A stretch of 64,000 nt of DNA from Ottowia sp. oral taxon 894 (GTDB lineage Bacteria > Pseudomonadota > Gammaproteobacteria > Burkholderiales > Burkholderiaceae_C), in the NCBI RefSeq assembly GCF_001262075.1, contig NZ_CP012073.1, positions 186,001 through 250,000 on the forward strand, in the 5' to 3' direction. Of this stretch, positions 1 to 64,000 are shown piece by piece. How positions within the stretch are numbered: position 1 is the stretch's first letter; the number at the start of each line of letters is the position of its first letter. A program made the translations under genes and the position numbers. The notes under the pieces were generated by a model, which was not told the origin of the DNA, ran no database searches, and saw only the letters and a program-made list of their open reading frames with translations.

Positions 1-176
1 CGGCCTGGGTGGAAAACATTCCCTTCGACGAAACCCGCACCTACGTCAAAAACGTGCTCTCCAACACCGTCGATTACGCCGCCTTGCTCACCGGCCAGCC
101 CCAGTCCCTGGCCCAGCGCCTGGGGCGCATTGCGCCGCCCGCGCCGCAGGAAGAAACCGGGGCGGAACTGCCTTGA
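1..176 (+). CDS. Soluble lytic murein transglycosylase, C-terminal end (partial)
   Basis: Only the last 57 residues are inside the window; the frame starts at base 3 and the gene continues to the left. The segment NIPFDETRTYVKNVLSN is the conserved tail of the Slt70-type SLT domain, which cleaves the glycan strand of peptidoglycan in the periplasm and leaves 1,6-anhydro-muramyl ends. The remaining tail is proline- and glutamate-rich and ends in TGA. Catalytic residues and any signal peptide lie outside the window. The family call rests on this short tail alone. Confidence 0.75.
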   Translation, partial: AWVENIPFDETRTYVKNVLSNTVDYAALLTGQPQSLAQRLGRIAPPAPQEETGAELP

Positions 177-288
177 AGCGCCGTCGCGCTTTTCTTTCAA
201 TCAGCGCCCAATCAGCATCAAACGGCCCCAAGCCCCCGTGGAATCAGCGCGGGCCGCTCACTTTTTGCAGCACACCGAACCTGCCGCC

Positions 289-1311
289 ATGCCCGGCCCC
301 ACCCCCCTTCACGGCGGCCCTGATGCCCTGGGCGCGCCCGAGCACGATCTTTCAACCAACGCCAACGCCTGCGGCCCCTGCCCGCTGGCCGTGCGGGCGC
401 TGGAGCGGGCCGACGCGCGCCGCTACCCCGACCCCGCCTACACCCGCCTGCGCGCGCTGCTGGGCCAGTGGCACGGCGTGGCGGCCAGCCGCATCTTCGT
501 GGCCGCCAGCGGCAGCGAATTCATCCAGCGCCTGACCGCCGCTGTAGCTTTGCAAGGCACCGCCGCGCGCGATGGCGGCGCGCCGCCCGCCGTCTGGCTG
601 CCCCGCCACGCCTACGGCGACTACGCCCGCGCCGCCCAGGCCCACGGCCTGCCGCTGGCTGCCGCGCCCGCGCAAGCCGCGCTGCTATGGGCCTGCGAGC
701 CATCCAGCCCGCTGGGCCAGCCGCAAACTGACCTGCCCGCACTGGCCGCCGCCCTCGCGCCGCAGCAAACGCTGGCGCTGGACGAGGCCTACGCCCCCTT
801 GCGCCTGCAAGGCGCGCCCAGCCTGGACGAAGCCGCCTTGCAACGCGCCTGGCGCCTCATCACCCCCAACAAGGCGCTGGGCCTGACCGGCGTGCGCGCC
901 GCCTACGCCATCGCCCCCTTGCATGCGGATGCCGCCTTGCTCGCACGCGTGCAGGCGCTGGCCCCTTCCTGGCCGCTGGGCGCGCACGGACAAGCCCTGC
1001 TGCAAGCCTGGGCCAGCCCCGCCGCCGCCGCCTGGCTGCATGCGTGCCGCGCCACCTTGCGCCAGTGGCGCGCGCGGCAGCTTGACGGGCTGGCGCAAGC
1101 GGGCTGGCAAGCGCTGCCCAGCCAAACCAGCTTTTTCACCGCCCGCCCGCCGCTGGCGGCGCACGAGCTGCCCGCGCTGCTGGCCGCCCTGCGCGCCCAA
1201 GGCTTCAAGCTGCGCGACTGCGCCAGCTTCGGCCTGCCCGGCCACGTGCGCATGGCCGTCGCGCCCCCGCCGGTGCAAGAGGCCCTGCTGCGCACGCTGG
1301 CGAAGCTCTGA
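289..1311 (+). CDS. cobD: L-threonine-O-3-phosphate decarboxylase (CobD/CobC-type, PLP-dependent)
   Basis: A 340-residue fold-type I aminotransferase-like protein related to HisC. It carries DLSTNANACGP near the N-terminus, where this family binds the substrate phosphate, and TPNKALGLTGVR, whose Lys195 should form the PLP Schiff base. In cobalamin synthesis this enzyme makes (R)-1-amino-2-propanol phosphate, the aminopropanol arm of the nucleotide loop. An upstream in-frame ATG exists at 130, but it overlaps the preceding gene; the ATG chosen gives a normal family length. HisC is the main alternative. btuF, cobU and cobT elsewhere in the window favour the cobalamin role. Confidence 0.75.
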   Translation: MPGPTPLHGGPDALGAPEHDLSTNANACGPCPLAVRALERADARRYPDPAYTRLRALLGQWHGVAASRIFVAASGSEFIQRLTAAVALQGTAARDGGAPPAVWLPRHAYGDYARAAQAHGLPLAAAPAQAALLWACEPSSPLGQPQTDLPALAAALAPQQTLALDEAYAPLRLQGAPSLDEAALQRAWRLITPNKALGLTGVRAAYAIAPLHADAALLARVQALAPSWPLGAHGQALLQAWASPAAAAWLHACRATLRQWRARQLDGLAQAGWQALPSQTSFFTARPPLAAHELPALLAALRAQGFKLRDCASFGLPGHVRMAVAPPPVQEALLRTLAKL

Positions 1312-1362
1312 GAACCTGTTCGCAATCTGTCCGCGCAGGGCTGCGGGCAGACGGTCATTCTC

Positions 1363-1446
1363 ACTACTTTATTCGTAGCATGAGGTCCTAGTGGAATCTG
1401 CGCGAAACGGCATTTTGCCCCCCTGAATTCGCTCCTGTTTTTGATG
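1363..1446 (+). repeat. R-family intergenic repeat, copy R1
   Basis: Canonical copy. It has a TTATTCGTAGCATGAGG left part, the core GTCCTAGTGGAATCTGCGC, a GGCATTTTGCC hairpin, and the right end TGAATTCGCTCCTGTTTTTG. Similarity to copy R8 continues about 60 bp beyond the right end and, more weakly, to the left. It lies between cobD and prfB. Confidence 0.9.
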
Positions 1447-1594
1447 CAGTCTGGCGGACGGGAAGCAAACCGCCAAATGCCGCCGCGCCGCCGCCAGCCG
1501 CGCAAAGGCGGCAAAGCCTGCCGCAGGCAGGCTCCCGAGAGACCCGCATGCGAGAATCGCCCGCTTTTTTCTCAAGAAACACCCGGAAAACACC

Positions 1595-2699
1595 ATGGAC
1601 GCAGAACGCATCAACCAGATTGGCAGCCAGATCGCAGACCTCACCGCCCGCACCGCCGAGCTACGGGGGTATCTTTGACTACCCTGCCAAGGCCGACCGC
1701 CTGCGCACGGTGAACGCCGCGCTGGAAGACCCCGCCGTCTGGAACGCCCCCCAAAAAGCCCAGGAGCTGGGCAAGGAAAAAAAGCGCCTCGACGACGTGG
1801 TGCTCGTGCTCGACGACCTGGCGCGCAACCTGGCCGACAGCGCCGAGCTGTATGAAATGAGCCGCGAAGAAGGCGACGAAGCCGCCTTGCTGGCCATTGC
1901 CGACGACGTGCAGCGCCTGCAAGGCACGGTCGAGCAGCTGGAATTTCGCCGCATGTTCAACCAGCCCGCCGATCCCAGCAATTGCTTCATCGACATCCAG
2001 GCCGGCGCGGGCGGCACCGAAGCGCAAGACTGGGCCAGCATGCTGCTGCGCCAGTACCTGAAATACGCCGAGCGCAAAGGCTTCAAAACCGATCTGGAAG
2101 ACGAAACGCCGGGCGAAACCGCCGGCATCAAAAGCGCCACCATCAAAGTGGAAGGCGAATACGCCTTCGGCCTGCTGCGCACCGAAACGGGCGTGCACCG
2201 GCTGGTGCGCAAATCGCCCTTTGACTCGGCCGGCGGGCGGCACACCTCGTTTGCGTCCATCTTCGTCTACCCGGAAATTGACGACTCCATCGAAATCAAC
2301 ATCAACCCCGCCGACGTGCGCGTGGACACCTACCGCGCCAGCGGCGCGGGCGGCCAGCACATCAACAAAACCGACTCGGCCGTGCGCCTGACGCACCTGC
2401 CCACCGGCATCGTCGTGCAGTGCCAGGACAGCCGCAGCCAGCACTCCAACCGCGACGTGGCCTGGCGCCGCCTGCGCAGCCGCCTCTACGACCATGAAAT
2501 GCGCAAGCGCATGGAAGAGCAGCAAAAGCTCGAAGACAGCAAAACCGACGTGGGCTGGGGCCACCAGATCCGCAGCTACGTGCTCGACCAAAGCCGCATC
2601 AAAGACCTGCGCACGGGCGTGGAAATCAGCAACACGCAAAAAGTGCTCGACGGCGACCTGGACGCCTTCATCGAAGCCAGCCTGAAGCAGGGCGTGTGA
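1595..2699 (+). CDS. prfB: Peptide chain release factor 2, with programmed +1 frameshift
   Basis: RF2 ends translation at UGA and UAA. The first frame starts at ATG 1595 ([16 protein letters not shown]) and runs 27 codons, through LRGYL, to an in-frame TGA at 1676-1678. Shifting +1 at CTT-TGA-C continues as DYPAKADRL to the stop at 2699, giving 367 residues, the normal RF2 length. The anticodon-mimic SPF and the catalytic GGQ ([17 protein letters not shown]) are present. A start at 1548 in the second frame would avoid the shift but gives an N-terminus unlike RF2. No lysS follows. Confidence 0.96.
1661..1679 (+). promoter_or_regulatory. Programmed +1 frameshift site of prfB
   Basis: A Shine-Dalgarno-like GGGGG run at 1665-1669 lies just before TAT CTT TGA C. 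This is the arrangement known from E. coli prfB, where low RF2 lets the ribosome stall at UGA and slip +1 on CUU. It makes RF2 synthesis self-limiting. The E. coli AGG is CGG here, but the spacing to CTT is the same. Confidence 0.95.
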
Positions 2700-2811
2700 G
2701 GCCCAAGCCAGCCCGGCCGCCCTGCCCCGCGCCGGGGCCTCTGGCGGCAGGCGGCGGCATTTTCATCGTCTGCATTCCCCGCGTTCGCCTTTTTCAACCT
2801 TCGCTCTGCAT

Positions 2812-3435
2812 ATGAAAAACACGCTTCACGCCACTTTGGTTCCGGCCTTGCTCGCCGCCCGCTCGGGCAAGCCGGATGAAGCGCTCGCGTCGGCAGATGA
2901 CCCGTCCGCCAAAGTCTCCGCCTATATCGGCTGCTGCAACAGCGTGGATGGCCGCGCCATACAAGGCATGGAGCGTTACGCCAACCGGGTGGCAAACATG
3001 AAGACAGGCCCTGCGGGCAGGGAGCGCATGGTTGATGGCCTCTGTGCCCTCGGCGATAACGCAGTGAGCGACTGCCTGAAAGATGTAGGCGCGCTGACAC
3101 CGGCGATGGAAAACTTCTATGCCGCCGGGCTGGCCCGTGTGGAAAAGGCCGCCGCCCCGATGGTCAGCTTTGAAAAGGCTGCCGACGCAACCCTGGCCTA
3201 CGCCAAGGCGCATGAAGGCGGGCAGCCCATGTGGAGCGCGTTTGAAAGCAGCATTGAGCCATTTCTCGTGGCCGCCAAGGAGCGTGTGCGCCGCGTTCGC
3301 GGCAAAAAGCCCTACAACCAAGGCGAACGCATGATGCTTGAAGGCTGCGGCGGCTGGATGGTGGACGGCTCGCCCGGCAAGGTGGCGCGCAACTGCAACC
3401 AGCTGGCCAGCAGCAGCAACCGCCTCTCGCGCTGA
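2812..3435 (+). CDS. DUF3829 (YiiG-like) protein, hypothetical
   Basis: The 207-residue product has KVSAYIGCCNSVDGRAI and the stretch MERYANRVANMKTGPAGRE, which resemble the DUF3829/YiiG family of mostly helical envelope proteins of unknown function. YiiG proteins are usually lipoproteins. Here the N-terminus (MKNTLHATLVPALLAARSGK) is hydrophobic but lacks the lipobox cysteine, so export is doubtful or the signal has decayed. It stands alone between prfB and repeat R2. The family assignment is from memory of the motif and is moderate. Confidence 0.55.
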   Translation: MKNTLHATLVPALLAARSGKPDEALASADDPSAKVSAYIGCCNSVDGRAIQGMERYANRVANMKTGPAGRERMVDGLCALGDNAVSDCLKDVGALTPAMENFYAAGLARVEKAAAPMVSFEKAADATLAYAKAHEGGQPMWSAFESSIEPFLVAAKERVRRVRGKKPYNQGERMMLEGCGGWMVDGSPGKVARNCNQLASSSNRLSR

Positions 3436-3501
3436 AGCCGCATGGGCGTGGCGCCGTTGCCTTTTTTATGCCATTCGTCACCTGGAAAGAAAAACTGATT
3501 T

Positions 3502-3588
3502 TGCTCTTATAACCATAGCGTGATGTCCTAGTGGAGACTGCGCGAAAGCCGTTTTTGCCCCATCCGGATCTGCTTCTCTTTTTGAACT
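3502..3588 (+). repeat. R-family intergenic repeat, copy R2
   Basis: The core CATAGCGTGATGTCCTAGTG is followed by GACTGCGCGAAA and a T-rich segment (GCCGTTTTTGCCCC). The right end is diverged (TGCTTCTCTTTTTGA). It ends about 70 bp before the pepN start. Confidence 0.88.
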
Positions 3589-3658
3589 CTTTCTCATGCG
3601 CCGCAGGGCGGAACACCGCCCTGCCCTTCCCGCATTCCTTTTCCTGCACCACACCGCC

Positions 3659-6388
3659 ATGAACCATCCGCAAGCCGCCACTATCCGCCGCGCCGACTAC
3701 GCCCCGCCCGCGTTCTGGATCGACAGCGTGAACCTCACTTTTGACCTGGATCCGGCCAAGACCCGCGTGCTCAACCGCATGACGCTGCGCCGCAACATGG
3801 CCGTGCCCGCGCAGCCGCTGCGGCTGGATGGCGATGAACTCAGCCTCTCGCGCGTGCTGCTGGGCGGGCAGGGCTGCTCTTTTCGCATGGACGGCCAGAC
3901 GCTGGTGCTGGAAAACCTGCCCGAAGGGCCGGAGCCGTTCGAGCTGGAAATCTTCACCACCTGCTGCCCTGAAAAAAACACGCGCCTCATGGGCCTGTAC
4001 ATGAGCGGCGGCGACTTTTTCACGCAGTGCGAGGCCGAGGGCTTTCGCCGCATCACCTACTTTCTGGACCGGCCCGACGTGATGGCCACCTACACCGTCA
4101 CCCTGCGCGCCGACAAGGCGCGCTGGCCCGTGCTGCTGTCCAACGGCAACCTGGTTGAAAGCGGCGATCTGGACGATGGCCGCCATTTCGCCATCTGGCA
4201 CGATCCGCACAAAAAGCCCAGCTACCTGTTCGCCGTGGTGGCTGGCCGCCTGGTGGCCCGCGAGCAGCGCATCACCACCCGCGCGGGCAAGGAGCACTTG
4301 CTGCAAGTCTTTGTGCGCCCGGGCGATCTGGACCAGACCGGCCACGCCATGCGCTCGCTCATGGCCGCCGTGGCCTGGGACGAAGCGCGCTTTGGCCTGC
4401 CGCTGGATCTGGAGCGCTTCATGGTGGTGGCCACCAGCGACTTCAACATGGGCGCCATGGAAAACAAGGGCCTGAACATCTTCAACACCCGGTTCGTGCT
4501 CGCCAAGCCCGCCACCGCCACCGATGCCGACTTTGCAGGCGTGGAAAGCGTGATCGGCCACGAATACTTTCATAACTGGACGGGCAACCGCGTGACCTGC
4601 CGCGACTGGTTCCAGCTCTCGCTCAAAGAGGGCCTTACCGTTTTTCGCGACCAGGAATTCAGCCAGGACATGGCCGGCAGCGAATCGGCCCGCGCCGTCA
4701 AGCGCATTGAAGACGTCATCGTCCTTCGCGCCCACCAGTTCCCTGAAGACGCCGGCCCCCTGGCCCACCCCGTGCGGCCCGACGAATACCAGGAAATCAA
4801 CAACTTCTACACCACCACCATCTACGAAAAAGGCGCCGAAGTGGTGCGCATGTACCAAACCCTGCTGGGCCGCGAAGGCTTCAGGCGCGGCATGGACCTG
4901 TACTTTCAGCGCCACGACGGCCAGGCCGTCACCTGCGACGACTTCGCCCAGGCCATGAGCGACGCCAACCCGCAAAGCCCCCTGCCCGCCCTGCTGCCGC
5001 AGTTCAAGCGCTGGTACAGCCAGGCCGGCACGCCCGTGGTCACAGCCGAAAGCCGCTACGACGAAGCCGCGCAGACCTGGACGCTCACCCTCGCCCAGCA
5101 CACCCCGCCCACCCCCGGCCAGGCTGTCAAAGAGCCGCTCGTCATTCCCGTGCGCATTGGCCTTGTCGGCCCGGACGGGCAAGACGCGCCCCTGCAAACG
5201 CAAGAAGGCCAGCAAGGCGAAAGCGCCCCCGCTGCCGCCCCCGCCGCCACCTTTACCGCCCTGCTCACCGAAGAAAAAGCCAGCTTCACCTTCACCAACG
5301 TGCCTGCGGGCTGCGCCCCCTCGCTCCTGCGCGGCTTCTCAGCCCCCGTGCGGCTGCAATACGCCGAAACCCCCGCGCAACTGCTGCACCGCCTGGCCCA
5401 CGACAGCGACCCCTTCAACCGCTGGGAAGCCGGCCAGACCCTGCTGCTGCAAGCCGCCACCCGCCACGCCAGCGCATCCGCGAACCCCGGCGAACCCGCG
5501 CTGAACGGCGCCCAGATGGAAGCCCTGCGCGCCGTGCTTCGCCACCCGCAGCTGGACGCCGCCTTCAAGGCCCTGGCCCTCACCCTGCCCGCCGAAAGCG
5601 ACATTGCCGAACACATGGCCAGCCAGGGCCAGCCTGTTGATCCGCAACGCATCCACGCCACGCGCCAGGCCATGCTCGCCCAAATCGCCAGCGCCCTGCA
5701 AGCCGACTGGCAATGGGCCTGGCAAGCGCACCAGGGCAGCGGCGCTTACCAGCCCGACGCCGCCAGCAGCGGCCGCCGCGCCCTCGCCGGCCTGGCCCTG
5801 CTCATGCTCTGCCTGAACGCCCAGGCCACCGGCGACGCCGTCTGGCCCGGCAAGGCCTACCAGCGCGCCAAAGACGCCGGCAACATGACCGAACGCCTGG
5901 CCGCCCTCACCGCCCTCATCCACACCCATCACCCGCTGGCCGGAAAAGCCCTGGCCCGCTACCACGCCCTCTTTGCCGAAGACGCCCTGGCCCTTGACAA
6001 ATGGTTCGCCCTGCAAGCGCGCACGCCCGACGCAGACGGCCATGTGCTGCCGCTCGTGCGCCAGCTCATGCAGCGCCCCGACTTCACGCTCAAAAACCCC
6101 AACCGCGCCCGCGCCCTCATCTTCACCTACTGCCTGAACAACCCCGCCGCCTTTCACCGCGCCGACGGCGCAGGCCACGCCTTCTGGGCTGAACAAGTGC
6201 TGGCGCTCGACGCCCTCAACCCGCAAGTGGCCGCCCGCCTGGCCCGCGCCCTCGACCGCTGGGCCACCCTGGCCGAGCCATACCGCAGCAGCGCCCGCGC
6301 CGCCTTGCAAACCGTCGCCGCCCGCGACACCCTCAGCCGCGACGTGCGCGAAGTCGTCACCCGCGCCCTGGGCAGCCAGGGTGAATAA
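3659..6388 (+). CDS. pepN: Aminopeptidase N (M1 family zinc metallopeptidase)
   Basis: This 909-residue cytosolic enzyme removes N-terminal residues from peptides in the last stages of protein breakdown. It has the exopeptidase motif GAMEN (265-269) and the zinc site HEYFH (301-305) with the third ligand Glu324 in LSLKEG. The C-terminal half is the helical domain of proteobacterial PepN. The ATG at 3659 (MNHPQAATIRRADY) was chosen over one 21 codons upstream because it matches the usual PepN start. An alanine/proline-rich insert near residues 515-535 looks like a linker. A strong terminator follows. Confidence 0.95.
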   Translation: MNHPQAATIRRADYAPPAFWIDSVNLTFDLDPAKTRVLNRMTLRRNMAVPAQPLRLDGDELSLSRVLLGGQGCSFRMDGQTLVLENLPEGPEPFELEIFTTCCPEKNTRLMGLYMSGGDFFTQCEAEGFRRITYFLDRPDVMATYTVTLRADKARWPVLLSNGNLVESGDLDDGRHFAIWHDPHKKPSYLFAVVAGRLVAREQRITTRAGKEHLLQVFVRPGDLDQTGHAMRSLMAAVAWDEARFGLPLDLERFMVVATSDFNMGAMENKGLNIFNTRFVLAKPATATDADFAGVESVIGHEYFHNWTGNRVTCRDWFQLSLKEGLTVFRDQEFSQDMAGSESARAVKRIEDVIVLRAHQFPEDAGPLAHPVRPDEYQEINNFYTTTIYEKGAEVVRMYQTLLGREGFRRGMDLYFQRHDGQAVTCDDFAQAMSDANPQSPLPALLPQFKRWYSQAGTPVVTAESRYDEAAQTWTLTLAQHTPPTPGQAVKEPLVIPVRIGLVGPDGQDAPLQTQEGQQGESAPAAAPAATFTALLTEEKASFTFTNVPAGCAPSLLRGFSAPVRLQYAETPAQLLHRLAHDSDPFNRWEAGQTLLLQAATRHASASANPGEPALNGAQMEALRAVLRHPQLDAAFKALALTLPAESDIAEHMASQGQPVDPQRIHATRQAMLAQIASALQADWQWAWQAHQGSGAYQPDAASSGRRALAGLALLMLCLNAQATGDAVWPGKAYQRAKDAGNMTERLAALTALIHTHHPLAGKALARYHALFAEDALALDKWFALQARTPDADGHVLPLVRQLMQRPDFTLKNPNRARALIFTYCLNNPAAFHRADGAGHAFWAEQVLALDALNPQVAARLARALDRWATLAEPYRSSARAALQTVAARDTLSRDVREVVTRALGSQGE

Positions 6389-6412
6389 CCCAACGCACGC
6401 CGCATGCCAACA

Positions 6413-6446
6413 AAGAAGCGGGGCTTGCAGGCCCCGCTTCTTCTTT
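6413..6446 (+). terminator. Rho-independent terminator after pepN
   Basis: A perfect 12-bp stem, AAGAAGCGGGGC against GCCCCGCTTCTT, surrounds a 6-nt loop and is followed by a short T-rich tail. It lies about 25 bp after the pepN stop. It also marks the left edge of the AT-richer island. Confidence 0.85.
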
Positions 6447-6501
6447 GAACAGCTTCTCAGGCTACGCGCGCTACGCAGCGCCTGACATGCCGGATTGCAT
6501 C

Positions 6502-6583
6502 TAAAAGAGGAGCAAATTCAGCCAGGGCTTAAAGGCATCTGCCGCTTCAGCGGCGCGGACAGCGCGCTATGAACAAAGGAGCG
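6502..6583 (-). repeat. R-family intergenic repeat, diverged copy R0
   Basis: Both ends fit the family in minus orientation: AGAGGAGCAAATTCA on one side and GCTATGAACAAAGGAGC on the other. The CTAGTGG core is replaced by unrelated GC-rich sequence that forms its own hairpin (GCCGCTTCAGCGGC). Confidence 0.6.
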
Positions 6584-6679
6584 GAAAACAGCGTTTCCCC
6601 CCCCTTTCCTCCCTTTCATCGGCGTGCTTTGCGACACGCTCCACCCTTCTACCCCTCACGGCCTAAGCGATCCATTTGT

Positions 6680-6954
6680 TCAAGCTGGTTGATTTTGGGT
6701 CAATAAAGACACATAAAAACAAATAAATGCAAGCACTAAAAATATCAATGAGAAACGGTCCAGGATCATTATTTTTCTCGCCACCCCGGAAAATTCATCA
6801 TCCAGATCGCCATTCTTTATGCTTTTCAAGACCTTTTTAAGATGATATCCATCTGTTTTTCCATGATTTTTTTGTAAAAACGTTTTGCCACCACCTCCTC
6901 AACCCAGAAAATTATAAAATGAAGCAACATAAATAATCCACATGCTACCGCCAT
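6680..6954 (-). pseudogene. Small two-helix membrane protein, frameshifted in a poly-A tract
   Basis: Reading the minus strand from ATG 6954 gives MAVACGLFMLLHFIIFWVEE and on to VAKRFY, with one membrane segment. An A7 run (T7 at 6867-6873 on the plus strand) then throws the frame into an early stop. Adding one A restores KKNHGKTDGYHLKKVLKSIK and a second membrane segment (LIFLVLAFICFYVSLL), ending at TGA; total about 91 residues. Both parts look protein-like, so this is either a recent single-base deletion or a read error. I do not recognise the family. Confidence 0.5.
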
Positions 6955-7016
6955 AAATTTCCCATATCTTTAATCATTGAAATCGAGCGCCGGCAACCCA
7001 TTTGCGAGAGTTTTTC

Positions 7017-7223
7017 CTAATATAAAACGAGACCTTCCTCCAATGTATCCCACTCCTTTTTGAATCCGGCTTCCAAATGTCCGTTATAGCTCCAGCACCT
7101 TTTGAATCTGCCGCTTTCTTTTTTTCTTGTCATTGAAGGAGTGAGATACAGAAAAGAAGTCAGAAAATCCACATCAAGATTGGCGCCTTGAAATCCAATC
7201 TCCGCTGTATATTTATGAGCCAT
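7017..7223 (-). CDS. DUF4279-like protein, short and possibly truncated
   Basis: About 68 residues starting MAHKYTAEIGFQGANLDVDF, with a tryptophan-containing segment (FKRCWSYNGHLEAGF) and a C-terminal KEWDTLEEGL. The pattern recalls DUF4279 proteins, which are longer, and the expected last third is missing after an early stop. A TTG start ten codons upstream is possible. It sits in the AT-rich group of minus-strand small genes between a frameshifted membrane gene and an ankyrin-like remnant. The family assignment is tentative. Confidence 0.4.
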   Translation of the reverse strand: MAHKYTAEIGFQGANLDVDFLTSFLYLTPSMTRKKESGRFKRCWSYNGHLEAGFKKEWDTLEEGLVLY

Positions 7224-7249
7224 AAAATCAACGGCGTGGCGCTTCAGAG

Positions 7250-7408
7250 TCAAGACCGTACGCCATAAGATCCCAAAAGTTCAATGATTTCACGGGACAT
7301 CATTCTTTTGGCCACCTGCATCAAGGTCTCGGGCGGAGAGTCCGGCGTTTTTGCTTTCATACCGGCGCCCAGCTCAATAAGAACCTTCAAGTGGCCAATC
7401 TGATTCAT
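7250..7408 (-). pseudogene. Ankyrin-repeat remnant
   Basis: A 52-codon frame beginning MNQIGHLKVLIELGAGMKAK. The frame is open upstream and reads FAFRYWAVV directly before it. The phase W-A-V...N-Q-I-G-H-L-K-V-L-I-E-L-G-A-G matches one ankyrin repeat, so this is probably the last repeat of a longer protein whose 5' part is gone or out of frame. It overlaps the end of the upstream membrane-protein gene by a different frame only in its untranslated extension. Confidence 0.4.
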
Positions 7409-7448
7409 GACAACCGCCCAATATCTAAAAGCAAAACTTTCGTATATT

Positions 7449-7724
7449 TCATGTTTTCTTGAACATCCACAGACGCCAAATTACAAATACGATCAGGCAT
7501 GTCCAGATCAGACTGTTGAGCATGATCAATACAATTACATTGTCAATGAATAGATATCCATCGATATAGGCAATTGGAATAGACAAATATTCAAGAACAC
7601 TTCTCCATAAGATCGTTTTTTCATCCGCATATAGCGCAGATGATTTCATGAATGCGACAATAGTCAAATTGAAATGCAGCATGAATGAAATCAGCCCTAT
7701 TGCCGCAAGACAGATGTTTTTCAT
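7449..7724 (-). CDS. Small membrane protein, hypothetical
   Basis: The 91-residue product has a hydrophobic N-terminus (MKNICLAAIGLISFMLHFNL) and a C-terminal pair of membrane-spanning stretches around FIDNVIVLIMLNSLIWTCLI, ending in basic residues. The ATG was chosen because AAAGGAAA lies 6-7 bp upstream; a longer frame starts at 7832 without such a site. No family recognised. Low GC and neighbouring broken genes suggest acquired DNA. Confidence 0.55.
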   Translation of the reverse strand: MKNICLAAIGLISFMLHFNLTIVAFMKSSALYADEKTILWRSVLEYLSIPIAYIDGYLFIDNVIVLIMLNSLIWTCLIVFVIWRLWMFKKT

Positions 7725-7832
7725 TTTGAGTTTCCTTTTGGTAAAGGGGATAGGCCGACTAAAAACCTGATGTTCAAGGTTTTCAATCGGCTCTTGTTTA
7801 AGAGCCATTATATGGCAGCCATGGTAAAGCAT

Positions 7833-9480
7833 TCAGACAAATTTTCTTTGTTTCAGCAACGTCGGCACGGTGGCCGCCAAATTTGGCACGCCAATTCCTG
7901 CCGAAATATTTTCTATCAGCAAATCGTCTTTGTCCAATCTGTATTTGCCGGTTTTGTCTTCGATGAAACTGCCGTTCGCATCCAGCCATACCGGTGAAAA
8001 TAAAAAAGACCAATTCATACCGCAGCACGCCAGGAGATAGAAGTGTCTTTGTCAATGTCGTACGGGTTGCTTCCGTCATGAAAGCCGCCTTCCGCCCTGG
8101 TTGCGCCTTGCAGGTAAGCCACGGCATGGCCGTATTCGTGCGCCATCACGTCTCAGTCAAAAGACTTGAGAGAACCCAGGTGCATTTCAGACACTTTTTT
8201 CCCTCCATCGCTGCCAGCCCCGTGAAAAGCCTCTCTTGGCGTGGGACGGTTGGTGACGACTTTCTTGAAAACGGGCGCTTCGGGAATACCTGCGATGGGT
8301 TTGACATGCTCCGTCAGTTCATACAGGGCCTGGAAAACGGACCAGGAGTTGGCTTCGGCTTCGCTGATGTGGTATTTGTTATCTTTATGTGCATCATCAG
8401 GTTTGATGTTTATTTCTTCTTTTTGATCAAACAGCGATATCAAGGGGGGGTAAAATTATCGGCATCTTTAAAAATACCAATATTAAATCTATCGTGCTTG
8501 CCAAGAAGCTGCACCTGGTATTTCAGATCATCAACGGGAGATATGAATTTAAGCTCCCCTTTTTCATCCAACCGGCCATAAGCAATCAGCTCAGCCAGTC
8601 CTGGAGGCACCTTTCCAGTGTGTGTAACGCGAATCACGGCGCCATGCAATGGCAAAAACTTGGAGAACCCATGATCTATGGCAAATTTAACCCTGATTAT
8701 TACAGCATCCCCTTTGGATATTTTCTTGTCAGAATCTTCTGACTTTTCTGGGTGTGGCTTGGACTCCTGCTGGATGGATCTATAGATACGACCTTCTTCC
8801 TCCAGAACGATCTCCGTAGCCCGCTTCGATTCTTCCTTGCTCAGCCACCTTTCAGAAAAAAGCAGTTCTTCTTCCCCTGGATGGCTTTTTTTCCATTGAT
8901 CGCGCTTTTTATTGAATTTAGAGACCAATGACTGATATTCATCGTGGTTCCTGAGATTGAATCTGGCCATTGAATTCAGCAGGTCTGTCCCAACCCAGCT
9001 GTAATAAACCTTTCCGTTATACAGCAAGATGCTGAATTGTATTCCGCCATTGAATTCATTGGATTCAAAATCAGCTAAAATGTCGTACCAGCCAGCTTTC
9101 AAAAATTTTGGCCTGAATTTAGCCTCTGCCGTCGGCCCCGGGCTATCCAGCGGCAACTCCGATGGCACCTCAATGCCCGTCAAATCCCGGTGATTGGCTC
9201 CAACCACCTTGAATTTGATCTTGCCATGCAGGCCCTTTTCCAGCCGGATGAATGAGAACTTCATCTCGAATTCATCCACCGGTATGCCCGGCTGTGGATT
9301 GGGAACATCCACCACGATTTCCGACCCAGGCTCCACATAAATTGGCGTCGCCATCGCCGCCTGCCAGCCCAGCGCCAGCATGGCCAGCAAGGCCCACCGG
9401 AGCCAGCACCCCAGCAGCGCATGAAAGCCGCAAAACGGCAGCTTGCGCCGCCCGTCGATTGACAAATGTTCCAGTTGCAT
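7833..9480 (-). pseudogene. Secreted HEYGH metallopeptidase-like gene, broken by at least three lesions
   Basis: A good RBS (AAAGGAG) precedes ATG 9480, and the protein begins with a signal peptide (LLAMLALGWQAAMATP). About 345 residues read cleanly to a C7 tract (G7 at 8444-8450 on plus) where the frame fails; one more C would join FTPP to LISLFDQKEEINIKPDD. That frame then meets TGA at 8153-8155 between KSFD and DVMAHEYGHAVAYLQG; TGG (Trp) is the obvious ancestor. A further frame change near 8016 leads into MNWSFLFSPVWLDANGSF and a stop at 7833. HEYGH is a gluzincin-type zinc motif. I do not recognise the family of the N-terminal domain. Confidence 0.65.
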
Positions 9481-9965
9481 TGCATCGCTCCTTTCCGTAA
9501 GTGGTCACTCGTTTAAATAGCGGAATCCATCATAAGCCGTGCATGGCGGTTTTTGCCATATCAATTAAGTGCGCCGTTCCCAAAACTCGCCGCTGCCTCC
9601 TGCAACGCCCGTTGCGTTAGTAATGCTCATACATTTGAATGGGGAAAATTCCACCGCTGGCAAGGCTTTCTGCCACTCCAAAAGATGGACTGGCTAGCTG
9701 CCAGGCCGCGCCATGAAGAGTTGCCGCAGGCGTCCCTCGACTGGGCGCGGGTTGGCAAAAAAGTTGTCAGCCATGTCTTTCATGTTTTTCTTCCATACGG
9801 CCCTGGCTTGGCCTTGATGATTTGCGGAACGCGAATGTGTTTGCGGGGTGGCGGGGCGGCAGGCAAAGTTGAATGCGGCGAATCAATAAAAATACATATC
9901 TTCCGCCAATTTCATTTCCATGAAAATCGCGCTTTTTGCGCTGCACGCCAGCTTCTGCCCTGCCC
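9481..9965. other. Intergenic region upstream of ispD, no supported gene
   Basis: It holds the 5' region of the broken peptidase gene on the minus strand and AT-rich leader sequence before ispD. Open frames on both strands lack RBS support and family resemblance. No R repeat was found here. Confidence 0.5.
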
Positions 9966-10733
9966 ATGAAATCCGCCGCTCCCAATCGCTGCGTTGCCCG
10001 CTGCCATGCCCTGATTCCCTGCGCGGGCAGCGGCTCGCGCGCGGGCGCGGCGCAGCCCAAGCAATACCAGCCCATCGGCGGCGCGCCGCTGGTGTGGCAC
10101 ACGCTGGCGGCCTTTGCGGGCGTGCCGCGCATTGCGCAGACGCTGATCGTGACCGCGCCGGGCGATGACGCGCTGGCCGCCCGCCTGCTTGACCGCCTGC
10201 CCCATGACGCTTTCGCGCTGGCCGATTGCGGCGGCGCCAGCCGCGCCGAAAGCGTGTTCAACGGGCTGGAGCGCCTGTTGCAGCGCGGAGCGGCTGGCAG
10301 CGACTGGGTGCTGGTGCACGACGCCGCCCGCTGCCTCATCACCCCCGCGCTCATCAACCGCCTGATTGACGCCTGCCTGAATGCCGCCAGCGCCAACGAA
10401 GAAGGCGGCCTGTCTGGCGCCCTGCTGGCCATGCCCCTGCCTGACACGCTCAAGACCGCTGACGCTGCGGGGCGCGCCGCCACCACGCTGCCGCGCGAGG
10501 GCAAGTGGCTGGCGCAAACGCCGCAGATGTTCCGCATCGCCCCCTTGCATGCCGCGCTGGCGGCGCGCGCGGCCAGCGGTTTTGCGGGCATCACCGACGA
10601 AGCCAGCGCGATGGAAGCCGCTGGCAGCCGCCCGCTGCTGGTGCGCGGCAGCGCCCACAACATCAAAGTCACCTGGCCGGAAGATTTCGCCCTGGCCGCC
10701 GCCCTTTTGCAAACCCGCCATGAACCTGCCTGA
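9966..10733 (+). CDS. ispD: 2-C-methyl-D-erythritol 4-phosphate cytidylyltransferase
   Basis: IspD makes CDP-methylerythritol from MEP and CTP in the non-mevalonate isoprenoid pathway. The 255-residue protein has the nucleotide-binding start [28 protein letters not shown], the VLVHDAARC motif, and the C-terminal segment [14 protein letters not shown]. The ATG at 9966 (MKSAAPNRC) gives the typical length; ten further codons are open upstream. Its stop overlaps the ispF start, so the two are co-translated. Confidence 0.95.
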
Positions 10734-11241
10734 AAACACCTCTGCCGATCCTGCCGACTGGCCGCCCATGCGCGTGGGCGAAGGCTGGGACACCCACGCC
10801 CTCGTCCAGGGCCGCCCGCTCATTCTGGGCGGCGTGCACGTGCCCCACACCCACGGCCTGGCGGGCCATTCAGACGCCGACGCGCTGCTGCACGCCATCA
10901 CCGACGCCGTGCTCGGCGCGGCGGGCCTGGGCGATATCGGCACGCACTTTCCCGACACGGATGCCGCCTTTGCCGGGGCCGATTCGCACGCCCTGCTGCA
11001 AGAAGCCGCCCGCCGCGTGCGCGCCGCCGGCTGGCGCATCGCCAATGTGGACTGCACCGTCATCGCCCAGGCCCCGCGCATCGGCCCCCACCGCCCGGCC
11101 ATGACGCAGCGCATCGCCAGCGCCCTGGGTGTGGCGCCCGAACAGGTGAACGTGAAAGCCAAAACCGCCGAAAAGCTCGGCCCCGTAGGCCGGGGCGAAA
11201 GCATGGAGGCGCGCGCCGTGGCGCTGCTGGTCAGGCCCTAG
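10720..11241 (+). CDS. ispF: 2-C-methyl-D-erythritol 2,4-cyclodiphosphate synthase
   Basis: IspF cyclises CDP-ME 2-phosphate to MEcPP. The 173-residue protein shows the metal site GEGWDTHA, the [17 protein letters not shown] block and [11 protein letters not shown], with KAKTAEKLG near the end. It starts inside ispD (14-bp overlap). A shorter start ([11 protein letters not shown]) at 10768 would match the usual IspF N-terminus and is equally possible. Confidence 0.95.
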
Positions 11242-12086
11242 GCGCGAAAAGGCGGCAGAAAGCGCATGCCTGAAGAATGCCCTTGCGCTTGCCGGCCATG
11301 AAAATGAATGCCGCTTCTTCCGGAAAAAACTTTTCCCATTCAGGCCATCGCCAAAAACGCACGCGCCCATTTCTTCATGACGCATCAGCCAAACCGGCAG
11401 ACCGTGCATGATTCATGCAAATGATGATTGGCTGGCGCTGCGCAAGAAGCCAGTCATTGCACGAGCGGCCGGTTTTCAGACTGGCCGATCATTTTCAGCG
11501 CCGTGAATCGACGCCGGCACAAGCAATTCAAAAGGGGTAAACCATAGCAGCAAAATCGCCTGACTCCAATGTTTCGGAGCAAAAAAGAAAACCGGCAAAA
11601 AAAATAGAACAAGGCCATCTGAAAATATCCGAATCAAATGCCAGCCAGTTCTCTCCATTCGGCCCGCAAATCAACTTCAGGCAAAAGCCATATCGGAATG
11701 GCGGCCCATCATTTCAGCTGGCGCAGTTTGGCAGCAGTTCCGGGCATCAGAAAACATCGTGCGGCAGATGAATTCGAGGCAAGCCCATTGCCATGCGCAT
11801 AGCCGCCCGGAGCTTTTCGCCTGCCCGTGAAATGAAATCACGCCCCTGAAGCGCCAGCATGAAAATGCCGCCCTTCAGCGCGGCGGCTTTTATCCGCCCG
11901 CCCAATTTTCCAGCGTTGCGAACGCAGTGGCGAAGGGCCGCAGCATTCAGTCTGAAATCTGAAAATCGGGCCTTTCGTCAAAAGCCGTTTTTTGCCGTTT
12001 CCGATCTGGTTGCAAGCGTGAAAAAGCCGCGCAGGAGCGAACGCGGACTGTGCAGGATGCTGCTTTGCTGCACGCAGCGTTTTTTT
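11242..12086. other. Long intergenic region after ispF, one weak small-gene candidate
   Basis: About 845 bp with mixed base composition. The only candidate is a 60-codon minus-strand frame at 11476-11658 beginning MERTGWHLIRIFSDGLVLFF, with a hydrophobic stretch that could span the membrane; no clear RBS and no family recognised. It lies in the AT-richest part of the region. Nothing else is supported before repeat R3. Confidence 0.35.
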
Positions 12087-12171
12087 GCTCCTTCATTCAT
12101 AGCATGAGGTCCTAGTGGATACTGCGCGAAACGGCTTTTTATACCCTTTAAATCTGCTCCTGTTTCTGATG
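12087..12171 (+). repeat. R-family intergenic repeat, copy R3
   Basis: Left end GCTCCTTCATTCATAGC, core ATGAGGTCCTAGTGGATACT, GCGCGAAACGG, and right end CTGCTCCTGTTTCTGATG. The small hairpin is lost in this copy. It lies between convergent genes. Confidence 0.9.
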
Positions 12172-12403
12172 TCATTTGGCAAGCACGGCCTGCCCCAAGG
12201 CACGGCCCTTCCCACGCTGGCGGGGCGGGAAAGGCATCAGAAATGCGGGCGGGCCGGGCGTTTCATCAAGGCGGTTTTGCTAGCCGCCGGGAAACTGGCT
12301 GCCACGCTGCGCCAGGCGCGCGGTCAAGTGAAACCGGAACGCGCGCGGCTTTCCCGGTTTCCAATTCCCCGCTCATTTATTCGGCCAACGCCGGGCGCCA
12401 GTA

Positions 12404-12799
12404 TTACAGCATCCAGCCAATATTCTTGCCCTTGGCCTTGCTCAGGTAATACCAGTAATTGGCGCGCAAGGAAAACAGATACGAAATGCTGAAACCCAGG
12501 GCGCGAATGACATTGTCAGACAAGTCGAAAATGGCGCCAATTACGCCTGCCAGCATGGCCAGGCCAAAGATCATGAGTGCCTGTTTCCACAGTTTCAGGA
12601 AAAAGCCGACGTAGATGAATGTGAAAAAGAAGGCAAACCAGTTGTTCAGAACCAGCAGCCGCTCCTTCCACGGCATGGCCTTGAGCCTGGCGGCCATTTC
12701 GGGCGAGCCTTTGAACATTCGCACGGGCGGCACGCTGTCGAAAAAGGCGAAGCGCTTTTCTATTTCCATTACAACCCGGGAGCGTGACGCCTGTCTCAT
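12404..12799 (-). CDS. DUF2628 membrane protein
   Basis: The 131-residue protein has a short cytosolic N-terminus, then PWKERLLVLNNWFAFFFTFI, a second hydrophobic block (ALMIFGLAMLAGVIGAIF) and the tail SLRANYWYYLSKAKGKNIGW. This is the layout I know from DUF2628 proteins, whose function is undefined. ATG 12799 was taken; an ATG ten codons in (MEIEKRFAFF) is equally plausible, and neither has a strong RBS. It is a lone minus-strand gene between R3 and the ubiquinone hydroxylase. Confidence 0.6.
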   Translation of the reverse strand: MRQASRSRVVMEIEKRFAFFDSVPPVRMFKGSPEMAARLKAMPWKERLLVLNNWFAFFFTFIYVGFFLKLWKQALMIFGLAMLAGVIGAIFDLSDNVIRALGFSISYLFSLRANYWYYLSKAKGKNIGWML

Positions 12800-13017
12800 G
12801 CGTTGGGTTAAAGCATGAAATGAGCCATTCCCAGACAGGGTTGAAAACGCGGGCTGTCATGGCTCCATCTGCTGAACAGGGGTAAAACGGAGTGAGCGTG
12901 GCATTTTCAGCAAACCCCGCTTTCCCGCCGCGAGAAACATGCCCATTCTGTTTTTTCGTCTTCAATGGCCGCGCTTTCGGGTTTTCTGCTCCCCTGCCCC
13001 GCCTAAAATCCGCCGCC

Positions 13018-14142
13018 ATGAGTGCATTTCAAGCTGACATCTGCATACGCGGCGCGGGCATTACGGGCCGTGTGCTGGCGCTTTTGCTGGCGCGTGAAAA
13101 ACTGCGCGTGGCGCTGACGGCCCCGCCTGAGCGTGCGTCCAAAGCGCCTGACGTGCGCGCCTACGCCATCAACCCCGCCGGGCAAAAGCTGCTGGCCGGC
13201 CTGCGCTGCTGGCCCGCGCCGGAGCACGCCACGCCCGTGATGGAGATGCAGGTGCGCGGCGACCAGCACGGCCAGTTGCGCTTTACTGCCGCCATGCAGG
13301 GCGTGCCGGCGCTGAACTGGATCGTGGATGTGCCGGTTCTGGAAAACCTGCTGGCCGAGGCCGTGCGCTTTGCGCCGGGCATTGAAGTCACGCCCGAGGC
13401 TGTGCCTGCGCCGCTGACGGTGATTTGCGAGGGCCGCGACAGCGCCACGCGCGAAGCCTTGAGCGCGGGCTGGCAGGCCGTGCCCTACCCGCAGCACGCC
13501 GTGGCCGCGCGGCTGGCGTGCGAGCGCCCCCATGAGCAAGTGGCGCGGCAGTGGTTCACGCCAGAGGGCGAAATCGCCGCCCTGCTGCCGCTGGATGGCC
13601 CGGCGGGCCGCCGCGTGGCGCTGGTGTGGTCCGCCCGCCCGGAACACGCGGCGCAGCTGATGGCGCTGCCACCCGAAGCCTTTGCCGCAGAAGCCGCTGC
13701 TGCCAGCGAACACGCGCTGGGCGCGCTGGCGCTGGAGGGCGAGCGCGCCTGCTGGCCGCTCATGCTGGGCCGCGCCAGCCGCTGGAGCGGCCCCATGCCC
13801 GGGCGCCCCGGCCAAAGCTGGGCGCTGGCGGGCGATGCCGCCCACGCCATGCACCCGCTTGCGGGCCAGGGCCTGAACACCGGCCTGGGCGACGTGGCCT
13901 GCCTGGCCGCCACGCTGGCGCAGCGCGAATACTGGCGCAGCGTGGGCGATGCCCGCCTGCTGCGCCGCTACGCCCGCGCCCGCGCCCTGCCGGTGGCCGC
14001 CATGCAGTGCGCCACCGACGGGCTGCAACAGCTCTTTGGCCAGCCGGACTGCGCCCCGCTGGCCGCCCTGCGCAACTGGGGGCTGAGCGGCGTCAATCAG
14101 CTGCCTGCGCTCAAGCGCTGGCTGGCCCGCCAGGCCATGTGA
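13018..14142 (+). CDS. FAD-dependent ubiquinone biosynthesis hydroxylase (UbiH/UbiF/COQ6 family)
   Basis: This 374-residue flavoprotein monooxygenase begins with an ADP-binding fold (ICIRGAGITGRVLALLLARE) and has the family motif GDAAHAMHPLAGQGLNTGLG. Such enzymes hydroxylate the ring of polyprenyl-phenol intermediates in ubiquinone synthesis. The internal ATG at 13018 places the nucleotide-binding fold at the N-terminus as usual; 42 codons upstream are open but not protein-like. It resembles the Comamonadaceae UbiH-like paralogues, but the ring position cannot be told from sequence, so no symbol is given. It stands alone on this strand. Confidence 0.85.
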   Translation: MSAFQADICIRGAGITGRVLALLLAREKLRVALTAPPERASKAPDVRAYAINPAGQKLLAGLRCWPAPEHATPVMEMQVRGDQHGQLRFTAAMQGVPALNWIVDVPVLENLLAEAVRFAPGIEVTPEAVPAPLTVICEGRDSATREALSAGWQAVPYPQHAVAARLACERPHEQVARQWFTPEGEIAALLPLDGPAGRRVALVWSARPEHAAQLMALPPEAFAAEAAAASEHALGALALEGERACWPLMLGRASRWSGPMPGRPGQSWALAGDAAHAMHPLAGQGLNTGLGDVACLAATLAQREYWRSVGDARLLRRYARARALPVAAMQCATDGLQQLFGQPDCAPLAALRNWGLSGVNQLPALKRWLARQAM

Positions 14143-14295
14143 TCCGCCGCTTTGCGCCAGAGGCCGCTTTTTCGCGCGGCCCAATCGCCCGCAAGCGCGG
14201 GCCGGGCACGCAGCGGCTGGCGAAAAAACGGTCAGGCCCAGCCCGCCGCCGCCAGCCCGCCTGCCGCCTTGCGCCCCCGCCCTGCCTGCTTTTTT

Positions 14296-15144
14296 CTAGG
14301 CGGAAACGGACTCTTGGCCAGACGGCCCTTCCTGCGGCAATTGCAGCCAGCACACGCCAGGGAAATGATTGGCCAGCCAGGGCAGGTAATGCTCGCTCAT
14401 GGGAATGAGCCAATGCAGGGGGCCGCGCGGAAAAACAAAGGTGACGTTGTGCACCCGCACGGGCTGGCCCAGCCAGCGCGAAAAGAGCGGCTCCAGCTCG
14501 TCGCGGTTCACGCCCCAGGGCATGGGCGGCGTGCGGTAGTAGGGCGTTTTCATCCAGCCATGCTTGCTCAAGGTGCGGCGCGAGAGGCTGCGGCTGATGT
14601 AGTCGAACATGAGGATGGCGCCGGGAAAACGCTGCGCCAGCGCCCGCGCGAAGCGGGCCATTTCCTCTTCGCTGAAATACATGAACAGGCCCTGGGCGGT
14701 GATGAAGCAGGGGCGCTCTGGCGGCACGGCGCCGAACCAGGCGGCGGTGTCCAGAGCGCTGGCGCGCACGTGCAGGTGGCGCGCGTCAGGCTGGATGAAA
14801 CGCTCGCGGATGGCAAGGGCCTCGGGCACATCCACGCTGATCCACAGGGCCTCGGGCGCATCAATGCGGTAACGCTGGGTTTCCAGCCCCTCGCCCAAAT
14901 TGACGATGGCGGCGCGGGGATGAGCGGCCAGAAAGATGCGCAGGTGCTCATCAAACAGCTGCGAGCGCACGCCGTGCGAGCCATCGGCATGGCCAAAGTG
15001 GCGCTCGTAGTCGTAATGCAGGGCGCGGTAGATGTGCAGGCACATGGGATCGCGCAGGCAGCCGTCAGGGCGGGCGGCTTCGCTGGCGCGGTTGTGCAGC
15101 GTCCAGAGCATGGTTTCGGAAATGCCCGTCAGGCCGGGTTGCAT
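14296..15144 (-). CDS. Leucine carboxyl methyltransferase-family (PPM1/TcmP-like) SAM methyltransferase
   Basis: A 282-residue class I methyltransferase. It carries RSQLFDEHLRIFLAAHP, the SAM-binding NLGEGLETQRYRID and the ITAQGLFMYFSEEE segment that mark the LCM/PPM1 family, which includes polyketide O-methyltransferases. The substrate is unknown. The start lies 16 bp inside the upstream methyltransferase gene, so the two are translationally coupled. There is no polyketide cluster nearby. Confidence 0.75.
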   Translation of the reverse strand: MQPGLTGISETMLWTLHNRASEAARPDGCLRDPMCLHIYRALHYDYERHFGHADGSHGVRSQLFDEHLRIFLAAHPRAAIVNLGEGLETQRYRIDAPEALWISVDVPEALAIRERFIQPDARHLHVRASALDTAAWFGAVPPERPCFITAQGLFMYFSEEEMARFARALAQRFPGAILMFDYISRSLSRRTLSKHGWMKTPYYRTPPMPWGVNRDELEPLFSRWLGQPVRVHNVTFVFPRGPLHWLIPMSEHYLPWLANHFPGVCWLQLPQEGPSGQESVSA

Positions 15145-15890
15145 GGTCGCGCTCCTTCTTTGGAAAAAGTAATGCAGTAAAAGCGCCCCTGCCAGAGCAG
15201 GCGCGTGCGGCGGTTCAAAACACCGGGCGGAATGCAGCTTTCAATGGCGGAGAGGTCAAAGCGCGCGTCGCGGAAATCCCGGCGCGTGAAAAGGCTGCGC
15301 TTGTACTGGCGCTCGATGTGCTCAGCCGTTTCATCCGCAATGAGCAGGGCCGCGCCAGGGCGGGCCACGCGCAGCATCTCCCGCACGGCCTGCGCCGGGT
15401 CGCTGAAGAAGTTGATGCCGCCCACGTGAAAAACGATGTCGAAAGCGCCATCCTGAAACGGCAGCTCTTCCGCCTGGCAGCGCACCAGCTCAAGGCGCGC
15501 TTTCCGCGCCCAGACAGCGCGGCAGCGGCAAAGCATGCCCTGCGACAGATCCGCCCCAATGAGGCGGATGGCGTTCAGATCCGCCGGGATAGAGGCCAGA
15601 TCCATGCCCGTGCCGATGGAAACATACAGCGCCCGGCAGCCAGGCCGCCAGGGCAGGCTGGCCATCAGCTCGCGGCGCATGCGGGCGATGGAGCGGCCAT
15701 AAAGCAGCCGGCCTATCCAGCGCTCGCCCAGGTCGTACCAGCGGGCGAGGCGGTCGTACATGCGCATATATCTGGCATTGCTGCCCTGCACCTGGCTCGC
15801 GTCCAGGCACTGCCAGATGCCGTCCCGCATGGGAATGCCCGCAGCGGCCAGGCCAGGCTTGAAGGGAATGTCTGATTCGGAAGGGTTCAT
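15129..15890 (-). CDS. Class I SAM-dependent methyltransferase (Methyltransf_11 type)
   Basis: The 253-residue protein carries the SAM-binding motif LYVSIGTGMDLASIP, an acidic GADLSQGML strand and the LPFQDGAFDIVFHVGGINFF region, typical of UbiE-like methyltransferases. Its substrate cannot be inferred. It is the first gene of a two-gene operon with the LCM-type methyltransferase. Such pairs may act in turn on one small molecule, but that is speculation. Confidence 0.75.
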   Translation of the reverse strand: MNPSESDIPFKPGLAAAGIPMRDGIWQCLDASQVQGSNARYMRMYDRLARWYDLGERWIGRLLYGRSIARMRRELMASLPWRPGCRALYVSIGTGMDLASIPADLNAIRLIGADLSQGMLCRCRAVWARKARLELVRCQAEELPFQDGAFDIVFHVGGINFFSDPAQAVREMLRVARPGAALLIADETAEHIERQYKRSLFTRRDFRDARFDLSAIESCIPPGVLNRRTRLLWQGRFYCITFSKEGARPCNPA

Positions 15891-15962
15891 GGTCTGGCCT
15901 CAAAGAGCAAATCGGGATGGAGCGCACCGCACGGACAAAGCCCGAATGCACGGGATATTTCA

Positions 15963-16047
15963 GCTCCTTGTTTCATAGCATAACGTCCTAGTGGAAACTG
16001 CGCGGAGCGGCATTTCAGGCCGCTCAAATTCGCTCCTGTTTTTGCTG
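15963..16047 (+). repeat. R-family intergenic repeat, copy R4
   Basis: Left end GCTCCTTGTTTCATAGC, core GTCCTAGTGGAAACTGCGC, right end TTCGCTCCTGTTTTTGCTG. The hairpin is strengthened here to a perfect 7-bp stem, GAGCGGC against GCCGCTC, with base changes on both arms relative to other copies. Confidence 0.92.
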
Positions 16048-16166
16048 ACTCCAGGCATGCGCAGGCGACTTGTTGCGCCAGCCCCTCACCCTTCGCCGCT
16101 CGCTTTCATGCCAAGGGCGGGTTCTGCCAGACGCGCGGCCATGCTGGCCGTTTCAGCATCAGGCTC

Positions 16167-16820
16167 TCAGCGCGACCGCCGGGGCAGCAAGCCTGCTCTT
16201 TCAGCAGCGGCAATGGCCGACTCGGCCGCTTCCGTGGGCGATGAAGGCGGCGGCATCAACGGAGCGGCAATGGCTGAAGGCACCGGCGGCTTGAGGCCGG
16301 ACAACACGCGGCGCGCGCCATCAAAGCGTTGCTGCCAATAACGGGCATTCATGCTCTCCAGACGCACCTTCTCGCCCGTGCGCGGGGCGTGAATGAATTT
16401 GCCGTCCCCCACGTAAATGCCCACATGGCTATGGGCGCGGCGCTGCGTATTGAAAAAAACCAGATCGCCCGGTGCCAGATGAGCCGCGTCAATGGGTTGC
16501 GTGGCCGCCGCTTGCGATGCGGTATCACGCGGCAGTTTCAAGCCCACCGCGTCCCGGTACATGTGCTGCACAAAGCCGCTGCAATCAAAACCCGTTTCCA
16601 CCGAAGTGCCGCCCATCCGGTAGGTGCTGCCGCTGAACCCCAGCGCCGTCATCAGCAGCTTGCTGGCTTGATCCGGGCTGACGGATGGGCCGCTAACCGG
16701 CGTGCTGACTGGCAAAAGCCCCCGGCTGGCCAGCAAGGCTGCCAGTGGGTCCTGCTCGGGCGAGGCATGGACGGCAAAGGCCGTCAAGGCCAGACACAGG
16801 GGCAGCAATTTGTTCAGCAT
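16167..16820 (-). CDS. NlpC/P60 (C40) peptidoglycan endopeptidase
   Basis: A 217-residue secreted cysteine peptidase that should cut stem peptides of the cell wall. It has a signal peptide (MLNKLLPLCLALTAFAVHAS), then the NlpC/P60 domain with Cys80 in DCSGFVQ, His132 in SHVGIYVG and His144 in FIHAPRTG as the catalytic triad. ATG 16820 was chosen because it directly begins the signal peptide; ten more codons are open upstream. A proline/alanine-rich tail follows the domain. It is a single gene. Confidence 0.9.
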   Translation of the reverse strand: MLNKLLPLCLALTAFAVHASPEQDPLAALLASRGLLPVSTPVSGPSVSPDQASKLLMTALGFSGSTYRMGGTSVETGFDCSGFVQHMYRDAVGLKLPRDTASQAAATQPIDAAHLAPGDLVFFNTQRRAHSHVGIYVGDGKFIHAPRTGEKVRLESMNARYWQQRFDGARRVLSGLKPPVPSAIAAPLMPPPSSPTEAAESAIAAAERAGLLPRRSR

Positions 16821-17105
16821 GACAGCACCGGCAGGAGGAAGATGGGGCAAAAAAACGCCCGAAGTTTAAGCGCCCATTCCGCTGCAAGGCAAATAAAACA
16901 GGCACCTTGAAACAAAAGATACGCAACCGCCTGGCGCTTGCGTCCATTTCCAGCGTATCCGGACGCGTTTTCCTGGATGCTTGGCAATTCGCCTCTGCTC
17001 ACAACAAAGAGAAGCGTCGAAACCGGTTCGCGCAGCAGCTCAAAACCCGCTTTGCTGCTTTTCGCGTTGGCATGTGTCCAGCGCAGACAGCTATTCCCGC
17101 AGGCA

Positions 17106-17132
17106 TAAAAAAAGCGCCTGAAACAGGCGCTT
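17106..17132 (-). terminator. Rho-independent terminator after gcvH
   Basis: On the minus strand, AAGCGCCTG and CAGGCGCTT form a 9-bp stem with a 3-nt loop followed by a run of seven T. It lies about 60 bp after the gcvH stop and separates it from the NlpC/P60 gene. The 240 bp between this site and the NlpC/P60 start shows no supported gene. Confidence 0.85.
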
Positions 17133-17194
17133 GAAAGTCGGGGAACCCCTTCAGGTTGCATAAAACCTGTTCACAGCCGACCGTCAACAGGATC

Positions 17195-17578
17195 TTAAGG
17201 CGCTCGCGTCAGTGCCAGGTAGTCCGCTTCATCCAGCAGGGTTTCCAGCTGGGATGGATCGCTCAGTTTGACCTTGAAAATCCAGCCCGCCCCCATCGGG
17301 TCGGTGTTGAGCAGGGCTGGATTGGCTGCCAGGGCGCTGGCATTGGTTTCGACAATTTCACCCGAAGCGGGCATGAAAACGTCTGCGGCGGTTTTCACGG
17401 ACTCAATCACAGCGGCAATGGCATCCTTGGCAATGACTTGGCCCACATCAGGGCACCTCACGTAAACGATATCGCCCAGCGCGTCTTGCGCATGAATCGT
17501 GATGCCTACGGTGGCCATGCCCGCCGCCGCATCGTCCACGCGCAGCCATTGATGCTCTGGTGTGTATTTGAGGGTCAT
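17195..17578 (-). CDS. gcvH: Glycine cleavage system H protein (orphan)
   Basis: The 127-residue lipoyl carrier shuttles the methylamine group between P, T and L proteins. It starts MTLKYTPEHQWLRVDD and carries the lipoylation site ESVKTAADVFMPASGEI with Lys62. No gcvT or gcvP is near; instead it follows the ETF-ubiquinone oxidoreductase gene by a few bases and is probably cotranscribed with it. The conserved ELPEVG region reads RCPDVG here. Some orphan GcvH proteins serve mainly in lipoate transfer, so its role may differ from glycine cleavage. Confidence 0.9.
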   Translation of the reverse strand: MTLKYTPEHQWLRVDDAAAGMATVGITIHAQDALGDIVYVRCPDVGQVIAKDAIAAVIESVKTAADVFMPASGEIVETNASALAANPALLNTDPMGAGWIFKVKLSDPSQLETLLDEADYLALTRAP

Positions 17579-17584
17579 ATGGCT

Positions 17585-19291
17585 TTACATGCCTGAATAG
17601 TTGGGGCCGCCGCCGCCTTCGGGCGCAACCCACACGATGTTTTGCGTGGGGTCCTTGATGTCGCAGGTTTTGCAGTGCAGACAGTTGGAGGCGTTGATTT
17701 GCAGGCGCTGGGCGTTGCCGCCTTTGGTTTCGTCGGGCACGTATTCGTACACGGCGGCGGGGCAGTAGCGCGCCTCGGGGCCTGCGTATTTGGCCAGGTT
17801 CACCTTCACGGGCACATCGGGGTCTTTCAGCGTGAGGTGCGAGGGCTGGTTTTCCTCGTGGCTGGTGTTGCTGATGAAAACGCCCGAGAGGCGGTCAAAG
17901 GTGAGTTTGCCGTCAGGCTTGGGGTAATCAATGGGCTGGCACTGGGCGGCGGGCTTGAGCTGCACGTGGTCGGGCTGGTGGCGGTGCAGCGTCCAAGGCA
18001 TGTGGCCGCGCAGCGCCATTTGCTCGAAGCCGTTCATCAGGCTGCCCACCGTCAGGCCCTTCTTGAACCAGTTCTTGAAGTTGCGGTCTTTTTCCAGCTC
18101 GGCATAAAGCCAGCTTGAATAGAAGGTGCGCGGGTAATCGGTGAGTTCGTCTTGCTGGCGGCCTTGCGTCACGGCGTCATAGGCGGCTTTGGCGGCCAGC
18201 ATGCCGCTTTTGATGGCCGCATGCGCGCCCTTGATGCGGCTGACGTTCAGAAAGCCCGCGTTGCAGCCCAGCAGCGCGCCGCCCGGAAACACCAGCTTGG
18301 GCAGCGACAACACGCCGCCAGCGGTGATGGCGCGCGCGCCGTAGGACACGCGCTTGGCGTTCACGTTGCCGTGGTCGTCGGTGAAATACCAGCTGATGCG
18401 CGGGTGCGTTTTCCAGCGCTGGAATTCCTCGAAGGGGCTGAGGTAGGGGTTGGTGTAGTTCAGGCCGATGACGAAGCCGCAATACATCAGGTTGTTTTCG
18501 GCGTGGTACATGAAGGCGCCGCCGTAGGTCATTTCGTCCATGGGCCAGCCGGCGGTGTGCATGGCAAAGCCGGGGGTGTGGCGCGAGGGGTCGATTTCCC
18601 ACAGCTCCTTGATGCCGATGGCGTAGCTTTGCGGGTCGCTTTCGGCGTCGAGCTTGTAGCGGGCGATGAGCTGCTTGCCCAGCTGGCCGCGCGAGCCTTC
18701 GGCAAACAGCGTGTATTTGCCCAGCAGCTCCATGCCCAGCTGGAAGTTTTCGGTCGGCTCGCCGTCTTTGCCCACGCCCATGTTGCCCGTGGCCACGCCC
18801 TTGACGCGGCCCTCTTCGTCATACAGCACTTCGGCGGCGGGAAAGCCGGGGAAGATTTCCACGCCAAGCTCTTCGGCCTGCGCGGCCAGCCAGCGCGTGA
18901 CGTTGCCCAAGCTGACGATGTAGCAGCCGTGGCTGTCGGCAAAAGGCGGCAGCAGCACGCCGGGCACCCGCGCGCCGCCGCCGTTGCGGTTCAGAAAGAC
19001 ATAGGCTTCGTCCGTGACGGGCTGGTTCAGCGGCGCGCCTTTTTCCTTCCAGTCGGGAATCAGCTCGTTCAGCGATCGCGGATCCATGATGGCGCCTGAA
19101 AGAATGTGCGCGCCCGGCTCCGAACCTTTTTCCAGCACCACGACAGAAAGCTCTTTTCCGTCTTGGGCGGCCAGCTGCTTGAGCCGGATGGCGGCTGACA
19201 GGCCGGCGGGGCCGCCGCCAACGATCACCACGTCGTATTCCATGGCCTCGCGCGGGCCGTACTGCTCCAAAATGGCTTGTGCTGTACTCAT
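17585..19291 (-). CDS. Electron transfer flavoprotein-ubiquinone oxidoreductase
   Basis: This 568-residue enzyme passes electrons from ETF, the acceptor for acyl-CoA and amino acid dehydrogenases, to ubiquinone at the inner membrane. It has the FAD fold (YDVVIVGGGPAGLSAAIRLK) and the C-terminal ferredoxin-like region with INASNCLHCKTCDIKDPTQN plus an upstream cysteine in ARYCPAAVY, the four 4Fe-4S ligands. ATG 19291 has AAAGAGA upstream and was preferred to one 12 codons earlier. gcvH lies immediately downstream. etfAB are not in the window. Confidence 0.95.
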   Translation of the reverse strand: MSTAQAILEQYGPREAMEYDVVIVGGGPAGLSAAIRLKQLAAQDGKELSVVVLEKGSEPGAHILSGAIMDPRSLNELIPDWKEKGAPLNQPVTDEAYVFLNRNGGGARVPGVLLPPFADSHGCYIVSLGNVTRWLAAQAEELGVEIFPGFPAAEVLYDEEGRVKGVATGNMGVGKDGEPTENFQLGMELLGKYTLFAEGSRGQLGKQLIARYKLDAESDPQSYAIGIKELWEIDPSRHTPGFAMHTAGWPMDEMTYGGAFMYHAENNLMYCGFVIGLNYTNPYLSPFEEFQRWKTHPRISWYFTDDHGNVNAKRVSYGARAITAGGVLSLPKLVFPGGALLGCNAGFLNVSRIKGAHAAIKSGMLAAKAAYDAVTQGRQQDELTDYPRTFYSSWLYAELEKDRNFKNWFKKGLTVGSLMNGFEQMALRGHMPWTLHRHQPDHVQLKPAAQCQPIDYPKPDGKLTFDRLSGVFISNTSHEENQPSHLTLKDPDVPVKVNLAKYAGPEARYCPAAVYEYVPDETKGGNAQRLQINASNCLHCKTCDIKDPTQNIVWVAPEGGGGPNYSGM

Positions 19292-19522
19292 GGTTTTGTC
19301 TCTTTCTTGTGAGTGGGAGAAGATCACTTCTCATTGTAAATATGCCTTCCGTCAAAACGAAGGAACAGCACAGGGCTGGAGCGCGCCGTAATACAAGGTA
19401 TTGAGGTGGGTCACTGAACCTGCTTTCAACGCTGGCCAGCCCGTTACGCGGCCCTGATTCGCTGCTATCCTTTCAGGAGTTGCGCGTGTGCAAATGAACG
19501 TTTTTCGGGCGAAGCTCTAAGC

Positions 19523-20419
19523 ATGTGGATTGGCGTTTTTGCGGGCTTGGGCGCGGGCGCGTTCTGGGGCTTTTCCTTTCTGGCGCCGCGCGTGGTTCCG
19601 GCTTTTTCGGCATTGGATGTCAGCGCGGCCCGCTTCATCGTTTATGGCCTGACGGCGCTGCTCATGATGGCCTGGCGCTTCGCTCCCAGCCGTCTGCCCG
19701 GTTTGCGGCACTCGCTGGCGGCGCTGGCGCTGTCGGTGCTGGGCTTCACGGGCTACTACCTGCTGGTCGTGCTGTCCATCCGGCGGCTGGGCGTGGCGCT
19801 GCCCGCGCTCATCATGGGCACCGTGCCCATCTGGGTGATGTTGCTGGGCAAGCCCCAATCCCTGCGCTGGGCCGCCCTGCTGCCGGGGCTGGCGCTCACG
19901 GCGGCAGGCCTGTGGCTGATGGGACTGCACAGCGCGCAACACGCAGCCACGGGCCGCTTAGACGCCGCAGGCCTGGCGCTGGCTTGCGGCGGCCTGGCAA
20001 GCTGGACGGCCTTCGCGCTGCTCAACGCCGCCTGGCTCAAGCGCCATCCTGATGTCGGCGCCCGCGACTGGACCAACTGGCTGGGCGTGGCCACGGGCCT
20101 GGGCGGCGCGCTCATGTGGCTGGCCGTCGGCACGCCCGCCACGCGGCTGGCCGCCACACCCGGCCTGGGCGTTTTTTTGTTGGTGGCCTTCGCCATCGGC
20201 TTTTGCGCAAGCTGGCTGGCCACCGTGCTGTGGAACGTCGCCAGCCAGCGCCTGCCCGCCAGCCTGTGCGGGCAGCTCATCGTGAGCGAAACCCTCTTCG
20301 CGCTGTGTTACGACGCGCTCTGGGCGCGCGCCTGGCTTGATGGCATGCAACTGGCCGCCGCCCTTCTTTTCACCCTGGGCATCGTGGCCGCCATCCGGGC
20401 GCACCACGGCAGTCATTGA
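19523..20419 (+). CDS. EamA/DMT-family transporter
   Basis: The 298-residue membrane protein consists of two repeated five-helix halves, starting MWIGVFAGLGAGAFWGFSFL, as in EamA (RhaT/YdcZ-like) exporters of amino acids, metabolites or drugs. The substrate cannot be predicted. The reading frame ends 20 bp before the rmuC start, so the two may be cotranscribed. Confidence 0.85.
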   Translation: MWIGVFAGLGAGAFWGFSFLAPRVVPAFSALDVSAARFIVYGLTALLMMAWRFAPSRLPGLRHSLAALALSVLGFTGYYLLVVLSIRRLGVALPALIMGTVPIWVMLLGKPQSLRWAALLPGLALTAAGLWLMGLHSAQHAATGRLDAAGLALACGGLASWTAFALLNAAWLKRHPDVGARDWTNWLGVATGLGGALMWLAVGTPATRLAATPGLGVFLLVAFAIGFCASWLATVLWNVASQRLPASLCGQLIVSETLFALCYDALWARAWLDGMQLAAALLFTLGIVAAIRAHHGSH

Positions 20420-20439
20420 GACCGGACCGGCTCGCTTCC

Positions 20440-21858
20440 ATGAACCACCCTGCTTTTCTTTTCTGGGCCGCCCTGGCCTTGGGCCTGCTGAATGCCGCGC
20501 TGCTCATCGCCGTGCTGCTGCGCAGGCCGCAGCGCGCGGCGGATGCGCCTTCGCTGCAAGACATGCAGCTGCTGACCCAAAGCGCTGCCGCACAGGCTGC
20601 CGCGCATGCGCAGGAGCAGCGTGAAACCTCCGTGCGCCTGGAGCGCGAACTGCGCCAGCAAATCGCCCAAGGCGCGCGCGAAGGGCGGCAAGAAAGCCTG
20701 CACGCGCTCACCGCCTTTCAGCAAACCATCACCCGCCAAAACGCCGAAGCCACCCGCACGCAAAATGCGCAGATAGACGCCTTCGCCCAGCAGCTGGCCC
20801 TGCTGCAAAAAACGCTGGCCGACACGCTGGTCACGCAACTGCAATCGCTCAGCGAAAACAACGCCCGCCGCTTGCAGGAAGTGCGCGGCGCCTTGCAGCA
20901 AGAGCTGGCCCGCCTGCAACAAGGCAACGCCGAAAAACTGGACGAAATGCGCCGCACCGTCGATGAAAAACTGCAAACCACGCTGGAGCAGCGCCTGGGC
21001 GAGAGCTTCCGACAAGTGGCCGAGCGGCTGGAGCAAGTGCATCGCGGCCTGGGCGAAATGCACACCCTGGCGCAAGGCGTGGGCGACCTCAAGCACCTGC
21101 TGGCCAACGTGAAAACGCGCGGCATCTTTGGCGAAGCGCAGCTGGCCGGCCTGCTCGAGCAGGTCTTCACACCGGAGCAATACGCCGCGCAAGTGGCCAC
21201 GCGCCCCGGCAGCCGCCAGGCCGTGGACTTCGCCATCCGCCTGCCGGGCCGGGGCGAAGACGGCGAAAGCGTCTGGCTGCCCATCGACGCCAAATTTCCC
21301 ACCGAAGACTACGAGCGCCTGCTGGACGCCCAGCAAAGAGCCGACGCGCCTGCCGCCGAAGCCGCCGCCCGCGCGCTGGAAGCGCGCTTGCGGCAAGAAG
21401 CGCGCAGCATGGCCGACAAATACCTGCAGCCGCCGCACACCACCGACTTCGGCATCCTCTTTCTGCCCGCCGAAGGCCTGTATGCCGAAGCCCTGCGCCG
21501 CCCCGGCCTGCTGCAAGCCTTGCAGCGCGAATGCCGCATCACCCTGGCCGGCCCCGTCACCTTGCTGGCCATGCTCAACAGCCTGCAAATGGGCTTTCGC
21601 ACGCTGGCGCTGCAAAAGCGCAGCAGCGAAGTCTGGCAGGTGCTGGGCGCGGTGAAAACCGAATTCGGCAAGTTCGGTGACGTGCTCGCGCGCATCCGCA
21701 GCCAGACGCAAACCGTGCTCAACACGCTCGAGCAGGCGCAAACGCGCAGCAACGTGATGCACCGCGCCCTCAAACAGGTGGAAGCCTTGCCCGAGAGCGC
21801 GGCGCAAACCCTGCTGCCGCCCGCGCCGCCCAGCAGCCGCCCGGCCGCTGAAGGCTAG
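20440..21858 (+). CDS. rmuC: DNA recombination protein RmuC
   Basis: The 472-residue protein has an N-terminal membrane anchor (FLFWAALALGLLNAALLIAV), a long coiled coil of about 200 residues rich in Gln, Ala and Arg, and the RmuC core (KTRGIFGEAQLAGLLEQVF and WLPIDAKFPTEDYERLLDA). RmuC limits recombination at short inverted repeats in E. coli and is related to restriction-endonuclease-like folds. The ATG was preferred over a TTG eight codons upstream. Confidence 0.93.
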   Translation: MNHPAFLFWAALALGLLNAALLIAVLLRRPQRAADAPSLQDMQLLTQSAAAQAAAHAQEQRETSVRLERELRQQIAQGAREGRQESLHALTAFQQTITRQNAEATRTQNAQIDAFAQQLALLQKTLADTLVTQLQSLSENNARRLQEVRGALQQELARLQQGNAEKLDEMRRTVDEKLQTTLEQRLGESFRQVAERLEQVHRGLGEMHTLAQGVGDLKHLLANVKTRGIFGEAQLAGLLEQVFTPEQYAAQVATRPGSRQAVDFAIRLPGRGEDGESVWLPIDAKFPTEDYERLLDAQQRADAPAAEAAARALEARLRQEARSMADKYLQPPHTTDFGILFLPAEGLYAEALRRPGLLQALQRECRITLAGPVTLLAMLNSLQMGFRTLALQKRSSEVWQVLGAVKTEFGKFGDVLARIRSQTQTVLNTLEQAQTRSNVMHRALKQVEALPESAAQTLLPPAPPSSRPAAEG

Positions 21859-21871
21859 GCCCCCGCTAAGC

Positions 21872-21908
21872 GCCTGTTTGCAATCTGGCCGTGAGAAGCA
21901 AAACAGGC
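21872..21908 (+). terminator. Possible terminator after rmuC
   Basis: GCCTGTTT and AAACAGGC can pair over 8 bp around a 21-nt loop, followed by a weak T run. The left arm overlaps a version of the CCTGTT(C/T)GCAAT motif seen at other gene ends. Confidence 0.4.
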
Positions 21909-21977
21909 TCCAAACCTTTTTCAAGAAAGAAAATGATTTTCAAATACATCTGTGACATCTGGCTGAGCAAGCATCAA

Positions 21978-22025
21978 AACGGCCTTATGTCCTAGTCCAC
22001 TCGTGTTTTCATGCTATTAAATTCA
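21978..22025 (-). repeat. Remnant of the R-family repeat (R5)
   Basis: On the minus strand, TTTAATAGCATGA matches the left end of the family. The following GTGGACTAGGACATAAGG contains the core in inverted order. It looks like a rearranged or decayed copy without the right end. Confidence 0.45.
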
Positions 22026-22106
22026 AAGCAGAAAAAGCTTTTTCAGCCCTTCGTTTAGGTGGTTTTCCAGGCCTGTCCGCCCTTGCCTTCCTCCTAGAAT
22101 GCCTAC

Positions 22107-23000
22107 GTGAACACCAGCCGCCCCAGAACCTCCATCTCCCCCCTCTCGTCCGAACTCAATGCCGACCTGCACAGCCACTCCACTGCCTCTGACGGCACCC
22201 TGGAGCCTGAAGCGCTGGCCGAGCGCGCCGCTGCCAACGGCGTGCAGTTGTGGTCGCTGACCGATCACGACGTCATCAGCGGCCAGGCGCGCGCGCATGC
22301 CGCCGCCAGCGCCTGCGGCATGCGCTATCTCACCGGCGTGGAAATTTCCGTCAGCTTCGCAAGCGATACCGTCCACATCGTCGGCCTGGGCTTTGACCCG
22401 GCGGAAAGCACCGCCCTGGCGCGCGGCCTGGCCGCCAACCGTGACGGGCGCGGCCCCCGCGCCCAGAAGATGGCCGAAGGGCTGGCCAAGGCAGGCATTT
22501 CAGGCGCTTACGAAGGCGCATTGCGCCATGCGGGCAGCCCCGCCCTCATCGCCCGCACCCATTTCGCCCGCTTTCTGATTGAAACCGGCGTGTGCCGCGA
22601 CAACGGCGAAGTCTTCCGCCGTTTCCTCACCGCCGGCAAGCCCGGCTATGTGCCCCACCACTGGGCCGGGCTGAGCGAGGCCATAGGCTGGATCACGCAG
22701 GCGGGCGGCGTGGCCGTCATTGCCCACCCGGCGCGCTACCGGCTCACGCCCGTCGAAAAATACGCGCTGTTCACCGAATTCAAGGCGCACGGCGGGCATG
22801 GCATTGAAGTGGTCACCAGCAGCCACACCCCGGCCGAAATCGCGCACTACGCCAGCATCGCCCGGGAATTCAACCTGGCCGCCTCGCGCGGCAGCGACTT
22901 TCACAGCCCCCGCGAAAGCCGCACCGACCTGGGCCGCCTGCCGCCCCTGCCTGCGGGCCTTACTCCCGTCTGGATGCTGCCGCAGCTGGCTAGCCGCTAA
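22107..23000 (+). CDS. PHP-domain phosphoesterase (RNase AM / YciV-like)
   Basis: The 297-residue protein has the PHP metal motifs in order: DLHSHSTASDGTLEP, LTDHDVISG, GVEISVSF, VIAHPARYRL and RGSDFHSPRESR. The E. coli relative YciV/TrpH hydrolyses 3',5'-nucleoside bisphosphates and trims RNA 5' ends. The start is GTG. No trp genes are adjacent. The family is certain; the substrate is by analogy. Confidence 0.85.
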   Translation: MNTSRPRTSISPLSSELNADLHSHSTASDGTLEPEALAERAAANGVQLWSLTDHDVISGQARAHAAASACGMRYLTGVEISVSFASDTVHIVGLGFDPAESTALARGLAANRDGRGPRAQKMAEGLAKAGISGAYEGALRHAGSPALIARTHFARFLIETGVCRDNGEVFRRFLTAGKPGYVPHHWAGLSEAIGWITQAGGVAVIAHPARYRLTPVEKYALFTEFKAHGGHGIEVVTSSHTPAEIAHYASIAREFNLAASRGSDFHSPRESRTDLGRLPPLPAGLTPVWMLPQLASR

Positions 23001-23534
23001 ATCTCCAGCGCTGCCGTTTTCGCCTTTTTGCCTTTTTCAGCTTGATGCAAACCGGCAAACGCCCGGCGCCGCAAACAACAGGAAATATCCATTTCCAGCA
23101 TCGCCATGCGCTCTGGCGATATTCATTTCAGCCATTCATTCAAGCGCATTCAAAATCCGGCGCGGCATCGCAAATACCCTGAATCCTGAAACAGCGGCGT
23201 CTTTCAGACGCACGCCAGCGCTTCATGCAAGCCTATCGAAGAAATAGCGCTAGACAAACCCATGCCCGGCATGGCGCAATGGCGAATCTGAAAACGCCCG
23301 CCTGCCGTCATGCGCTGAATACCTTGAAAATCACCCCTAATGACGAGGCGAAAGCGACGGGCGGCAAATTGTTGCCGTATTTATCCGGCCATCTTTGTCT
23401 TGAAAGACACATCGCCCAGTCAATCCAGCGCATCTCCAATATGGCCAATCGCCCGCTCTGGCGAGCGGATTTCAGCGATTTTCAAACCATTGATCTGACG
23501 GAATCCGAGCGTTATTTTCATGTGCGCCGCTTTT
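23001..23534. other. Intergenic region between PHP gene and hemD, no supported gene
   Basis: About 530 bp with lower GC than the flanks. A plus-strand frame beginning at 23225 has some protein-like stretches (SIQRISNMANRPLWRADFSD) but no RBS, no family and runs into the end of hemD; a 33-codon minus-strand frame overlaps it. It may be a gene relic. There is no R copy. Confidence 0.35.
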
Positions 23535-24380
23535 TCAGGGCTGCGGCGCGCCCTGCTCCTGCGCAGGCTCCTGCTGCGGCTCGTCCCAGCAGCGCAGCGC
23601 CTGCACCACGGCCTGCATGACAGGGCGGGATTCGCGCACTGTGCCAAAGCCCGCCTCGCGCGCTACCTGCGCGATGCGCGGATGCGTGGTCAGCGCGCGG
23701 GCCTTCTGCCAGTTTTGCCCGGGCGCGGACTTGCGCAGGTTGGAAATGGCTTCGGAGCTGCTGAACACCCACACCGTGCCATCGCCCGCCGCCTGGCGCG
23801 CCAGCGCCTTTTGCTCAGCGCTGAAGATGGGCGCGGTGCGGCAGTAGGCCACCACCTGCTCCACTGTCACGCCCGCCTCCGTCAGCTGCTCGGCCAGCCA
23901 GTCGCGCCCCTGGCTGCGCCCCTGGGCATCGCCGCCGCGCACGATCAGCACGCGCTCGCCGGGGCGCACGTTTTCGCGCACGCTCTGCCATAGCGATTCG
24001 GAATCGAATTGCGGCGCATCCGCCGCAGGCTGCACGATCAACGCCGTAGGCCAGCCGCATTCGCGCAACACTGCGCTGGTGCCGGGGCCAGGCGACCAGG
24101 CGGCCATCTCCAGCAAGCCCGATTCCAGCAACTTGGGCGCAAAGCGCTTGAAGGCCATGAAAAAGTGCCGCGCCGCATTGCCGCTCACGAACATCAGCGC
24201 CGAATAGTTGCCCAGGCGTGCAAATGTGTCGATCAGCGCCGCTGCATCCGGCACGGGCTGAATGGCGATGAGCGGCAGCACATGCGCGGGCACTCCCCGC
24301 GAGGCCAGCGCCTGCACCCAGCGGCTGGCTTCAGGCTCCGGACGGGTAATGAGGGCGCGGGGGCAAAGAAGCTCGGTCAT
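23535..24380 (-). CDS. hemD: Uroporphyrinogen-III synthase
   Basis: HemD closes hydroxymethylbilane with ring-D inversion to give uroporphyrinogen III. The 281-residue sequence is divergent as usual for this family but shows ALITRPEPEASRWVQAL, a duplicated alpha/beta lobe structure, LIVRGGDAQGR and VWVFSSSEAISNL. ATG 24380 (MTELLCPRALITRPE) was chosen over one three codons upstream. hemC lies upstream on the same strand, but about 660 bp with repeat R6 separates them, so the usual tight hemCD operon is interrupted. Confidence 0.9.
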   Translation of the reverse strand: MTELLCPRALITRPEPEASRWVQALASRGVPAHVLPLIAIQPVPDAAALIDTFARLGNYSALMFVSGNAARHFFMAFKRFAPKLLESGLLEMAAWSPGPGTSAVLRECGWPTALIVQPAADAPQFDSESLWQSVRENVRPGERVLIVRGGDAQGRSQGRDWLAEQLTEAGVTVEQVVAYCRTAPIFSAEQKALARQAAGDGTVWVFSSSEAISNLRKSAPGQNWQKARALTTHPRIAQVAREAGFGTVRESRPVMQAVVQALRCWDEPQQEPAQEQGAPQP

Positions 24381-25042
24381 GATCGTCAACTACTCGAAAA
24401 ACGGAAGGGAAAAACAAAAAAATTTCCGTCCAAACGGATTTCCGCGCATTTTGTCACGCCATTGCCTGTGCACCGGCCCCGCTCGTCCCGCGCGCGGCGC
24501 CGCGCACCCCGGTTCAAGGGCCATTCAACACACGAAAACCGCCATTTTCAAAGCCGCAATGCCCATATTTGCAAAAAGCATTTTTGCCGTGTTTGAAAAA
24601 TGCCCGTCACACAAGGCTGCCGCCAAAAAAGCTGTGCTGATCCTGCTGTTTTTTCACCAAAGTCCGGAGACTGCCCGTAACCTGGCAGCAAGGGCGGAAA
24701 GGGCGGGCTATGGCGTTTAAAGCGATAACGAAGGGACATTTTCGCTCCTTTATTCATAGCGTAACGCCCTAGTAGAACGTGCGCAGAAAGGCATTTCTGC
24801 CCCATCAAATCCGCTCCTGTTTTTAATGCCGCATGGCGGGCATACCGCCACTTGCTCCGGCATCAGTCGCAAGCAGTCGCACAGATCCCGTCTGCCATCT
24901 GGCTGTGGGGGCGGCGGATCGGGGGCTGCGCGGCGCGAATCACAAACCACAAGCGGGCTTTGTGACTCGGCGAGGATTTCCAAGGCCGCAGGCCGCCTGA
25001 GGCCGCGCTTTTTGCCCCTACGGCCTGACGTTGAGCAGGCTT
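24381..25042. other. Spacer between hemC and hemD containing repeat R6
   Basis: No supported gene. The stretch holds the hemD leader region, one R copy and GC-rich non-coding sequence. Its size suggests that insertion of repeat-bearing DNA separated hemC from hemD. Confidence 0.5.
24743..24829 (+). repeat. R-family intergenic repeat, copy R6
   Basis: Left end CGCTCCTTTATTCATAGC; core GCCCTAGTAGAACGTGCGC carries several changes; right end CCGCTCCTGTTTTTAATG. The hairpin is a perfect 7-bp stem, GCAGAAA against TTTCTGC, different in sequence from that of R4 but paired on both sides. Confidence 0.9.
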
Positions 25043-25972
25043 TCAGGGCCTGGCGCCGCCCGCTTGCAAATCGGCCGCCACGCGCTGGCCCAGGGCGCGC
25101 GCTTCGGCCTGCGTGGCGACGGCGGCGCTGCCTTGCGCGGTCACCAGGCGCGGCTGTCCCTGCGGATCGCCCCAGGCGGCGAGCAGGCGCATGGCGCCGC
25201 CTTCCAGCGTGGCATGGGCGGCCAGCGGCATGGAGCAACTGCCGCCCAAGGCGCGGCTGACGGCGCGCTCGGCCTCCACGGCCAGCCAGGTGGCCTGATC
25301 CGCCAGCGGTGCCAGCGCGGCTTGCACATCAGCGCGGCCTTCGCAAATTTCGATACCCAAAGCGCCCTGCCCAGCGGCAGGCAGCATTTCGTCAGTAGAA
25401 AAAAGGCGGCGGATGCGCCCGCCCAGCCCCAGGCGCTTGAGGCCGGCGGCAGCCAGCACGATGGCGGCGTAGCGCCCTTCGTCCAGCTTGCGAAGGCGCG
25501 TGTCCAGGTTGCCGCGCAGCGGCTCAATGCGCACGTCAGCCCGCCCCAGCGCCGCCAGCCGCGCGCGCAGCAGCACGGTGCGGCGCAGGCTGGAAGTGCC
25601 AACGGCCGCGCCCGGCGGCAGCTCCTCCAGGCTGGCGCAGCCGGGCGACACCCAGGCATCGCGCGGGTCTTCGCGCCGCATCACGCAGGCCAGCGCGAAG
25701 CCGGGCGGCAGCTCCATGGGCACATCTTTGAGCGAGTGCACGGCCAGATCGGCGCGGCCTTCATGCAGCGCCGTTTCCAGCTCTTTCACGAACAGGCCCT
25801 TGCCGCCGACTTTGCTCAGCGCCACGTCCAGAATCTGGTCGCCGCGCGTGGTCATGCCCAGCAGGGCGGCCGCATGCCCTTGCTGCTGGAGCAGCGTTTT
25901 GACGTGTTCGGCCTGCCATAAGGCCAGGCGGCTTTCGCGGGTGGCAATGGTGAGGAGCATGGTGCGCGGCAT
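25043..25972 (-). CDS. hemC: Hydroxymethylbilane synthase (porphobilinogen deaminase)
   Basis: HemC joins four porphobilinogens on a dipyrromethane cofactor. The 309-residue protein shows [37 protein letters not shown] and [12 protein letters not shown], where Cys246 binds the cofactor. ATG 25972 ([14 protein letters not shown]) gives the normal start; a second ATG four codons later is possible. Forty codons of arginine-rich open frame upstream are not part of it. Confidence 0.95.
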
Positions 25973-26795
25973 GTTCGAGTGGCGAAGCGGGCGATTATCG
26001 GAAGGCTTGGCGCCGGAAAGCCTCGCGCCCCTGTCCGCGCCGTTTCCGCGCCGTTTTCCGCGCCGTTTTCCACGCCGGTCTGCCCCCTTCAAAAACCCGC
26101 TTTGCTTTGCCGTCTGGCTCCAGGGCTGGCGTCAATCAAGGGTGCAAGAGCCTTTTTTATAAACGCTGCTCTTTTTGAATCATCGACAGCGCCACCAAAG
26201 GTGTCCGCATGCATCAATATGGGGTTTATTTCGCATGGGCGCCGGCTGTTTTCCGGCGTTTTGTGAAAGCAGTGAAATTCAATTGGTTAATGACGTGCAG
26301 CCAGGCGGGTAAAACCATTGTCAGGCGAAAGACTGTGCCGGATGCGCAGAGGCAACGAGGCCAGCTCATCAATCAAAGCCGCCAGCGTCATGCGCGCGAC
26401 AAAACTTTCTGAAATTCGCGGCAGCCATTGCTTCAATCTTTCATGCCGCATCTGATTTGTCATTGCTGCCGGGGCCGCCATTCAGCCAGCGGGCCAGCGC
26501 GGCTTGCGCCCAGAGCAGCGTGGCGCGCCAGGCAGCGGTATGTCGAAAAGGGCGGGTTGCAGAAGCTGTTTACCCAGGATGGGGAAAGCTTATTTTGCTT
26601 CTGTATCGATAGCATGAGGTCCTAGTGGAACGGGCGCAGAAGCCTTTTTTGGCCTTCTGGATTTGCTCTATTTTTTTGGGGCTATTCCACTCTTCTTGCG
26701 CTGCTGGCCCTGGCGTCTGTGCCTGCCCATCCGGGTGCGGCCAGACTGTCCATCCACGCATCAATGCAGGCCGGTATGATGCCCGCCGCCTTGTC
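25973..26795. other. Intergenic region between hemC and the DUF2069 gene, containing repeat R7
   Basis: About 820 bp between divergent genes. Apart from R7 it holds short open frames on both strands (26209 on plus, 26481 on minus) that lack ribosome binding sites and known families. Base composition drops around 26150-26300. Confidence 0.4.
26596..26679 (+). repeat. R-family intergenic repeat, copy R7
   Basis: Left end GCTTCTGTATCGATAGC, core ATGAGGTCCTAGTGGAAC, then GGGCGCAGAAGCC and its hairpin partner GGCCTTCTG, and a decayed right end (TTTGCTCTATTTTTTTG). Confidence 0.88.
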
Positions 26796-27248
26796 ATGAC
26801 CGCTGTTTCCGCTCCTTTGCCAGCTTGCGCGCCCTGCCCCGCCCGGCCTTCGCCTGCCGCGCGCGCCACGCGCGCTGCCGCCGTGGCCTGCGTGCTGGCG
26901 CTGGCGCTGCTGGCGCTGGCCTGGGAGCTGTGGCTGGCCCCGCTGCGGCCAGGCGGCTCGTGGGTGGCGCTGAAGGCGCTGCCCGTGCTGCTGCCGCTGG
27001 GCGGGCTGTGGCGCTACCGGCTCTATACCTACCGCTGGGTGAGCCTGTTTTTGTGGCTGTATTTCACCGAAGGCGTGGTGCGCGCCACGACAGAAGGCGC
27101 GCCTGCGCGCTGGCTGGCGCTGGGCGAGGTGCTGCTGTGCCTGGGGCTGTTTGCCGCGTGCGTGCTGCACATCCGGGCGCGGCTGAAGGCGGGCCGGCTG
27201 GCTGCGCAGGCCATGCAGACCGCCAGGCAGGAAGCGGCGGGCGCTTGA
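26796..27248 (+). CDS. DUF2069 membrane protein
   Basis: The 150-residue protein has four predicted membrane helices and the DUF2069 core GGLWRYRLYTYRWVSLFLWL followed by YFTEGVVRATTE. These small inner-membrane proteins are widespread in beta- and gamma-proteobacteria and have no established function. ATG 26796 begins the cytosolic N-terminus; the open frame continues upstream into repeat R7 but is not protein-like there. It ends 46 bp before the FAD-linked dehydrogenase. Confidence 0.8.
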   Translation: MTAVSAPLPACAPCPARPSPAARATRAAAVACVLALALLALAWELWLAPLRPGGSWVALKALPVLLPLGGLWRYRLYTYRWVSLFLWLYFTEGVVRATTEGAPARWLALGEVLLCLGLFAACVLHIRARLKAGRLAAQAMQTARQEAAGA

Positions 27249-27294
27249 AAATCAGCCTTTCCTTTTTTCTCCCACTGCAAATAGCCAGATATTC

Positions 27295-28707
27295 ATGTCC
27301 CATCCTGTTCTCGATACTTTTCGCAGCGCCATTGGCGCCGAACACGTGCTCACTGAAGGCGATCTTTCGGCCTGGGAGCAGGACTGGCGCCAGCGCATGC
27401 GCGGCAAGGCGCTGGCCGTGCTGCGCCCCGGCAGCACGGCGGAGGCGGCCGCTTGCGTGCGCGCGTGCGCCGCGCATGGCGTGGCCATCGTGCCGCAGGG
27501 GGGCAACACGGGGCTGGTGGTCGGCTCCGTGCCCGATGCCAGCGGCCGCCAGGTCGTGCTTTCCACCACGCGCCTGAATGCCGTGCGCGGCATTGACGCG
27601 GCCAATCTCACCATGACCGCCGAAGCCGGCTGCGTGCTGCAAAACGTGCAGCAAGCCGCGCGTGACGCAGGCCTGCTCTTTCCCCTGAGCCTGGCGGCCG
27701 AAGGCAGCTGCACCATCGGCGGCAATCTGGCCGCCAACGCGGGCGGCACGCAAGTGCTGCGCTACGGCAACGCGCGCGAGCTGTGCCTGGGGCTGGAAGT
27801 GGTCACGCCGCAAGGCGACATCTGGAACGGCCTGACAGGCCTGCGCAAGGACAACACGGGCTATGACTTGCGCAACCTCTACATCGGCAGCGAAGGCACG
27901 CTGGGGCTGATCACGGCCGCCACGCTCAAGCTCTATCCGCTGCCTGCCGCGCGGCTGACGGCCTGGGCCGCCGTGCCATCGATTGCCGCCGCCGTTGATT
28001 TGCTGGGGCTGGCGCAAAAGTTTCTCGGCTCCAGCCTGACCGGCTTTGAGGCCATGTGCCAATTTGCGCTCCAGCTGGTGGACCGGCACTACCCGCAGCT
28101 GCGCGTGCCCTTGTGGCAGGGCAGCCCCTGGTGCGTGCTGCTGGAAAACTCCGACGACGAGAGCGAGGCCCACGCCCGCGCGCGCTTTGAGGCCCTGCTG
28201 GAAGCCGCGCTGGAAGCGGGCTGCGTGAGCGACGCCGTGGTGGCCGAAAGCCTGGCGCAAGCCAAGAACCTGTGGCACATCCGCGAAAGCGTGCCGCTGG
28301 CGCAAGCCGCCGAGGGGCTGAACATCAAGCACGACATCAGCATTCCCATCTCGCGCATTCCCGAATTCGTGCAAGCCACCGACGCGCTGCTCACCCAGGC
28401 CATACCGGGCGTGCGCCTGGTCGATTTCGGCCACTTGGGCGATGGCAACCTGCACTACAACGTGCAGGCGCCCGAAGGCGCGGATGCCGCCGAATTCCTG
28501 CGCACGCAAGAAGAGCGCATCAACGACATCGTCTATGGCAGCGTGAAGGCGCACGGCGGCTCCATCAGCGCCGAGCACGGCGTGGGCAGCCTCAAGGCGC
28601 ACACGCTGCCGCATTACAAGCCCGCCGTGGCGCTGGATTTGATGCGCGCCATCAAGGGCGCGCTGGACCCGCAAAACATCATGAACCCGGGCCGCGTGCT
28701 GGCTTGA
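27295..28707 (+). CDS. FAD-linked 2-hydroxyacid dehydrogenase (GlcD / D-2-hydroxyglutarate dehydrogenase type)
   Basis: The 470-residue protein has an N-terminal PCMH FAD-binding domain (VPQGGNTGLVVGSVPD, AAEGSCTIGGNLAANAGG, IGSEGTLGLITA) and the C-terminal oxidase domain (FGHLGDGNLHYNVQ, SISAEHGVGSLKAH). Members oxidise D-lactate, glycolate or D-2-hydroxyglutarate and pass electrons to ETF or quinone; an ETF-QO is encoded in this window. No glcE/glcF follows, which argues for a D-2-hydroxyglutarate- or D-lactate-type enzyme. The substrate is not certain. Confidence 0.88.
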   Translation: MSHPVLDTFRSAIGAEHVLTEGDLSAWEQDWRQRMRGKALAVLRPGSTAEAAACVRACAAHGVAIVPQGGNTGLVVGSVPDASGRQVVLSTTRLNAVRGIDAANLTMTAEAGCVLQNVQQAARDAGLLFPLSLAAEGSCTIGGNLAANAGGTQVLRYGNARELCLGLEVVTPQGDIWNGLTGLRKDNTGYDLRNLYIGSEGTLGLITAATLKLYPLPAARLTAWAAVPSIAAAVDLLGLAQKFLGSSLTGFEAMCQFALQLVDRHYPQLRVPLWQGSPWCVLLENSDDESEAHARARFEALLEAALEAGCVSDAVVAESLAQAKNLWHIRESVPLAQAAEGLNIKHDISIPISRIPEFVQATDALLTQAIPGVRLVDFGHLGDGNLHYNVQAPEGADAAEFLRTQEERINDIVYGSVKAHGGSISAEHGVGSLKAHTLPHYKPAVALDLMRAIKGALDPQNIMNPGRVLA

Positions 28708-28883
28708 AAGGGCTGCTGCGGACGGCTGGCGCGGCGCTGCCCGTCCGCCGCCCCCTCCCTTCCGGCAGGGCGCGCGATGCGCCACTGCTTATGAATTCAT
28801 AGGTGGCATCCACAAGAAAAACATTCATGCGGCTGGCAACAATCGCCCCCATTCATTCACACACGAGCGAGGAGAAGAGAGCC

Positions 28884-29372
28884 GTGCTCATCAAAAGCCA
28901 GAAGGATTTTTTCGCCGGCTTGCTGTTCATCGCCATTGGCCTGGGCTTTGCATGGGGCGCCACGGATTACGAACTGGGCGGCACGGCGCGCATGGGGCCG
29001 GGCTACTTTCCCATGGCGCTGGGCGCGCTGCTGGCGGCGCTGGGAGCCGTGATCGCCTTCAAGGCGCTGGTCATTGAGACCGCCGACGGCGAGCCGGTCG
29101 GGCGCTGGGCCTGGCGGCCGCTGTTTTTCGTGACGCTGGCCAACGTGCTGTTTGGCGTGCTGCTGGGCGGCGCGCCCTGGCTGGGATTGCCGCCGATGGG
29201 CCTGATCGCTGCGGTGTACGCGCTGGTGCTGGTGGCGTCGCTGGCCAGCCGCGAATCGCGCCTGAAGGAATCGCTGGCGCTGGCCACCGTCCTGGCGCTG
29301 GGTTGCTGGGGCGCTTTCGTCGTGGGGCTGAAGCTGCCGTTCCAGGTTTGGCCCGCTTTCATTTCCGGGTGA
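28884..29372 (+). CDS. tctB: Tripartite tricarboxylate transporter, small membrane subunit TctB
   Basis: TctB is the four-helix small subunit of the TTT transporters. The 162-residue protein begins LIKSQKDFFAGLLFIAIGLG and contains the typical ARMGPGYFPMALGALLAALG block. GTG 28884 has GGAGAAGAG just upstream; the frame is open to a GTG at 28803 but that extension is not family-like. tctA follows after about 30 bp. The substrate is probably a carboxylate; it cannot be told from this subunit. Confidence 0.88.
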   Translation: MLIKSQKDFFAGLLFIAIGLGFAWGATDYELGGTARMGPGYFPMALGALLAALGAVIAFKALVIETADGEPVGRWAWRPLFFVTLANVLFGVLLGGAPWLGLPPMGLIAAVYALVLVASLASRESRLKESLALATVLALGCWGAFVVGLKLPFQVWPAFISG

Positions 29373-29403
29373 TCAGGCCCCGATAGCCGCAACAACAAGA
29401 AAA

Positions 29404-30957
29404 ATGGAAACTCTGAGTCAGTGGGCGGCGGGTTTCGCCCCCGCCCTGATGGAACTGCAAGGGCACCTGTCGCTGGGCTTTTCCGTCGCCTTCACGGTTG
29501 AAAACCTGCTGTACGCGCTGGTGGGCTGCCTGCTGGGCACGCTCATTGGCGTGCTGCCCGGCATTGGGCCGGTTTCCACCATTGCCATGCTGCTGCCCGC
29601 CACTTACGGGCTGCCGCCCACGGCGGCGCTGATCATGCTGGCGGGCATTTACTACGGCGCGCAGTACGGCGGCTCCACCACGGCCATTCTGGTGAACCTG
29701 CCGGGCGAAGCCTCGTCCGTGGTCACGGTGATTGACGGCTACCAGATGGCGCGGCGCGGGCGCGCGGGGCCGGCGCTGTCGGCGGCGGCCATTGGCTCGT
29801 TTTTCGCCGGCTGCGTGGGCACGCTCACGCTGGCGGCTTTCGCGGCGCCGCTGGCGGAGCTGGCTTTCAAGTTCGGCGCGGCCGAATACTTCTCGCTGCT
29901 GGTGCTGGGGCTGGTCGGCGCGGTGGTGCTGGCCTCCGGTTCGCTGCTCAAGGCCGTGGGCATGGTCGTTCTGGGCCTGCTGCTGGGCATGGTGGGCACG
30001 GACGTGAATTCGGGCGTGATGCGCTACACGTTCGACGTGCCGGAGCTGAGCGACGGCATCAGCTTCATCGTGATTGCCATGGGCATCTTCGGCTATGGCG
30101 AAATCATCTCCAACCTCTCGCACACTGAAAAACGCGAAGTCTTCACGGGCAAACTGGAACACGTGTATCCCACCCGGGAAGACTTCCGCCTGATGATGCC
30201 CGCCATGCTGCGCGGCACGGCGCTGGGCGCGGCGCTGGGCGTGCTGCCCGGCGGCGGCGCCATGCTCTCGGCCTTTGCCGCCTACACCGTCGAAAAGAAA
30301 ACGCGCCTGCGCCCGGGAGAGGTGCCCTTCGGCCAGGGCAACATCCGTGGCGTGACCGCGCCGGAGTCGGCCAACAACGCAGGCTCGCAAACATCCTTCA
30401 TTCCGCTGCTGATTCTGGGCATTCCGCCCAATGCCGTGATGGCGCTGATGGTGGGCGCCATGACCATTCACGACATTCAGCCCGGCCCACAGGTGATGAC
30501 GGGCAACCCGGATCTCTTCTGGGGCCTGGTCGCCAGCATGTGGATCGGCAATCTGATGCTGGTCATCCTCAATCTGCCGCTCATCGGCATCTGGGTGCGG
30601 CTGCTGAAAGTGCCCTACCGCTGGCTGTTTCCGGCCATCGTGCTGTTTTGCGCCATCGGCGTTTACTCGCTCAACAACAACACCTGGGACGTGTGGCTGC
30701 TGGGCTGGTTCGGCATCATCGGCTACGTGTTCATCAAGCTCGGCATGGAGCCGGCGCCGCTGCTGCTGGGCCTGATCCTGGGGCAGATGATGGAAGAGAA
30801 CCTGCGCCGCGCCCTGCTGCTCTCGCGCGGAGACTGGAGCGTGTTTGTCACGCACCCCATTTCCGCCGCGCTGCTGGCCGCCGCCGCCTCGCTGCTGGCT
30901 GTCGTGCTGCTGCCAGCCATCCGCAAAAAGCGCGAAGAAGCCTTCGTCGAAGAGTAG
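29404..30957 (+). CDS. tctA: Tripartite tricarboxylate transporter, large permease TctA
   Basis: The 517-residue permease with about 12 membrane segments carries the two TctA signature regions GVLPGIGPVSTIAMLLPATY and AGIYYGAQYGGSTTAILVNL, with NLPGEASSVVTVIDGYQMAR between them, and the second-half equivalents LGVLPGGGAMLSAFAAYTVE and ESANNAGSQTSFIPLLILG. It forms the translocation unit with TctB. The periplasmic TctC is not adjacent, so it must be encoded elsewhere or borrowed, as many Burkholderiales keep excess TctC (Bug) proteins. Confidence 0.95.
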   Translation: METLSQWAAGFAPALMELQGHLSLGFSVAFTVENLLYALVGCLLGTLIGVLPGIGPVSTIAMLLPATYGLPPTAALIMLAGIYYGAQYGGSTTAILVNLPGEASSVVTVIDGYQMARRGRAGPALSAAAIGSFFAGCVGTLTLAAFAAPLAELAFKFGAAEYFSLLVLGLVGAVVLASGSLLKAVGMVVLGLLLGMVGTDVNSGVMRYTFDVPELSDGISFIVIAMGIFGYGEIISNLSHTEKREVFTGKLEHVYPTREDFRLMMPAMLRGTALGAALGVLPGGGAMLSAFAAYTVEKKTRLRPGEVPFGQGNIRGVTAPESANNAGSQTSFIPLLILGIPPNAVMALMVGAMTIHDIQPGPQVMTGNPDLFWGLVASMWIGNLMLVILNLPLIGIWVRLLKVPYRWLFPAIVLFCAIGVYSLNNNTWDVWLLGWFGIIGYVFIKLGMEPAPLLLGLILGQMMEENLRRALLLSRGDWSVFVTHPISAALLAAAASLLAVVLLPAIRKKREEAFVEE

Positions 30958-30990
30958 CCGGGTGCCTGCGCCTCAACCATCCGCGCTGGC

Positions 30991-30996
30991 TATAAT
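30991..30996 (+). promoter_or_regulatory. Candidate -10 box of the rplS promoter
   Basis: A consensus TATAAT lies 120 bp before rplS and 33 bp after the tctA stop. There is no good -35 hexamer 16-18 bp upstream. If used, the leader before rplS is about 110 nt and contains GC-rich segments (CCCAGGCCCTGCGGG) that could fold. Confidence 0.5.
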
Positions 30997-31115
30997 GGCG
31001 GGCTTTGCGATCCTCTGCCAGCCGCGGCACGGAACCCCAGGCCCTGCGGGAGTCCTTTCCCCCAGGGTTGCCGCCTTTAGCGTAGCGTGAGCATGATCGG
31101 AAAACGAGGACTTTC

Positions 31116-31505
31116 ATGAACCTGATTCAACAGCTCGAAAAAGAAGAAATCGAGCGTCTCGGCAAGCAAATTCCTGACTTCGCCCCCGGCGACACCGTGG
31201 TGGTGAACGTGAACGTGGTGGAAGGCAACCGCAAGCGCGCCCAGGCCTATGAAGGCGTGGTCATCGCCAAGCGCAACCGCGGCCTGAACAGCAGCTTCAT
31301 CGTGCGCAAGATTTCCAGCGGCGAAGGCGTGGAACGCACGTTCCAGACCTACAGCCCGCTGATTGCCAGCATTGAAGTCAAGCGCCGTGGCGACGTGCGC
31401 CGCGCCAAGCTGTACTACCTGCGCAGCCGCAGCGGCAAGAGCGCCCGCATCAAGGAAAAGCTGCCCAGCCGCGTGGCCAAGCAGCAGGCCAAGGCCGAAG
31501 CCTGA
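31116..31505 (+). CDS. rplS: 50S ribosomal protein L19
   Basis: The 129-residue protein is canonical L19, at the 30S/50S interface: [40 protein letters not shown], the [20 protein letters not shown] tail. An RBS (GAGGAC) precedes the ATG. It is unusual that rpsP, rimM and trmD, which normally precede rplS in one operon, are absent; tctA lies upstream instead. It has its own candidate promoter and terminator. Confidence 0.97.
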
Positions 31506-31540
31506 CCGACACACGGGCGGCCTTGCCGCCTTCTCATCAG

Positions 31541-31576
31541 CCGCCTTGCAGATTCGCCGTCTGCAAGGCGGTTTTT
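31541..31576 (+). terminator. Rho-independent terminator after rplS
   Basis: CCGCCTTGCAGA pairs perfectly with TCTGCAAGGCGG around a 7-nt loop, followed by five T. The right arm and tail coincide with the beginning of the B-family repeat. Confidence 0.9.
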
Positions 31577-31640
31577 ATTTGAGCCAGACAAGGCGTCTGG
31601 GCTGCCCCGCTGGCGGCATCACCGTCGCCGCATTCCGGGA
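31561..31640 (+). repeat. B-family repeat, copy B1
   Basis: Starts CTGCAAGGCGGTTTTTATTT, then GCCAGACAAGGCGTCTGG, CCGCTGGCGGCATCACCG and CGCATTCCGG. The same blocks in the same order and spacing, apart from one short insertion, occur as copy B2 at about 34.4 kb. Confidence 0.7.
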
Positions 31641-31689
31641 ATCCGTTCGCAATCCGTTCGTGCAAGCGCCGCTGGCAGACGCTTATTTT

Positions 31690-31775
31690 CGCTACTGTAT
31701 TCGTAGCATGAGGTCCTAGTGGAAACTGCGCGAAATGGGATTTTTGCCCCCTTGAATTTGCTCCTGTCTTTGATG
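31690..31775 (+). repeat. R-family intergenic repeat, copy R8
   Basis: Left end GCTACTGTATTCGTAGC, core ATGAGGTCCTAGTGGAAACT, right end TTTGCTCCTGTCTTTGATG. Beyond the right end it continues CAGCCTGGCGGGCGGGAAGC and CGCCGCCGCCAGCCG, matching the flank of R1. Confidence 0.92.
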
Positions 31776-31902
31776 CAGCCTGGCGGGCGGGAAGCGAACT
31801 GGAGACGCCGCTGCGCCGCCGCCAGCCGGGGCAGCTGATGGGCAAGCCGCAAGAGCCGGTTTTCAGAACCTGTTCGCAACCGGCCCGCAAGCGCGCGGAC
31901 GC

Positions 31903-34059
31903 TCACATCTGCCTGAGCGCCTCACTGGCATGCCAGGCGCGCAAGTAGATAACGAGCAAGTCGAGCAGCCGCTGTCTTTTCAGGCCTCTGGGGCTGGACA
32001 TTTGTGCAATGACGCTGCGTTTTTTGGCCTTCACGCTCAAGCGCTGATAGTTGCCGTGCTGGCGGACGGGCAAGGCGGCTTCGGAAGTGAGCTGGAAGGT
32101 GATGGTGAAGAAGTTGCCGATGTCTTGAGCGCTGAAATCTTCAATATCGCCCCACGCCAGGGGCGCGGCCAGGCCGGGCAAAAGCAAGGCGGCGGGCGTC
32201 AGGGTCATCACCGGGTGGCGGCAGCGCAGCCAGAACCAGCGGGTCATGAAGGCGAAAAAGGCGCAGGCGGCCAGCAGCCCCAATGCGGCATGCCAGGCGC
32301 GGTGCATGACGCAGGCGCAAACGGCAGCGCCCAGACCCAGGGTGATGAACGCGGTCAGCCCCAGAAAAAAGCGCCCCTCGTGCACGATGACCTCGCCATG
32401 CACCTGGTCACGGATTTCGGTCAGTTCACGGCGCCTTTCTTCGTTGTGCATGGCGGCGTCAGTTTTGAAGTCTTGCAGCAGCTGGCGCTGCACGGCGTCG
32501 CTGTCGGCAAACAGGGAACGCACCCAGGCAAGCGAGTCGGCATCGGGCGCGGCCAGCGCGGGCAGAGCGCTGGCGCTGCCGCTGCCTTCTGGCAGAGCGC
32601 CAAGGGCGCGCAGGCGCTCCAGCGTGGGCGGGTGGCTGTCAAAGGGGTGGCTGGTGGCGGCTTCGGCGTCAAGGTCATGCGCCTGCAAGGGGTGGGCCTG
32701 CACGTCGGCCTGAAGCATGGCGATGAGGTCTTGCCCGGCCTCGGCGGGGCGGCGGGCAATGGCGCTCAGGCGTTCATACACCACCGGCTCCAGCGCGCTC
32801 ACATGCACCAGCGCGCGGGCTGCGGCTTCGGGGCCGGCCACGCGGGCGCTGACAGCGTCGGCCTGCAACTCGCGCACGCGGCTCCAGTGGCTTACGGCAC
32901 GGTGAAAGCTCTCCAGAACGTATTCGCCAAAGATGACGGCAGAGATGCAGCCCCAGGAAATCCGGTCCTCATCGCCGTCGGCCACGCTGTCGAGAGCGTG
33001 CATCATGCTGGCGTACATGGGTGCAAAGCGGACGCTGTAGGCGCTGTCTTCCCCCAGAAAATGGCCCAGCTCGTGGGCGAGGATGGCATCCGTCTCATCA
33101 CGCCGCAGCAAGCTCAGGTAAGTCAGCGGCAGATGCAGCGTGCGGCCCTCCAGCAGCTGCCCGCCGGGCATCACGCGCTGGCGGGCGCAGGTGACGTAAA
33201 AGCTTTCGGTCATGCCCAGCACCATGTGATCGGGCGGCGCGGTGCCCACGCGGCGGGCCAAGTCGGTCACGTGCCGCCACAAACCGGGCGCCTGCCCATG
33301 CGAAAGCAGCATGCCCAGCACTTCGCCCGGTTCATCGGCCTCCGGCATGGCATGCCGCAGCCGCCACAGAGCCGCCAGCGCGCCCAGGGCGGCAAAGGCC
33401 ACCAGCAGCAACATCCAGACGCCGCCCCGCATATGGCTCCGCGCCGCGCCGTCACCCGCCAGCGCCGCCCACATGGCGGCCGCGCGCGCTACCAACAGCG
33501 CCACCAGGGCCAACGCCAGCAGTGCGAGCAGCAGCCCCAGATAGCGCCCTAGCCCATGCCGCCAGCGTGAAAAGGCGCTGATCAATTCGTCACGCGAGCG
33601 CATGGCCCGCCGCCCCGAGCGGCGCGCCACCCAAATGCCCAGGCCGCCCCACAGCGCCGCCGCCACGCCTGCGGCCACCGTCACCTGCGCCGCAAGCCGC
33701 ACCAGGCGGACTGCGCGCTCATCGCCGTCAGGCGCGGCCGCCGCCTCCTCGCGCAGGCGTTGCAGGCGGCGTTCCACCTGCATTTGCGCGGCCTGCCCTA
33801 CCTGCTGTTCGTCAGTCACCTCTGCCAGCAGCGGGGCGGCGGGGCGGGCTTGCAGCGCAGCCTGCAAATCGGCCTGAATACCTTCCAGCTGGCGGATTTC
33901 TTCCTGCCGCTGGGCCTGCCCATCGGGATACAGCGCCAGCTGCCACGCCCCTACAGCCGCCACGGCCAGAGGCAGCGCCACCGCCCACAGCAATACGCGA
34001 ACAATGCGCGGCAGGTTTTGCAGAAACTTGAACAGCAGGTCTAACAGGTACTGGAACAT
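31903..34059 (-). CDS. M48-family (Ste24/HtpX-like) membrane metallopeptidase, large
   Basis: The 718-residue protein begins MFQYLLDLLFKFLQNLPRIV, has several membrane segments in the first third and near the end, a coiled stretch around residues 45-120, and the zinc site HELGH (329-333) within DAILAHELGHFLGEDS. A glutamate-containing ELQADAVSARVAG segment further on fits the third zinc ligand. M48 enzymes degrade or process membrane proteins. ATG 34059 was chosen because the upstream open frame is not protein-like. Length exceeds HtpX by far; similar long M48 proteins occur in Burkholderiales. Its target is unknown. Confidence 0.8.
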   Translation of the reverse strand: MFQYLLDLLFKFLQNLPRIVRVLLWAVALPLAVAAVGAWQLALYPDGQAQRQEEIRQLEGIQADLQAALQARPAAPLLAEVTDEQQVGQAAQMQVERRLQRLREEAAAAPDGDERAVRLVRLAAQVTVAAGVAAALWGGLGIWVARRSGRRAMRSRDELISAFSRWRHGLGRYLGLLLALLALALVALLVARAAAMWAALAGDGAARSHMRGGVWMLLLVAFAALGALAALWRLRHAMPEADEPGEVLGMLLSHGQAPGLWRHVTDLARRVGTAPPDHMVLGMTESFYVTCARQRVMPGGQLLEGRTLHLPLTYLSLLRRDETDAILAHELGHFLGEDSAYSVRFAPMYASMMHALDSVADGDEDRISWGCISAVIFGEYVLESFHRAVSHWSRVRELQADAVSARVAGPEAAARALVHVSALEPVVYERLSAIARRPAEAGQDLIAMLQADVQAHPLQAHDLDAEAATSHPFDSHPPTLERLRALGALPEGSGSASALPALAAPDADSLAWVRSLFADSDAVQRQLLQDFKTDAAMHNEERRRELTEIRDQVHGEVIVHEGRFFLGLTAFITLGLGAAVCACVMHRAWHAALGLLAACAFFAFMTRWFWLRCRHPVMTLTPAALLLPGLAAPLAWGDIEDFSAQDIGNFFTITFQLTSEAALPVRQHGNYQRLSVKAKKRSVIAQMSSPRGLKRQRLLDLLVIYLRAWHASEALRQM

Positions 34060-34519
34060 ACGGGGCAGGCGCTGGCAGGGCAGCGGAAAAAAGCCAATGA
34101 CCGTGACGGGCGGGACAGCCGCAAAACCGGACGAGCCAAAGCGCGCGATTGTTGCAAACGAATACAAGCCATAACAGAGCGGCAGCGCCGTTCCGGGCAA
34201 AGGCTGCGGGCACAACGGCCAGCCGCTGGTTTGGCCATGCAAGGAATTCGCCTGCTCTTTTATCCATGGCAAACCCTCGTTGCGCATCCAGCGGCAAAGA
34301 GCCTCCAGAACGGCTCCGTTGCGCCTTCACCCAAAGCCTGCGCGCAATGGGGTCCTGCACATGATCGGGCCGCAAGGGGCGCAAGTGCGGATCGGGATGG
34401 GCTGCAAGGCGGTTTTTCTCTGGGGCAGACGAGGCGTCTGGACTGGGCGCCTGGACTGCTCCGCTGGCAGCATCACAATCGTCACATTCTGAAACCTGCC
34501 TCGCCTGCCTTCACCCGCC
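34060..34519. other. Divergent intergenic region with repeat B2
   Basis: About 460 bp between the large M48 gene (minus) and an unknown plus-strand gene. It holds the promoters of both and the B2 repeat. No gene is supported. Confidence 0.45.
34402..34490 (+). repeat. B-family repeat, copy B2
   Basis: CTGCAAGGCGGTTTTTCTCT, GCAGACGAGGCGTCTGGAC, then an extra GGGCGCCTGGACTG relative to B1, TCCGCTGGCAGCATCACA and ATCGTCACATTCTG. It ends 30 bp before the start of the next gene. Confidence 0.7.
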
Positions 34520-35512
34520 ATGCTGATTCCGAAATACTGGGCCAGCGCCTCCGCCCCCGCCCAAAACCGCTGGCGCCACACCGTCACCGTGCGCCGCTGG
34601 GGCTGGTCTGACGACAGCCAGCAGGCCGCCGAAGCGCACGCGCAAGAGCGCCTGCGGCAGGCGCTGGCCGCCTACGCGCAAGGCCAGGCCAGCGCCCATG
34701 AAAACCACCCCGGCTACAACGGCGCGCAGGGCCTGCCCATCTGCGAGGAAGTGCTGGCCCGCCACGGCAGCGCCGTGCTCACGCGCAACAGCTATGGCGC
34801 GCACTGCATCAACACGCCCGACGTGCTGTTTGCCGACGTGGACGATGCCCAATACACCGGCTACGGCATCGGCTGCCTGATCGCGCTGCTGGCCCTGGTC
34901 ACGCTGCTTTGCGCGCTTTGCTGGCTGCTCTCCCCAGCCTGCAAGCCGCCGCGCTCGCCGCAGCCCTTTTACATCTCGTGCGCGCTGCTGCTATCCGCAT
35001 GGATTTACGCACGCTGGCAGCGCTGGCGCCATCGCCCCGCCGCCGCGCGCCGCGCCTCACTGGAAAGAATTCGCCGCTTCGCCTCAGCCCGCCCGGACTG
35101 GAGCCTGCGCCTCTACCAAACACCGGCGGGCCTGCGCCTGCTGGCCACGCACCGCACCTTCACGCCCGGCGATCCCGCCGTTCAGGAGCTGTTCAAAGCC
35201 GTGCGGGTTGATCCGGTCTATCAGCGCATGTGCCTGTTGCAACAGTGCTTTCGCGCCCGCGTCACGGCCAAGCCCTGGCGCATCGGCATCAATGCCCGCA
35301 TCCGGAACGGGAGCCGGGCATGGCCCATCGCCCCCGGCAGGCAGGCCGAGCGCGACGCCTGGATCGCCCGCTACGAGCAAACGGCCAGCGCCTGGGCCGC
35401 CTGCGCCTTCATCGAAACGCTGGGCGCCGGACAGATCGATATCAACGTCCGTCCCGTGCTGGACTGGCACGACGAACTCAGCCGCGCCACCTGCGCCCTG
35501 CCCTTGGGATAA
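34520..35512 (+). CDS. Two-helix membrane protein, hypothetical
   Basis: The 330-residue protein has a soluble N-terminal part with HTVTVRRWGWSDDSQQAAEA and many Ala/Gln, two membrane helices around residues 115-165 (IGCLIALLALVTLLCALCWL and FYISCALLLSAWIYARW), and a C-terminal soluble domain with LYQTPAGLRLLATHRTF and CFRARVTAKPWRIGI. The last motif is familiar from uncharacterised beta-proteobacterial membrane proteins. It precedes lemA and M48 genes and may belong to the same envelope unit. No function can be assigned. Confidence 0.65.
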   Translation: MLIPKYWASASAPAQNRWRHTVTVRRWGWSDDSQQAAEAHAQERLRQALAAYAQGQASAHENHPGYNGAQGLPICEEVLARHGSAVLTRNSYGAHCINTPDVLFADVDDAQYTGYGIGCLIALLALVTLLCALCWLLSPACKPPRSPQPFYISCALLLSAWIYARWQRWRHRPAAARRASLERIRRFASARPDWSLRLYQTPAGLRLLATHRTFTPGDPAVQELFKAVRVDPVYQRMCLLQQCFRARVTAKPWRIGINARIRNGSRAWPIAPGRQAERDAWIARYEQTASAWAACAFIETLGAGQIDINVRPVLDWHDELSRATCALPLG

Positions 35513-35616
35513 GCAAAAAAAAGCGACACGAAAAGCCAGAATCAGACATAACATGGCCGCTTATTTGATACATTTGCAAACCTTCCAACCTCCATTGCCA
35601 GAAAGGGAAAAACGCC

Positions 35617-36219
35617 ATGCCGGTTTCTTTCATGGGTCTCATCATCGTGTGCGCGCTGATTGCAGGCGTGCTGCTGTGGGCCGTGCGCGCCTACAACCGC
35701 ATGGTGGAGCTGCGCAACCGCATCGCCAATGCCTTCGGGCAGATTGACGTGCAGCTCAAGCGCCGCCACGACCTCATTCCCAACCTGGTGGAAGTCGCCC
35801 GCAAGTACATGGAACATGAAAACGCCACGCTCATCGCCGTCATCCAGGCGCGCGGGCAGGCGCAGGGGGCCGTGACGGCAGCGCGCGCCAACCCGGGCAA
35901 CGCGGCGGCCATCGGCGCGCTGGCCGTGGCCGAGCAGGCGCTCATGGGGCAGGTAGGCCGCCTGCTGGCCGTCTCTGAAAGCTACCCCGCGCTCAAAGCC
36001 GACCAGAACATGCGCGAGCTGAGCGAGGAAATCACCAGCACCGAAAACCGCATCGGCTTCGCCCGCCAGGCCTACAACGACGCCGTGCTTGACCTGAACA
36101 ACGCCGTGCAGGCTTTCCCTGATGTGCTGCTCGCCCGCCTGACCGGCTTCGCCCCCGCCGCACCGCTGGAATCCACCGCCAGCGAAGCCGAACGCGCCGC
36201 GCCGCGCGTGGCCTTCTGA
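35617..36219 (+). CDS. LemA family protein
   Basis: The 200-residue protein has an N-terminal membrane helix (SFMGLIIVCALIAGVLLWAV) and the LemA core: NRMVELRNRIANAFGQIDVQ, LKRRHDLIPNLVEVARKYM, ENRIGFARQAYNDAVLDLNN and FPDVLLA. LemA proteins are helical envelope proteins often paired with M48 peptidases, as here. Their molecular role is not settled. A hairpin terminator follows. Confidence 0.92.
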   Translation: MPVSFMGLIIVCALIAGVLLWAVRAYNRMVELRNRIANAFGQIDVQLKRRHDLIPNLVEVARKYMEHENATLIAVIQARGQAQGAVTAARANPGNAAAIGALAVAEQALMGQVGRLLAVSESYPALKADQNMRELSEEITSTENRIGFARQAYNDAVLDLNNAVQAFPDVLLARLTGFAPAAPLESTASEAERAAPRVAF

Positions 36220-36237
36220 ACGCGGCCCAAGCCGCAA

Positions 36238-36262
36238 AGCGGGCCACTCCGGCCCGCTATTT
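36238..36262 (+). terminator. Terminator after lemA
   Basis: AGCGGGCC pairs with GGCCCGCT over 8 bp with a 5-nt loop, followed by ATTTG. The weak T tail lowers confidence. Confidence 0.6.
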
Positions 36263-36285
36263 GCCATTGGCATGCAGCCCTGTTC

Positions 36286-36768
36286 ATGAAAACAAAAAAG
36301 CAAATGCTCTGCGCCATGATATTGATCCTGGCGCCTGCGCTGGCCCTGGGTTTTCTGTTCTTTTCTGAACTCAGGGAAAAAGAAATGCACGAGCCTTCCA
36401 TTTTCAAAAACGGGTTCCGGGCAGAATTTGAAGTTCCATGCAACCGCTTTCATGCAATGGAAATTGGCTTCGAGATTGCTCCTCCGCTTCCCGTGGCTGA
36501 TTTCGCGAACTTCAGCAAGGCCATTGCGGGAAATGCCACGCTTTCCTTTTCGTCCCATGGCGTGACCGAGCGGCACGACATCAATCTTCTCGAAACATCC
36601 ACGGGAATGAACAGCAAGGGAATCTGGATCAAAACACTGCTTCTCAAACCCGGAAAATGGCGCTTGGCGTGCCCCGAAACCAGAGTTTCAATAGAGGCGA
36701 GAAACGTCAATTTCGACATGAGCCAGCATCGCGTCAGTATTTTCGTCTCAAGAAGCCTGGAAAAATAA
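36286..36768 (+). CDS. Signal-anchored protein, hypothetical (DUF5625-like)
   Basis: The 160-residue protein begins with a membrane anchor or signal (MLCAMILILAPALALGFLFF) followed by a soluble domain with FRAEFEVPCNRFHAMEIGFE and KPGKWRLACPETRVSIEAR. The pattern of a beta-sandwich ending in a strand-rich tail recalls DUF5625-type proteins, tentatively. Its base composition is lower in GC than lemA and the M48 gene on either side, so it may be an insertion into a lemA-M48 unit. Confidence 0.55.
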   Translation: MKTKKQMLCAMILILAPALALGFLFFSELREKEMHEPSIFKNGFRAEFEVPCNRFHAMEIGFEIAPPLPVADFANFSKAIAGNATLSFSSHGVTERHDINLLETSTGMNSKGIWIKTLLLKPGKWRLACPETRVSIEARNVNFDMSQHRVSIFVSRSLEK

Positions 36769-36845
36769 GCGCCATCCGTGCTGCATATTAAACAAGGTGA
36801 TTTGCAGCGGTTTTATCCAGCCATCTCCATCTGATTTCAGAAAAC

Positions 36846-37973
36846 ATGCGCTTTTTTGACCAGCAAGCCGACGCCCGCACCCGTTCCCGCCAGCTCTCAT
36901 GGGCTTTCGCGCTGGCGGTGGCGGCCACCGCCGTGGGCATGAACCTGGCGCTGTCGCTGCCGTGGGTCATCTGGAATGCGTTCGCCCCCCATTACGCCGC
37001 GTATCCGCTGGGCTTCATGCCCATCAACATCGGGCTGACGCTGCTGCTCATTCTGGGCGGCTGGTGGATTGAAAGCAGCAACTGCCGCCACGGCGTGCGC
37101 CTGGCCGAAAAGCTGGGCGCGCGCCGCGCGCAGCCGGGCACGCGCTTTGCCGAGCAGCGGCTGGTGAACATCGTCGGCGAAATCTGCATTGCCGCGCACA
37201 TGCCCGCACCCGCCGTCATGGTGCTGCCGCGCCATGAAGGCATCAACGCCTTTGCCACCGGCACCACGCCGCTGGACTGGGCCGTCACCGTCACCGATGG
37301 CGCGCTCGAGCGCCTCACGCGCGACGAACTCATGGGCCTCATCGCCCATGAATGCAGCCACTTCAAAGAAGGCGACACCGCCCTGAACATGCGCCTGATG
37401 GGCATGGTGGCCGGCCTGGAAATGGTGTGGGACTTTGGCCGCAGCCTCATCCCTGAACCAGAGGCGGACGACGAGCGGCGCAACGAAGACTGGCGCTGGC
37501 AGCTGCGCACCTTCCAGACGCCGCTGGCCGCGCTCGGCCTTGTTTTCGGCCCCATCATCATGGCCGTAGGCTGGCTGGGCTGGCTGGCCGGCCACATCCT
37601 GCAAGCAGCCGTCTCGCGCGAGCGCGAATACCTGGCCGACGCCCGCGCCGTGCAATGGACGCGCCAGGCCGACGGCCTGGGCCGCACCCTGCGCAAAATC
37701 CTCACCCAGCAACAGGAAGCCGCCGCCCGGCGCCCCCTGGCCCGCCCGCTGCTGCGGCTCAGCCGCGCTTCCCACCTCTTTCTGGTGGCCGACGACGGCC
37801 AGTGGCCCACCCCCGAAAACCCGGGCCGCCTGGGCCGCTTTCTTGCCACGCACCCGCCGCTGCCCGAGCGCATCCGCCGCATCTATGGCCGCCCCCGCAG
37901 CCCCCTGCCCCTGCCGCTCATCGACCAGCGCACAGGCGAACCCGTCATTGAGCTGCCGCCCCACGCCTGGTAG
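36846..37973 (+). CDS. M48-family membrane metallopeptidase
   Basis: The 375-residue protein has two N-terminal membrane helices, the zinc site HECSH (168-172) in LMGLIAHECSHFKEGDTALN, a second hydrophobic pair (LAALGLVFGPIIMAVGWLG) and the third-ligand region REREYLADARAVQWTRQADG. This is close to HtpX/YcaL-like M48 proteins found downstream of LemA. It probably degrades misfolded or damaged membrane proteins. Partner LemA lies upstream with one unrelated gene between them. Confidence 0.88.
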   Translation: MRFFDQQADARTRSRQLSWAFALAVAATAVGMNLALSLPWVIWNAFAPHYAAYPLGFMPINIGLTLLLILGGWWIESSNCRHGVRLAEKLGARRAQPGTRFAEQRLVNIVGEICIAAHMPAPAVMVLPRHEGINAFATGTTPLDWAVTVTDGALERLTRDELMGLIAHECSHFKEGDTALNMRLMGMVAGLEMVWDFGRSLIPEPEADDERRNEDWRWQLRTFQTPLAALGLVFGPIIMAVGWLGWLAGHILQAAVSREREYLADARAVQWTRQADGLGRTLRKILTQQQEAAARRPLARPLLRLSRASHLFLVADDGQWPTPENPGRLGRFLATHPPLPERIRRIYGRPRSPLPLPLIDQRTGEPVIELPPHAW

Positions 37974-38001
37974 GCGCCGGCAAAGCAGACCGGCTCATAT
38001 T

Positions 38002-38087
38002 CGCTCCTTATTCAATAGCATGATGTCCTAGTGGATATTGCGCGAAGCGGCATTTCAACCCCCTTGGATTTGCTCCTGATTCTGATG
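38002..38087 (+). repeat. R-family intergenic repeat, copy R9
   Basis: Left end CGCTCCTTATTCAATAGC, core ATGATGTCCTAGTGGATATT, GCGCGAAGCGGCATTTC, right end TTTGCTCCTGATTCTGATG. It is the last canonical plus-oriented copy. The 200 bp after it hold no supported gene. Confidence 0.92.
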
Positions 38088-38300
38088 TGATGCTCCCGGC
38101 GGGCGTGGCCGTCAGATGCCGCATCAGGCTGGCGCGCAAGGCGGCTTTCATGCGAGGGCATGGACGCGGCTTTTCCCGTGAGATGCCGGCATTGGCCCGG
38201 CGGAAACCGGCCAAGGCGGGGAGTGAATGGCGCTCCCGCCAGCAGGCGCTGCCGCTCCCGGCTGAATGTGCGACCCTCAAACCATCCGAATATGCGGCCT

Positions 38301-39404
38301 TTACGGTTTTCCTGAGCGGCGTTTCTTTTTGGGCGGCAACACCTGGCTGGTGTACTGCGTAAATTCCAAAGGCGGAATACCGGCAAATCCGTCAAAACCG
38401 CGCGCCATGCCGCTGTTGCTTTTGCTGGCCAGAACAAAACGCCTGCCTGTCCACACCCAGGTTTCCCATGATTGCCCATCGCCCGGGGCCGTTTCTTTCC
38501 AGTATCCGGTAATGGTCAAAACGCCTTGTTCGTCAAGCCCATAATCGTTAGTGATATGGCTGTCAATTACGTCCACAACGTGATTCAGATCGCGAGTCAG
38601 CACGGCATAGGCATTATGGCTGTTGAAACCCGTATGCGCGCAGGGAATTTCTGCCAGCGTGAGATTGGAAGTCAGAGGGTCAAGCGTGATGGTCCGCCAT
38701 TCGTCGTGAATGAACACATCGCACCCATCCAGCCCCCATTTATTCGCGTTTTCCTTTTTTTCCAGCATTTCGCGCAAGGCGGCAAATTGCGGATCGGAAT
38801 GCGCCAGCACGCGCCTTTGCTCCGTGGCCGTGGCAGCCGCCGCCTGAATTTTGGGCACGGCGGCAGGCGCTCGCACGGGGCGCCGCGAGTGGCCTTTGTC
38901 AATGAGCGCGGATGGCGTGCCGCTGCGTTGCTGGTAATCGTCCATGAAGCGCAGGGCAGCAAGCGCGCCATTGTTGGAAAGCTGCCAGACTGGCCCGCCC
39001 TCAGCCGCCCAAGTGATGCTGCTGCCGCGCTTGAGTGCCTCGAGCAGCGCGGCAATTTCCTGCGGCGTGAGTATTTCATTGCGAGTGAGCGGTTTGCCGT
39101 CAATCCGCAAACTGCCGCCTTCAGGCAATGGCTCGTCGCTGCCGCGATAAATGGCAAACCAGAGGCCTGCAACCTTGGCTTGGGCGCCTGCCTTGCGATA
39201 AAAAGACAAGGTAATGAGGCGTTCAGCGCCATTAGCGTTGTAGCCTGCCGTGCGGCAGCTGCCCGTGTTATCGCAAACGGTCAGCCAGTCGCCCGTCCAT
39301 AAATCGGCGGGCTTGGGGCCGGCGGTTTCAGCGGCGCCGGCTGCACGGGCGGCCAGCAGGCAAACAAGCAGCGCAAAAAACCAAAAACGGGCATGCCTGT
39401 GCAT
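38301..39404 (-). CDS. DUF1176 domain periplasmic protein
   Basis: The 367-residue protein has a signal peptide ([20 protein letters not shown]) and then WTGDWLTVCDNTGSCRTAGY, the hallmark start of DUF1176 with its paired cysteines, and a long domain ending in lysine-rich VLPPKKKRRSGKP. DUF1176 proteins are exported and uncharacterised. ATG 39404 sits directly before the signal peptide. It is separated from the upstream Old Yellow Enzyme gene by only 5 bp, so the two are probably cotranscribed. Confidence 0.8.
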   Translation of the reverse strand: MHRHARFWFFALLVCLLAARAAGAAETAGPKPADLWTGDWLTVCDNTGSCRTAGYNANGAERLITLSFYRKAGAQAKVAGLWFAIYRGSDEPLPEGGSLRIDGKPLTRNEILTPQEIAALLEALKRGSSITWAAEGGPVWQLSNNGALAALRFMDDYQQRSGTPSALIDKGHSRRPVRAPAAVPKIQAAAATATEQRRVLAHSDPQFAALREMLEKKENANKWGLDGCDVFIHDEWRTITLDPLTSNLTLAEIPCAHTGFNSHNAYAVLTRDLNHVVDVIDSHITNDYGLDEQGVLTITGYWKETAPGDGQSWETWVWTGRRFVLASKSNSGMARGFDGFAGIPPLEFTQYTSQVLPPKKKRRSGKP

Positions 39405-39409
39405 GATTT

Positions 39410-40507
39410 TCACGCTCCCTTGACTTTGGGCAGAAATCCCGCATTCTGCATATTGCGTTTCCACAGGTTTTCGGGATAGCGGTATTTGGCTTTTTGCGCG
39501 GGGTCCAGCTCGGTTTCAATGCGGTCATATTCGCCGCTTTTCAGCAGTTCGGCCATATTGGAATTGAGCAAAACGGCGCGGCCCAGCGCGATCAGTTCCG
39601 CCGCGCCGGTGGCCCAGGCTTTTTCAATTTGCGCAGCGGTCAGCAGGCCGCCTACGGCCATGAGGGGCAGTTTGCCGCCAATATGCTGGTGCAGCAAATC
39701 CACGCGCATGCGCTGGCTGTCTGCGCCACGGCGGGCGCAGCTGAAAAAGTCGTGCAGGGAAACGTGCAGGTATTGCAGCGGCTTTTGCACAAGCGCGTCC
39801 ACCAGCGCGAAGGTTTCGGTCATGGTGATGCCGTTTTCTTGCGGCTCTTCGGGCGAGAAGCGGTAGCCGATGATGAAGCCGGGGCGGCGGTGCTTTTCGC
39901 GCGCGGCCAGCACGGCGTCCGTCACGGCCAGGGGAAAGCGCAGGCGGTTTTGGCCCCATTCGTCAGCACGGCGGTTGCTGTGGCCGGAATAAAACTGCTG
40001 CAAAAGATAGCCATTGGCGCCGTGAATTTCCACGCCGTCAAATCCGGCCTGAATGGCCCATTCGGCGGCGTGGCCGAATGCGGCGATGACGCGGGCGATT
40101 TCCGCCTCTGTCATGGCGCGCGAGCCGGTGGCGCTGTCGTCGCTGGGAGCGATTTTGTCCAGGCTGCCAATCAAATGCTTTTCCGCCAGTTTGCCGCCGT
40201 GGTGCAATTGCAAAATGGCTTTGGCGCCCTGGGCCTGAATGATTTTCGCGACTTCGCTCAGGCTGGGCACATCGGCGGCGCTGATGGCATAAGGCTCGCC
40301 TTCAAAGGATTGGCCTTCGGGCGAAACCAGCGTGGCAGCAGCGATGAAAAGGCCGAAACCACTGGCGCGCCCTTGCAGAAACAGGCGCTCTTCTTCGCTG
40401 ATGCGCCCTTGCGGCGTGGAAGCAAAATGGGTCATCGGCGCCACGGCCAGGCGGTTTGGAATTTCAACGCCGTTATTGAAGGTGAAAGGCTGAAAAAGGT
40501 TTTTCAT
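39410..40507 (-). CDS. NADH:flavin oxidoreductase, Old Yellow Enzyme family
   Basis: The 365-residue FMN TIM-barrel enzyme has LFQPFTFNNGVEIPNRL at the N-terminus, APMTHFAST, the substrate-binding GFDGVEIHGANGYLLQQFYS, and RFPLAVTDAVLAAREK. OYEs reduce activated C=C bonds of enones, nitro compounds and similar electrophiles. ATG 40507 gives the standard start. It is followed closely by the DUF1176 gene. Confidence 0.9.
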   Translation of the reverse strand: MKNLFQPFTFNNGVEIPNRLAVAPMTHFASTPQGRISEEERLFLQGRASGFGLFIAAATLVSPEGQSFEGEPYAISAADVPSLSEVAKIIQAQGAKAILQLHHGGKLAEKHLIGSLDKIAPSDDSATGSRAMTEAEIARVIAAFGHAAEWAIQAGFDGVEIHGANGYLLQQFYSGHSNRRADEWGQNRLRFPLAVTDAVLAAREKHRRPGFIIGYRFSPEEPQENGITMTETFALVDALVQKPLQYLHVSLHDFFSCARRGADSQRMRVDLLHQHIGGKLPLMAVGGLLTAAQIEKAWATGAAELIALGRAVLLNSNMAELLKSGEYDRIETELDPAQKAKYRYPENLWKRNMQNAGFLPKVKGA

Positions 40508-40716
40508 GGCAGTTTTGGGGCAGAGGTTGCTGAAAATGGCGCGTTTTTCCGGTTCGCCGGGCGGGCGGTTTTTCGCGCCGCCGTGCAATAACCGGCCTTG
40601 GCGTATTGTGCGTTTTCCGGTTTCAAATGGCCAGATAAATGGTCGAACGGCGCGGAGCGCGCCCTGAAAACGGCGGGCCGCAAAGCGCTCGCGGGGCCGT
40701 CAGATATTCAAACGCT

Positions 40717-41700
40717 TCAGGGCCGGGGCGTTGCGCGGGCCTGGCCAGGGCTTGCGCGCGGCGCTTTTTCGGCCAGGCAGCGGGCCATGAGGCGGGCGGC
40801 CTCGGCCATGCGGGGGCCGGGGCGGATGAGGGTGTCGGTTTCTTCGGCGTTGAAGATGCAAAGGCGCCCTTCGCGCCAGGCGGGCAGCTTTTCCCAGCCG
40901 GGGTAGGGCTGCGCGACCAGCTGGCTGCGGCTGGTGGCCATCAGCACGTCGGGGCGGTGTTCGAGCACGTATTCGGGGTTGAGGTGCGGGAAGGGGCCTA
41001 GCGCGGCGCCCACTACGTTGCGCACGCCCAGGCGCTGGAGCGTTTCGCCGATGAAGGAGCTTTCGCCCGCTGCGTAGGGGCCGCTGCTGACTTCAAAGAA
41101 CACGCTCGCGCCACGGGCCTGCGCGGGCATGCCGCGCGCGGCTTCATCCACCGCGTTTTCAATGGATTGCCATGTCTGCTCGGCCTGCCCGCCGGGCAGC
41201 GCCAGCATGGCCGCCAGCGTGTGCAGCACGCGGCGCACGTCGGCCTGCGTGCGGGTGTCGAGCTGCGCCACGCGCAGGCCCAGCGCTTGCAGGCGCGGCG
41301 CGGCGCGCGAGCCTGCGGCCATGAAAACCAGATCGGGCTTGAGCGCCAGAATGGCCTCCACGTCCGGGTCTTGCCCGCCGCCCACGCGCGGCAGCGCCTG
41401 CACGCTGGCGGGCCAGTTGGCGTAGCGGTCCACCCCTGCCAGGCGCTGGCACGCGCCCAGTGCGCAAATGCTTTCGGTGATGGATGGCAGCAGGCTCACC
41501 ACGCGCTGCGGCGGCGCGGCAAAGCGCAGGAGCTGGCCGCGGTCATCCCGCGCTTCGTAGCCCTGCGCCGCCTGCGCCAGCCCGCTTGCGCCGGCCAGCA
41601 GCAGCGCCACGGCGGCCAGACGGGCCAGACGGGCCAGCCAAGCCAGATTGGGGCCGCCAGTGCAAGGCGCAGCGGCTGGCAAGCGAGGTTCAGAAATCAT
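40717..41700 (-). CDS. btuF: Cobalamin-type periplasmic binding protein (BtuF family)
   Basis: The 327-residue exported protein has a hydrophobic signal (LARLAAVALLLAGASGLAQA), then PQRVVSLLPSITESICALG, DVEAILALKPDLVFMAAGS and HLNPEYVLEHRPDVLMATS, the class III fold of BtuF/FhuD-like proteins. The SLLPSITE and VGGGQDPDVEAI pattern is that of corrinoid binders. btuC and btuD are not adjacent. cobU lies upstream on the same strand beyond repeat R10, which supports the cobalamin role over siderophore binding. Confidence 0.82.
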   Translation of the reverse strand: MISEPRLPAAAPCTGGPNLAWLARLARLAAVALLLAGASGLAQAAQGYEARDDRGQLLRFAAPPQRVVSLLPSITESICALGACQRLAGVDRYANWPASVQALPRVGGGQDPDVEAILALKPDLVFMAAGSRAAPRLQALGLRVAQLDTRTQADVRRVLHTLAAMLALPGGQAEQTWQSIENAVDEAARGMPAQARGASVFFEVSSGPYAAGESSFIGETLQRLGVRNVVGAALGPFPHLNPEYVLEHRPDVLMATSRSQLVAQPYPGWEKLPAWREGRLCIFNAEETDTLIRPGPRMAEAARLMARCLAEKAPRASPGQARATPRP

Positions 41701-41710
41701 GGCATTTCTT

Positions 41711-41796
41711 TCATCAAAAAAAGGAGCGAATTCAAGGGGTGTGAAAAGGCTGTTCGCGCAGTTTCCACTAGGACATCACGCTATTGATCAAGGAGC
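41711..41796 (-). repeat. R-family intergenic repeat, copy R10
   Basis: In minus orientation: CATCAAAAAAAGGAGCGAA, then the core CAGTTTCCACTAGGACATCA and the end GCTATTGATCAAGGAGC. It lies between btuF and cobU and is the first canonical minus-oriented copy. Confidence 0.92.
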
Positions 41797-41854
41797 TGAA
41801 TCAGCGCTCTTTCATGCCTGCCAGCTTCGCGCGCCTTCGCTTGCCGCCGCGCGC

Positions 41855-42493
41855 TCATGCCTTGAGGTGCAGGGGCAGCCCGGCGGCCATGAAGGTCACG
41901 CGCTCGCAGCAGGCGGCGGCCTGCTGGTTGAGCCAGCCCAGGGCGTCGGCAAACGCGCGCGTCTCGCGCCCCAGGGGGATGACGCCCAGCCCGATTTCAT
42001 TGCTCACCAGCACCAGCGGGCCGGGGCAGGCCCGCGCGGCGTCCAGCAGCCAGGCAGCCTGCGCCTGCCAGGCCGGGGCGGCGGGCGCGGCCAGAAAGGC
42101 GTCAGGCGGCTGCCGCAAGGCGGGCATGCCCGGCGGCGGCAGCATGATTTGCGTGAGCCAGAGCGTGAGGCAGTCCACCACGCGCAGGGTTCGCTCGCCG
42201 CCTGCGCCAGCAATGGCTGCGGGCAGATCGCGCCAGGCTTCTTGCGTGCGCATGCCCGGCGCCCGCCCGGCGCGCTCGCGCTGGTGGCGGGCGATGCGCT
42301 CGCGCATTTCCGGCCCGTGCGGCCAGGCGGTGGCCAGCAGCACGGCTTCATGGGCGCAGTCTGCCGCCAGCCAGCGGGCCGCCGCCTCTTCGGCCCAGCG
42401 GGATTTGCCGCTTTTCTGGCCGCCCAGCACCAGATGGGCGCGCGCGAAAACATCTGAAAGGCGAGGCGAAGAAGGCGATGGGGAAGATGACAT
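41855..42493 (-). CDS. cobU: Adenosylcobinamide kinase / adenosylcobinamide-phosphate guanylyltransferase
   Basis: The 212-residue bifunctional enzyme phosphorylates adenosylcobinamide and transfers GMP to it, activating the corrinoid for nucleotide-loop assembly. It has the P-loop HLVLGGQKSGKSRWAEEAA, HGPEMRERIARHQRERAG with the guanylylated histidine region, and CLTLWLTQIM. It works before cobT and with the product of cobD, both in this window. The RBS region upstream borders the acquired segment at 42.5 kb. Confidence 0.92.
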   Translation of the reverse strand: MSSSPSPSSPRLSDVFARAHLVLGGQKSGKSRWAEEAAARWLAADCAHEAVLLATAWPHGPEMRERIARHQRERAGRAPGMRTQEAWRDLPAAIAGAGGERTLRVVDCLTLWLTQIMLPPPGMPALRQPPDAFLAAPAAPAWQAQAAWLLDAARACPGPLVLVSNEIGLGVIPLGRETRAFADALGWLNQQAAACCERVTFMAAGLPLHLKA

Positions 42494-42622
42494 TATGCGT
42501 TCGGGCGGATATACGGCTCAAGATGCGGCTGCGCTCTACACCGCGTTGGGCAGTGCAGGCCGCCACTATTATCTGTTTCCACAACTTTTCCTTGATTCGC
42601 TCTATACGCTCTGCTGAGTTTT

Positions 42623-42910
42623 TTGGGTGCTTTGCTTCCTTTGACCCCGTTTTGCTTTTTCCTTTTGGAAAATGGGGTTGATGCGGGCTTGTTCTTCAAT
42701 GAATTGTTTTATAGCCATATCAGCACCTTTTTTGCGCTTGACGTGATAGTGTCCGTGCTGGTTTTTATTGCCTTCGTGGTTTCAGAATCCTTAAAGGCAG
42801 GAAAAGCATGGATGATGTGGTCTGTTTTGTGCTTGTTAATCGGCATCTCTTTCGCGCTCCCGCTGTTTTTACTTTTTCGTGAGATAGCGGCCAATGAAAA
42901 AATTGAGTGA
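42623..42910 (+). CDS. DUF2834 membrane protein, N-terminus uncertain
   Basis: The 95-residue reading from a TTG start has FFLLENGVDAGLFFNELFYS, then two membrane helices (DVIVSVLVFIAFVVSESLKA and SVLCLLIGISFALPLFLLF), ending REIAANEKIE: the DUF2834 pattern. Family-like sequence continues upstream to 42596 (ALYALLSF) but without ATG or GTG before a stop, so either TTG is used or the 5' end has decayed. Base composition is well below that of cobU. It lies in the segment with Neisseriaceae-type uptake sequences. Function unknown. Confidence 0.55.
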   Translation: MGALLPLTPFCFFLLENGVDAGLFFNELFYSHISTFFALDVIVSVLVFIAFVVSESLKAGKAWMMWSVLCLLIGISFALPLFLLFREIAANEKIE

Positions 42911-43053
42911 GTTGTGGCCGAAGTATTTTTTCAGCCGTGCAGGTCGGGCATTTATAGCCATCCACCGAAAGCTTCATACAGCGTTGCGCCGCTTCGCCGT
43001 ACAGAACTTTGTGAGTATCGCTACAAGACCCAAGCTGCAAGGCTCTAAACCAA

Positions 43054-43065
43054 AGGCAGCCTGAA
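43054..43065 (+). repeat. DNA uptake sequence, AGGCAGCCTGAA (Kingella-type dialect)
   Basis: A perfect 12-mer of the AG-kingDUS dialect described for Kingella in the Neisseriaceae. With the following bases it forms an AGCCTG/CAGGCT hairpin around AAAAA. It lies 37 bp before the short-chain dehydrogenase start. The dialect assignment is from memory of the published DUS families. Confidence 0.75.
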
Positions 43066-43101
43066 AAACAGGCTCTTCCACCACGCTTAACGGAGAACCA
43101 C

Positions 43102-43833
43102 ATGAACCTGACCGACAAAAAAATCCTTCTTACCGGCGGCAGCAGCGGCATCGGTGCCGCCCTGGCAAAAGCCCTGCACCGTCGCGGCGCACACGTGCTG
43201 ACCTGCGCCCGCCACCTGCCGGAACCGCTGCCAGGCGGCATTACCTTCCGCCGCTGCGATTTATCCCTGCCCGCCGAACGCGACGCGCTGGCCGCATGGG
43301 TGCGCGAGGAACATCCCGATACCGCCGTTTTAATCAACAACGCCGCCGTGCAGCACACGCTTGATTTTGTCGGCGGCGAACGCGCAGCCCTGCTGCAAAA
43401 CCTCGCACAGGAGCTGGCGGTCAACCTTGAAGCCCCCGTTGCCCTGACCGCCGCGCTGCTGCCTGTGCTGGCTCGCCAGCCGCAGGCCGCCGTGGTCAAC
43501 ATCACCACCGGCCTTGCCCTCGCGCCGAAAAAAAGCGCCCCCGTTTACTGCGCTGCCAAGGCAGGACTGCACAACTTCACCCGCGCCCTGCGCTACCAAA
43601 CGGAAGCCGCCGCGCCACACATCCGCGTACAGGAAATCGTGCCGCCCCTGGTTGACACCCGCATGACCGCCGGACGCGGCAGCGGCAAGCTCAGTCCCGA
43701 AGCGGTCGCTGATGCAGTCGTCCGCGCCATTGAAAGCGGTCGCGCCGAGACCTGCATCGGCAAAATACGCCTGCTCAAATGGCTGCTGCGCCTCGCCCCA
43801 TCCGCCGCCTACCGCATTTTGCGCAACGAATAA
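43102..43833 (+). CDS. Short-chain dehydrogenase/reductase (DltE-like), probably acquired from Neisseriaceae
   Basis: The 243-residue SDR has the cofactor loop LLTGGSSGIGAALAKAL, the NNAAV motif, and the active site N-I-T-T-G...YCAAKAGLHNFTRALRYQ, with Tyr-x-x-x-Lys as YCAAK. The usual catalytic Ser position reads Thr/Gly (NITTGLALAPKKSA). The C-terminus (IRLLKWLLRLAPSAAYRIL) resembles DltE-type SDRs annotated as oxidoreductases in Neisseria. An RBS (GGAG) precedes the ATG. Uptake sequences on both sides point to transfer from a Kingella-like donor. The substrate is unknown. Confidence 0.82.
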   Translation: MNLTDKKILLTGGSSGIGAALAKALHRRGAHVLTCARHLPEPLPGGITFRRCDLSLPAERDALAAWVREEHPDTAVLINNAAVQHTLDFVGGERAALLQNLAQELAVNLEAPVALTAALLPVLARQPQAAVVNITTGLALAPKKSAPVYCAAKAGLHNFTRALRYQTEAAAPHIRVQEIVPPLVDTRMTAGRGSGKLSPEAVADAVVRAIESGRAETCIGKIRLLKWLLRLAPSAAYRILRNE

Positions 43834-43848
43834 CCCCGTTCATTCGCA

Positions 43849-43888
43849 CGGCAGCCTGAAAACGGATTTCCCTCCTTTCAGGCTGCCT
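43849..43888 (+). terminator. Inverted DNA uptake sequences forming a terminator
   Basis: CGGCAGCCTGAA at 43849-43860 (one mismatch to the dialect) faces TTCAGGCTGCCT at 43877-43888, a perfect reverse-complement uptake sequence. The pair makes a 12-bp stem (GGCAGCCTGAAA) with a short loop, followed by TTTAAA. Inverted uptake-sequence pairs as terminators are characteristic of Neisseriaceae genes. Confidence 0.85.
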
Positions 43889-43987
43889 TTAAACCAAACA
43901 AGGGCGCAAAGCATAGTGGCGCAGCCGCCGCCGGGTATGCCCGCCTTGCGGCAGCCGCCTGCCGCGCACAGACCACCCGCTGGCGGG

Positions 43988-45394
43988 CTATGGCCCGGGC
44001 GATGCGCCCCGCGCATGCTGCTCCGCTGCCCAAGCGGCCCTGCCAGCCGCTCGGCCCGGCTCCAGCAAATCCAGCAACTTCAGCGCCCGCCAGTGCCGCC
44101 ACAGCGCGGGCAAGGCGGGCGGGGCGTCTGGCGAGGCATCCAGCGGCGCACCGGCGCCAGCCTGCGGCGGGGCCAGCAACAGGCGCTCCACCAGCGGCGC
44201 CAGCGGCGTGCGCGCCGGATCGGCCAGCAGCACGTAGCGCGGCAGCGGGCAGGCGCCCTGCGCGCTCAGCTGCCCCGTCCAGCCCAGCTCCTGCAAGGTT
44301 TGCAGCACGGGCGGCAATTGCAGCGGATCGGCGCGCAAAGCGGCGGCCAGCTCCATCAGCGTGAGGCCATGCGCGGGCGTGTCGCGGGCGGCGGCCAGCT
44401 GCTGCAAGGCTTCAGCGGCCAACTGGAAAGGCCAGCCTGGCGTCTGGCCGCAGCGCAAGCGCGCGCGGGCCGCGCCTGCCGCCTCCTGCAACAAAGGCAG
44501 GCTGGCCGCAAGCACCGCACCCAAAAGCACGATGAACCACGAAAGATGCATCCACAGCAGCAGCAGCGGCACGGCGGCGAAAGCGCCGTAAATGAGCGAA
44601 TAGCTGGGCGCCTGCGCCAGATACAGCCCCATGCCCCAGCGCAGTGCGGCTAGCCCCAGCGCGGCAAAAGCGCCGCCCGCCAGCGCGTGCCGCCAAAGCA
44701 CGGCCGTATTGGGCACATAGTGGTACAGCAGCGCCAGCCCGCCCATCGGCAGCAGCAGCTGCAAAGCGCGCAGCGCCGCCACGGCGCCCTGCTGGGCATG
44801 CCGGGCCACCCCCGCCTCCTGCGGCAGCCAGGCCAGCCACGCGCCGGATTGCGACATCACATAGCTCGTAATCGCCAGGCTGGCGCCCAGCAGCAGCGGC
44901 CCCAGCGTCAGCGCCGCCCAATACACCAGCAGGCGCTGCCCCAGCGGGCGCGGGCGCGGCACGCGCCAAATGCCCCCCAGCGCGTGGTCAATGGTGAGCA
45001 TCAGCGACAGCGAAGTGAACACCAGCACCGCCAGCCCCGCCGCGCCAAGCTGGCTGGCCTTGCCCGCAAAAGCCGTCAGGTTCTCCAGCACGCTCTGGGC
45101 AATGCCGGCCGGAATCAGGTTGCCCGCCAGCCACTCTTGCAGCGCCAGCCGCAGCCGCTCAAACGAAGGAAAAGCCGTGAAAAGCGACAGCGCCACCACC
45201 GCCAGCGGCACCAGCGCCAGCACCGTGGTGAAAGTCAGCGAGCCGGCCGTCACGCCCAGCCGCTCCTGCGCGCAGCGCCGCATCAGCACGCGCCAGGCCG
45301 CCAGCACAGGCGAAGCCGCCGGATTCATGAAATGCCAGGCCAGCCTGCGCGGCAAGAAAAAAAGCCAGCGGGAAAGAGCAGCGCGTTCCGTCAT
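43988..45394 (-). CDS. YihY/BrkB-family inner membrane protein
   Basis: The 468-residue protein has about six membrane helices and the YihY pattern VTAGSLTFTTVLALVPLAVV, SLSLMLTIDHALGGIW, RRPRPLGQRLLVYW-like region, TSYVMSQSG and LALLYHYVPNTAVLWRHALA. A C-terminal cytosolic extension of about 130 residues may be a winged-helix-like domain (HGLTLMELAAALRADPLQLP). The family was once called RNase BN, but that activity belongs to another gene. Function is unknown. Many Burkholderiales annotate it as UPF0761. Confidence 0.88.
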   Translation of the reverse strand: MTERAALSRWLFFLPRRLAWHFMNPAASPVLAAWRVLMRRCAQERLGVTAGSLTFTTVLALVPLAVVALSLFTAFPSFERLRLALQEWLAGNLIPAGIAQSVLENLTAFAGKASQLGAAGLAVLVFTSLSLMLTIDHALGGIWRVPRPRPLGQRLLVYWAALTLGPLLLGASLAITSYVMSQSGAWLAWLPQEAGVARHAQQGAVAALRALQLLLPMGGLALLYHYVPNTAVLWRHALAGGAFAALGLAALRWGMGLYLAQAPSYSLIYGAFAAVPLLLLWMHLSWFIVLLGAVLAASLPLLQEAAGAARARLRCGQTPGWPFQLAAEALQQLAAARDTPAHGLTLMELAAALRADPLQLPPVLQTLQELGWTGQLSAQGACPLPRYVLLADPARTPLAPLVERLLLAPPQAGAGAPLDASPDAPPALPALWRHWRALKLLDLLEPGRAAGRAAWAAEQHARGASPGP

Positions 45395-45439
45395 GGCCGG
45401 GCATGATGCCTGAGCGCCTGCTCACAGGGCCGGGCCGAC

Positions 45440-45522
45440 TCAAGAAGAGGAGCAAATTCAAAGGGCAGAAAAACGCCTATTGCGCAGTTTGCACTAGGAC
45501 TTGCAGCTATCAGTTAAGGAGC
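45440..45522 (-). repeat. R-family intergenic repeat, copy R11
   Basis: CAAGAAGAGGAGCAAATTCA, then GCGCAGTTTGCACTAGGAC and GCTATCAGTTAAGGAGC in minus orientation. The hairpin keeps GGC/GCC arms around a T-rich loop. The surrounding intergenic stretch of about 440 bp has no supported gene. Confidence 0.88.
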
Positions 45523-45833
45523 AAAGAAAGAGCAAAGCTCGTCCCTCGTCTTCCTTTGCCTGCTCCTGGCTCAGGCCTTGCCGCTACCCGTCTTGCAGAG
45601 CATCCGCCAGCTGTTTTTCCGTTTGCCATGGGCAGCGGGGGTGAAAAGGGAGCAGCAAAAGGTTCTTCAGGGCGACATACAGATAATCCATGCAAACATC
45701 GCATGGCCGCACCTGACAAATTTCAGGAATATTTGAACCGGCCGTCAAACCGGGAAAGACAAAAAAACAAGGCAGTCCGGGTTTGATCATTCACGAAAGC
45801 AGAAGAAAACAGTTTGCATCAGGAGCGACCGGA

Positions 45834-46337
45834 ATGAATACTTCTTTGTTTGATGCGGCCAATAAGGCGCTGGATTGTGGAGATGCAGATAAAGCATTTC
45901 GCCTTTTCATGCAGGATGCACAAGACGGAGGACCAGATTCATTGAATAGCATTGGTTTCTTGTATGATCATGGGCGGGGCGTGAAAAAAAACCGCAGGCT
46001 TGCCATTCAATGGTATCGCCTGGCTGCAAGCAAAGGATATTTTGTCGCATGCTTTAATCTCGGCCTTGTTTACAAAAATGCTGGGCGAAAGAGATTAGCC
46101 AGGTTCTGGTTCAAGAAAGCATATGCGTTGGGCGATTTTGACGCGGCGTATGAGCTGGGCATTTTATATGCACGCGCGCCATCCAGGCATATACCTTCCC
46201 GCAGATCAGTCAGATATTTTTTGGCAGTGCTCGGGCAAGAATGTTTGACGGATGAGCAGGCAAGGGAAATCAAGCGGTATATTGATCGTACTCTTGTTGG
46301 CAAGCGAAGTTTGATGGCAAGGGCCGGTTCTCATTGA
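45834..46337 (+). CDS. Sel1-like repeat protein
   Basis: The 167-residue protein has at least two Sel1/TPR-like repeats: DSLNSIGFLYDHGRGVKKN with AIQWYRLAASKGYFVACFNL, and GLVYKNAGRKRLARFWFKKA with YALGDFDAAYELGILYA. Sel1 repeats bind other proteins. There is no signal peptide, so it is probably cytosolic. ATG 45834 has AGGAG eight bases upstream. Lower GC than its neighbours and a location beside repeat R11 suggest an accessory gene. Short Sel1 proteins sometimes act as immunity factors; there is no toxin gene next to this one. Confidence 0.75.
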   Translation: MNTSLFDAANKALDCGDADKAFRLFMQDAQDGGPDSLNSIGFLYDHGRGVKKNRRLAIQWYRLAASKGYFVACFNLGLVYKNAGRKRLARFWFKKAYALGDFDAAYELGILYARAPSRHIPSRRSVRYFLAVLGQECLTDEQAREIKRYIDRTLVGKRSLMARAGSH

Positions 46338-46654
46338 ACATTATTTTTCATTCCAGACTGTTCGCCGAACAATACGTTTCAGCCGCTTCATGCAAAGCGA
46401 ATAATTGGAAGATAATATTTATCGCCTTGCATGATGCATGCAGGTGAATTTTTTTCACGCTTGATTGTTCTTTTCAAAGCATGGTTGATTGCTCCGTGGA
46501 ACAGGGGCATGAATCAAAAAAGAGGGAAACCGGATGACAATGTGCCTGAATGCCATTCGGTATTCAGAGCGTTTATTCATCATTCGCGCAGGCAATTCAA
46601 TTCGCCTTGTCTTGAAGCAACGGGTGTGTGGCCATTGGCGTATTGGGCGCGCCT
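46338..46654. other. AT-richer intergenic region, no supported gene
   Basis: About 317 bp between convergent genes. Open frames on both strands are short, lack ribosome binding sites and have no family. The composition matches the Sel1-repeat gene, so it is probably part of the same acquired segment. Confidence 0.4.
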
Positions 46655-47146
46655 TCAGCCGCCCCACAGCGCGGGCTTGTTCACCATGAGCCAGTAGATC
46701 ACGCCCATGGCTGCGAAGGCGGGGTAGCCCAGCGCCTCCCAGCGGCGGGCGTAGCGCCAGTAGAGCGGGGGCAGGGGCGCGCCCTGGGCGTGGGCGGCTT
46801 GCGCCATGCGGGCCATGCGCAGTTGCAGCCAGACGACGGGCAGCCAGCATGCGCCAGCCAGGGCGTAAAGAGCCAGGGTGAGCACGATCCACGGCGCGCC
46901 CAGCGGCCAGCCTGCGGCGTGGGCCAGCCACAGGCCGCTGGCGGGCTGGATGAGGATGGCGGGCGTGGTGAACCACCAGTCGGCGCGCACGAGCAGGCGG
47001 CTGACGACGGCCTGGGCGGCCACGCTGCCGCTGCGGTTGGCAAAGAACATGTAGAAGGCCGAGCCAAAGCCCGTGCCCACCATGAAAACGCTGCTGACGA
47101 TGTGCAGCCACTTGACGGCCAGATAGAGGCTGAAGGCGTGGCTCAT
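46655..47146 (-). CDS. DUF2269 membrane protein
   Basis: The 163-residue protein has four membrane helices with the DUF2269 pattern: SLYLAVKWLHIVSSVFMVGT, GSAFYMFFANRSG and WWFTTPAILIQPASGLWLA. Its function is unknown; members often sit with DoxX-like and NAD-binding genes, as here. ATG 47146 overlaps the stop of the upstream DoxX-like gene by four bases (ATGA), so it is the last gene of the operon. Confidence 0.82.
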   Translation of the reverse strand: MSHAFSLYLAVKWLHIVSSVFMVGTGFGSAFYMFFANRSGSVAAQAVVSRLLVRADWWFTTPAILIQPASGLWLAHAAGWPLGAPWIVLTLALYALAGACWLPVVWLQLRMARMAQAAHAQGAPLPPLYWRYARRWEALGYPAFAAMGVIYWLMVNKPALWGG

Positions 47147-47544
47147 GGCGCGCGCTTCCACAACACGGCCAGGATGGCGAGGATGGGCAGGTTCTTGCTC
47201 AATGGCCCGATGGGGTGCAGCCACAGCGCGGGCAGCAGCGCCGTGGCGGTGAGGGTCAGGCCGATGACGCTGGCCGCCGCCAGGGCATAGGCGGCGCGGC
47301 CGGGCCGCCAGATCAGGGCCAGCGCCAGCGCGGCGTCCAGCGCCACGCCTGCGGCGATGAGGGCGTGCGCCAAGGGCAGCGAATGCACGCCGCCTTGCCG
47401 CAGCAGCGCCAGGCTCTGGCCGTTGCATTCCAGCAGGCTGGCGGCGATGGTGATGAGCCAGACGGCGATCAGGCTTGCGCGCAGCAGGCGGGCGTCGTCA
47501 GGCGAATGGGGGCGCAAAGCAGTAGGCATGGCGGGAGAGGTCAT
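47143..47544 (-). CDS. DoxX-like membrane protein
   Basis: The 133-residue protein has four helices with LIAVWLITIAASLLECNGQS, AHALIAAGVALDAALALALI and the C-terminal LWLHPIGPLSKNLPILAILA characteristic of the DoxX-like family found next to SDR genes. ATG 47544 was taken; 47529 is also possible because a near-repeat places several ATGs in frame. Repeat R12 lies between this gene and the upstream SDR gene. Confidence 0.78.
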   Translation of the reverse strand: MTSPAMPTALRPHSPDDARLLRASLIAVWLITIAASLLECNGQSLALLRQGGVHSLPLAHALIAAGVALDAALALALIWRPGRAAYALAAASVIGLTLTATALLPALWLHPIGPLSKNLPILAILAVLWKRAP

Positions 47545-47649
47545 GGCAGGCAAAGTCATGGCAGGCAAAGGCGGAAACGGGACCGGATGGCGTTGGGCCA
47601 GGCGCGGCTGCGGGCTTCTTGCCGTCAGGCCATGAAGAAGGCCGCAGGT

Positions 47650-47734
47650 CATCAAAAACAGGAGCGAATTCAGGGGCCGTGAATTCCGCCTTGCGCAGAT
47701 TCCACTAGGACGTATTGCTATGGAAACATGAGCG
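47650..47734 (-). repeat. R-family intergenic repeat, copy R12
   Basis: ATCAAAAACAGGAGCGAATT, GCGCAGATTCCACTAGGAC and TTGCTATGGAAACATGAGCG. Beyond the left end (plus-strand right side) the family sequence goes on as GAATTCAGCCGGGC, which resembles the right half of a second unit, as if two units had been in tandem. It sits inside an apparent operon. Confidence 0.9.
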
Positions 47735-47822
47735 AATTCAGCCGGGCTGGGCGTTCCGCCTGCTTCAGGCGTTCCGGGCGCTGAAGCGCGCGGGCATGCA
47801 GGCGCTCCGTGCGTTCTGTGGC

Positions 47823-48857
47823 TCATGGCGCGCCTCCTTCGTCTCTGCCGTTTTGAGGCTTTCGCACCCCGGGCGCGTCCGCCTGGGCGGCAGCGGCCAA
47901 AGCCTGCATGAATTGCGCGGGGGCGGTGGCGGGGCGGCCCAGCAGCTCCGGTAAAGCTGCGGGGCTGGCCACGTTGCCGGCAGACAGCAGGTGCAGCGAC
48001 TGGGTGCACCACGGCGAAAAGGGCAGCGCGTCGCCCAGGCGGGCGCTGGCGCGGGTGATGCAGGCGGGCAGCGCCAGCGCGCGGGCGGGCGGGCGGCCCT
48101 GACTGGCGCGCAGTTGCTGGATGTAGGCGGCCAGCGTCAGCGGCTGGGGGCCTGCCAGCTCCAGCAGGCCGGTGAGGGGGCGGGCGTTCGCCGCATGGCT
48201 GGCGGCAGGGCTTGCAGCCAGGCGGGCCACGGCTTCGGCCAAATCCCACACGGCCAGGGGCTGCACGCGGGCGGTGAAGGCGCAGCGCGGCAGCGCGAGC
48301 ACGGGCAGGCGGGCCAGGGCCAGAAAAAGGCGGGTGCTGGCGCCGCCCGCGCCAAAAACCAGGCTGGGGCGCAAGGCGATGCCATCGAGCCGGCCCTGCG
48401 CGGTGAGGGCGAGCAGGCGCTCTTCGGCCTGGCGCTTGGTGCGGGCATAGGGCGTGCGGGCGGCGGGGCCGTCGCCGTCTATGCCCAGGGCGGAGATGTG
48501 GATGACGCGCCGCACGCCACTGGCCGCGCAGGCTTCAAACAGGGCGCAGGGCGCATCCGCATGCAGCGCCTGCATGGGGCGCGCGCGGCTGTCGCGCAGC
48601 ACGCCCACGGCATTGATGACGGCGCTGGCGCCTTGCAGCAGGGGCTGCCAGTCGCTGGCGTGGGTGGCGCGGGTGTAGTCCACCGCCGGGGCGCTGCGGC
48701 GGCTGGCGGGGCGCACTTGCCAGCCGGCGGCCCGCAGGGCGCAGGCGATGTGGCGGCCAATGAAGCCGCTGGCGCCGCACAGCAGCGCAAGGGGCGGGGC
48801 AGCGGATGCGGCGGATGCGGCGGATGCAGCAGATGGAGTTGCGGCTTGGGCGCTCAT
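47823..48857 (-). CDS. NAD(P)-binding epimerase/dehydratase-like (extended SDR) protein
   Basis: The 344-residue protein has ALLCGASGFIGRHIACALRA, a NAD(P)-binding Rossmann start, RVIHISALGIDGDGPAARTP with YARTKRQAEERLLAL (Tyr-x-x-x-Lys as YARTK), and the C-terminal LLGRPATAPAQFMQALAAA. It resembles complex I NDUFA9-like or DUF4166-linked epimerases. The N-terminus has an Ala-Ala-Ser run encoded by a 9-bp tandem repeat. Its start overlaps the upstream membrane gene by four bases. Function unknown; probably part of a redox-linked membrane unit with DoxX and DUF2269. Confidence 0.8.
   Translation of the reverse strand: MSAQAATPSAASAASAASAAPPLALLCGASGFIGRHIACALRAAGWQVRPASRRSAPAVDYTRATHASDWQPLLQGASAVINAVGVLRDSRARPMQALHADAPCALFEACAASGVRRVIHISALGIDGDGPAARTPYARTKRQAEERLLALTAQGRLDGIALRPSLVFGAGGASTRLFLALARLPVLALPRCAFTARVQPLAVWDLAEAVARLAASPAASHAANARPLTGLLELAGPQPLTLAAYIQQLRASQGRPPARALALPACITRASARLGDALPFSPWCTQSLHLLSAGNVASPAALPELLGRPATAPAQFMQALAAAAQADAPGVRKPQNGRDEGGAP
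48802..48837 (+). repeat. 9-bp tandem repeat within the SDR gene N-terminus
   Basis: Four copies of GCGGATGCG-like units, the last two with single changes, encode part of the Ala-Ala-Ser run. Copy number could change without shifting the frame. Confidence 0.7.
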
Positions 48858-49276
48858 GAGCTGGACTCCCCGTCTTCAGGCCAGCACACAGCAGGCGCGG
48901 GCGCGGGCACGGCCCCAGGCGGGCGGCGGGCGGCCAGCAGGGCCGCCACGTGCTTCCACACATTGAAAGCAATGAAAGCCACGCTGGCAAACACGCCGCC
49001 TGACACCAGCAGCAGCCCGCGCCGCAGGGCCTGCATGGGGTGAATGGCGTCGAAATCGCCCCACAGCAGCACCAGCAGGGCCGTGCCGCTGATGGCCAGC
49101 ACATAGGCGGCGCGCGTCCAGAAATCGGCGGCAATGGGGCCGCTGCCCTGCCCGTCGTCACACAGGCGGCCAATGGTCTGCATGAGGATGGGGCGCAAAT
49201 AGCGCATGGCGGCCAGCGGCCCGGCGACGGCAAGCGCCAGGGAGATGAGCAAAGCGGCAAAGGGGGACAGGGACAT
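48854..49276 (-). CDS. Membrane protein, hypothetical
   Basis: The 140-residue protein has three hydrophobic segments: FAALLISLALAVAGPLAAM, AAYVLAISGTALLVLLWG and LLLVSGGVFASVAFIAFNVW, then a charged, proline-rich tail. An RBS (GGAG) precedes the ATG. It is the first gene of the four-gene operon that continues with the SDR, DoxX-like and DUF2269 genes. I do not recognise the family. Confidence 0.65.
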   Translation of the reverse strand: MSLSPFAALLISLALAVAGPLAAMRYLRPILMQTIGRLCDDGQGSGPIAADFWTRAAYVLAISGTALLVLLWGDFDAIHPMQALRRGLLLVSGGVFASVAFIAFNVWKHVAALLAARRPPGAVPAPAPAVCWPEDGESSS

Positions 49277-49462
49277 GGTTTTCTCCGGTTGGGTTGAGGC
49301 AATGCATTCGCTACCGCATCAATGGCGCAGGGCCTTTCCGTTTTTGTGGGGACGTTTCGCGGTTTGGGAACCTGCCCGGAGCCTGGCCATGAGGGGGCGC
49401 AGACCGCCTGAAGGCCGCGCTTTTCGCGCCTGTCGGCAGCCTTTGAACAGGTTCTTGAGCTT

Positions 49463-49543
49463 TCATGTCTGCTCCTTTTCTTGATGCGCCTGGGCGGCAT
49501 CGGCCTGGCTGGCCGGGTTGGCGCAGCTATTTTCATCAGTCAT
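49463..49543 (-). CDS. Possible 26-residue peptide
   Basis: A minus-strand frame starting MTDENSCANPASQADAAQAH, polar and alanine-rich, lies directly downstream of the candidate operator and upstream of the four-gene operon. There is only a weak RBS (GAAAG). It could be a leader peptide or chance. Confidence 0.25.
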   Translation of the reverse strand: MTDENSCANPASQADAAQAHQEKEQT

Positions 49544-49557
49544 GGCAGTTGCTTTCA

Positions 49558-49581
49558 AAATTTCAGTTGAAAATGAAAATG
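49558..49581 (-). promoter_or_regulatory. Candidate operator for the GbsR/MarR-type regulator (operon site)
   Basis: On the plus strand it reads AAATTTC, a GT one base later, and AATGAAA nine bases after that, the same order as the site upstream of the regulator gene itself. TTTCAA and TTGAAA also form an inverted repeat overlapping it. It lies about 280 bp before the operon. Confidence 0.45.
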
Positions 49582-49745
49582 ATGGACAAAAAAGGGGTGG
49601 CGCGCCGCAGCGCGAAGCCTGAAGCCCCGCTCCAGCCGCTGTCCGCAGCCCGGCCAGAGGCGAAGCCAAAGCGCCCGCGCCGCGAAACAAGAGCGGGCCA
49701 GCCCGGCGAAGGGGTGAAAGCAAAGGCGCCATCGTTCAAACCTTT

Positions 49746-49829
49746 ATCAAAAACAGAAGCAAATTCAAAGGGTCAGAAATACCGTTCCTCGCAGATTTCA
49801 CCAAGACATCATGCTATGAAGAAAGGAGC
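49746..49829 (-). repeat. R-family intergenic repeat, copy R13
   Basis: ATCAAAAACAGAAGCAAATT, GCAGATTTCACCAAGACATC and GCTATGAAGAAAGGAGC. The core CTAG is changed to CCAAG in this copy. It ends about 80 bp from the regulator gene stop. Confidence 0.85.
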
Positions 49830-49910
49830 TAGAAAAAGCCGCACGCCCGCCGTCTGCGCCTGGTGCCATTGCGAAGCGCTGAACCCTTCGCGCCGGCGCC
49901 CAGTCCTGCC

Positions 49911-50441
49911 TCAGTCCGGCTTGTCGCGCACGAAGCGTTGCACGCTCGCACCCAGGCGCAGCACTTTCTCCAGCGTGTGGGGCGACAGGCGCAGCATCTC
50001 CTCCGTCCACGCGCCCAGCGCCTGCATCAGGCGCAGCGTTTCACGCACGCGGTCTTGCGCCTCGGGTGGCTCCTGGGCGAAGTCTTCGCGCGCGGCCAGC
50101 TCGGCCAGCAGGCGCGTGGTGGGGTCGAACTCGCGCTCCTTGCGGCCGCGCACGATGGTGCGGAACAGCTCCCACACATCGCCTGAAGTTTCGAAATAGT
50201 CGCGCCGGTCGCCCAGCGTGTGGGTCACGCGCACCAGGCCCCAGTTCTGCAATTCCTTGAGGCTGTTGCTCACGTTCGAGCGCGCCACGCCCAGCGTGGC
50301 CGCCAGCTCCTCGGCGTGCAGCGGCCTGCCGTGAATGAACAGCAGCGCGTGAATCTGCGCCACCGTGCGGTTCACGCCCCAGGCCGAACCCATCTCGCCC
50401 CAGTGGATGACGAAGCGTTGCTGAATGTCAGTGAGTTCCAT
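49911..50441 (-). CDS. GbsR/MarR-family transcriptional regulator
   Basis: The 176-residue winged-helix regulator begins MELTDIQQRFVIHWGEMGSA and has the HTH NRTVAQIHALLFIHGRPLHA with AEELAATLGVARSNVSNSLK and the wing RVTHTLGDRRDYFETSGD. GbsR members control osmolyte or membrane-related genes by binding palindromes. ATG 50441 (near the usual start) was chosen over one 36 codons upstream. The gene is divergent from the Csp1-like gene, and the gene upstream region holds an inverted-repeat site likely used for autoregulation. Confidence 0.82.
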   Translation of the reverse strand: MELTDIQQRFVIHWGEMGSAWGVNRTVAQIHALLFIHGRPLHAEELAATLGVARSNVSNSLKELQNWGLVRVTHTLGDRRDYFETSGDVWELFRTIVRGRKEREFDPTTRLLAELAAREDFAQEPPEAQDRVRETLRLMQALGAWTEEMLRLSPHTLEKVLRLGASVQRFVRDKPD

Positions 50442-50464
50442 GAGCGCGGATTGTAGGCTGGCTG

Positions 50465-50488
50465 AAATTTCTGTCAAGAATGAAATTT
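50465..50488. promoter_or_regulatory. Palindromic operator candidate upstream of the GbsR/MarR regulator
   Basis: AAATTTC and GAAATTT form a perfect 7-bp inverted repeat with a 10-bp spacer, 24-47 bp before the regulator ATG. A closely similar sequence lies before the four-gene operon. Its position fits negative autoregulation. Confidence 0.6.
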
Positions 50489-50640
50489 GGCGCGTGAAGC
50501 GCCCTGCCCTGCTGGCCCGCGCGCTTGCGGAAAGCCATTCGTCACTCATGCAATTCAGGTTTCCCCTAATATCCGCGCCGGTGCGGCCAATCCGGGCCGC
50601 ATCTGTTTTTTTGATCTTTCATTTGTGAGCCATATCAACA

Positions 50641-51092
50641 TGAACCGTCGTTCATTCGTGGGCAGCGCCGCTGCCGTCTCCCTTGCCGCCCTGTCGGCTG
50701 CCGCCATCGCCGCCGAAGAGCACCAGCACGGCGACCACGCTGCCGCCAAGGCCGCGCCCAACCCCTATGACGCCGCCCGCCTGGCCGCCGCCCACTGCCT
50801 GAGCGCCGGTCAGGTGTGTCTGGACCACTGCATTCGCCAGCTCTCCAAGGGCGACACCAGCATGGCCCAGTGCGCCAAGAGCGTGAACCAGATGCTGGCC
50901 CTGTGCGGCGCGCTGCAAAGCCTGGCCGCGCAAAACTCCGCCCTCACGCCCGCGCTGGCCAAGGTTTGCGCCAAAGCCTGCAAGGAATGCGCCGACGCCT
51001 GCAAGGAGCACGCCGCGCACCACGCCGAATGCAAGGCTTGCCACGAGTCTTGCCTGGCCTGCATCAAGGAATGCGAAAAAATCGCCGCCTGA
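50641..51092 (+). CDS. Csp1-like copper storage protein (four-helix bundle, Tat-exported)
   Basis: The 150-residue protein has a Tat signal (MNRRSFVGSAAAVSLAALSA) and a mature part with 14 cysteines, for example HCLSAGQVCLDHC, VCAKACKECADAC and CKACHESCLACIKECEK, with His-rich EEHQHGDHA at the mature start. Cysteines on the inside of a four-helix bundle store many Cu(I) ions in Csp1 of methanotrophs. The likely role is periplasmic copper binding or detoxification. It is divergent from the GbsR/MarR gene; no CopY/CueR-type regulator is near. Confidence 0.85.
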
Positions 51093-51138
51093 TGCGCTGA
51101 TGCGGCCCCGGAAAGGCGCGGCAGGCCCGAAACGGGCG

Positions 51139-51474
51139 TCATGCCTTTTCTTTCCGGATATTTCTGGAAAATCCGCTGCCGGCCCCGCCGCCCGCAGCGG
51201 ATTTTTTCATGTCCTCCATTTGGCGCCTCAAGCCGCCGCGAATATAAAGCGCCCATTCGCAAAAAGCTGATGCCAGAAACGCGTAAACAAATGCGAACAC
51301 CAGCGCGGCAAGCCAGAATTTATCCCGCGTTCCGCCGACCAGAATGAACATCATAGCCGGGGCAATCAATAAGGCCGCTGCCATTCGCTGCCACCATTTT
51401 GTTTTTATTTTGAGGCATTCATAGCAAATTAACAAAATGATGCTGAGAAACACGCTAAAAACCAAAAACACCAT
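51139..51474 (-). CDS. Small membrane protein, hypothetical
   Basis: The 111-residue protein has three hydrophobic stretches (VFLVFSVFLSIILLICYECL, MAAALLIAPAMMFILVGG and FWLAALVFAFVYAFLASAF) and a charged C-terminal tail. AGGAG lies seven bases before the ATG, good support for translation. No family recognised. Its gene converges with the Csp1-like gene. Confidence 0.65.
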   Translation of the reverse strand: MVFLVFSVFLSIILLICYECLKIKTKWWQRMAAALLIAPAMMFILVGGTRDKFWLAALVFAFVYAFLASAFCEWALYIRGGLRRQMEDMKKSAAGGGAGSGFSRNIRKEKA

Positions 51475-52110
51475 AAAAGCTCCTGCTTGCGCGTAAAAAT
51501 AAAATGCAAATATGGCCCGAATGAGCCAGCAAAACCGGGCCTTTCAGCCGCCCGGTTTCAACAACTCTTCCTCATGGCGTGAAAAAAGACTTTCTTTCCC
51601 TGACATGCGCGCGAGAAATCATTCAGAAAATCCTTAAGAATACTGGAAAAACGCTGTTTCCCGAATATCTTTCCAACTCGCCAGAGCGCGGCCAGCCCGA
51701 TTTTGATGCACCCTGATTCAATATCCATGCTCGCCGTTCATTTGGATTTCCATTATCCATGCCAGGCAGGCGCAAAAACAGGGCCTATCCGAATGGCCGA
51801 ATGGCGGGGTGAAATGATTGGAGACGGCGTGAGCGGCATCCGTGCAGGCCGTCGCGCGCTTGCGCCATGAGCCTGGGGCAGGCGGAGATGCGGCGAAGGA
51901 AGCAAAGCGTCGTTTTTCGCTCCTTGATTCATAGCAAGACCTCCTCGCCGAATGTGCGGGAACGCCGGTTTCAAGCGGCTTGAATTCGCTCTTCTTTTTA
52001 ATGCACGCTGCCGCTTCCGGCGGCGAAGGCGCGGCCTGCGGCGGCTACAGACGCTTACATCCGCAGCCGCGCCGATAGAATTTCCCCTTTTTCGACTGCC
52101 TTCACTGCCT
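51475..52110. other. Intergenic region before hisZ, with a hairpin and repeat R14
   Basis: About 635 bp, AT-richer in its first half. It has a perfect 9-bp hairpin (AAACCGGGC/GCCCGGTTT) at 51532-51558 and the R14 repeat. No gene is supported. Confidence 0.45.
51918..52003 (+). repeat. R-family intergenic repeat, diverged copy R14
   Basis: Left end CGCTCCTTGATTCATAGC and right end TTGAATTCGCTCTTCTTTTT are clear. The core is replaced by AAGACCTCCTCGCCGAATGT, lacking CTAGTGG. It is plus-oriented although canonical copies nearby are minus. Confidence 0.78.
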
Positions 52111-55026
<2,916 letters not shown>

Positions 55027-55027
<1 letters not shown>

Positions 55028-55551
55028 TGCTGACCGAAGACGGCAAACACCTGTATGTGAGCTACGACGAATACCACCAGCTCATCGAAAAGCTCGCCCT
55101 CAAAATCCACCTCTCGGGCTGGCGCTTTGACACCATCTTGTGCCTGGCGCGCGGCGGCATGCGGCCCGGCGACATCCTCAGCCGCATCTTCGGCGTGCCG
55201 CTGGCCATCATGTCCACCAGCAGCTACCGCGCCGCAGCGGGCAAGGTGCAAGGCCACCTGGACATTGCCCACTACATCACCACGCCCCAGGGCCAGATTG
55301 CAGGCCGCGTGCTGCTCGTTGATGACCTGGCCGACACCGGCGTCACGCTGCAAGCCGTGGTGCAGCGCCTGCGCAGCAGCTACCCGCCCATCACCGAAAT
55401 GCGCACCGCCGTGCTCTGGAGCAAAGGCTGCTCCAGCTTCCAGCCCGACTACTGCGTGGAGCGCCTGCCCACCAACCCCTGGATACACCAGCCCTTCGAG
55501 AACTACGACGAACTGCCGCCCGAAAAGCTCATGGCCCGCTGGAAGCTGTGA
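55027..55551 (+). CDS. Phosphoribosyltransferase (hypoxanthine/xanthine-guanine type)
   Basis: The 174-residue type I PRTase has ILCLARGGMRPGDILSRIFG and the PRPP-binding VLLVDDLADTGVTLQAVVQ. It should salvage a purine base with PRPP; the Gpt/HGPRT split cannot be made from sequence. The operon with purA fits purine metabolism. The C-terminus has a conserved WIHQPFENYDELPPEKL found in Burkholderiales homologues. Confidence 0.85.
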
Positions 55552-55590
55552 GCAAGCCGGAAGGCCGCCTGCAATGCCCCGAAAACACTC

Positions 55591-55672
55591 CTGAATCAGG
55601 AGCGAATTCAGACCCATCAAAAGGGCGTTCAGCGCACATTCGGCTAGGACATCATGCTATGGATCAAGGAGC
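55591..55672 (-). repeat. R-family intergenic repeat, copy R15
   Basis: CTGAATCAGGAGCGAATTCA, then GCGCACATTCGGCTAGGAC and GCTATGGATCAAGGAGC. It begins about 40 bp after the phosphoribosyltransferase stop and ends 64 bp before acpS. Confidence 0.9.
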
Positions 55673-55735
55673 TGATTCTGCCCCGCCCTGCCCTTTCTTC
55701 CTGCCCTTCAACCTTCTGCACTCTTGCGCCTCACC

Positions 55736-56170
55736 ATGATCTACGGCATCGGCACTGACATCTGCGACATCCGCCGCATCCGCGCCAGCTTCGGGCGGCA
55801 TGGCGAGCGCTTCGCCGAAAAAATTCTCTCCGGCGGCGAGCTGGCCGTGTGGCGCCGCCGCAGCGCCCGCTGGCCCGAGCGCGGCCTGCGCTACCTGGCC
55901 ACGCGCTTTTCGGCCAAGGAAGCGTTCAGCAAGGCCATCGGCACGGGCATGAGCGGCCCCATGCAGTGGCAGCTGTGTGAAATCGCCAACCGCCCCGGCG
56001 GCGCGCCGCAAGTGGTGCTGCACGGCGCGCTCCAAAGCTGGTTTGCCGAACGCGGCCTGCGCGCGCACATCAGCCTCACGGACGAGAGCGAATACGCCGC
56101 CAGCTTCTGCGTCGTTGAATGCGCCGATGAAGCGGCTGCCCGCATTCAGGCGCCAGGGAGCCAGCCATGA
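55736..56170 (+). CDS. acpS: Holo-[acyl-carrier-protein] synthase
   Basis: AcpS transfers 4'-phosphopantetheine from CoA to acyl carrier protein. The 144-residue protein has [19 protein letters not shown] and [18 protein letters not shown], the two metal/CoA motifs. ATG 55736 gives the usual start. The stop overlaps the next gene by four bases. The usual partners (recO, pdxJ, era) are missing. Confidence 0.93.
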
Positions 56171-57096
56171 CCGCGCTGGAAGAGTTGCTGGCCACCCTCA
56201 TCGCCCGCGTGGAGCGCCTGACCGAGCGGCTGGACGCCGCCCTGCCCCGCCCGCTGGCCGCGCCCGACTGGCCGCGCGCCGTGGCCTGGCGCTACCGCAA
56301 GCGCGGCAGCATCTGCCAGTTCGAGCCGGTGCCCAGCGTGGGCGCCATCGCCCTGGGCGACCTGAAGGAAATCGACGCGCAAAAAGAAAAAGTCGCGCGC
56401 AACACCCTGCAATTTCTGCAAGGCCGCCCGGCCAACAACGTGCTGCTCACCGGCGCGCGCGGCACGGGCAAGTCATCGCTCATCCGCGCCTGCCTGAACG
56501 AATGGGCCGCGCAGGGCCTGCGCCTGATTGAAGTGGACAAGGCCGACCTGCCCGACCTGCCCGACATCATGGCCCTGGTGGCGGTCCGCCCCGAAAAATT
56601 CATCATCTACTGCGACGACCTCAGCTTTGACGAAGGCGAGCCGGGCTACAAGGCCCTCAAAAGCGCGCTCGACGGCAGCGTGGCCGCCGCCGCGCCCAAC
56701 GCGCTCATCTACGCCACCAGCAACCGCCGCCACCTGCTGCCCGAAACCATGCGCGACAACCTGGCCGCCCGCCACGGCGAAAACGGCGAGCTGCACCCGG
56801 GCGAGGCCATCGAGGAAAAAGTCTCCCTCTCCGAGCGCTTCGGCCTGTGGGCGAGCTTTTACCCCTTCAGCCAGGACGAATACCTGCGCATCGCCGCCCA
56901 GTGGCTGGCCGCGCTGGGCGCCAGCCCCGCGCAAATCGCCGCCGCGCGGCCCGAAGCCCTGGTCTGGGCGCTGGAGCGCGGCTCGCGCAGCGGCCGCGTG
57001 GCGCAGCAATTCGCGCGCGACTACATGGGGCGGCGCGCATCTGATCAACCCCCGGCAGCCGCCGCGCCAGCCACCACGCAAGGCGGCCCGGCATGA
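56167..57096 (+). CDS. DUF815 AAA-type ATPase
   Basis: The 309-residue protein has the P-loop [19 protein letters not shown], Walker [14 protein letters not shown], and sensor-like [17 protein letters not shown]815 proteins are AAA+ ATPases of unknown role, related to DnaC/IstB helicase loaders. It is cotranslated with acpS and mutT: starts and stops overlap by four bases on each side. The N-terminal 90 residues contain a helical region ([19 protein letters not shown]). Confidence 0.88.
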
Positions 57097-57623
57097 ACGG
57101 CCGCATCCTCCACGCCGACCCGCAGCTGCCCCGCACGGGCGGCGCGCAGCAGGCGCAGCGCCAGGCCATCGACGTGGCCGTCGGCATCCTCATCCGCGCA
57201 GACGGCTCATTCCTGCTCACCACGCGCCCGCCCGGCAAAGCCTACGCGGGCTACTGGGAATTTCCGGGCGGCAAGCTCGAAGCGGGCGAAACCGTCGCCC
57301 AGGCCCTGGCGCGCGAACTCAATGAAGAGCTGGGCCTGACGCTGGAGGCCGCCGCCATCCGTCCCTGGCGCCAGCAACTGGTGGACTACCCCCACGCCCT
57401 GGTGCGCCTGCACTTTTGCAAAGTCCACGCTTGGCGCGGCCAGCCGCAAATGCGCGAAGGCCAGCAGCACGCCTGGCAAACCCTGCCCGTGCAAGTGGCG
57501 CCCGTGCTGCCCGGCACGATTCCCGTGCTGCAATGGCTGCAAGAACAAGCGCGGGAAAAACCGCCAGCCGCGCCCTCGGCAAAACCGGCCCATCGCTCCT
57601 CAAACAATAGCGGCATGCGCTGA
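57093..57623 (+). CDS. mutT: Nudix hydrolase, MutT-like (8-oxo-dGTP diphosphatase)
   Basis: The 176-residue protein carries the Nudix box GGKLEAGETVAQALARELNE and ELGL, starting with VAVGILIRADGSFLLTTRPP. MutT hydrolyses 8-oxo-dGTP and prevents A:T to C:G mutations; other Nudix substrates are possible. A tail of about 35 residues (AREKPPAAPSAKPAHRSSNN) is unstructured. It overlaps the DUF815 gene by four bases. Confidence 0.8.
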   Translation: MNGRILHADPQLPRTGGAQQAQRQAIDVAVGILIRADGSFLLTTRPPGKAYAGYWEFPGGKLEAGETVAQALARELNEELGLTLEAAAIRPWRQQLVDYPHALVRLHFCKVHAWRGQPQMREGQQHAWQTLPVQVAPVLPGTIPVLQWLQEQAREKPPAAPSAKPAHRSSNNSGMR

Positions 57624-57703
57624 CTGCACAAGGACAAACGCCCGATTCCGCGCCTGAAAGTCTCTGGTGACGGCATTTCTTCCACCTCGCAAGGACAAAC
57701 ACC

Positions 57704-58762
57704 ATGACATCCGAACTGCCCGGCCTCATTCCAGACATCGCCGCCCCCGACACCGCCCTGGCCACGCGCATTCAGAGCCTGCTCGACAGCAAAACCAAGC
57801 CGACCGGCTCGCTGGGCCGCCTGGAAGCGCTGGCCGTGCAAATCGGCCAGGCGCTGGGCAGCGAAGCGCCGCGCCTGGCGCAGCCGCAAATGCTGGTGTG
57901 CGCGGCCGACCACGGCATTGCCGCGCAAGGCGTCTCGCCCTTCCCGGTGGACGTGACTTGGCAGATGGTGCGCAACTTTCTCGCTGGCGGCGCCGCCATC
58001 AGCGTGCTGGCGCGCCAGCACGGCGTCGCGCTCACGGTGGCCGACTGCGGCGTTCGCCAGCCCTTTGAAAACGCGCCCGGCCTGCGCCAGATGCGCATTG
58101 CCGCCGGCACGGCCGACAGCACGCAAGGGCCGGCCATGAGCCTGGCGCAGTGCGAGCAGGCCATCCGCAATGGCCGCGCGCTGGTGCAAAGCCTGCCGGG
58201 CAACGCCGTGCTGCTGGGCGAAATGGGCATCGGCAACACCAGCGCCGCCTCCTTGCTGCTGGCGCGGCTGACAGGGCGCGAAAGCGGCGCCGCGCTGGCC
58301 GCATGCGTGGGGCGCGGCTCCGGCCTGGACGACGCGGGCCTGCAACGCAAGTGCGAAACACTGGCGCGCGCCCTGGCGGCCAATGCCGGCGCGCGCACGC
58401 CGCTGGCCGCGCTGGCCGCGCTGGGCGGCTTTGAAATCGCCACGCTCACCGGCGCGCTGCTGCAAGCGGCAAGCGAGCGGCGCGTGATCGTCGTCGATGG
58501 CTTCATCACCACCGCCGCCGCGCTGGCGGCCTGCGAACTCGCGCCCAACGCGCGCCCCTACTGCGTATTCGCCCACCACTCGCAAGAGCGCGGCCACACG
58601 CTCATGCTGGAGCGCCTGCACGCCCAGGCGCTGCTCGATCTGGGCCTGCGCCTAGGCGAAGGCACCGGCGCCATGCTGGCTTGGCCGCTGCTGCAAAGCG
58701 CCTGCGCCATCCTGAACGAAATGGCCACGTTTGAATCCGCGCAAGTCTCCAACCGGGCCTGA
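57704..58762 (+). CDS. cobT: Nicotinate-nucleotide--dimethylbenzimidazole phosphoribosyltransferase
   Basis: CobT makes alpha-ribazole phosphate, the lower ligand nucleotide of cobalamin. The 352-residue protein has SKTKPTGSLGRLEALAVQIG, VCAADHGIAAQGVSPFP, VTWQMVRNFLAGGAAISVLA, LLGEMGIGNTSAASLLLA, and LGLRLGEGTGAML with the catalytic Glu region. cobU and cobD in this window feed the same pathway, but this gene stands alone. cobS is not seen. Confidence 0.96.
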   Translation: MTSELPGLIPDIAAPDTALATRIQSLLDSKTKPTGSLGRLEALAVQIGQALGSEAPRLAQPQMLVCAADHGIAAQGVSPFPVDVTWQMVRNFLAGGAAISVLARQHGVALTVADCGVRQPFENAPGLRQMRIAAGTADSTQGPAMSLAQCEQAIRNGRALVQSLPGNAVLLGEMGIGNTSAASLLLARLTGRESGAALAACVGRGSGLDDAGLQRKCETLARALAANAGARTPLAALAALGGFEIATLTGALLQAASERRVIVVDGFITTAAALAACELAPNARPYCVFAHHSQERGHTLMLERLHAQALLDLGLRLGEGTGAMLAWPLLQSACAILNEMATFESAQVSNRA

Positions 58763-58830
58763 GGGCTTGCCAATCCCGCCAAACCGCAGAGCGCGGTCAA
58801 TGGCTGGCAGGGCCTTCATGCCAGCGCCAC

Positions 58831-58913
58831 CCAAAAACAGGAGCAGATTCACGGGGTCAAAAATGCCTTGTTGCGCACATTCCACTAGGACATCATGCTA
58901 TTGATTAAATAGC
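58831..58913 (-). repeat. R-family intergenic repeat, copy R16
   Basis: CCAAAAACAGGAGCAGATTC, GCGCACATTCCACTAGGAC and CATGCTATTGATTAAATAGC. The surrounding intergenic stretch (about 330 bp between cobT and gshA) has nothing else that I can support. Confidence 0.92.
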
Positions 58914-59092
58914 TAAACCGACCTGCATGCTTTCTGCTTGGCCATCAACGCGAATTGGGCGGAAAAAGCGTGGAACGGGCGTGCGACAGGCGCTGAACAA
59001 ACACGAGACAGACGCAGAAAGACGCTCGGCCCGCCGCGCGGGGGCCGTGTGTTACCTTCCTCTGCCATTGAACGACCCCGGGGCTTGACGAC

Positions 59093-60634
59093 ATGAACGC
59101 ATCCAGTGATTTGCTTTTGCGCCGCCTGGCGGCCTTGCCGCCCGAGGCCCTGCCGGGCATGCGGCGCGGGCTGGAAAAAGAAAGCCTGCGCGCCGCGCCA
59201 GATGGCGCGCTGGCGCTCACGCCGCATCCGGCGGCGCTTGGCTCGCCGCTCACGCACCCGCACATCACCACGGATTTCAGCGAGTCGCAGCCGGAGCTGG
59301 TCACGGGCACGCATGGCAGCGTGCAGGCTTGCCTGGATGAGCTGCGGCAGATTCACCAGGTGGTGTATGCCGAAATGGCGGTGCTGGGCGATGAGATGCT
59401 GTGGGCTTCCAGCATGCCCTGCAAGCTGCCGCCTGATGAAATGATTCCGCTGGGCTACTACGGCACCAGCAACGTGGGCCGCGCCAAGAGCGTCTATCGC
59501 ATGGGGCTGGGGCACCGCTACGGGCGGCGCATGCAGACCATTTCGGGCATTCACTACAACTGGTCGCTGCCGGGCGCGGGCAGCGAGCAGTATTTCGGGC
59601 TGATCCGCAACTTCCGCCGCCACGCCTTTTTGCTGCTGTACCTGTTTGGCGCCTCGCCCGTTGTGTGCGGCACTTTCGTGCAGGGCCGCCAGCATGCCTT
59701 GCAGCCGCTGGGCAGCCGGGCCATGTATTTGCCGCACGCCACGTCGCTGCGCATGGGGCGGCTGGGGTACCAGAGCGATGCGCAATCCACGCTGGCCGTC
59801 AGCTACAACGGCCTGGAAGGCTACGCCGCCTCGCTGCAAGACGCGCTCACGCGCCCCTGGCCCGCGTATGAAGCCATCGGCATTCAGGCGCCCAGCGGCG
59901 ACTACAACCAGCTGGCCGTCACGCTGCTGCAAATTGAAAACGAGTTCTACGGCACCATTCGCCCCAAGCGCGTGATCGAGCCGGGCGAGCGCCCCCTGCA
60001 CGCCTTGCGCGCGCGCGGCGTGGAATACGTGGAAGTGCGGCTGATGGACCTCAATCCCTTCCTGCCCGTGGGCATAGACGAGCAGACCATGCGCTTTCTG
60101 GATGTGTTCTTGCTGCACTGCCTGCTCAGCGACAGCCCGCCCGACAGCCCCGCCGAAATCGAGGCGCTCAAGCGCAACCAGCATCTGGTGGCCGAGCGCG
60201 GCCGCGAGCCGGGCCTCAAGCTTGCCTGCGGCGGCATGGAAGTGGCGCTGACCGACTGGGCCGCCCAGGTGCTGGGCGAGCTGCCCGCGCTGGCCCGCGC
60301 ACTGGACGAAGCCCTGGGCGGCGACGGCCACCAAGCCGCCGTGCAGGCCGCGCAGCAAGCCCTGCACAACCCCGCCTTGCTGCCCTCGGCCCGCGTGCTG
60401 GCGGCGCTGCCCGGCTATGGCGACAGCTACGTGGCCTTCATGCTTGACCGCTCGCAGCAAATTCGCTCCCTCATGCTGGCGCAGCCGCCCGACGCCGCCT
60501 TGCGCCAGCGCTTTGCCGAAATGGCCGTGCAATCGCGCGCGCAGCAGCATGCAATTGAAGTGAGCGACACCCTCAGCTTCGAGCAATACCGCCGCGAATA
60601 CACCTCGCCCGCGCGCCTGTCGCCCCAGGCCTGA
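59093..60634 (+). CDS. gshA: Glutamate-cysteine ligase
   Basis: GshA makes gamma-glutamylcysteine, the first step of glutathione synthesis. The 513-residue protein is of the E. coli GshA type: GMRRGLEKESLRAAPDGALA, TTDFSESQPELVTGTH, LPPDEMIPLGYYGTSNVGRA, SGIHYNWSLPG and YVEVRLMDLNPFLPVGID. The next gene in the same direction is a lipoprotein, about 310 bp away with no supported gene between. Confidence 0.96.
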   Translation: MNASSDLLLRRLAALPPEALPGMRRGLEKESLRAAPDGALALTPHPAALGSPLTHPHITTDFSESQPELVTGTHGSVQACLDELRQIHQVVYAEMAVLGDEMLWASSMPCKLPPDEMIPLGYYGTSNVGRAKSVYRMGLGHRYGRRMQTISGIHYNWSLPGAGSEQYFGLIRNFRRHAFLLLYLFGASPVVCGTFVQGRQHALQPLGSRAMYLPHATSLRMGRLGYQSDAQSTLAVSYNGLEGYAASLQDALTRPWPAYEAIGIQAPSGDYNQLAVTLLQIENEFYGTIRPKRVIEPGERPLHALRARGVEYVEVRLMDLNPFLPVGIDEQTMRFLDVFLLHCLLSDSPPDSPAEIEALKRNQHLVAERGREPGLKLACGGMEVALTDWAAQVLGELPALARALDEALGGDGHQAAVQAAQQALHNPALLPSARVLAALPGYGDSYVAFMLDRSQQIRSLMLAQPPDAALRQRFAEMAVQSRAQQHAIEVSDTLSFEQYRREYTSPARLSPQA

Positions 60635-60941
60635 AAGCCGCGCCCATGCCCAGCTCTGCGACAGTCCCATGTCCTACAGCATGGCCGCCTGCAAAAGCCG
60701 TCAGTGCGTCGCCAGCCGTGGCCTTGGTTTTTCATGATTTCAAAAAGCAGGGCGCGCTGCCCGCTGCACTGGCGCAAGACGGCACCAGTGCCCTGATGCT
60801 GGTCCGCCCCAGTCTCATCAAACGCCCCGTACTGCTCTTTCCTCCCCGCAAGGCAAGTGGCGCAGACAGCGCAAACCACGTGCCGCAAACCTGGGCGCAA
60901 TGGCCAAGGCCGGACGCATCCGCCTGATTTTTCTCTCTTCC

Positions 60942-61571
60942 ATGCCCTCGCGCCGCTGCGCCTTCCTCCTGCTTGCTTGTGCCTGCCTGCTGCCCGCCTG
61001 CGGCCGCAAAAAGCCACCCGTCACGCGTGTGCCGCCTGGTGCGCCCGTGCTGGCCTTGGGCGACTCGCTCACCTGGGGCGTTGGCGCGACGCCTGAAACC
61101 AGCTACCCAGCCGTGTTGGCGGCGCTGACGGGCTGGCGCATCGCCAATGGCGGCGTGCCCGGCGACACCGCCGCGCAAGCCTTGCAACGCCTGCCCGGAC
61201 TGCTGCAAGAACACGCGCCGCAACTGGTCATCGTCAGCATTGGCGGCAATGACTTTCTGCGCCGCCTGCCCGAAGCCAACACATACCGCCACATCCGCGC
61301 CATCTGCGAGCAAGCCAAGGCCAGCGGCGCGCAAGTGCTGCTGGTGGCCGTACCCGCCCTCACCCTTTCCGCCGCCCTGGGGCGCTTGAATGACCACGCG
61401 CTCTACGCCAACCTGGCTGGCGAGCTGCAACTGCCCCTGTTTGCGAACGGCTGGAGCCGCGTGCTCGCCCAGCCCGCTCTGCGCAGCGACGCCGTGCATG
61501 CCAACGCCCAAGGCTATGCCGAATTCGCCCGGGCGTTGAACGCTTTCGCACGGCAGGCCGGCCTGCTTTAA
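60942..61571 (+). CDS. GDSL/SGNH-family esterase, predicted lipoprotein
   Basis: The 209-residue protein starts MPSRRCAFLLLACACLLPAC, a signal peptide with the lipobox LPAC, then LALGDSLTWGVGATPETSYP (block I Ser), NGGVPGDTAAQALQRL, VIVSIGGNDFLRRLPEAN and DAVHANAQGYAEFARALN (Asp-His). It is close to TesA/arylesterase enzymes acting on thioesters or short-chain esters. ATG 60942 was preferred to one 14 codons upstream because it leads directly into the signal. Confidence 0.85.
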   Translation: MPSRRCAFLLLACACLLPACGRKKPPVTRVPPGAPVLALGDSLTWGVGATPETSYPAVLAALTGWRIANGGVPGDTAAQALQRLPGLLQEHAPQLVIVSIGGNDFLRRLPEANTYRHIRAICEQAKASGAQVLLVAVPALTLSAALGRLNDHALYANLAGELQLPLFANGWSRVLAQPALRSDAVHANAQGYAEFARALNAFARQAGLL

Positions 61572-61793
61572 GAGCCTTTTCAAAGCAGCCCACCTGCGTT
61601 CTGGCGCTAGCCGGGCGGCATCGGAAACGGGAGCGCGATACGCAGATGCGCCCTTGCGGATTTGCCATGGAACTTGATTGAACATTTGTTGCCACGACAG
61701 CGCGGGTTTTGCGGCTTGCTTGGGGCCAGGCAAGGGTTCGCAAGGCCCAAGTCCGTGCTTTTTGCGCTCACGAACGCACGGGTGAGCCGCCTC

Positions 61794-62681
61794 TCACATG
61801 AGCAGGCAGCGCCACAGCACGCGCGGCGCGTCGCGGCGGCGCAGCACGGGGCGCGTGGCCAGGGCGCGCGGGCCGAGGGCGCGGGTCTGCGCCAGCACGC
61901 TCAGGGCGGCTTGCACCACGGCGCGCAATTCCCAGCCCGCGCGGCCCGGAACGCGATGCACCAGCGGCTCGCCTTGCAGCATGGTGGCGCGGGCGTGGCG
62001 GGTGAGCGATTCCAGCAGGCGGGCGGCGCGCTCATCGTCTGGGCGCAGGGCCGCGAACTGCTCGCGCGGGGCGGTGATGGCAATGCCGTGCGCGGCGCAT
62101 TCGGCCAGCGGCAGGTAGTAGCGGCCACGGGGAATGTCCACGCTCAAGTCTTGCCAGAAGTTGATGAGTTGCAGCGCAGTGCAAATGGCGTCGCTCTCGC
62201 GCAGGGCCTGCTCTTGCGTCACGCCATACAGGTGCAGCAGCAGGCGGCCCACGGGGTTGGCCGAGCGGCGGCAGTAGTTCAGCAAGGCGGGCATATCGGC
62301 GTAGGCGGCGCCGTCGCGCGTCATCGTCACGTCTTGTACGAAGGCGCTGAGCAAATCGTCCAGCGGCTGCGCGGGCAGGCCGAAGGCGCGCATCTGCGCT
62401 GCCAGCGGAACAAACACCTGCGGCCAGCGGGGCGAAGGCGGCTGGCCTTGCGCTACGGCCAGCAGGTCAGCGCGGTAGCGGGCCAGATCGCGCAGCCGGG
62501 CGGCGGCGGGCGCATCGCCTTCATCGGCCAGGTCATCCGCCGTGCGGGCGAAGTGGTAAATGGCGGCAATGGGCGCGCGCAGGCGCGGCGGGCACAGCCA
62601 GGAAGCGACGGGAAAGTTTTCGTAATGCTCAACCGGCTGGGGCGCGAATCCGGCTGGCGGCGGGCGTTCGTCTGGGGGCAT
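61794..62681 (-). CDS. hpnC: Squalene/phytoene synthase-family protein (HpnC type)
   Basis: HpnC, with HpnD and HpnE, converts farnesyl diphosphate to squalene in many bacteria. The 295-residue protein has EHYENFPVASWLCPPRLRAP, the first Asp-rich motif FARTADDLADEG, and the second QLINFWQDLSVDIPRGRYYL. The hpnD and hpnE partners and hopanoid genes are not nearby. The SRP RNA gene lies directly upstream on the same strand. Confidence 0.87.
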   Translation of the reverse strand: MPPDERPPPAGFAPQPVEHYENFPVASWLCPPRLRAPIAAIYHFARTADDLADEGDAPAAARLRDLARYRADLLAVAQGQPPSPRWPQVFVPLAAQMRAFGLPAQPLDDLLSAFVQDVTMTRDGAAYADMPALLNYCRRSANPVGRLLLHLYGVTQEQALRESDAICTALQLINFWQDLSVDIPRGRYYLPLAECAAHGIAITAPREQFAALRPDDERAARLLESLTRHARATMLQGEPLVHRVPGRAGWELRAVVQAALSVLAQTRALGPRALATRPVLRRRDAPRVLWRCLLM

Positions 62682-62747
62682 CGCGTTGCGCGTTTTCGTT
62701 CAGGCGCGCCGCCGGAGCGGGAGAGGAGGGAGAAGAAAGGATGACGA

Positions 62748-62831
62748 GCCTTGACCCCGGCACTGGCTCCACGGTTAGGGCTGCTTGGTTCCCCACCTGA
62801 CCCGGTTGGCCGCTTCCCCATGCGGGAAGGC
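62748..62831 (-). ncRNA. ffs: Signal recognition particle RNA (4.5S type)
   Basis: On the minus strand, GGGTCAGGTGGGGAACC, AAGCAGCCCTAACCG and CCAGTGCCGGGGTCAAGGC follow each other. This is the conserved SRP RNA apical hairpin with its GGAA tetraloop and asymmetric loop bound by Ffh. The flanking GCCTT and AAGGC can close the stem. Ends are approximate; the transcript may extend several bases each way. It binds Ffh to target membrane proteins. Confidence 0.9.
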
Positions 62832-62927
62832 CCGTCGGGGCGCGATTGTAGTGGCTGGGCGCGGCGGGCAGACTGTCCGCCTGCTTTCATGCTCAGCCCT
62901 GGGCGGCTCAGGCCAGCGGCCTGGATT

Positions 62928-63012
62928 CGCTCTTCATTCGATAGCAGCAACTCCCATCCAAACGGGCGCAAACGCCGTTTTCAGGGCGTTGAATCCGCTT
63001 CTGTTTTTGATG
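62928..63012 (+). repeat. R-family intergenic repeat, diverged copy R17
   Basis: Left end CGCTCTTCATTCGATAGC and right end TTGAATCCGCTTCTGTTTTT. The core is replaced by CAGCAACTCCCATCCAAACG. The hairpin is kept by AACGCC/GGCGTT. It lies in a 300-bp region that has no supported gene. Confidence 0.78.
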
Positions 63013-63311
63013 CCCCGCGTTTTCTCTTCACCCAGGCCCGCGCCGCACATTCCTGAAAGCCAGGTGGATTGCGGCGGCCATTCAGAAATCTGCGGCCCCC
63101 GCTTTCCGGCAGCCAATTGCCCTTTTCCGCAAGAGAAGCGCTGGACAGAAAGGCAAGGCACGCGGACGCAAGCCAATAGCCAATCGCGTTGGCCACGCTT
63201 CAAGCACGAGACTGTTTGTCGATGCCGTGCTTTATCACTGCCGGGCAGACTTCCCTTGGCGCGATCTGCCAAGGCGCTTTGGCGCCTTTCGCGTGATTCA
63301 CCTTCGGCACA

Positions 63312-63638
63312 TCACCCTGAGGCAGCGGGACAGTGCAGCTCATGCAGCGTTTGCAGCAGACGCAGCACATCCGGGCGGGCGATGGCGTAGTAGATGTTCT
63401 TGCCGTCGCGGCGGGTGCTGACCAGCTCTTCGCCGCGGAGCACGGCCAGTTGCTGCGAGAGCGTAGGCTGGCGAATGCCCAGCGCGGCTTCCAGATCGCT
63501 CACGCAGCTTTCGCCTTGCGAGAGCTGGCACAGCAGCAGCAGGCGGTCTTCATTGGCCAGCATCTTGAGCATGCGCACGGCGGCCGCCGCGCCGCTGCGC
63601 ATGGCTTCGGGGGTGACGGAGAGAACAGAGGCGTCCAT
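63312..63638 (-). CDS. ArsR-family repressor, BigR/SqrR-like
   Basis: The 108-residue winged-helix protein has MLKMLANEDRLLLLCQLSQG, ESCVSDLEAALGIRQPTLSQ and QLAVLRGEELVSTRRDGKNI, ending LHELHCPAASG. The conserved cysteines in LLCQL and LHELHC are those used by BigR and SqrR to sense persulfides through an intramolecular link. ATG 63638 gives the usual length. It is divergent from a carboxymuconolactone decarboxylase-family gene and has an AT-rich palindrome directly upstream. Confidence 0.85.
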   Translation of the reverse strand: MDASVLSVTPEAMRSGAAAAVRMLKMLANEDRLLLLCQLSQGESCVSDLEAALGIRQPTLSQQLAVLRGEELVSTRRDGKNIYYAIARPDVLRLLQTLHELHCPAASG

Positions 63639-63644
63639 ACAATC

Positions 63645-63658
63645 TATATTTTTATATA
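63645..63658. promoter_or_regulatory. AT-rich palindrome between divergent genes, candidate BigR-type operator
   Basis: TATATTTTTATATA is an inverted repeat lying 7 bp before the repressor ATG and 35 bp before the divergent gene. BigR-family operators are AT-rich palindromes of similar kind. Confidence 0.6.
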
Positions 63659-63692
63659 CTATTGCTTTCTTAACTGAAAGGAGTGCACCCTC

Positions 63693-64000
63693 ATGAGCAA
63701 AAGCTACCGCGACATCATTGAACACGTGACTTCCTGGCTGGGGCCGCTGCGCAAGGATATCCCGCAAACCATGCAGGCGTTTCACGCGCTGTCGCAGGCG
63801 GGGCAAGGCGATGGAGCGCTGGACAAGAAGACCAAGGAATTGATCGCCTTGGCGCTGGGCGTGGCGGCGCGCTGCGACCCTTGCCTGGGCTATCACGCAC
63901 AGGCGCTGGTACGGCTGGGCTGCACGCGGGCGGAGCTGGAAGAAATGCTGGCGGTGTGCGTTTACATGGGCGGCGGCCCCTCTCTGATGTATGCTGCCAA
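63693..64000 (+). CDS. Carboxymuconolactone decarboxylase/AhpD-like protein (partial)
   Basis: The first 102 residues are visible; the gene runs out of the window. MSKSYRDIIEHVTSWLGPLR is followed by KTKELIALALGVAARCDPCL and GYHAQALVRLGCTRAELEE, the CMD domain with a CxxC-x3-His motif of AhpD-like peroxidase/disulfide proteins. A strong RBS (GAAAGGAG) precedes the ATG. With the divergent BigR-like repressor, a role in reactive-sulfur or redox defence is likely. Confidence 0.88.
   Translation, partial: MSKSYRDIIEHVTSWLGPLRKDIPQTMQAFHALSQAGQGDGALDKKTKELIALALGVAARCDPCLGYHAQALVRLGCTRAELEEMLAVCVYMGGGPSLMYAA

Follow-up and report, generated by a model that had tools for sequence, protein, structure and literature searches.

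A 0.9-kb cassette carrying a single SDR gene was found in the genome of Ottowia sp. oral taxon 894, and we consider it highly probable that it is a recent acquisition from Neisseriaceae, likely from a user of the Kingella-type DNA uptake sequence (kingDUS) outside the set of genomes searched, that arrived either directly or by way of Neisseria elongata. The window analyzed here is the whole 64,000-nt stretch of contig NZ_CP012073.1 from position 186,001 to 250,000, and coordinates refer to this window unless they are assigned to another locus. The features of the region are as follows, with dialect names as they appear in the consulted parts of PMC10715097 and PMC7371117:

42596-42910, + strand: DUF2834 open frame, 43% GC, lacking an ATG where its relatives would place the start
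42981-43002, + strand: neisserial-type spacer GCGTTGCGCCGCTTCGCCGTAC at the left cassette edge, its last four bases (GTAC) overlapping the cassette
42999-43900, + strand: shared cassette (leader, DUS, one SDR gene, DUS hairpin), matched by blastn to N. elongata ATCC 25295, locus L018, 5898-6799
43054-43065, + strand: AG-kingDUS AGGCAGCCTGAA, 5' of the SDR gene, with its 11-mer core starting at 43055
43102-43833, + strand: SDR gene, 243 aa, with TGGSSGIG and YCAAK motifs (PF00106)
43849-43860, + strand: kingDUS CGGCAGCCTGAA, first position C, forming the left hairpin arm, with its 11-mer core starting at 43850
43850-43887, + strand: inverted kingDUS pair, a predicted hairpin of -25.7 kcal/mol (z -4.7)
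43877-43888, - strand: AG-kingDUS, inverted copy forming the right hairpin arm, with its core starting at 43877

A comparison of the cassette with the genome of N. elongata ATCC 25295 shows 98.6% DNA identity over 902 bp, with 13 mismatches and no gaps; 12 codons differ between the two SDR reading frames, six of them changing the residue. The encoded protein is 98% identical to its N. elongata counterpart and 68% identical to one from Cardiobacterium hominis in a protein search of genome contigs, which reaches close relatives and may omit the query's own genome; none of the other matches among the 55 loci returned exceeds 50%, except one 30-residue piece at 60%. Some SDR match is present in all 41 genomes searched, the best in the 40 relatives (24 of them congeners) being 48% identical in amino acids, and the cassette itself is absent from the congeners searched. 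The 98.6% DNA identity to N. elongata, set against about 48% amino acid identity to the nearest SDRs of the genus, upholds the proposal of an earlier sequence-only reading of this DNA that the SDR gene was transferred from Neisseriaceae. A FastTree phylogeny of 30 SDRs, a chosen subset made up of the window protein, 18 of the 55 named loci and 11 genome loci with midpoint rooting, places the proteins of the window, N. elongata and C. hominis in one clade (support 1.0), while the SDRs of two congeners (L074, L075) group with those of seven other Neisseriaceae in a separate clade (support 0.90). This second clade (L097-L103, L074 and L075), common to seven Neisseriaceae and two congeners, perhaps records another inter-family exchange.

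Near-identity to a Neisseria could also be produced by contamination of the assembly with Neisseria DNA. However, the assembly is a single contig estimated to be 99.96% complete with 0.15% contamination, and the 902 bp lie within continuous host sequence and differ from the only known copy at 13 positions, making this explanation highly improbable. More improbable still is a vertically inherited gene that carries DUS-like words by chance, as near-identity across families, absence from congeners, the SDR tree and the word statistics given below all oppose it.

The SDR scores 113.5 bits against PF00106, for which the curated cut-off is 26.6, and like classical SDR oxidoreductases it possesses both the TGGSSGIG glycine motif and YxxxK; the enzyme is probably an NAD(P)-dependent oxidoreductase. 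Unlike most of the SDRs aligned, the window protein carries Thr 13 residues before the Tyr, a feature shared with N. elongata, C. hominis and L022, where the other 26 of the 30 aligned SDRs carry Ser; from its spacing, this column may be the position of the catalytic Ser. A search of the PDB returned no sequence match at E 1e-20.

The three uptake sequences set the cassette apart from its present host. Cores are found at 43055 and 43850 on the + strand and at 43877 on the - strand, where the sequence-only reading had placed them, and the exact 11-mer GGCAGCCTGAA is confined to these sites within the 64-kb window, as had also been claimed; one-mismatch matches occur at five further places. Three copies in 902 bp compare with an expectation of 0.002-0.005 under Markov models of orders 1-4 trained on the window minus the segment. 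The whole genome (2.93 Mb) contains 17 exact 11-mers against 5-17 expected, and only three exact copies of the 12-mer AGGCAGCCTGAA, two of which are at the SDR locus. As neither count reveals a genome-wide excess, the recipient is not rich in the motif, in agreement with the earlier view of this genome. The number of the 14 remaining 11-mer copies, which were viewed as short flanks, matches the chance expectation, and the 12-mer occurs zero or one time in each of the 10 congeners counted.

The last two copies were predicted by the sequence-only reading to pair as a terminator. The strong hairpin is borne out by the folding energy, and a genome search for inverted pairs with a gap of 3-25 returned 43850-43887 as its sole match. 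The U run 3' of this hairpin is short and a terminator scan did not list it, so that its role in ending the SDR transcript is a putative one. Inverted DUS pairs act as terminators in Neisseriaceae; the pair in the window is similar in that it directly follows a gene and forms a strong hairpin, and differs in being the sole such pair in its genome. The DUS dialects of the family are described in PMC3630211 (in the part consulted).

The edges of the cassette are defined against N. elongata. Similarity begins at 42999, 88 bp past the end of the DUF2834 frame, and ends at 43900, while the N. elongata sequence runs on to another kingDUS 40 bp further that is missing in the window. Conserved gene order had been named by the sequence-only reading as a possible sign of transfer; no gene order is common to the window and N. 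elongata outside the 902 bp. On the left, the cassette begins with GTAC, the end of the neisserial-type spacer, and thus the import may reach to about 42981, past what the ATCC 25295 genome contains. The resemblance of this spacer to neisserial ones, noted earlier, is real, as seven of 45 Neisseria genomes and none of the 13 congeners searched contain GCGTTGCGCCGCTTCGCCGTAC with a single mismatch; the N. elongata genome (G041) also lacks it. Two repeats lie nearby: a 45-nt inverted repeat (93% complementary) pairs 42099-42143, a piece of cobU, with intergenic positions 43921-43965 just right of the cassette, and an 83-nt direct repeat (73%) at 41714-41796 and 45440-45522 occupies the two intergenic regions that flank the cobU-brkB block.

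The sequence-only reading had further proposed that the neighboring DUF2834 gene was transferred together with the SDR gene. This part is not supported, given that DUF2834 was found in none of the 82 Neisseriaceae genomes searched and that the left edge is offset by 88 bp. Among 28 congeners, three have a DUF2834 homolog, at 31-41% identity (with this genome included, 4 of 29 in the genus), and a class sample of 368 other genomes yielded eight more, at 27-41%; the best identity seen is 41%. In plasmids, the window protein matched two records and the protein of congener G021 matched four, none above 53% identity. The gene may be decaying, since its reading frame has no ATG at the start position of related genes and the part homologous to them comes after a stop codon (42593-42622).

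The composition of this region offers some support for a larger import, covering about 42494-43900 and including DUF2834, from an unsampled member of Neisseriaceae. The DUF2834 frame (43% GC) and its adjoining stretches (53% at 42494-42622, 55% at 42911-42998) are lower in GC than cobU (73%) and brkB (71%), and a neisserial-type spacer lies between DUF2834 and the SDR gene. Yet the distribution of DUF2834, found in congeners and in none of the Neisseriaceae, and its best identity of 41% tell against this, and we consider the larger import improbable. Elsewhere in the window, which is mostly 60-70% GC, positions 7001-9000 drop to 42-47% and are overlapped by a 346-aa open reading frame at 8440-9480.

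The cassette may also have replaced a distant SDR resident beside DUF2834, in situ, an event compatible with either account of the donor. In G021, DUF2834 is followed directly by an SDR gene (48% aa identity) on the same strand, and homologs of the cobU and periplasmic-binding-protein genes of the window are no further than about 8 kb away; the next best SDR in the recipient's own genome scores only 69 bits. However, the DUF2834-SDR pair occurs in just 1 of 28 congeners, G014 having both genes on different contigs; the SDRs of G021 and the window fall in different clades; and the orientation relative to cobU differs in G021. DUF2834 was also not found in the flanks of any of 55 SDR loci (L018-L072; E up to 1, four-sequence profile), nor an SDR at any of nine further DUF2834 loci. 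Together these points make replacement a rather doubtful proposition, if a less remote one than the larger import. The same 55 and nine loci give no support to the idea that DUF2834 and an SDR gene are generally paired in an operon. A conserved cobU-brkB neighborhood for defining the empty site was likewise rejected, as brkB of congeners has other neighbors: no homolog of cobU, DUF2834 or the SDR was detected at E 1e-5 near brkB at 26 loci from 25 congeners (L116-L141, flank up to 1.5 kb). In seven of seven congener regions read, brkB (43988-45394 in the window) adjoins a homolog of the window open reading frame at 26625-28785, which here is about 15 kb away; the surroundings of brkB thus differ in this genome.

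The preferred reading, a cassette from a kingDUS-using member of Neisseriaceae, draws on the finding that the dialect of the segment is not that of its known Neisseriaceae carrier. N. elongata is assigned to the AG-DUS dialect (Frye et al. 2013, PMC3630211, in the part consulted), and its 2.4-Mb genome contains 29 copies of AGGCAGCCTGAA. Three of these fall within 0.9 kb at the SDR gene, for which the Poisson probability is 2e-7, bearing in mind that the stretch was picked after the fact. In the 12.7 kb around the N. elongata SDR gene (L018), all four kingDUS cores lie at 5955-6841, with 12 AG/AT-DUS cores to the left of this cluster (the last at 4678) and nine to the right (the first at 7005); one king3-type core occurs further right, at 11933. 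Given the AG-DUS dialect of N. elongata, its 29 copies of the 12-mer and the position of the cassette as a kingDUS island between AG-type DUS, the cassette looks foreign there as well, and thus seems to be foreign in both of its carriers. The gene to the left of the cassette in N. elongata is, judging from its protein, presumably trpD-like, and a 17-bp direct repeat containing kingDUS is present at both cassette ends (L018 5949-5965 and 6835-6851).

The search for a source covered 82 Neisseriaceae genomes, one per species. A high-identity SDR was found in only one of them, that of N. elongata, and seven others possess SDRs at 40-46%. Of the 23 genomes in which AGGCAGCCTGAA was counted, four contain 898 to 3449 copies and a fifth 272; the cassette is absent from these five kingDUS-richest genomes (G105, G122, G097, G086 and G045), three of which gave no SDR match at E 1e-30, the other two having SDRs of another clade at 40-41%. 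As the dialect of the cassette is anomalous in N. elongata and the cassette is absent from the kingDUS-rich genomes counted, we favor an unsampled kingDUS-using member of Neisseriaceae as the likeliest source; N. elongata would then be a sister recipient or a stepping stone. Several points count against a kingDUS donor. None of the kingDUS-rich genomes counted carries the cassette, and the next SDR relative, that of C. hominis (68%), lies outside Neisseriaceae. The SDR gene is also 65.6% GC, which is high for a kingDUS species and suggests that the gene reached that donor from elsewhere. The sequence-only reading had pointed to Kingella-like bacteria. Its assignment of the dialect is supported; kingDUS is reported for Simonsiella muelleri, Alysiella and Kingella oralis (PMC10715097, in the part consulted). 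The top match, however, is N. elongata at 98.6% and not Kingella, and an unsampled kingDUS species is more likely as the donor than a named Kingella.

N. elongata itself, in the lineage of the type strain or another strain, could have been the direct donor after acquiring the cassette from a kingDUS species. It is the sole carrier of a high-identity SDR among the 82 genomes, and its copy is 98.6% identical in DNA. On the other hand, G041 contains no match to the spacer at 42981-43002 and the sequences diverge to the left of 42999, with one genome per species available for comparison. We regard this route as possible, although on the unlikely side.

Carriage by a plasmid or phage was considered and discarded, as positions 42400-44100 returned no DNA match in plasmids (near search) or phages (distant search). 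In viral contigs neither a confirmed SDR relative nor the DUS leader was detected, and the only plasmid record with an SDR match at E 1e-40 was from Streptomyces (46%).

In the history we propose, the segment from 42999, or perhaps from about 42981, to 43900 would be a recent import in which one SDR gene is accompanied by the leader and DUS hairpin that belong to it. This cassette would have originated in a kingDUS-using member of Neisseriaceae and passed to the recipient directly or through N. elongata, which itself carries the cassette as a foreign-looking insert. DNA released by the donor was probably taken up by natural transformation and then integrated into the chromosome through recombination, either illegitimate or guided by edge homology. 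As the recipient shows no DUS enrichment, the uptake sequences would persist there as a passive watermark. The SDR gene may be transcribed and translated, as a GGAGA stretch precedes its ATG, with the DUS pair closing the transcript; a scan of the + strand from 42480 to 44000 detected no sigma-70-like promoter. Oral contact between the partners is plausible, and the habitats of N. elongata and Cardiobacterium fit such a setting.

Haemophilus and Neisseria are known to exchange genes across families in the upper airway, with uptake sequences remaining as tags. The transfer described here is likewise inter-family and tagged, and differs in that kingDUS is not enriched in the genome of the present recipient. 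Islands with an anomalous DUS are also described within Neisseriaceae, as in the 32-kb gonococcal island, an integrative and conjugative element with AG-kingDUS (PMC7371117, in the part consulted). In both cases foreign DNA is betrayed by a non-host dialect, and in both this is AG-kingDUS; unlike that element, the cassette is 0.9 kb, contains one gene and no mobility gene, and has one carrier outside the family. Among the papers surveyed by title and the opening of the abstract, none describes a DUS-tagged gene in Burkholderiales. Gene transfer tagged by uptake sequences is an ordinary class of event; we are highly confident of the present case, which is an unusually clean one and bears an unusual three-party signature. 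A more speculative idea, to which we give little weight, is that single genes bracketed by DUS of the same dialect act as portable cassettes, in which kingDUS would supply short homology and the DUS pair would insulate transcription, allowing a 0.9-kb unit to settle in an AG-DUS Neisseria and a DUS-free member of Burkholderiales without a mobility gene.

DUS dialects are thought to confine gene exchange to kin (PMC3630211 and PMC3868556, in the parts consulted). The present gene bears the tag of a dialect that neither of its two carriers uses, and one of these carriers lies outside Neisseriaceae; the tag therefore serves as a readable return address to an unsampled donor. Comparing the dialect of a segment with that of its host offers a simple test for tracing gene flow between families.
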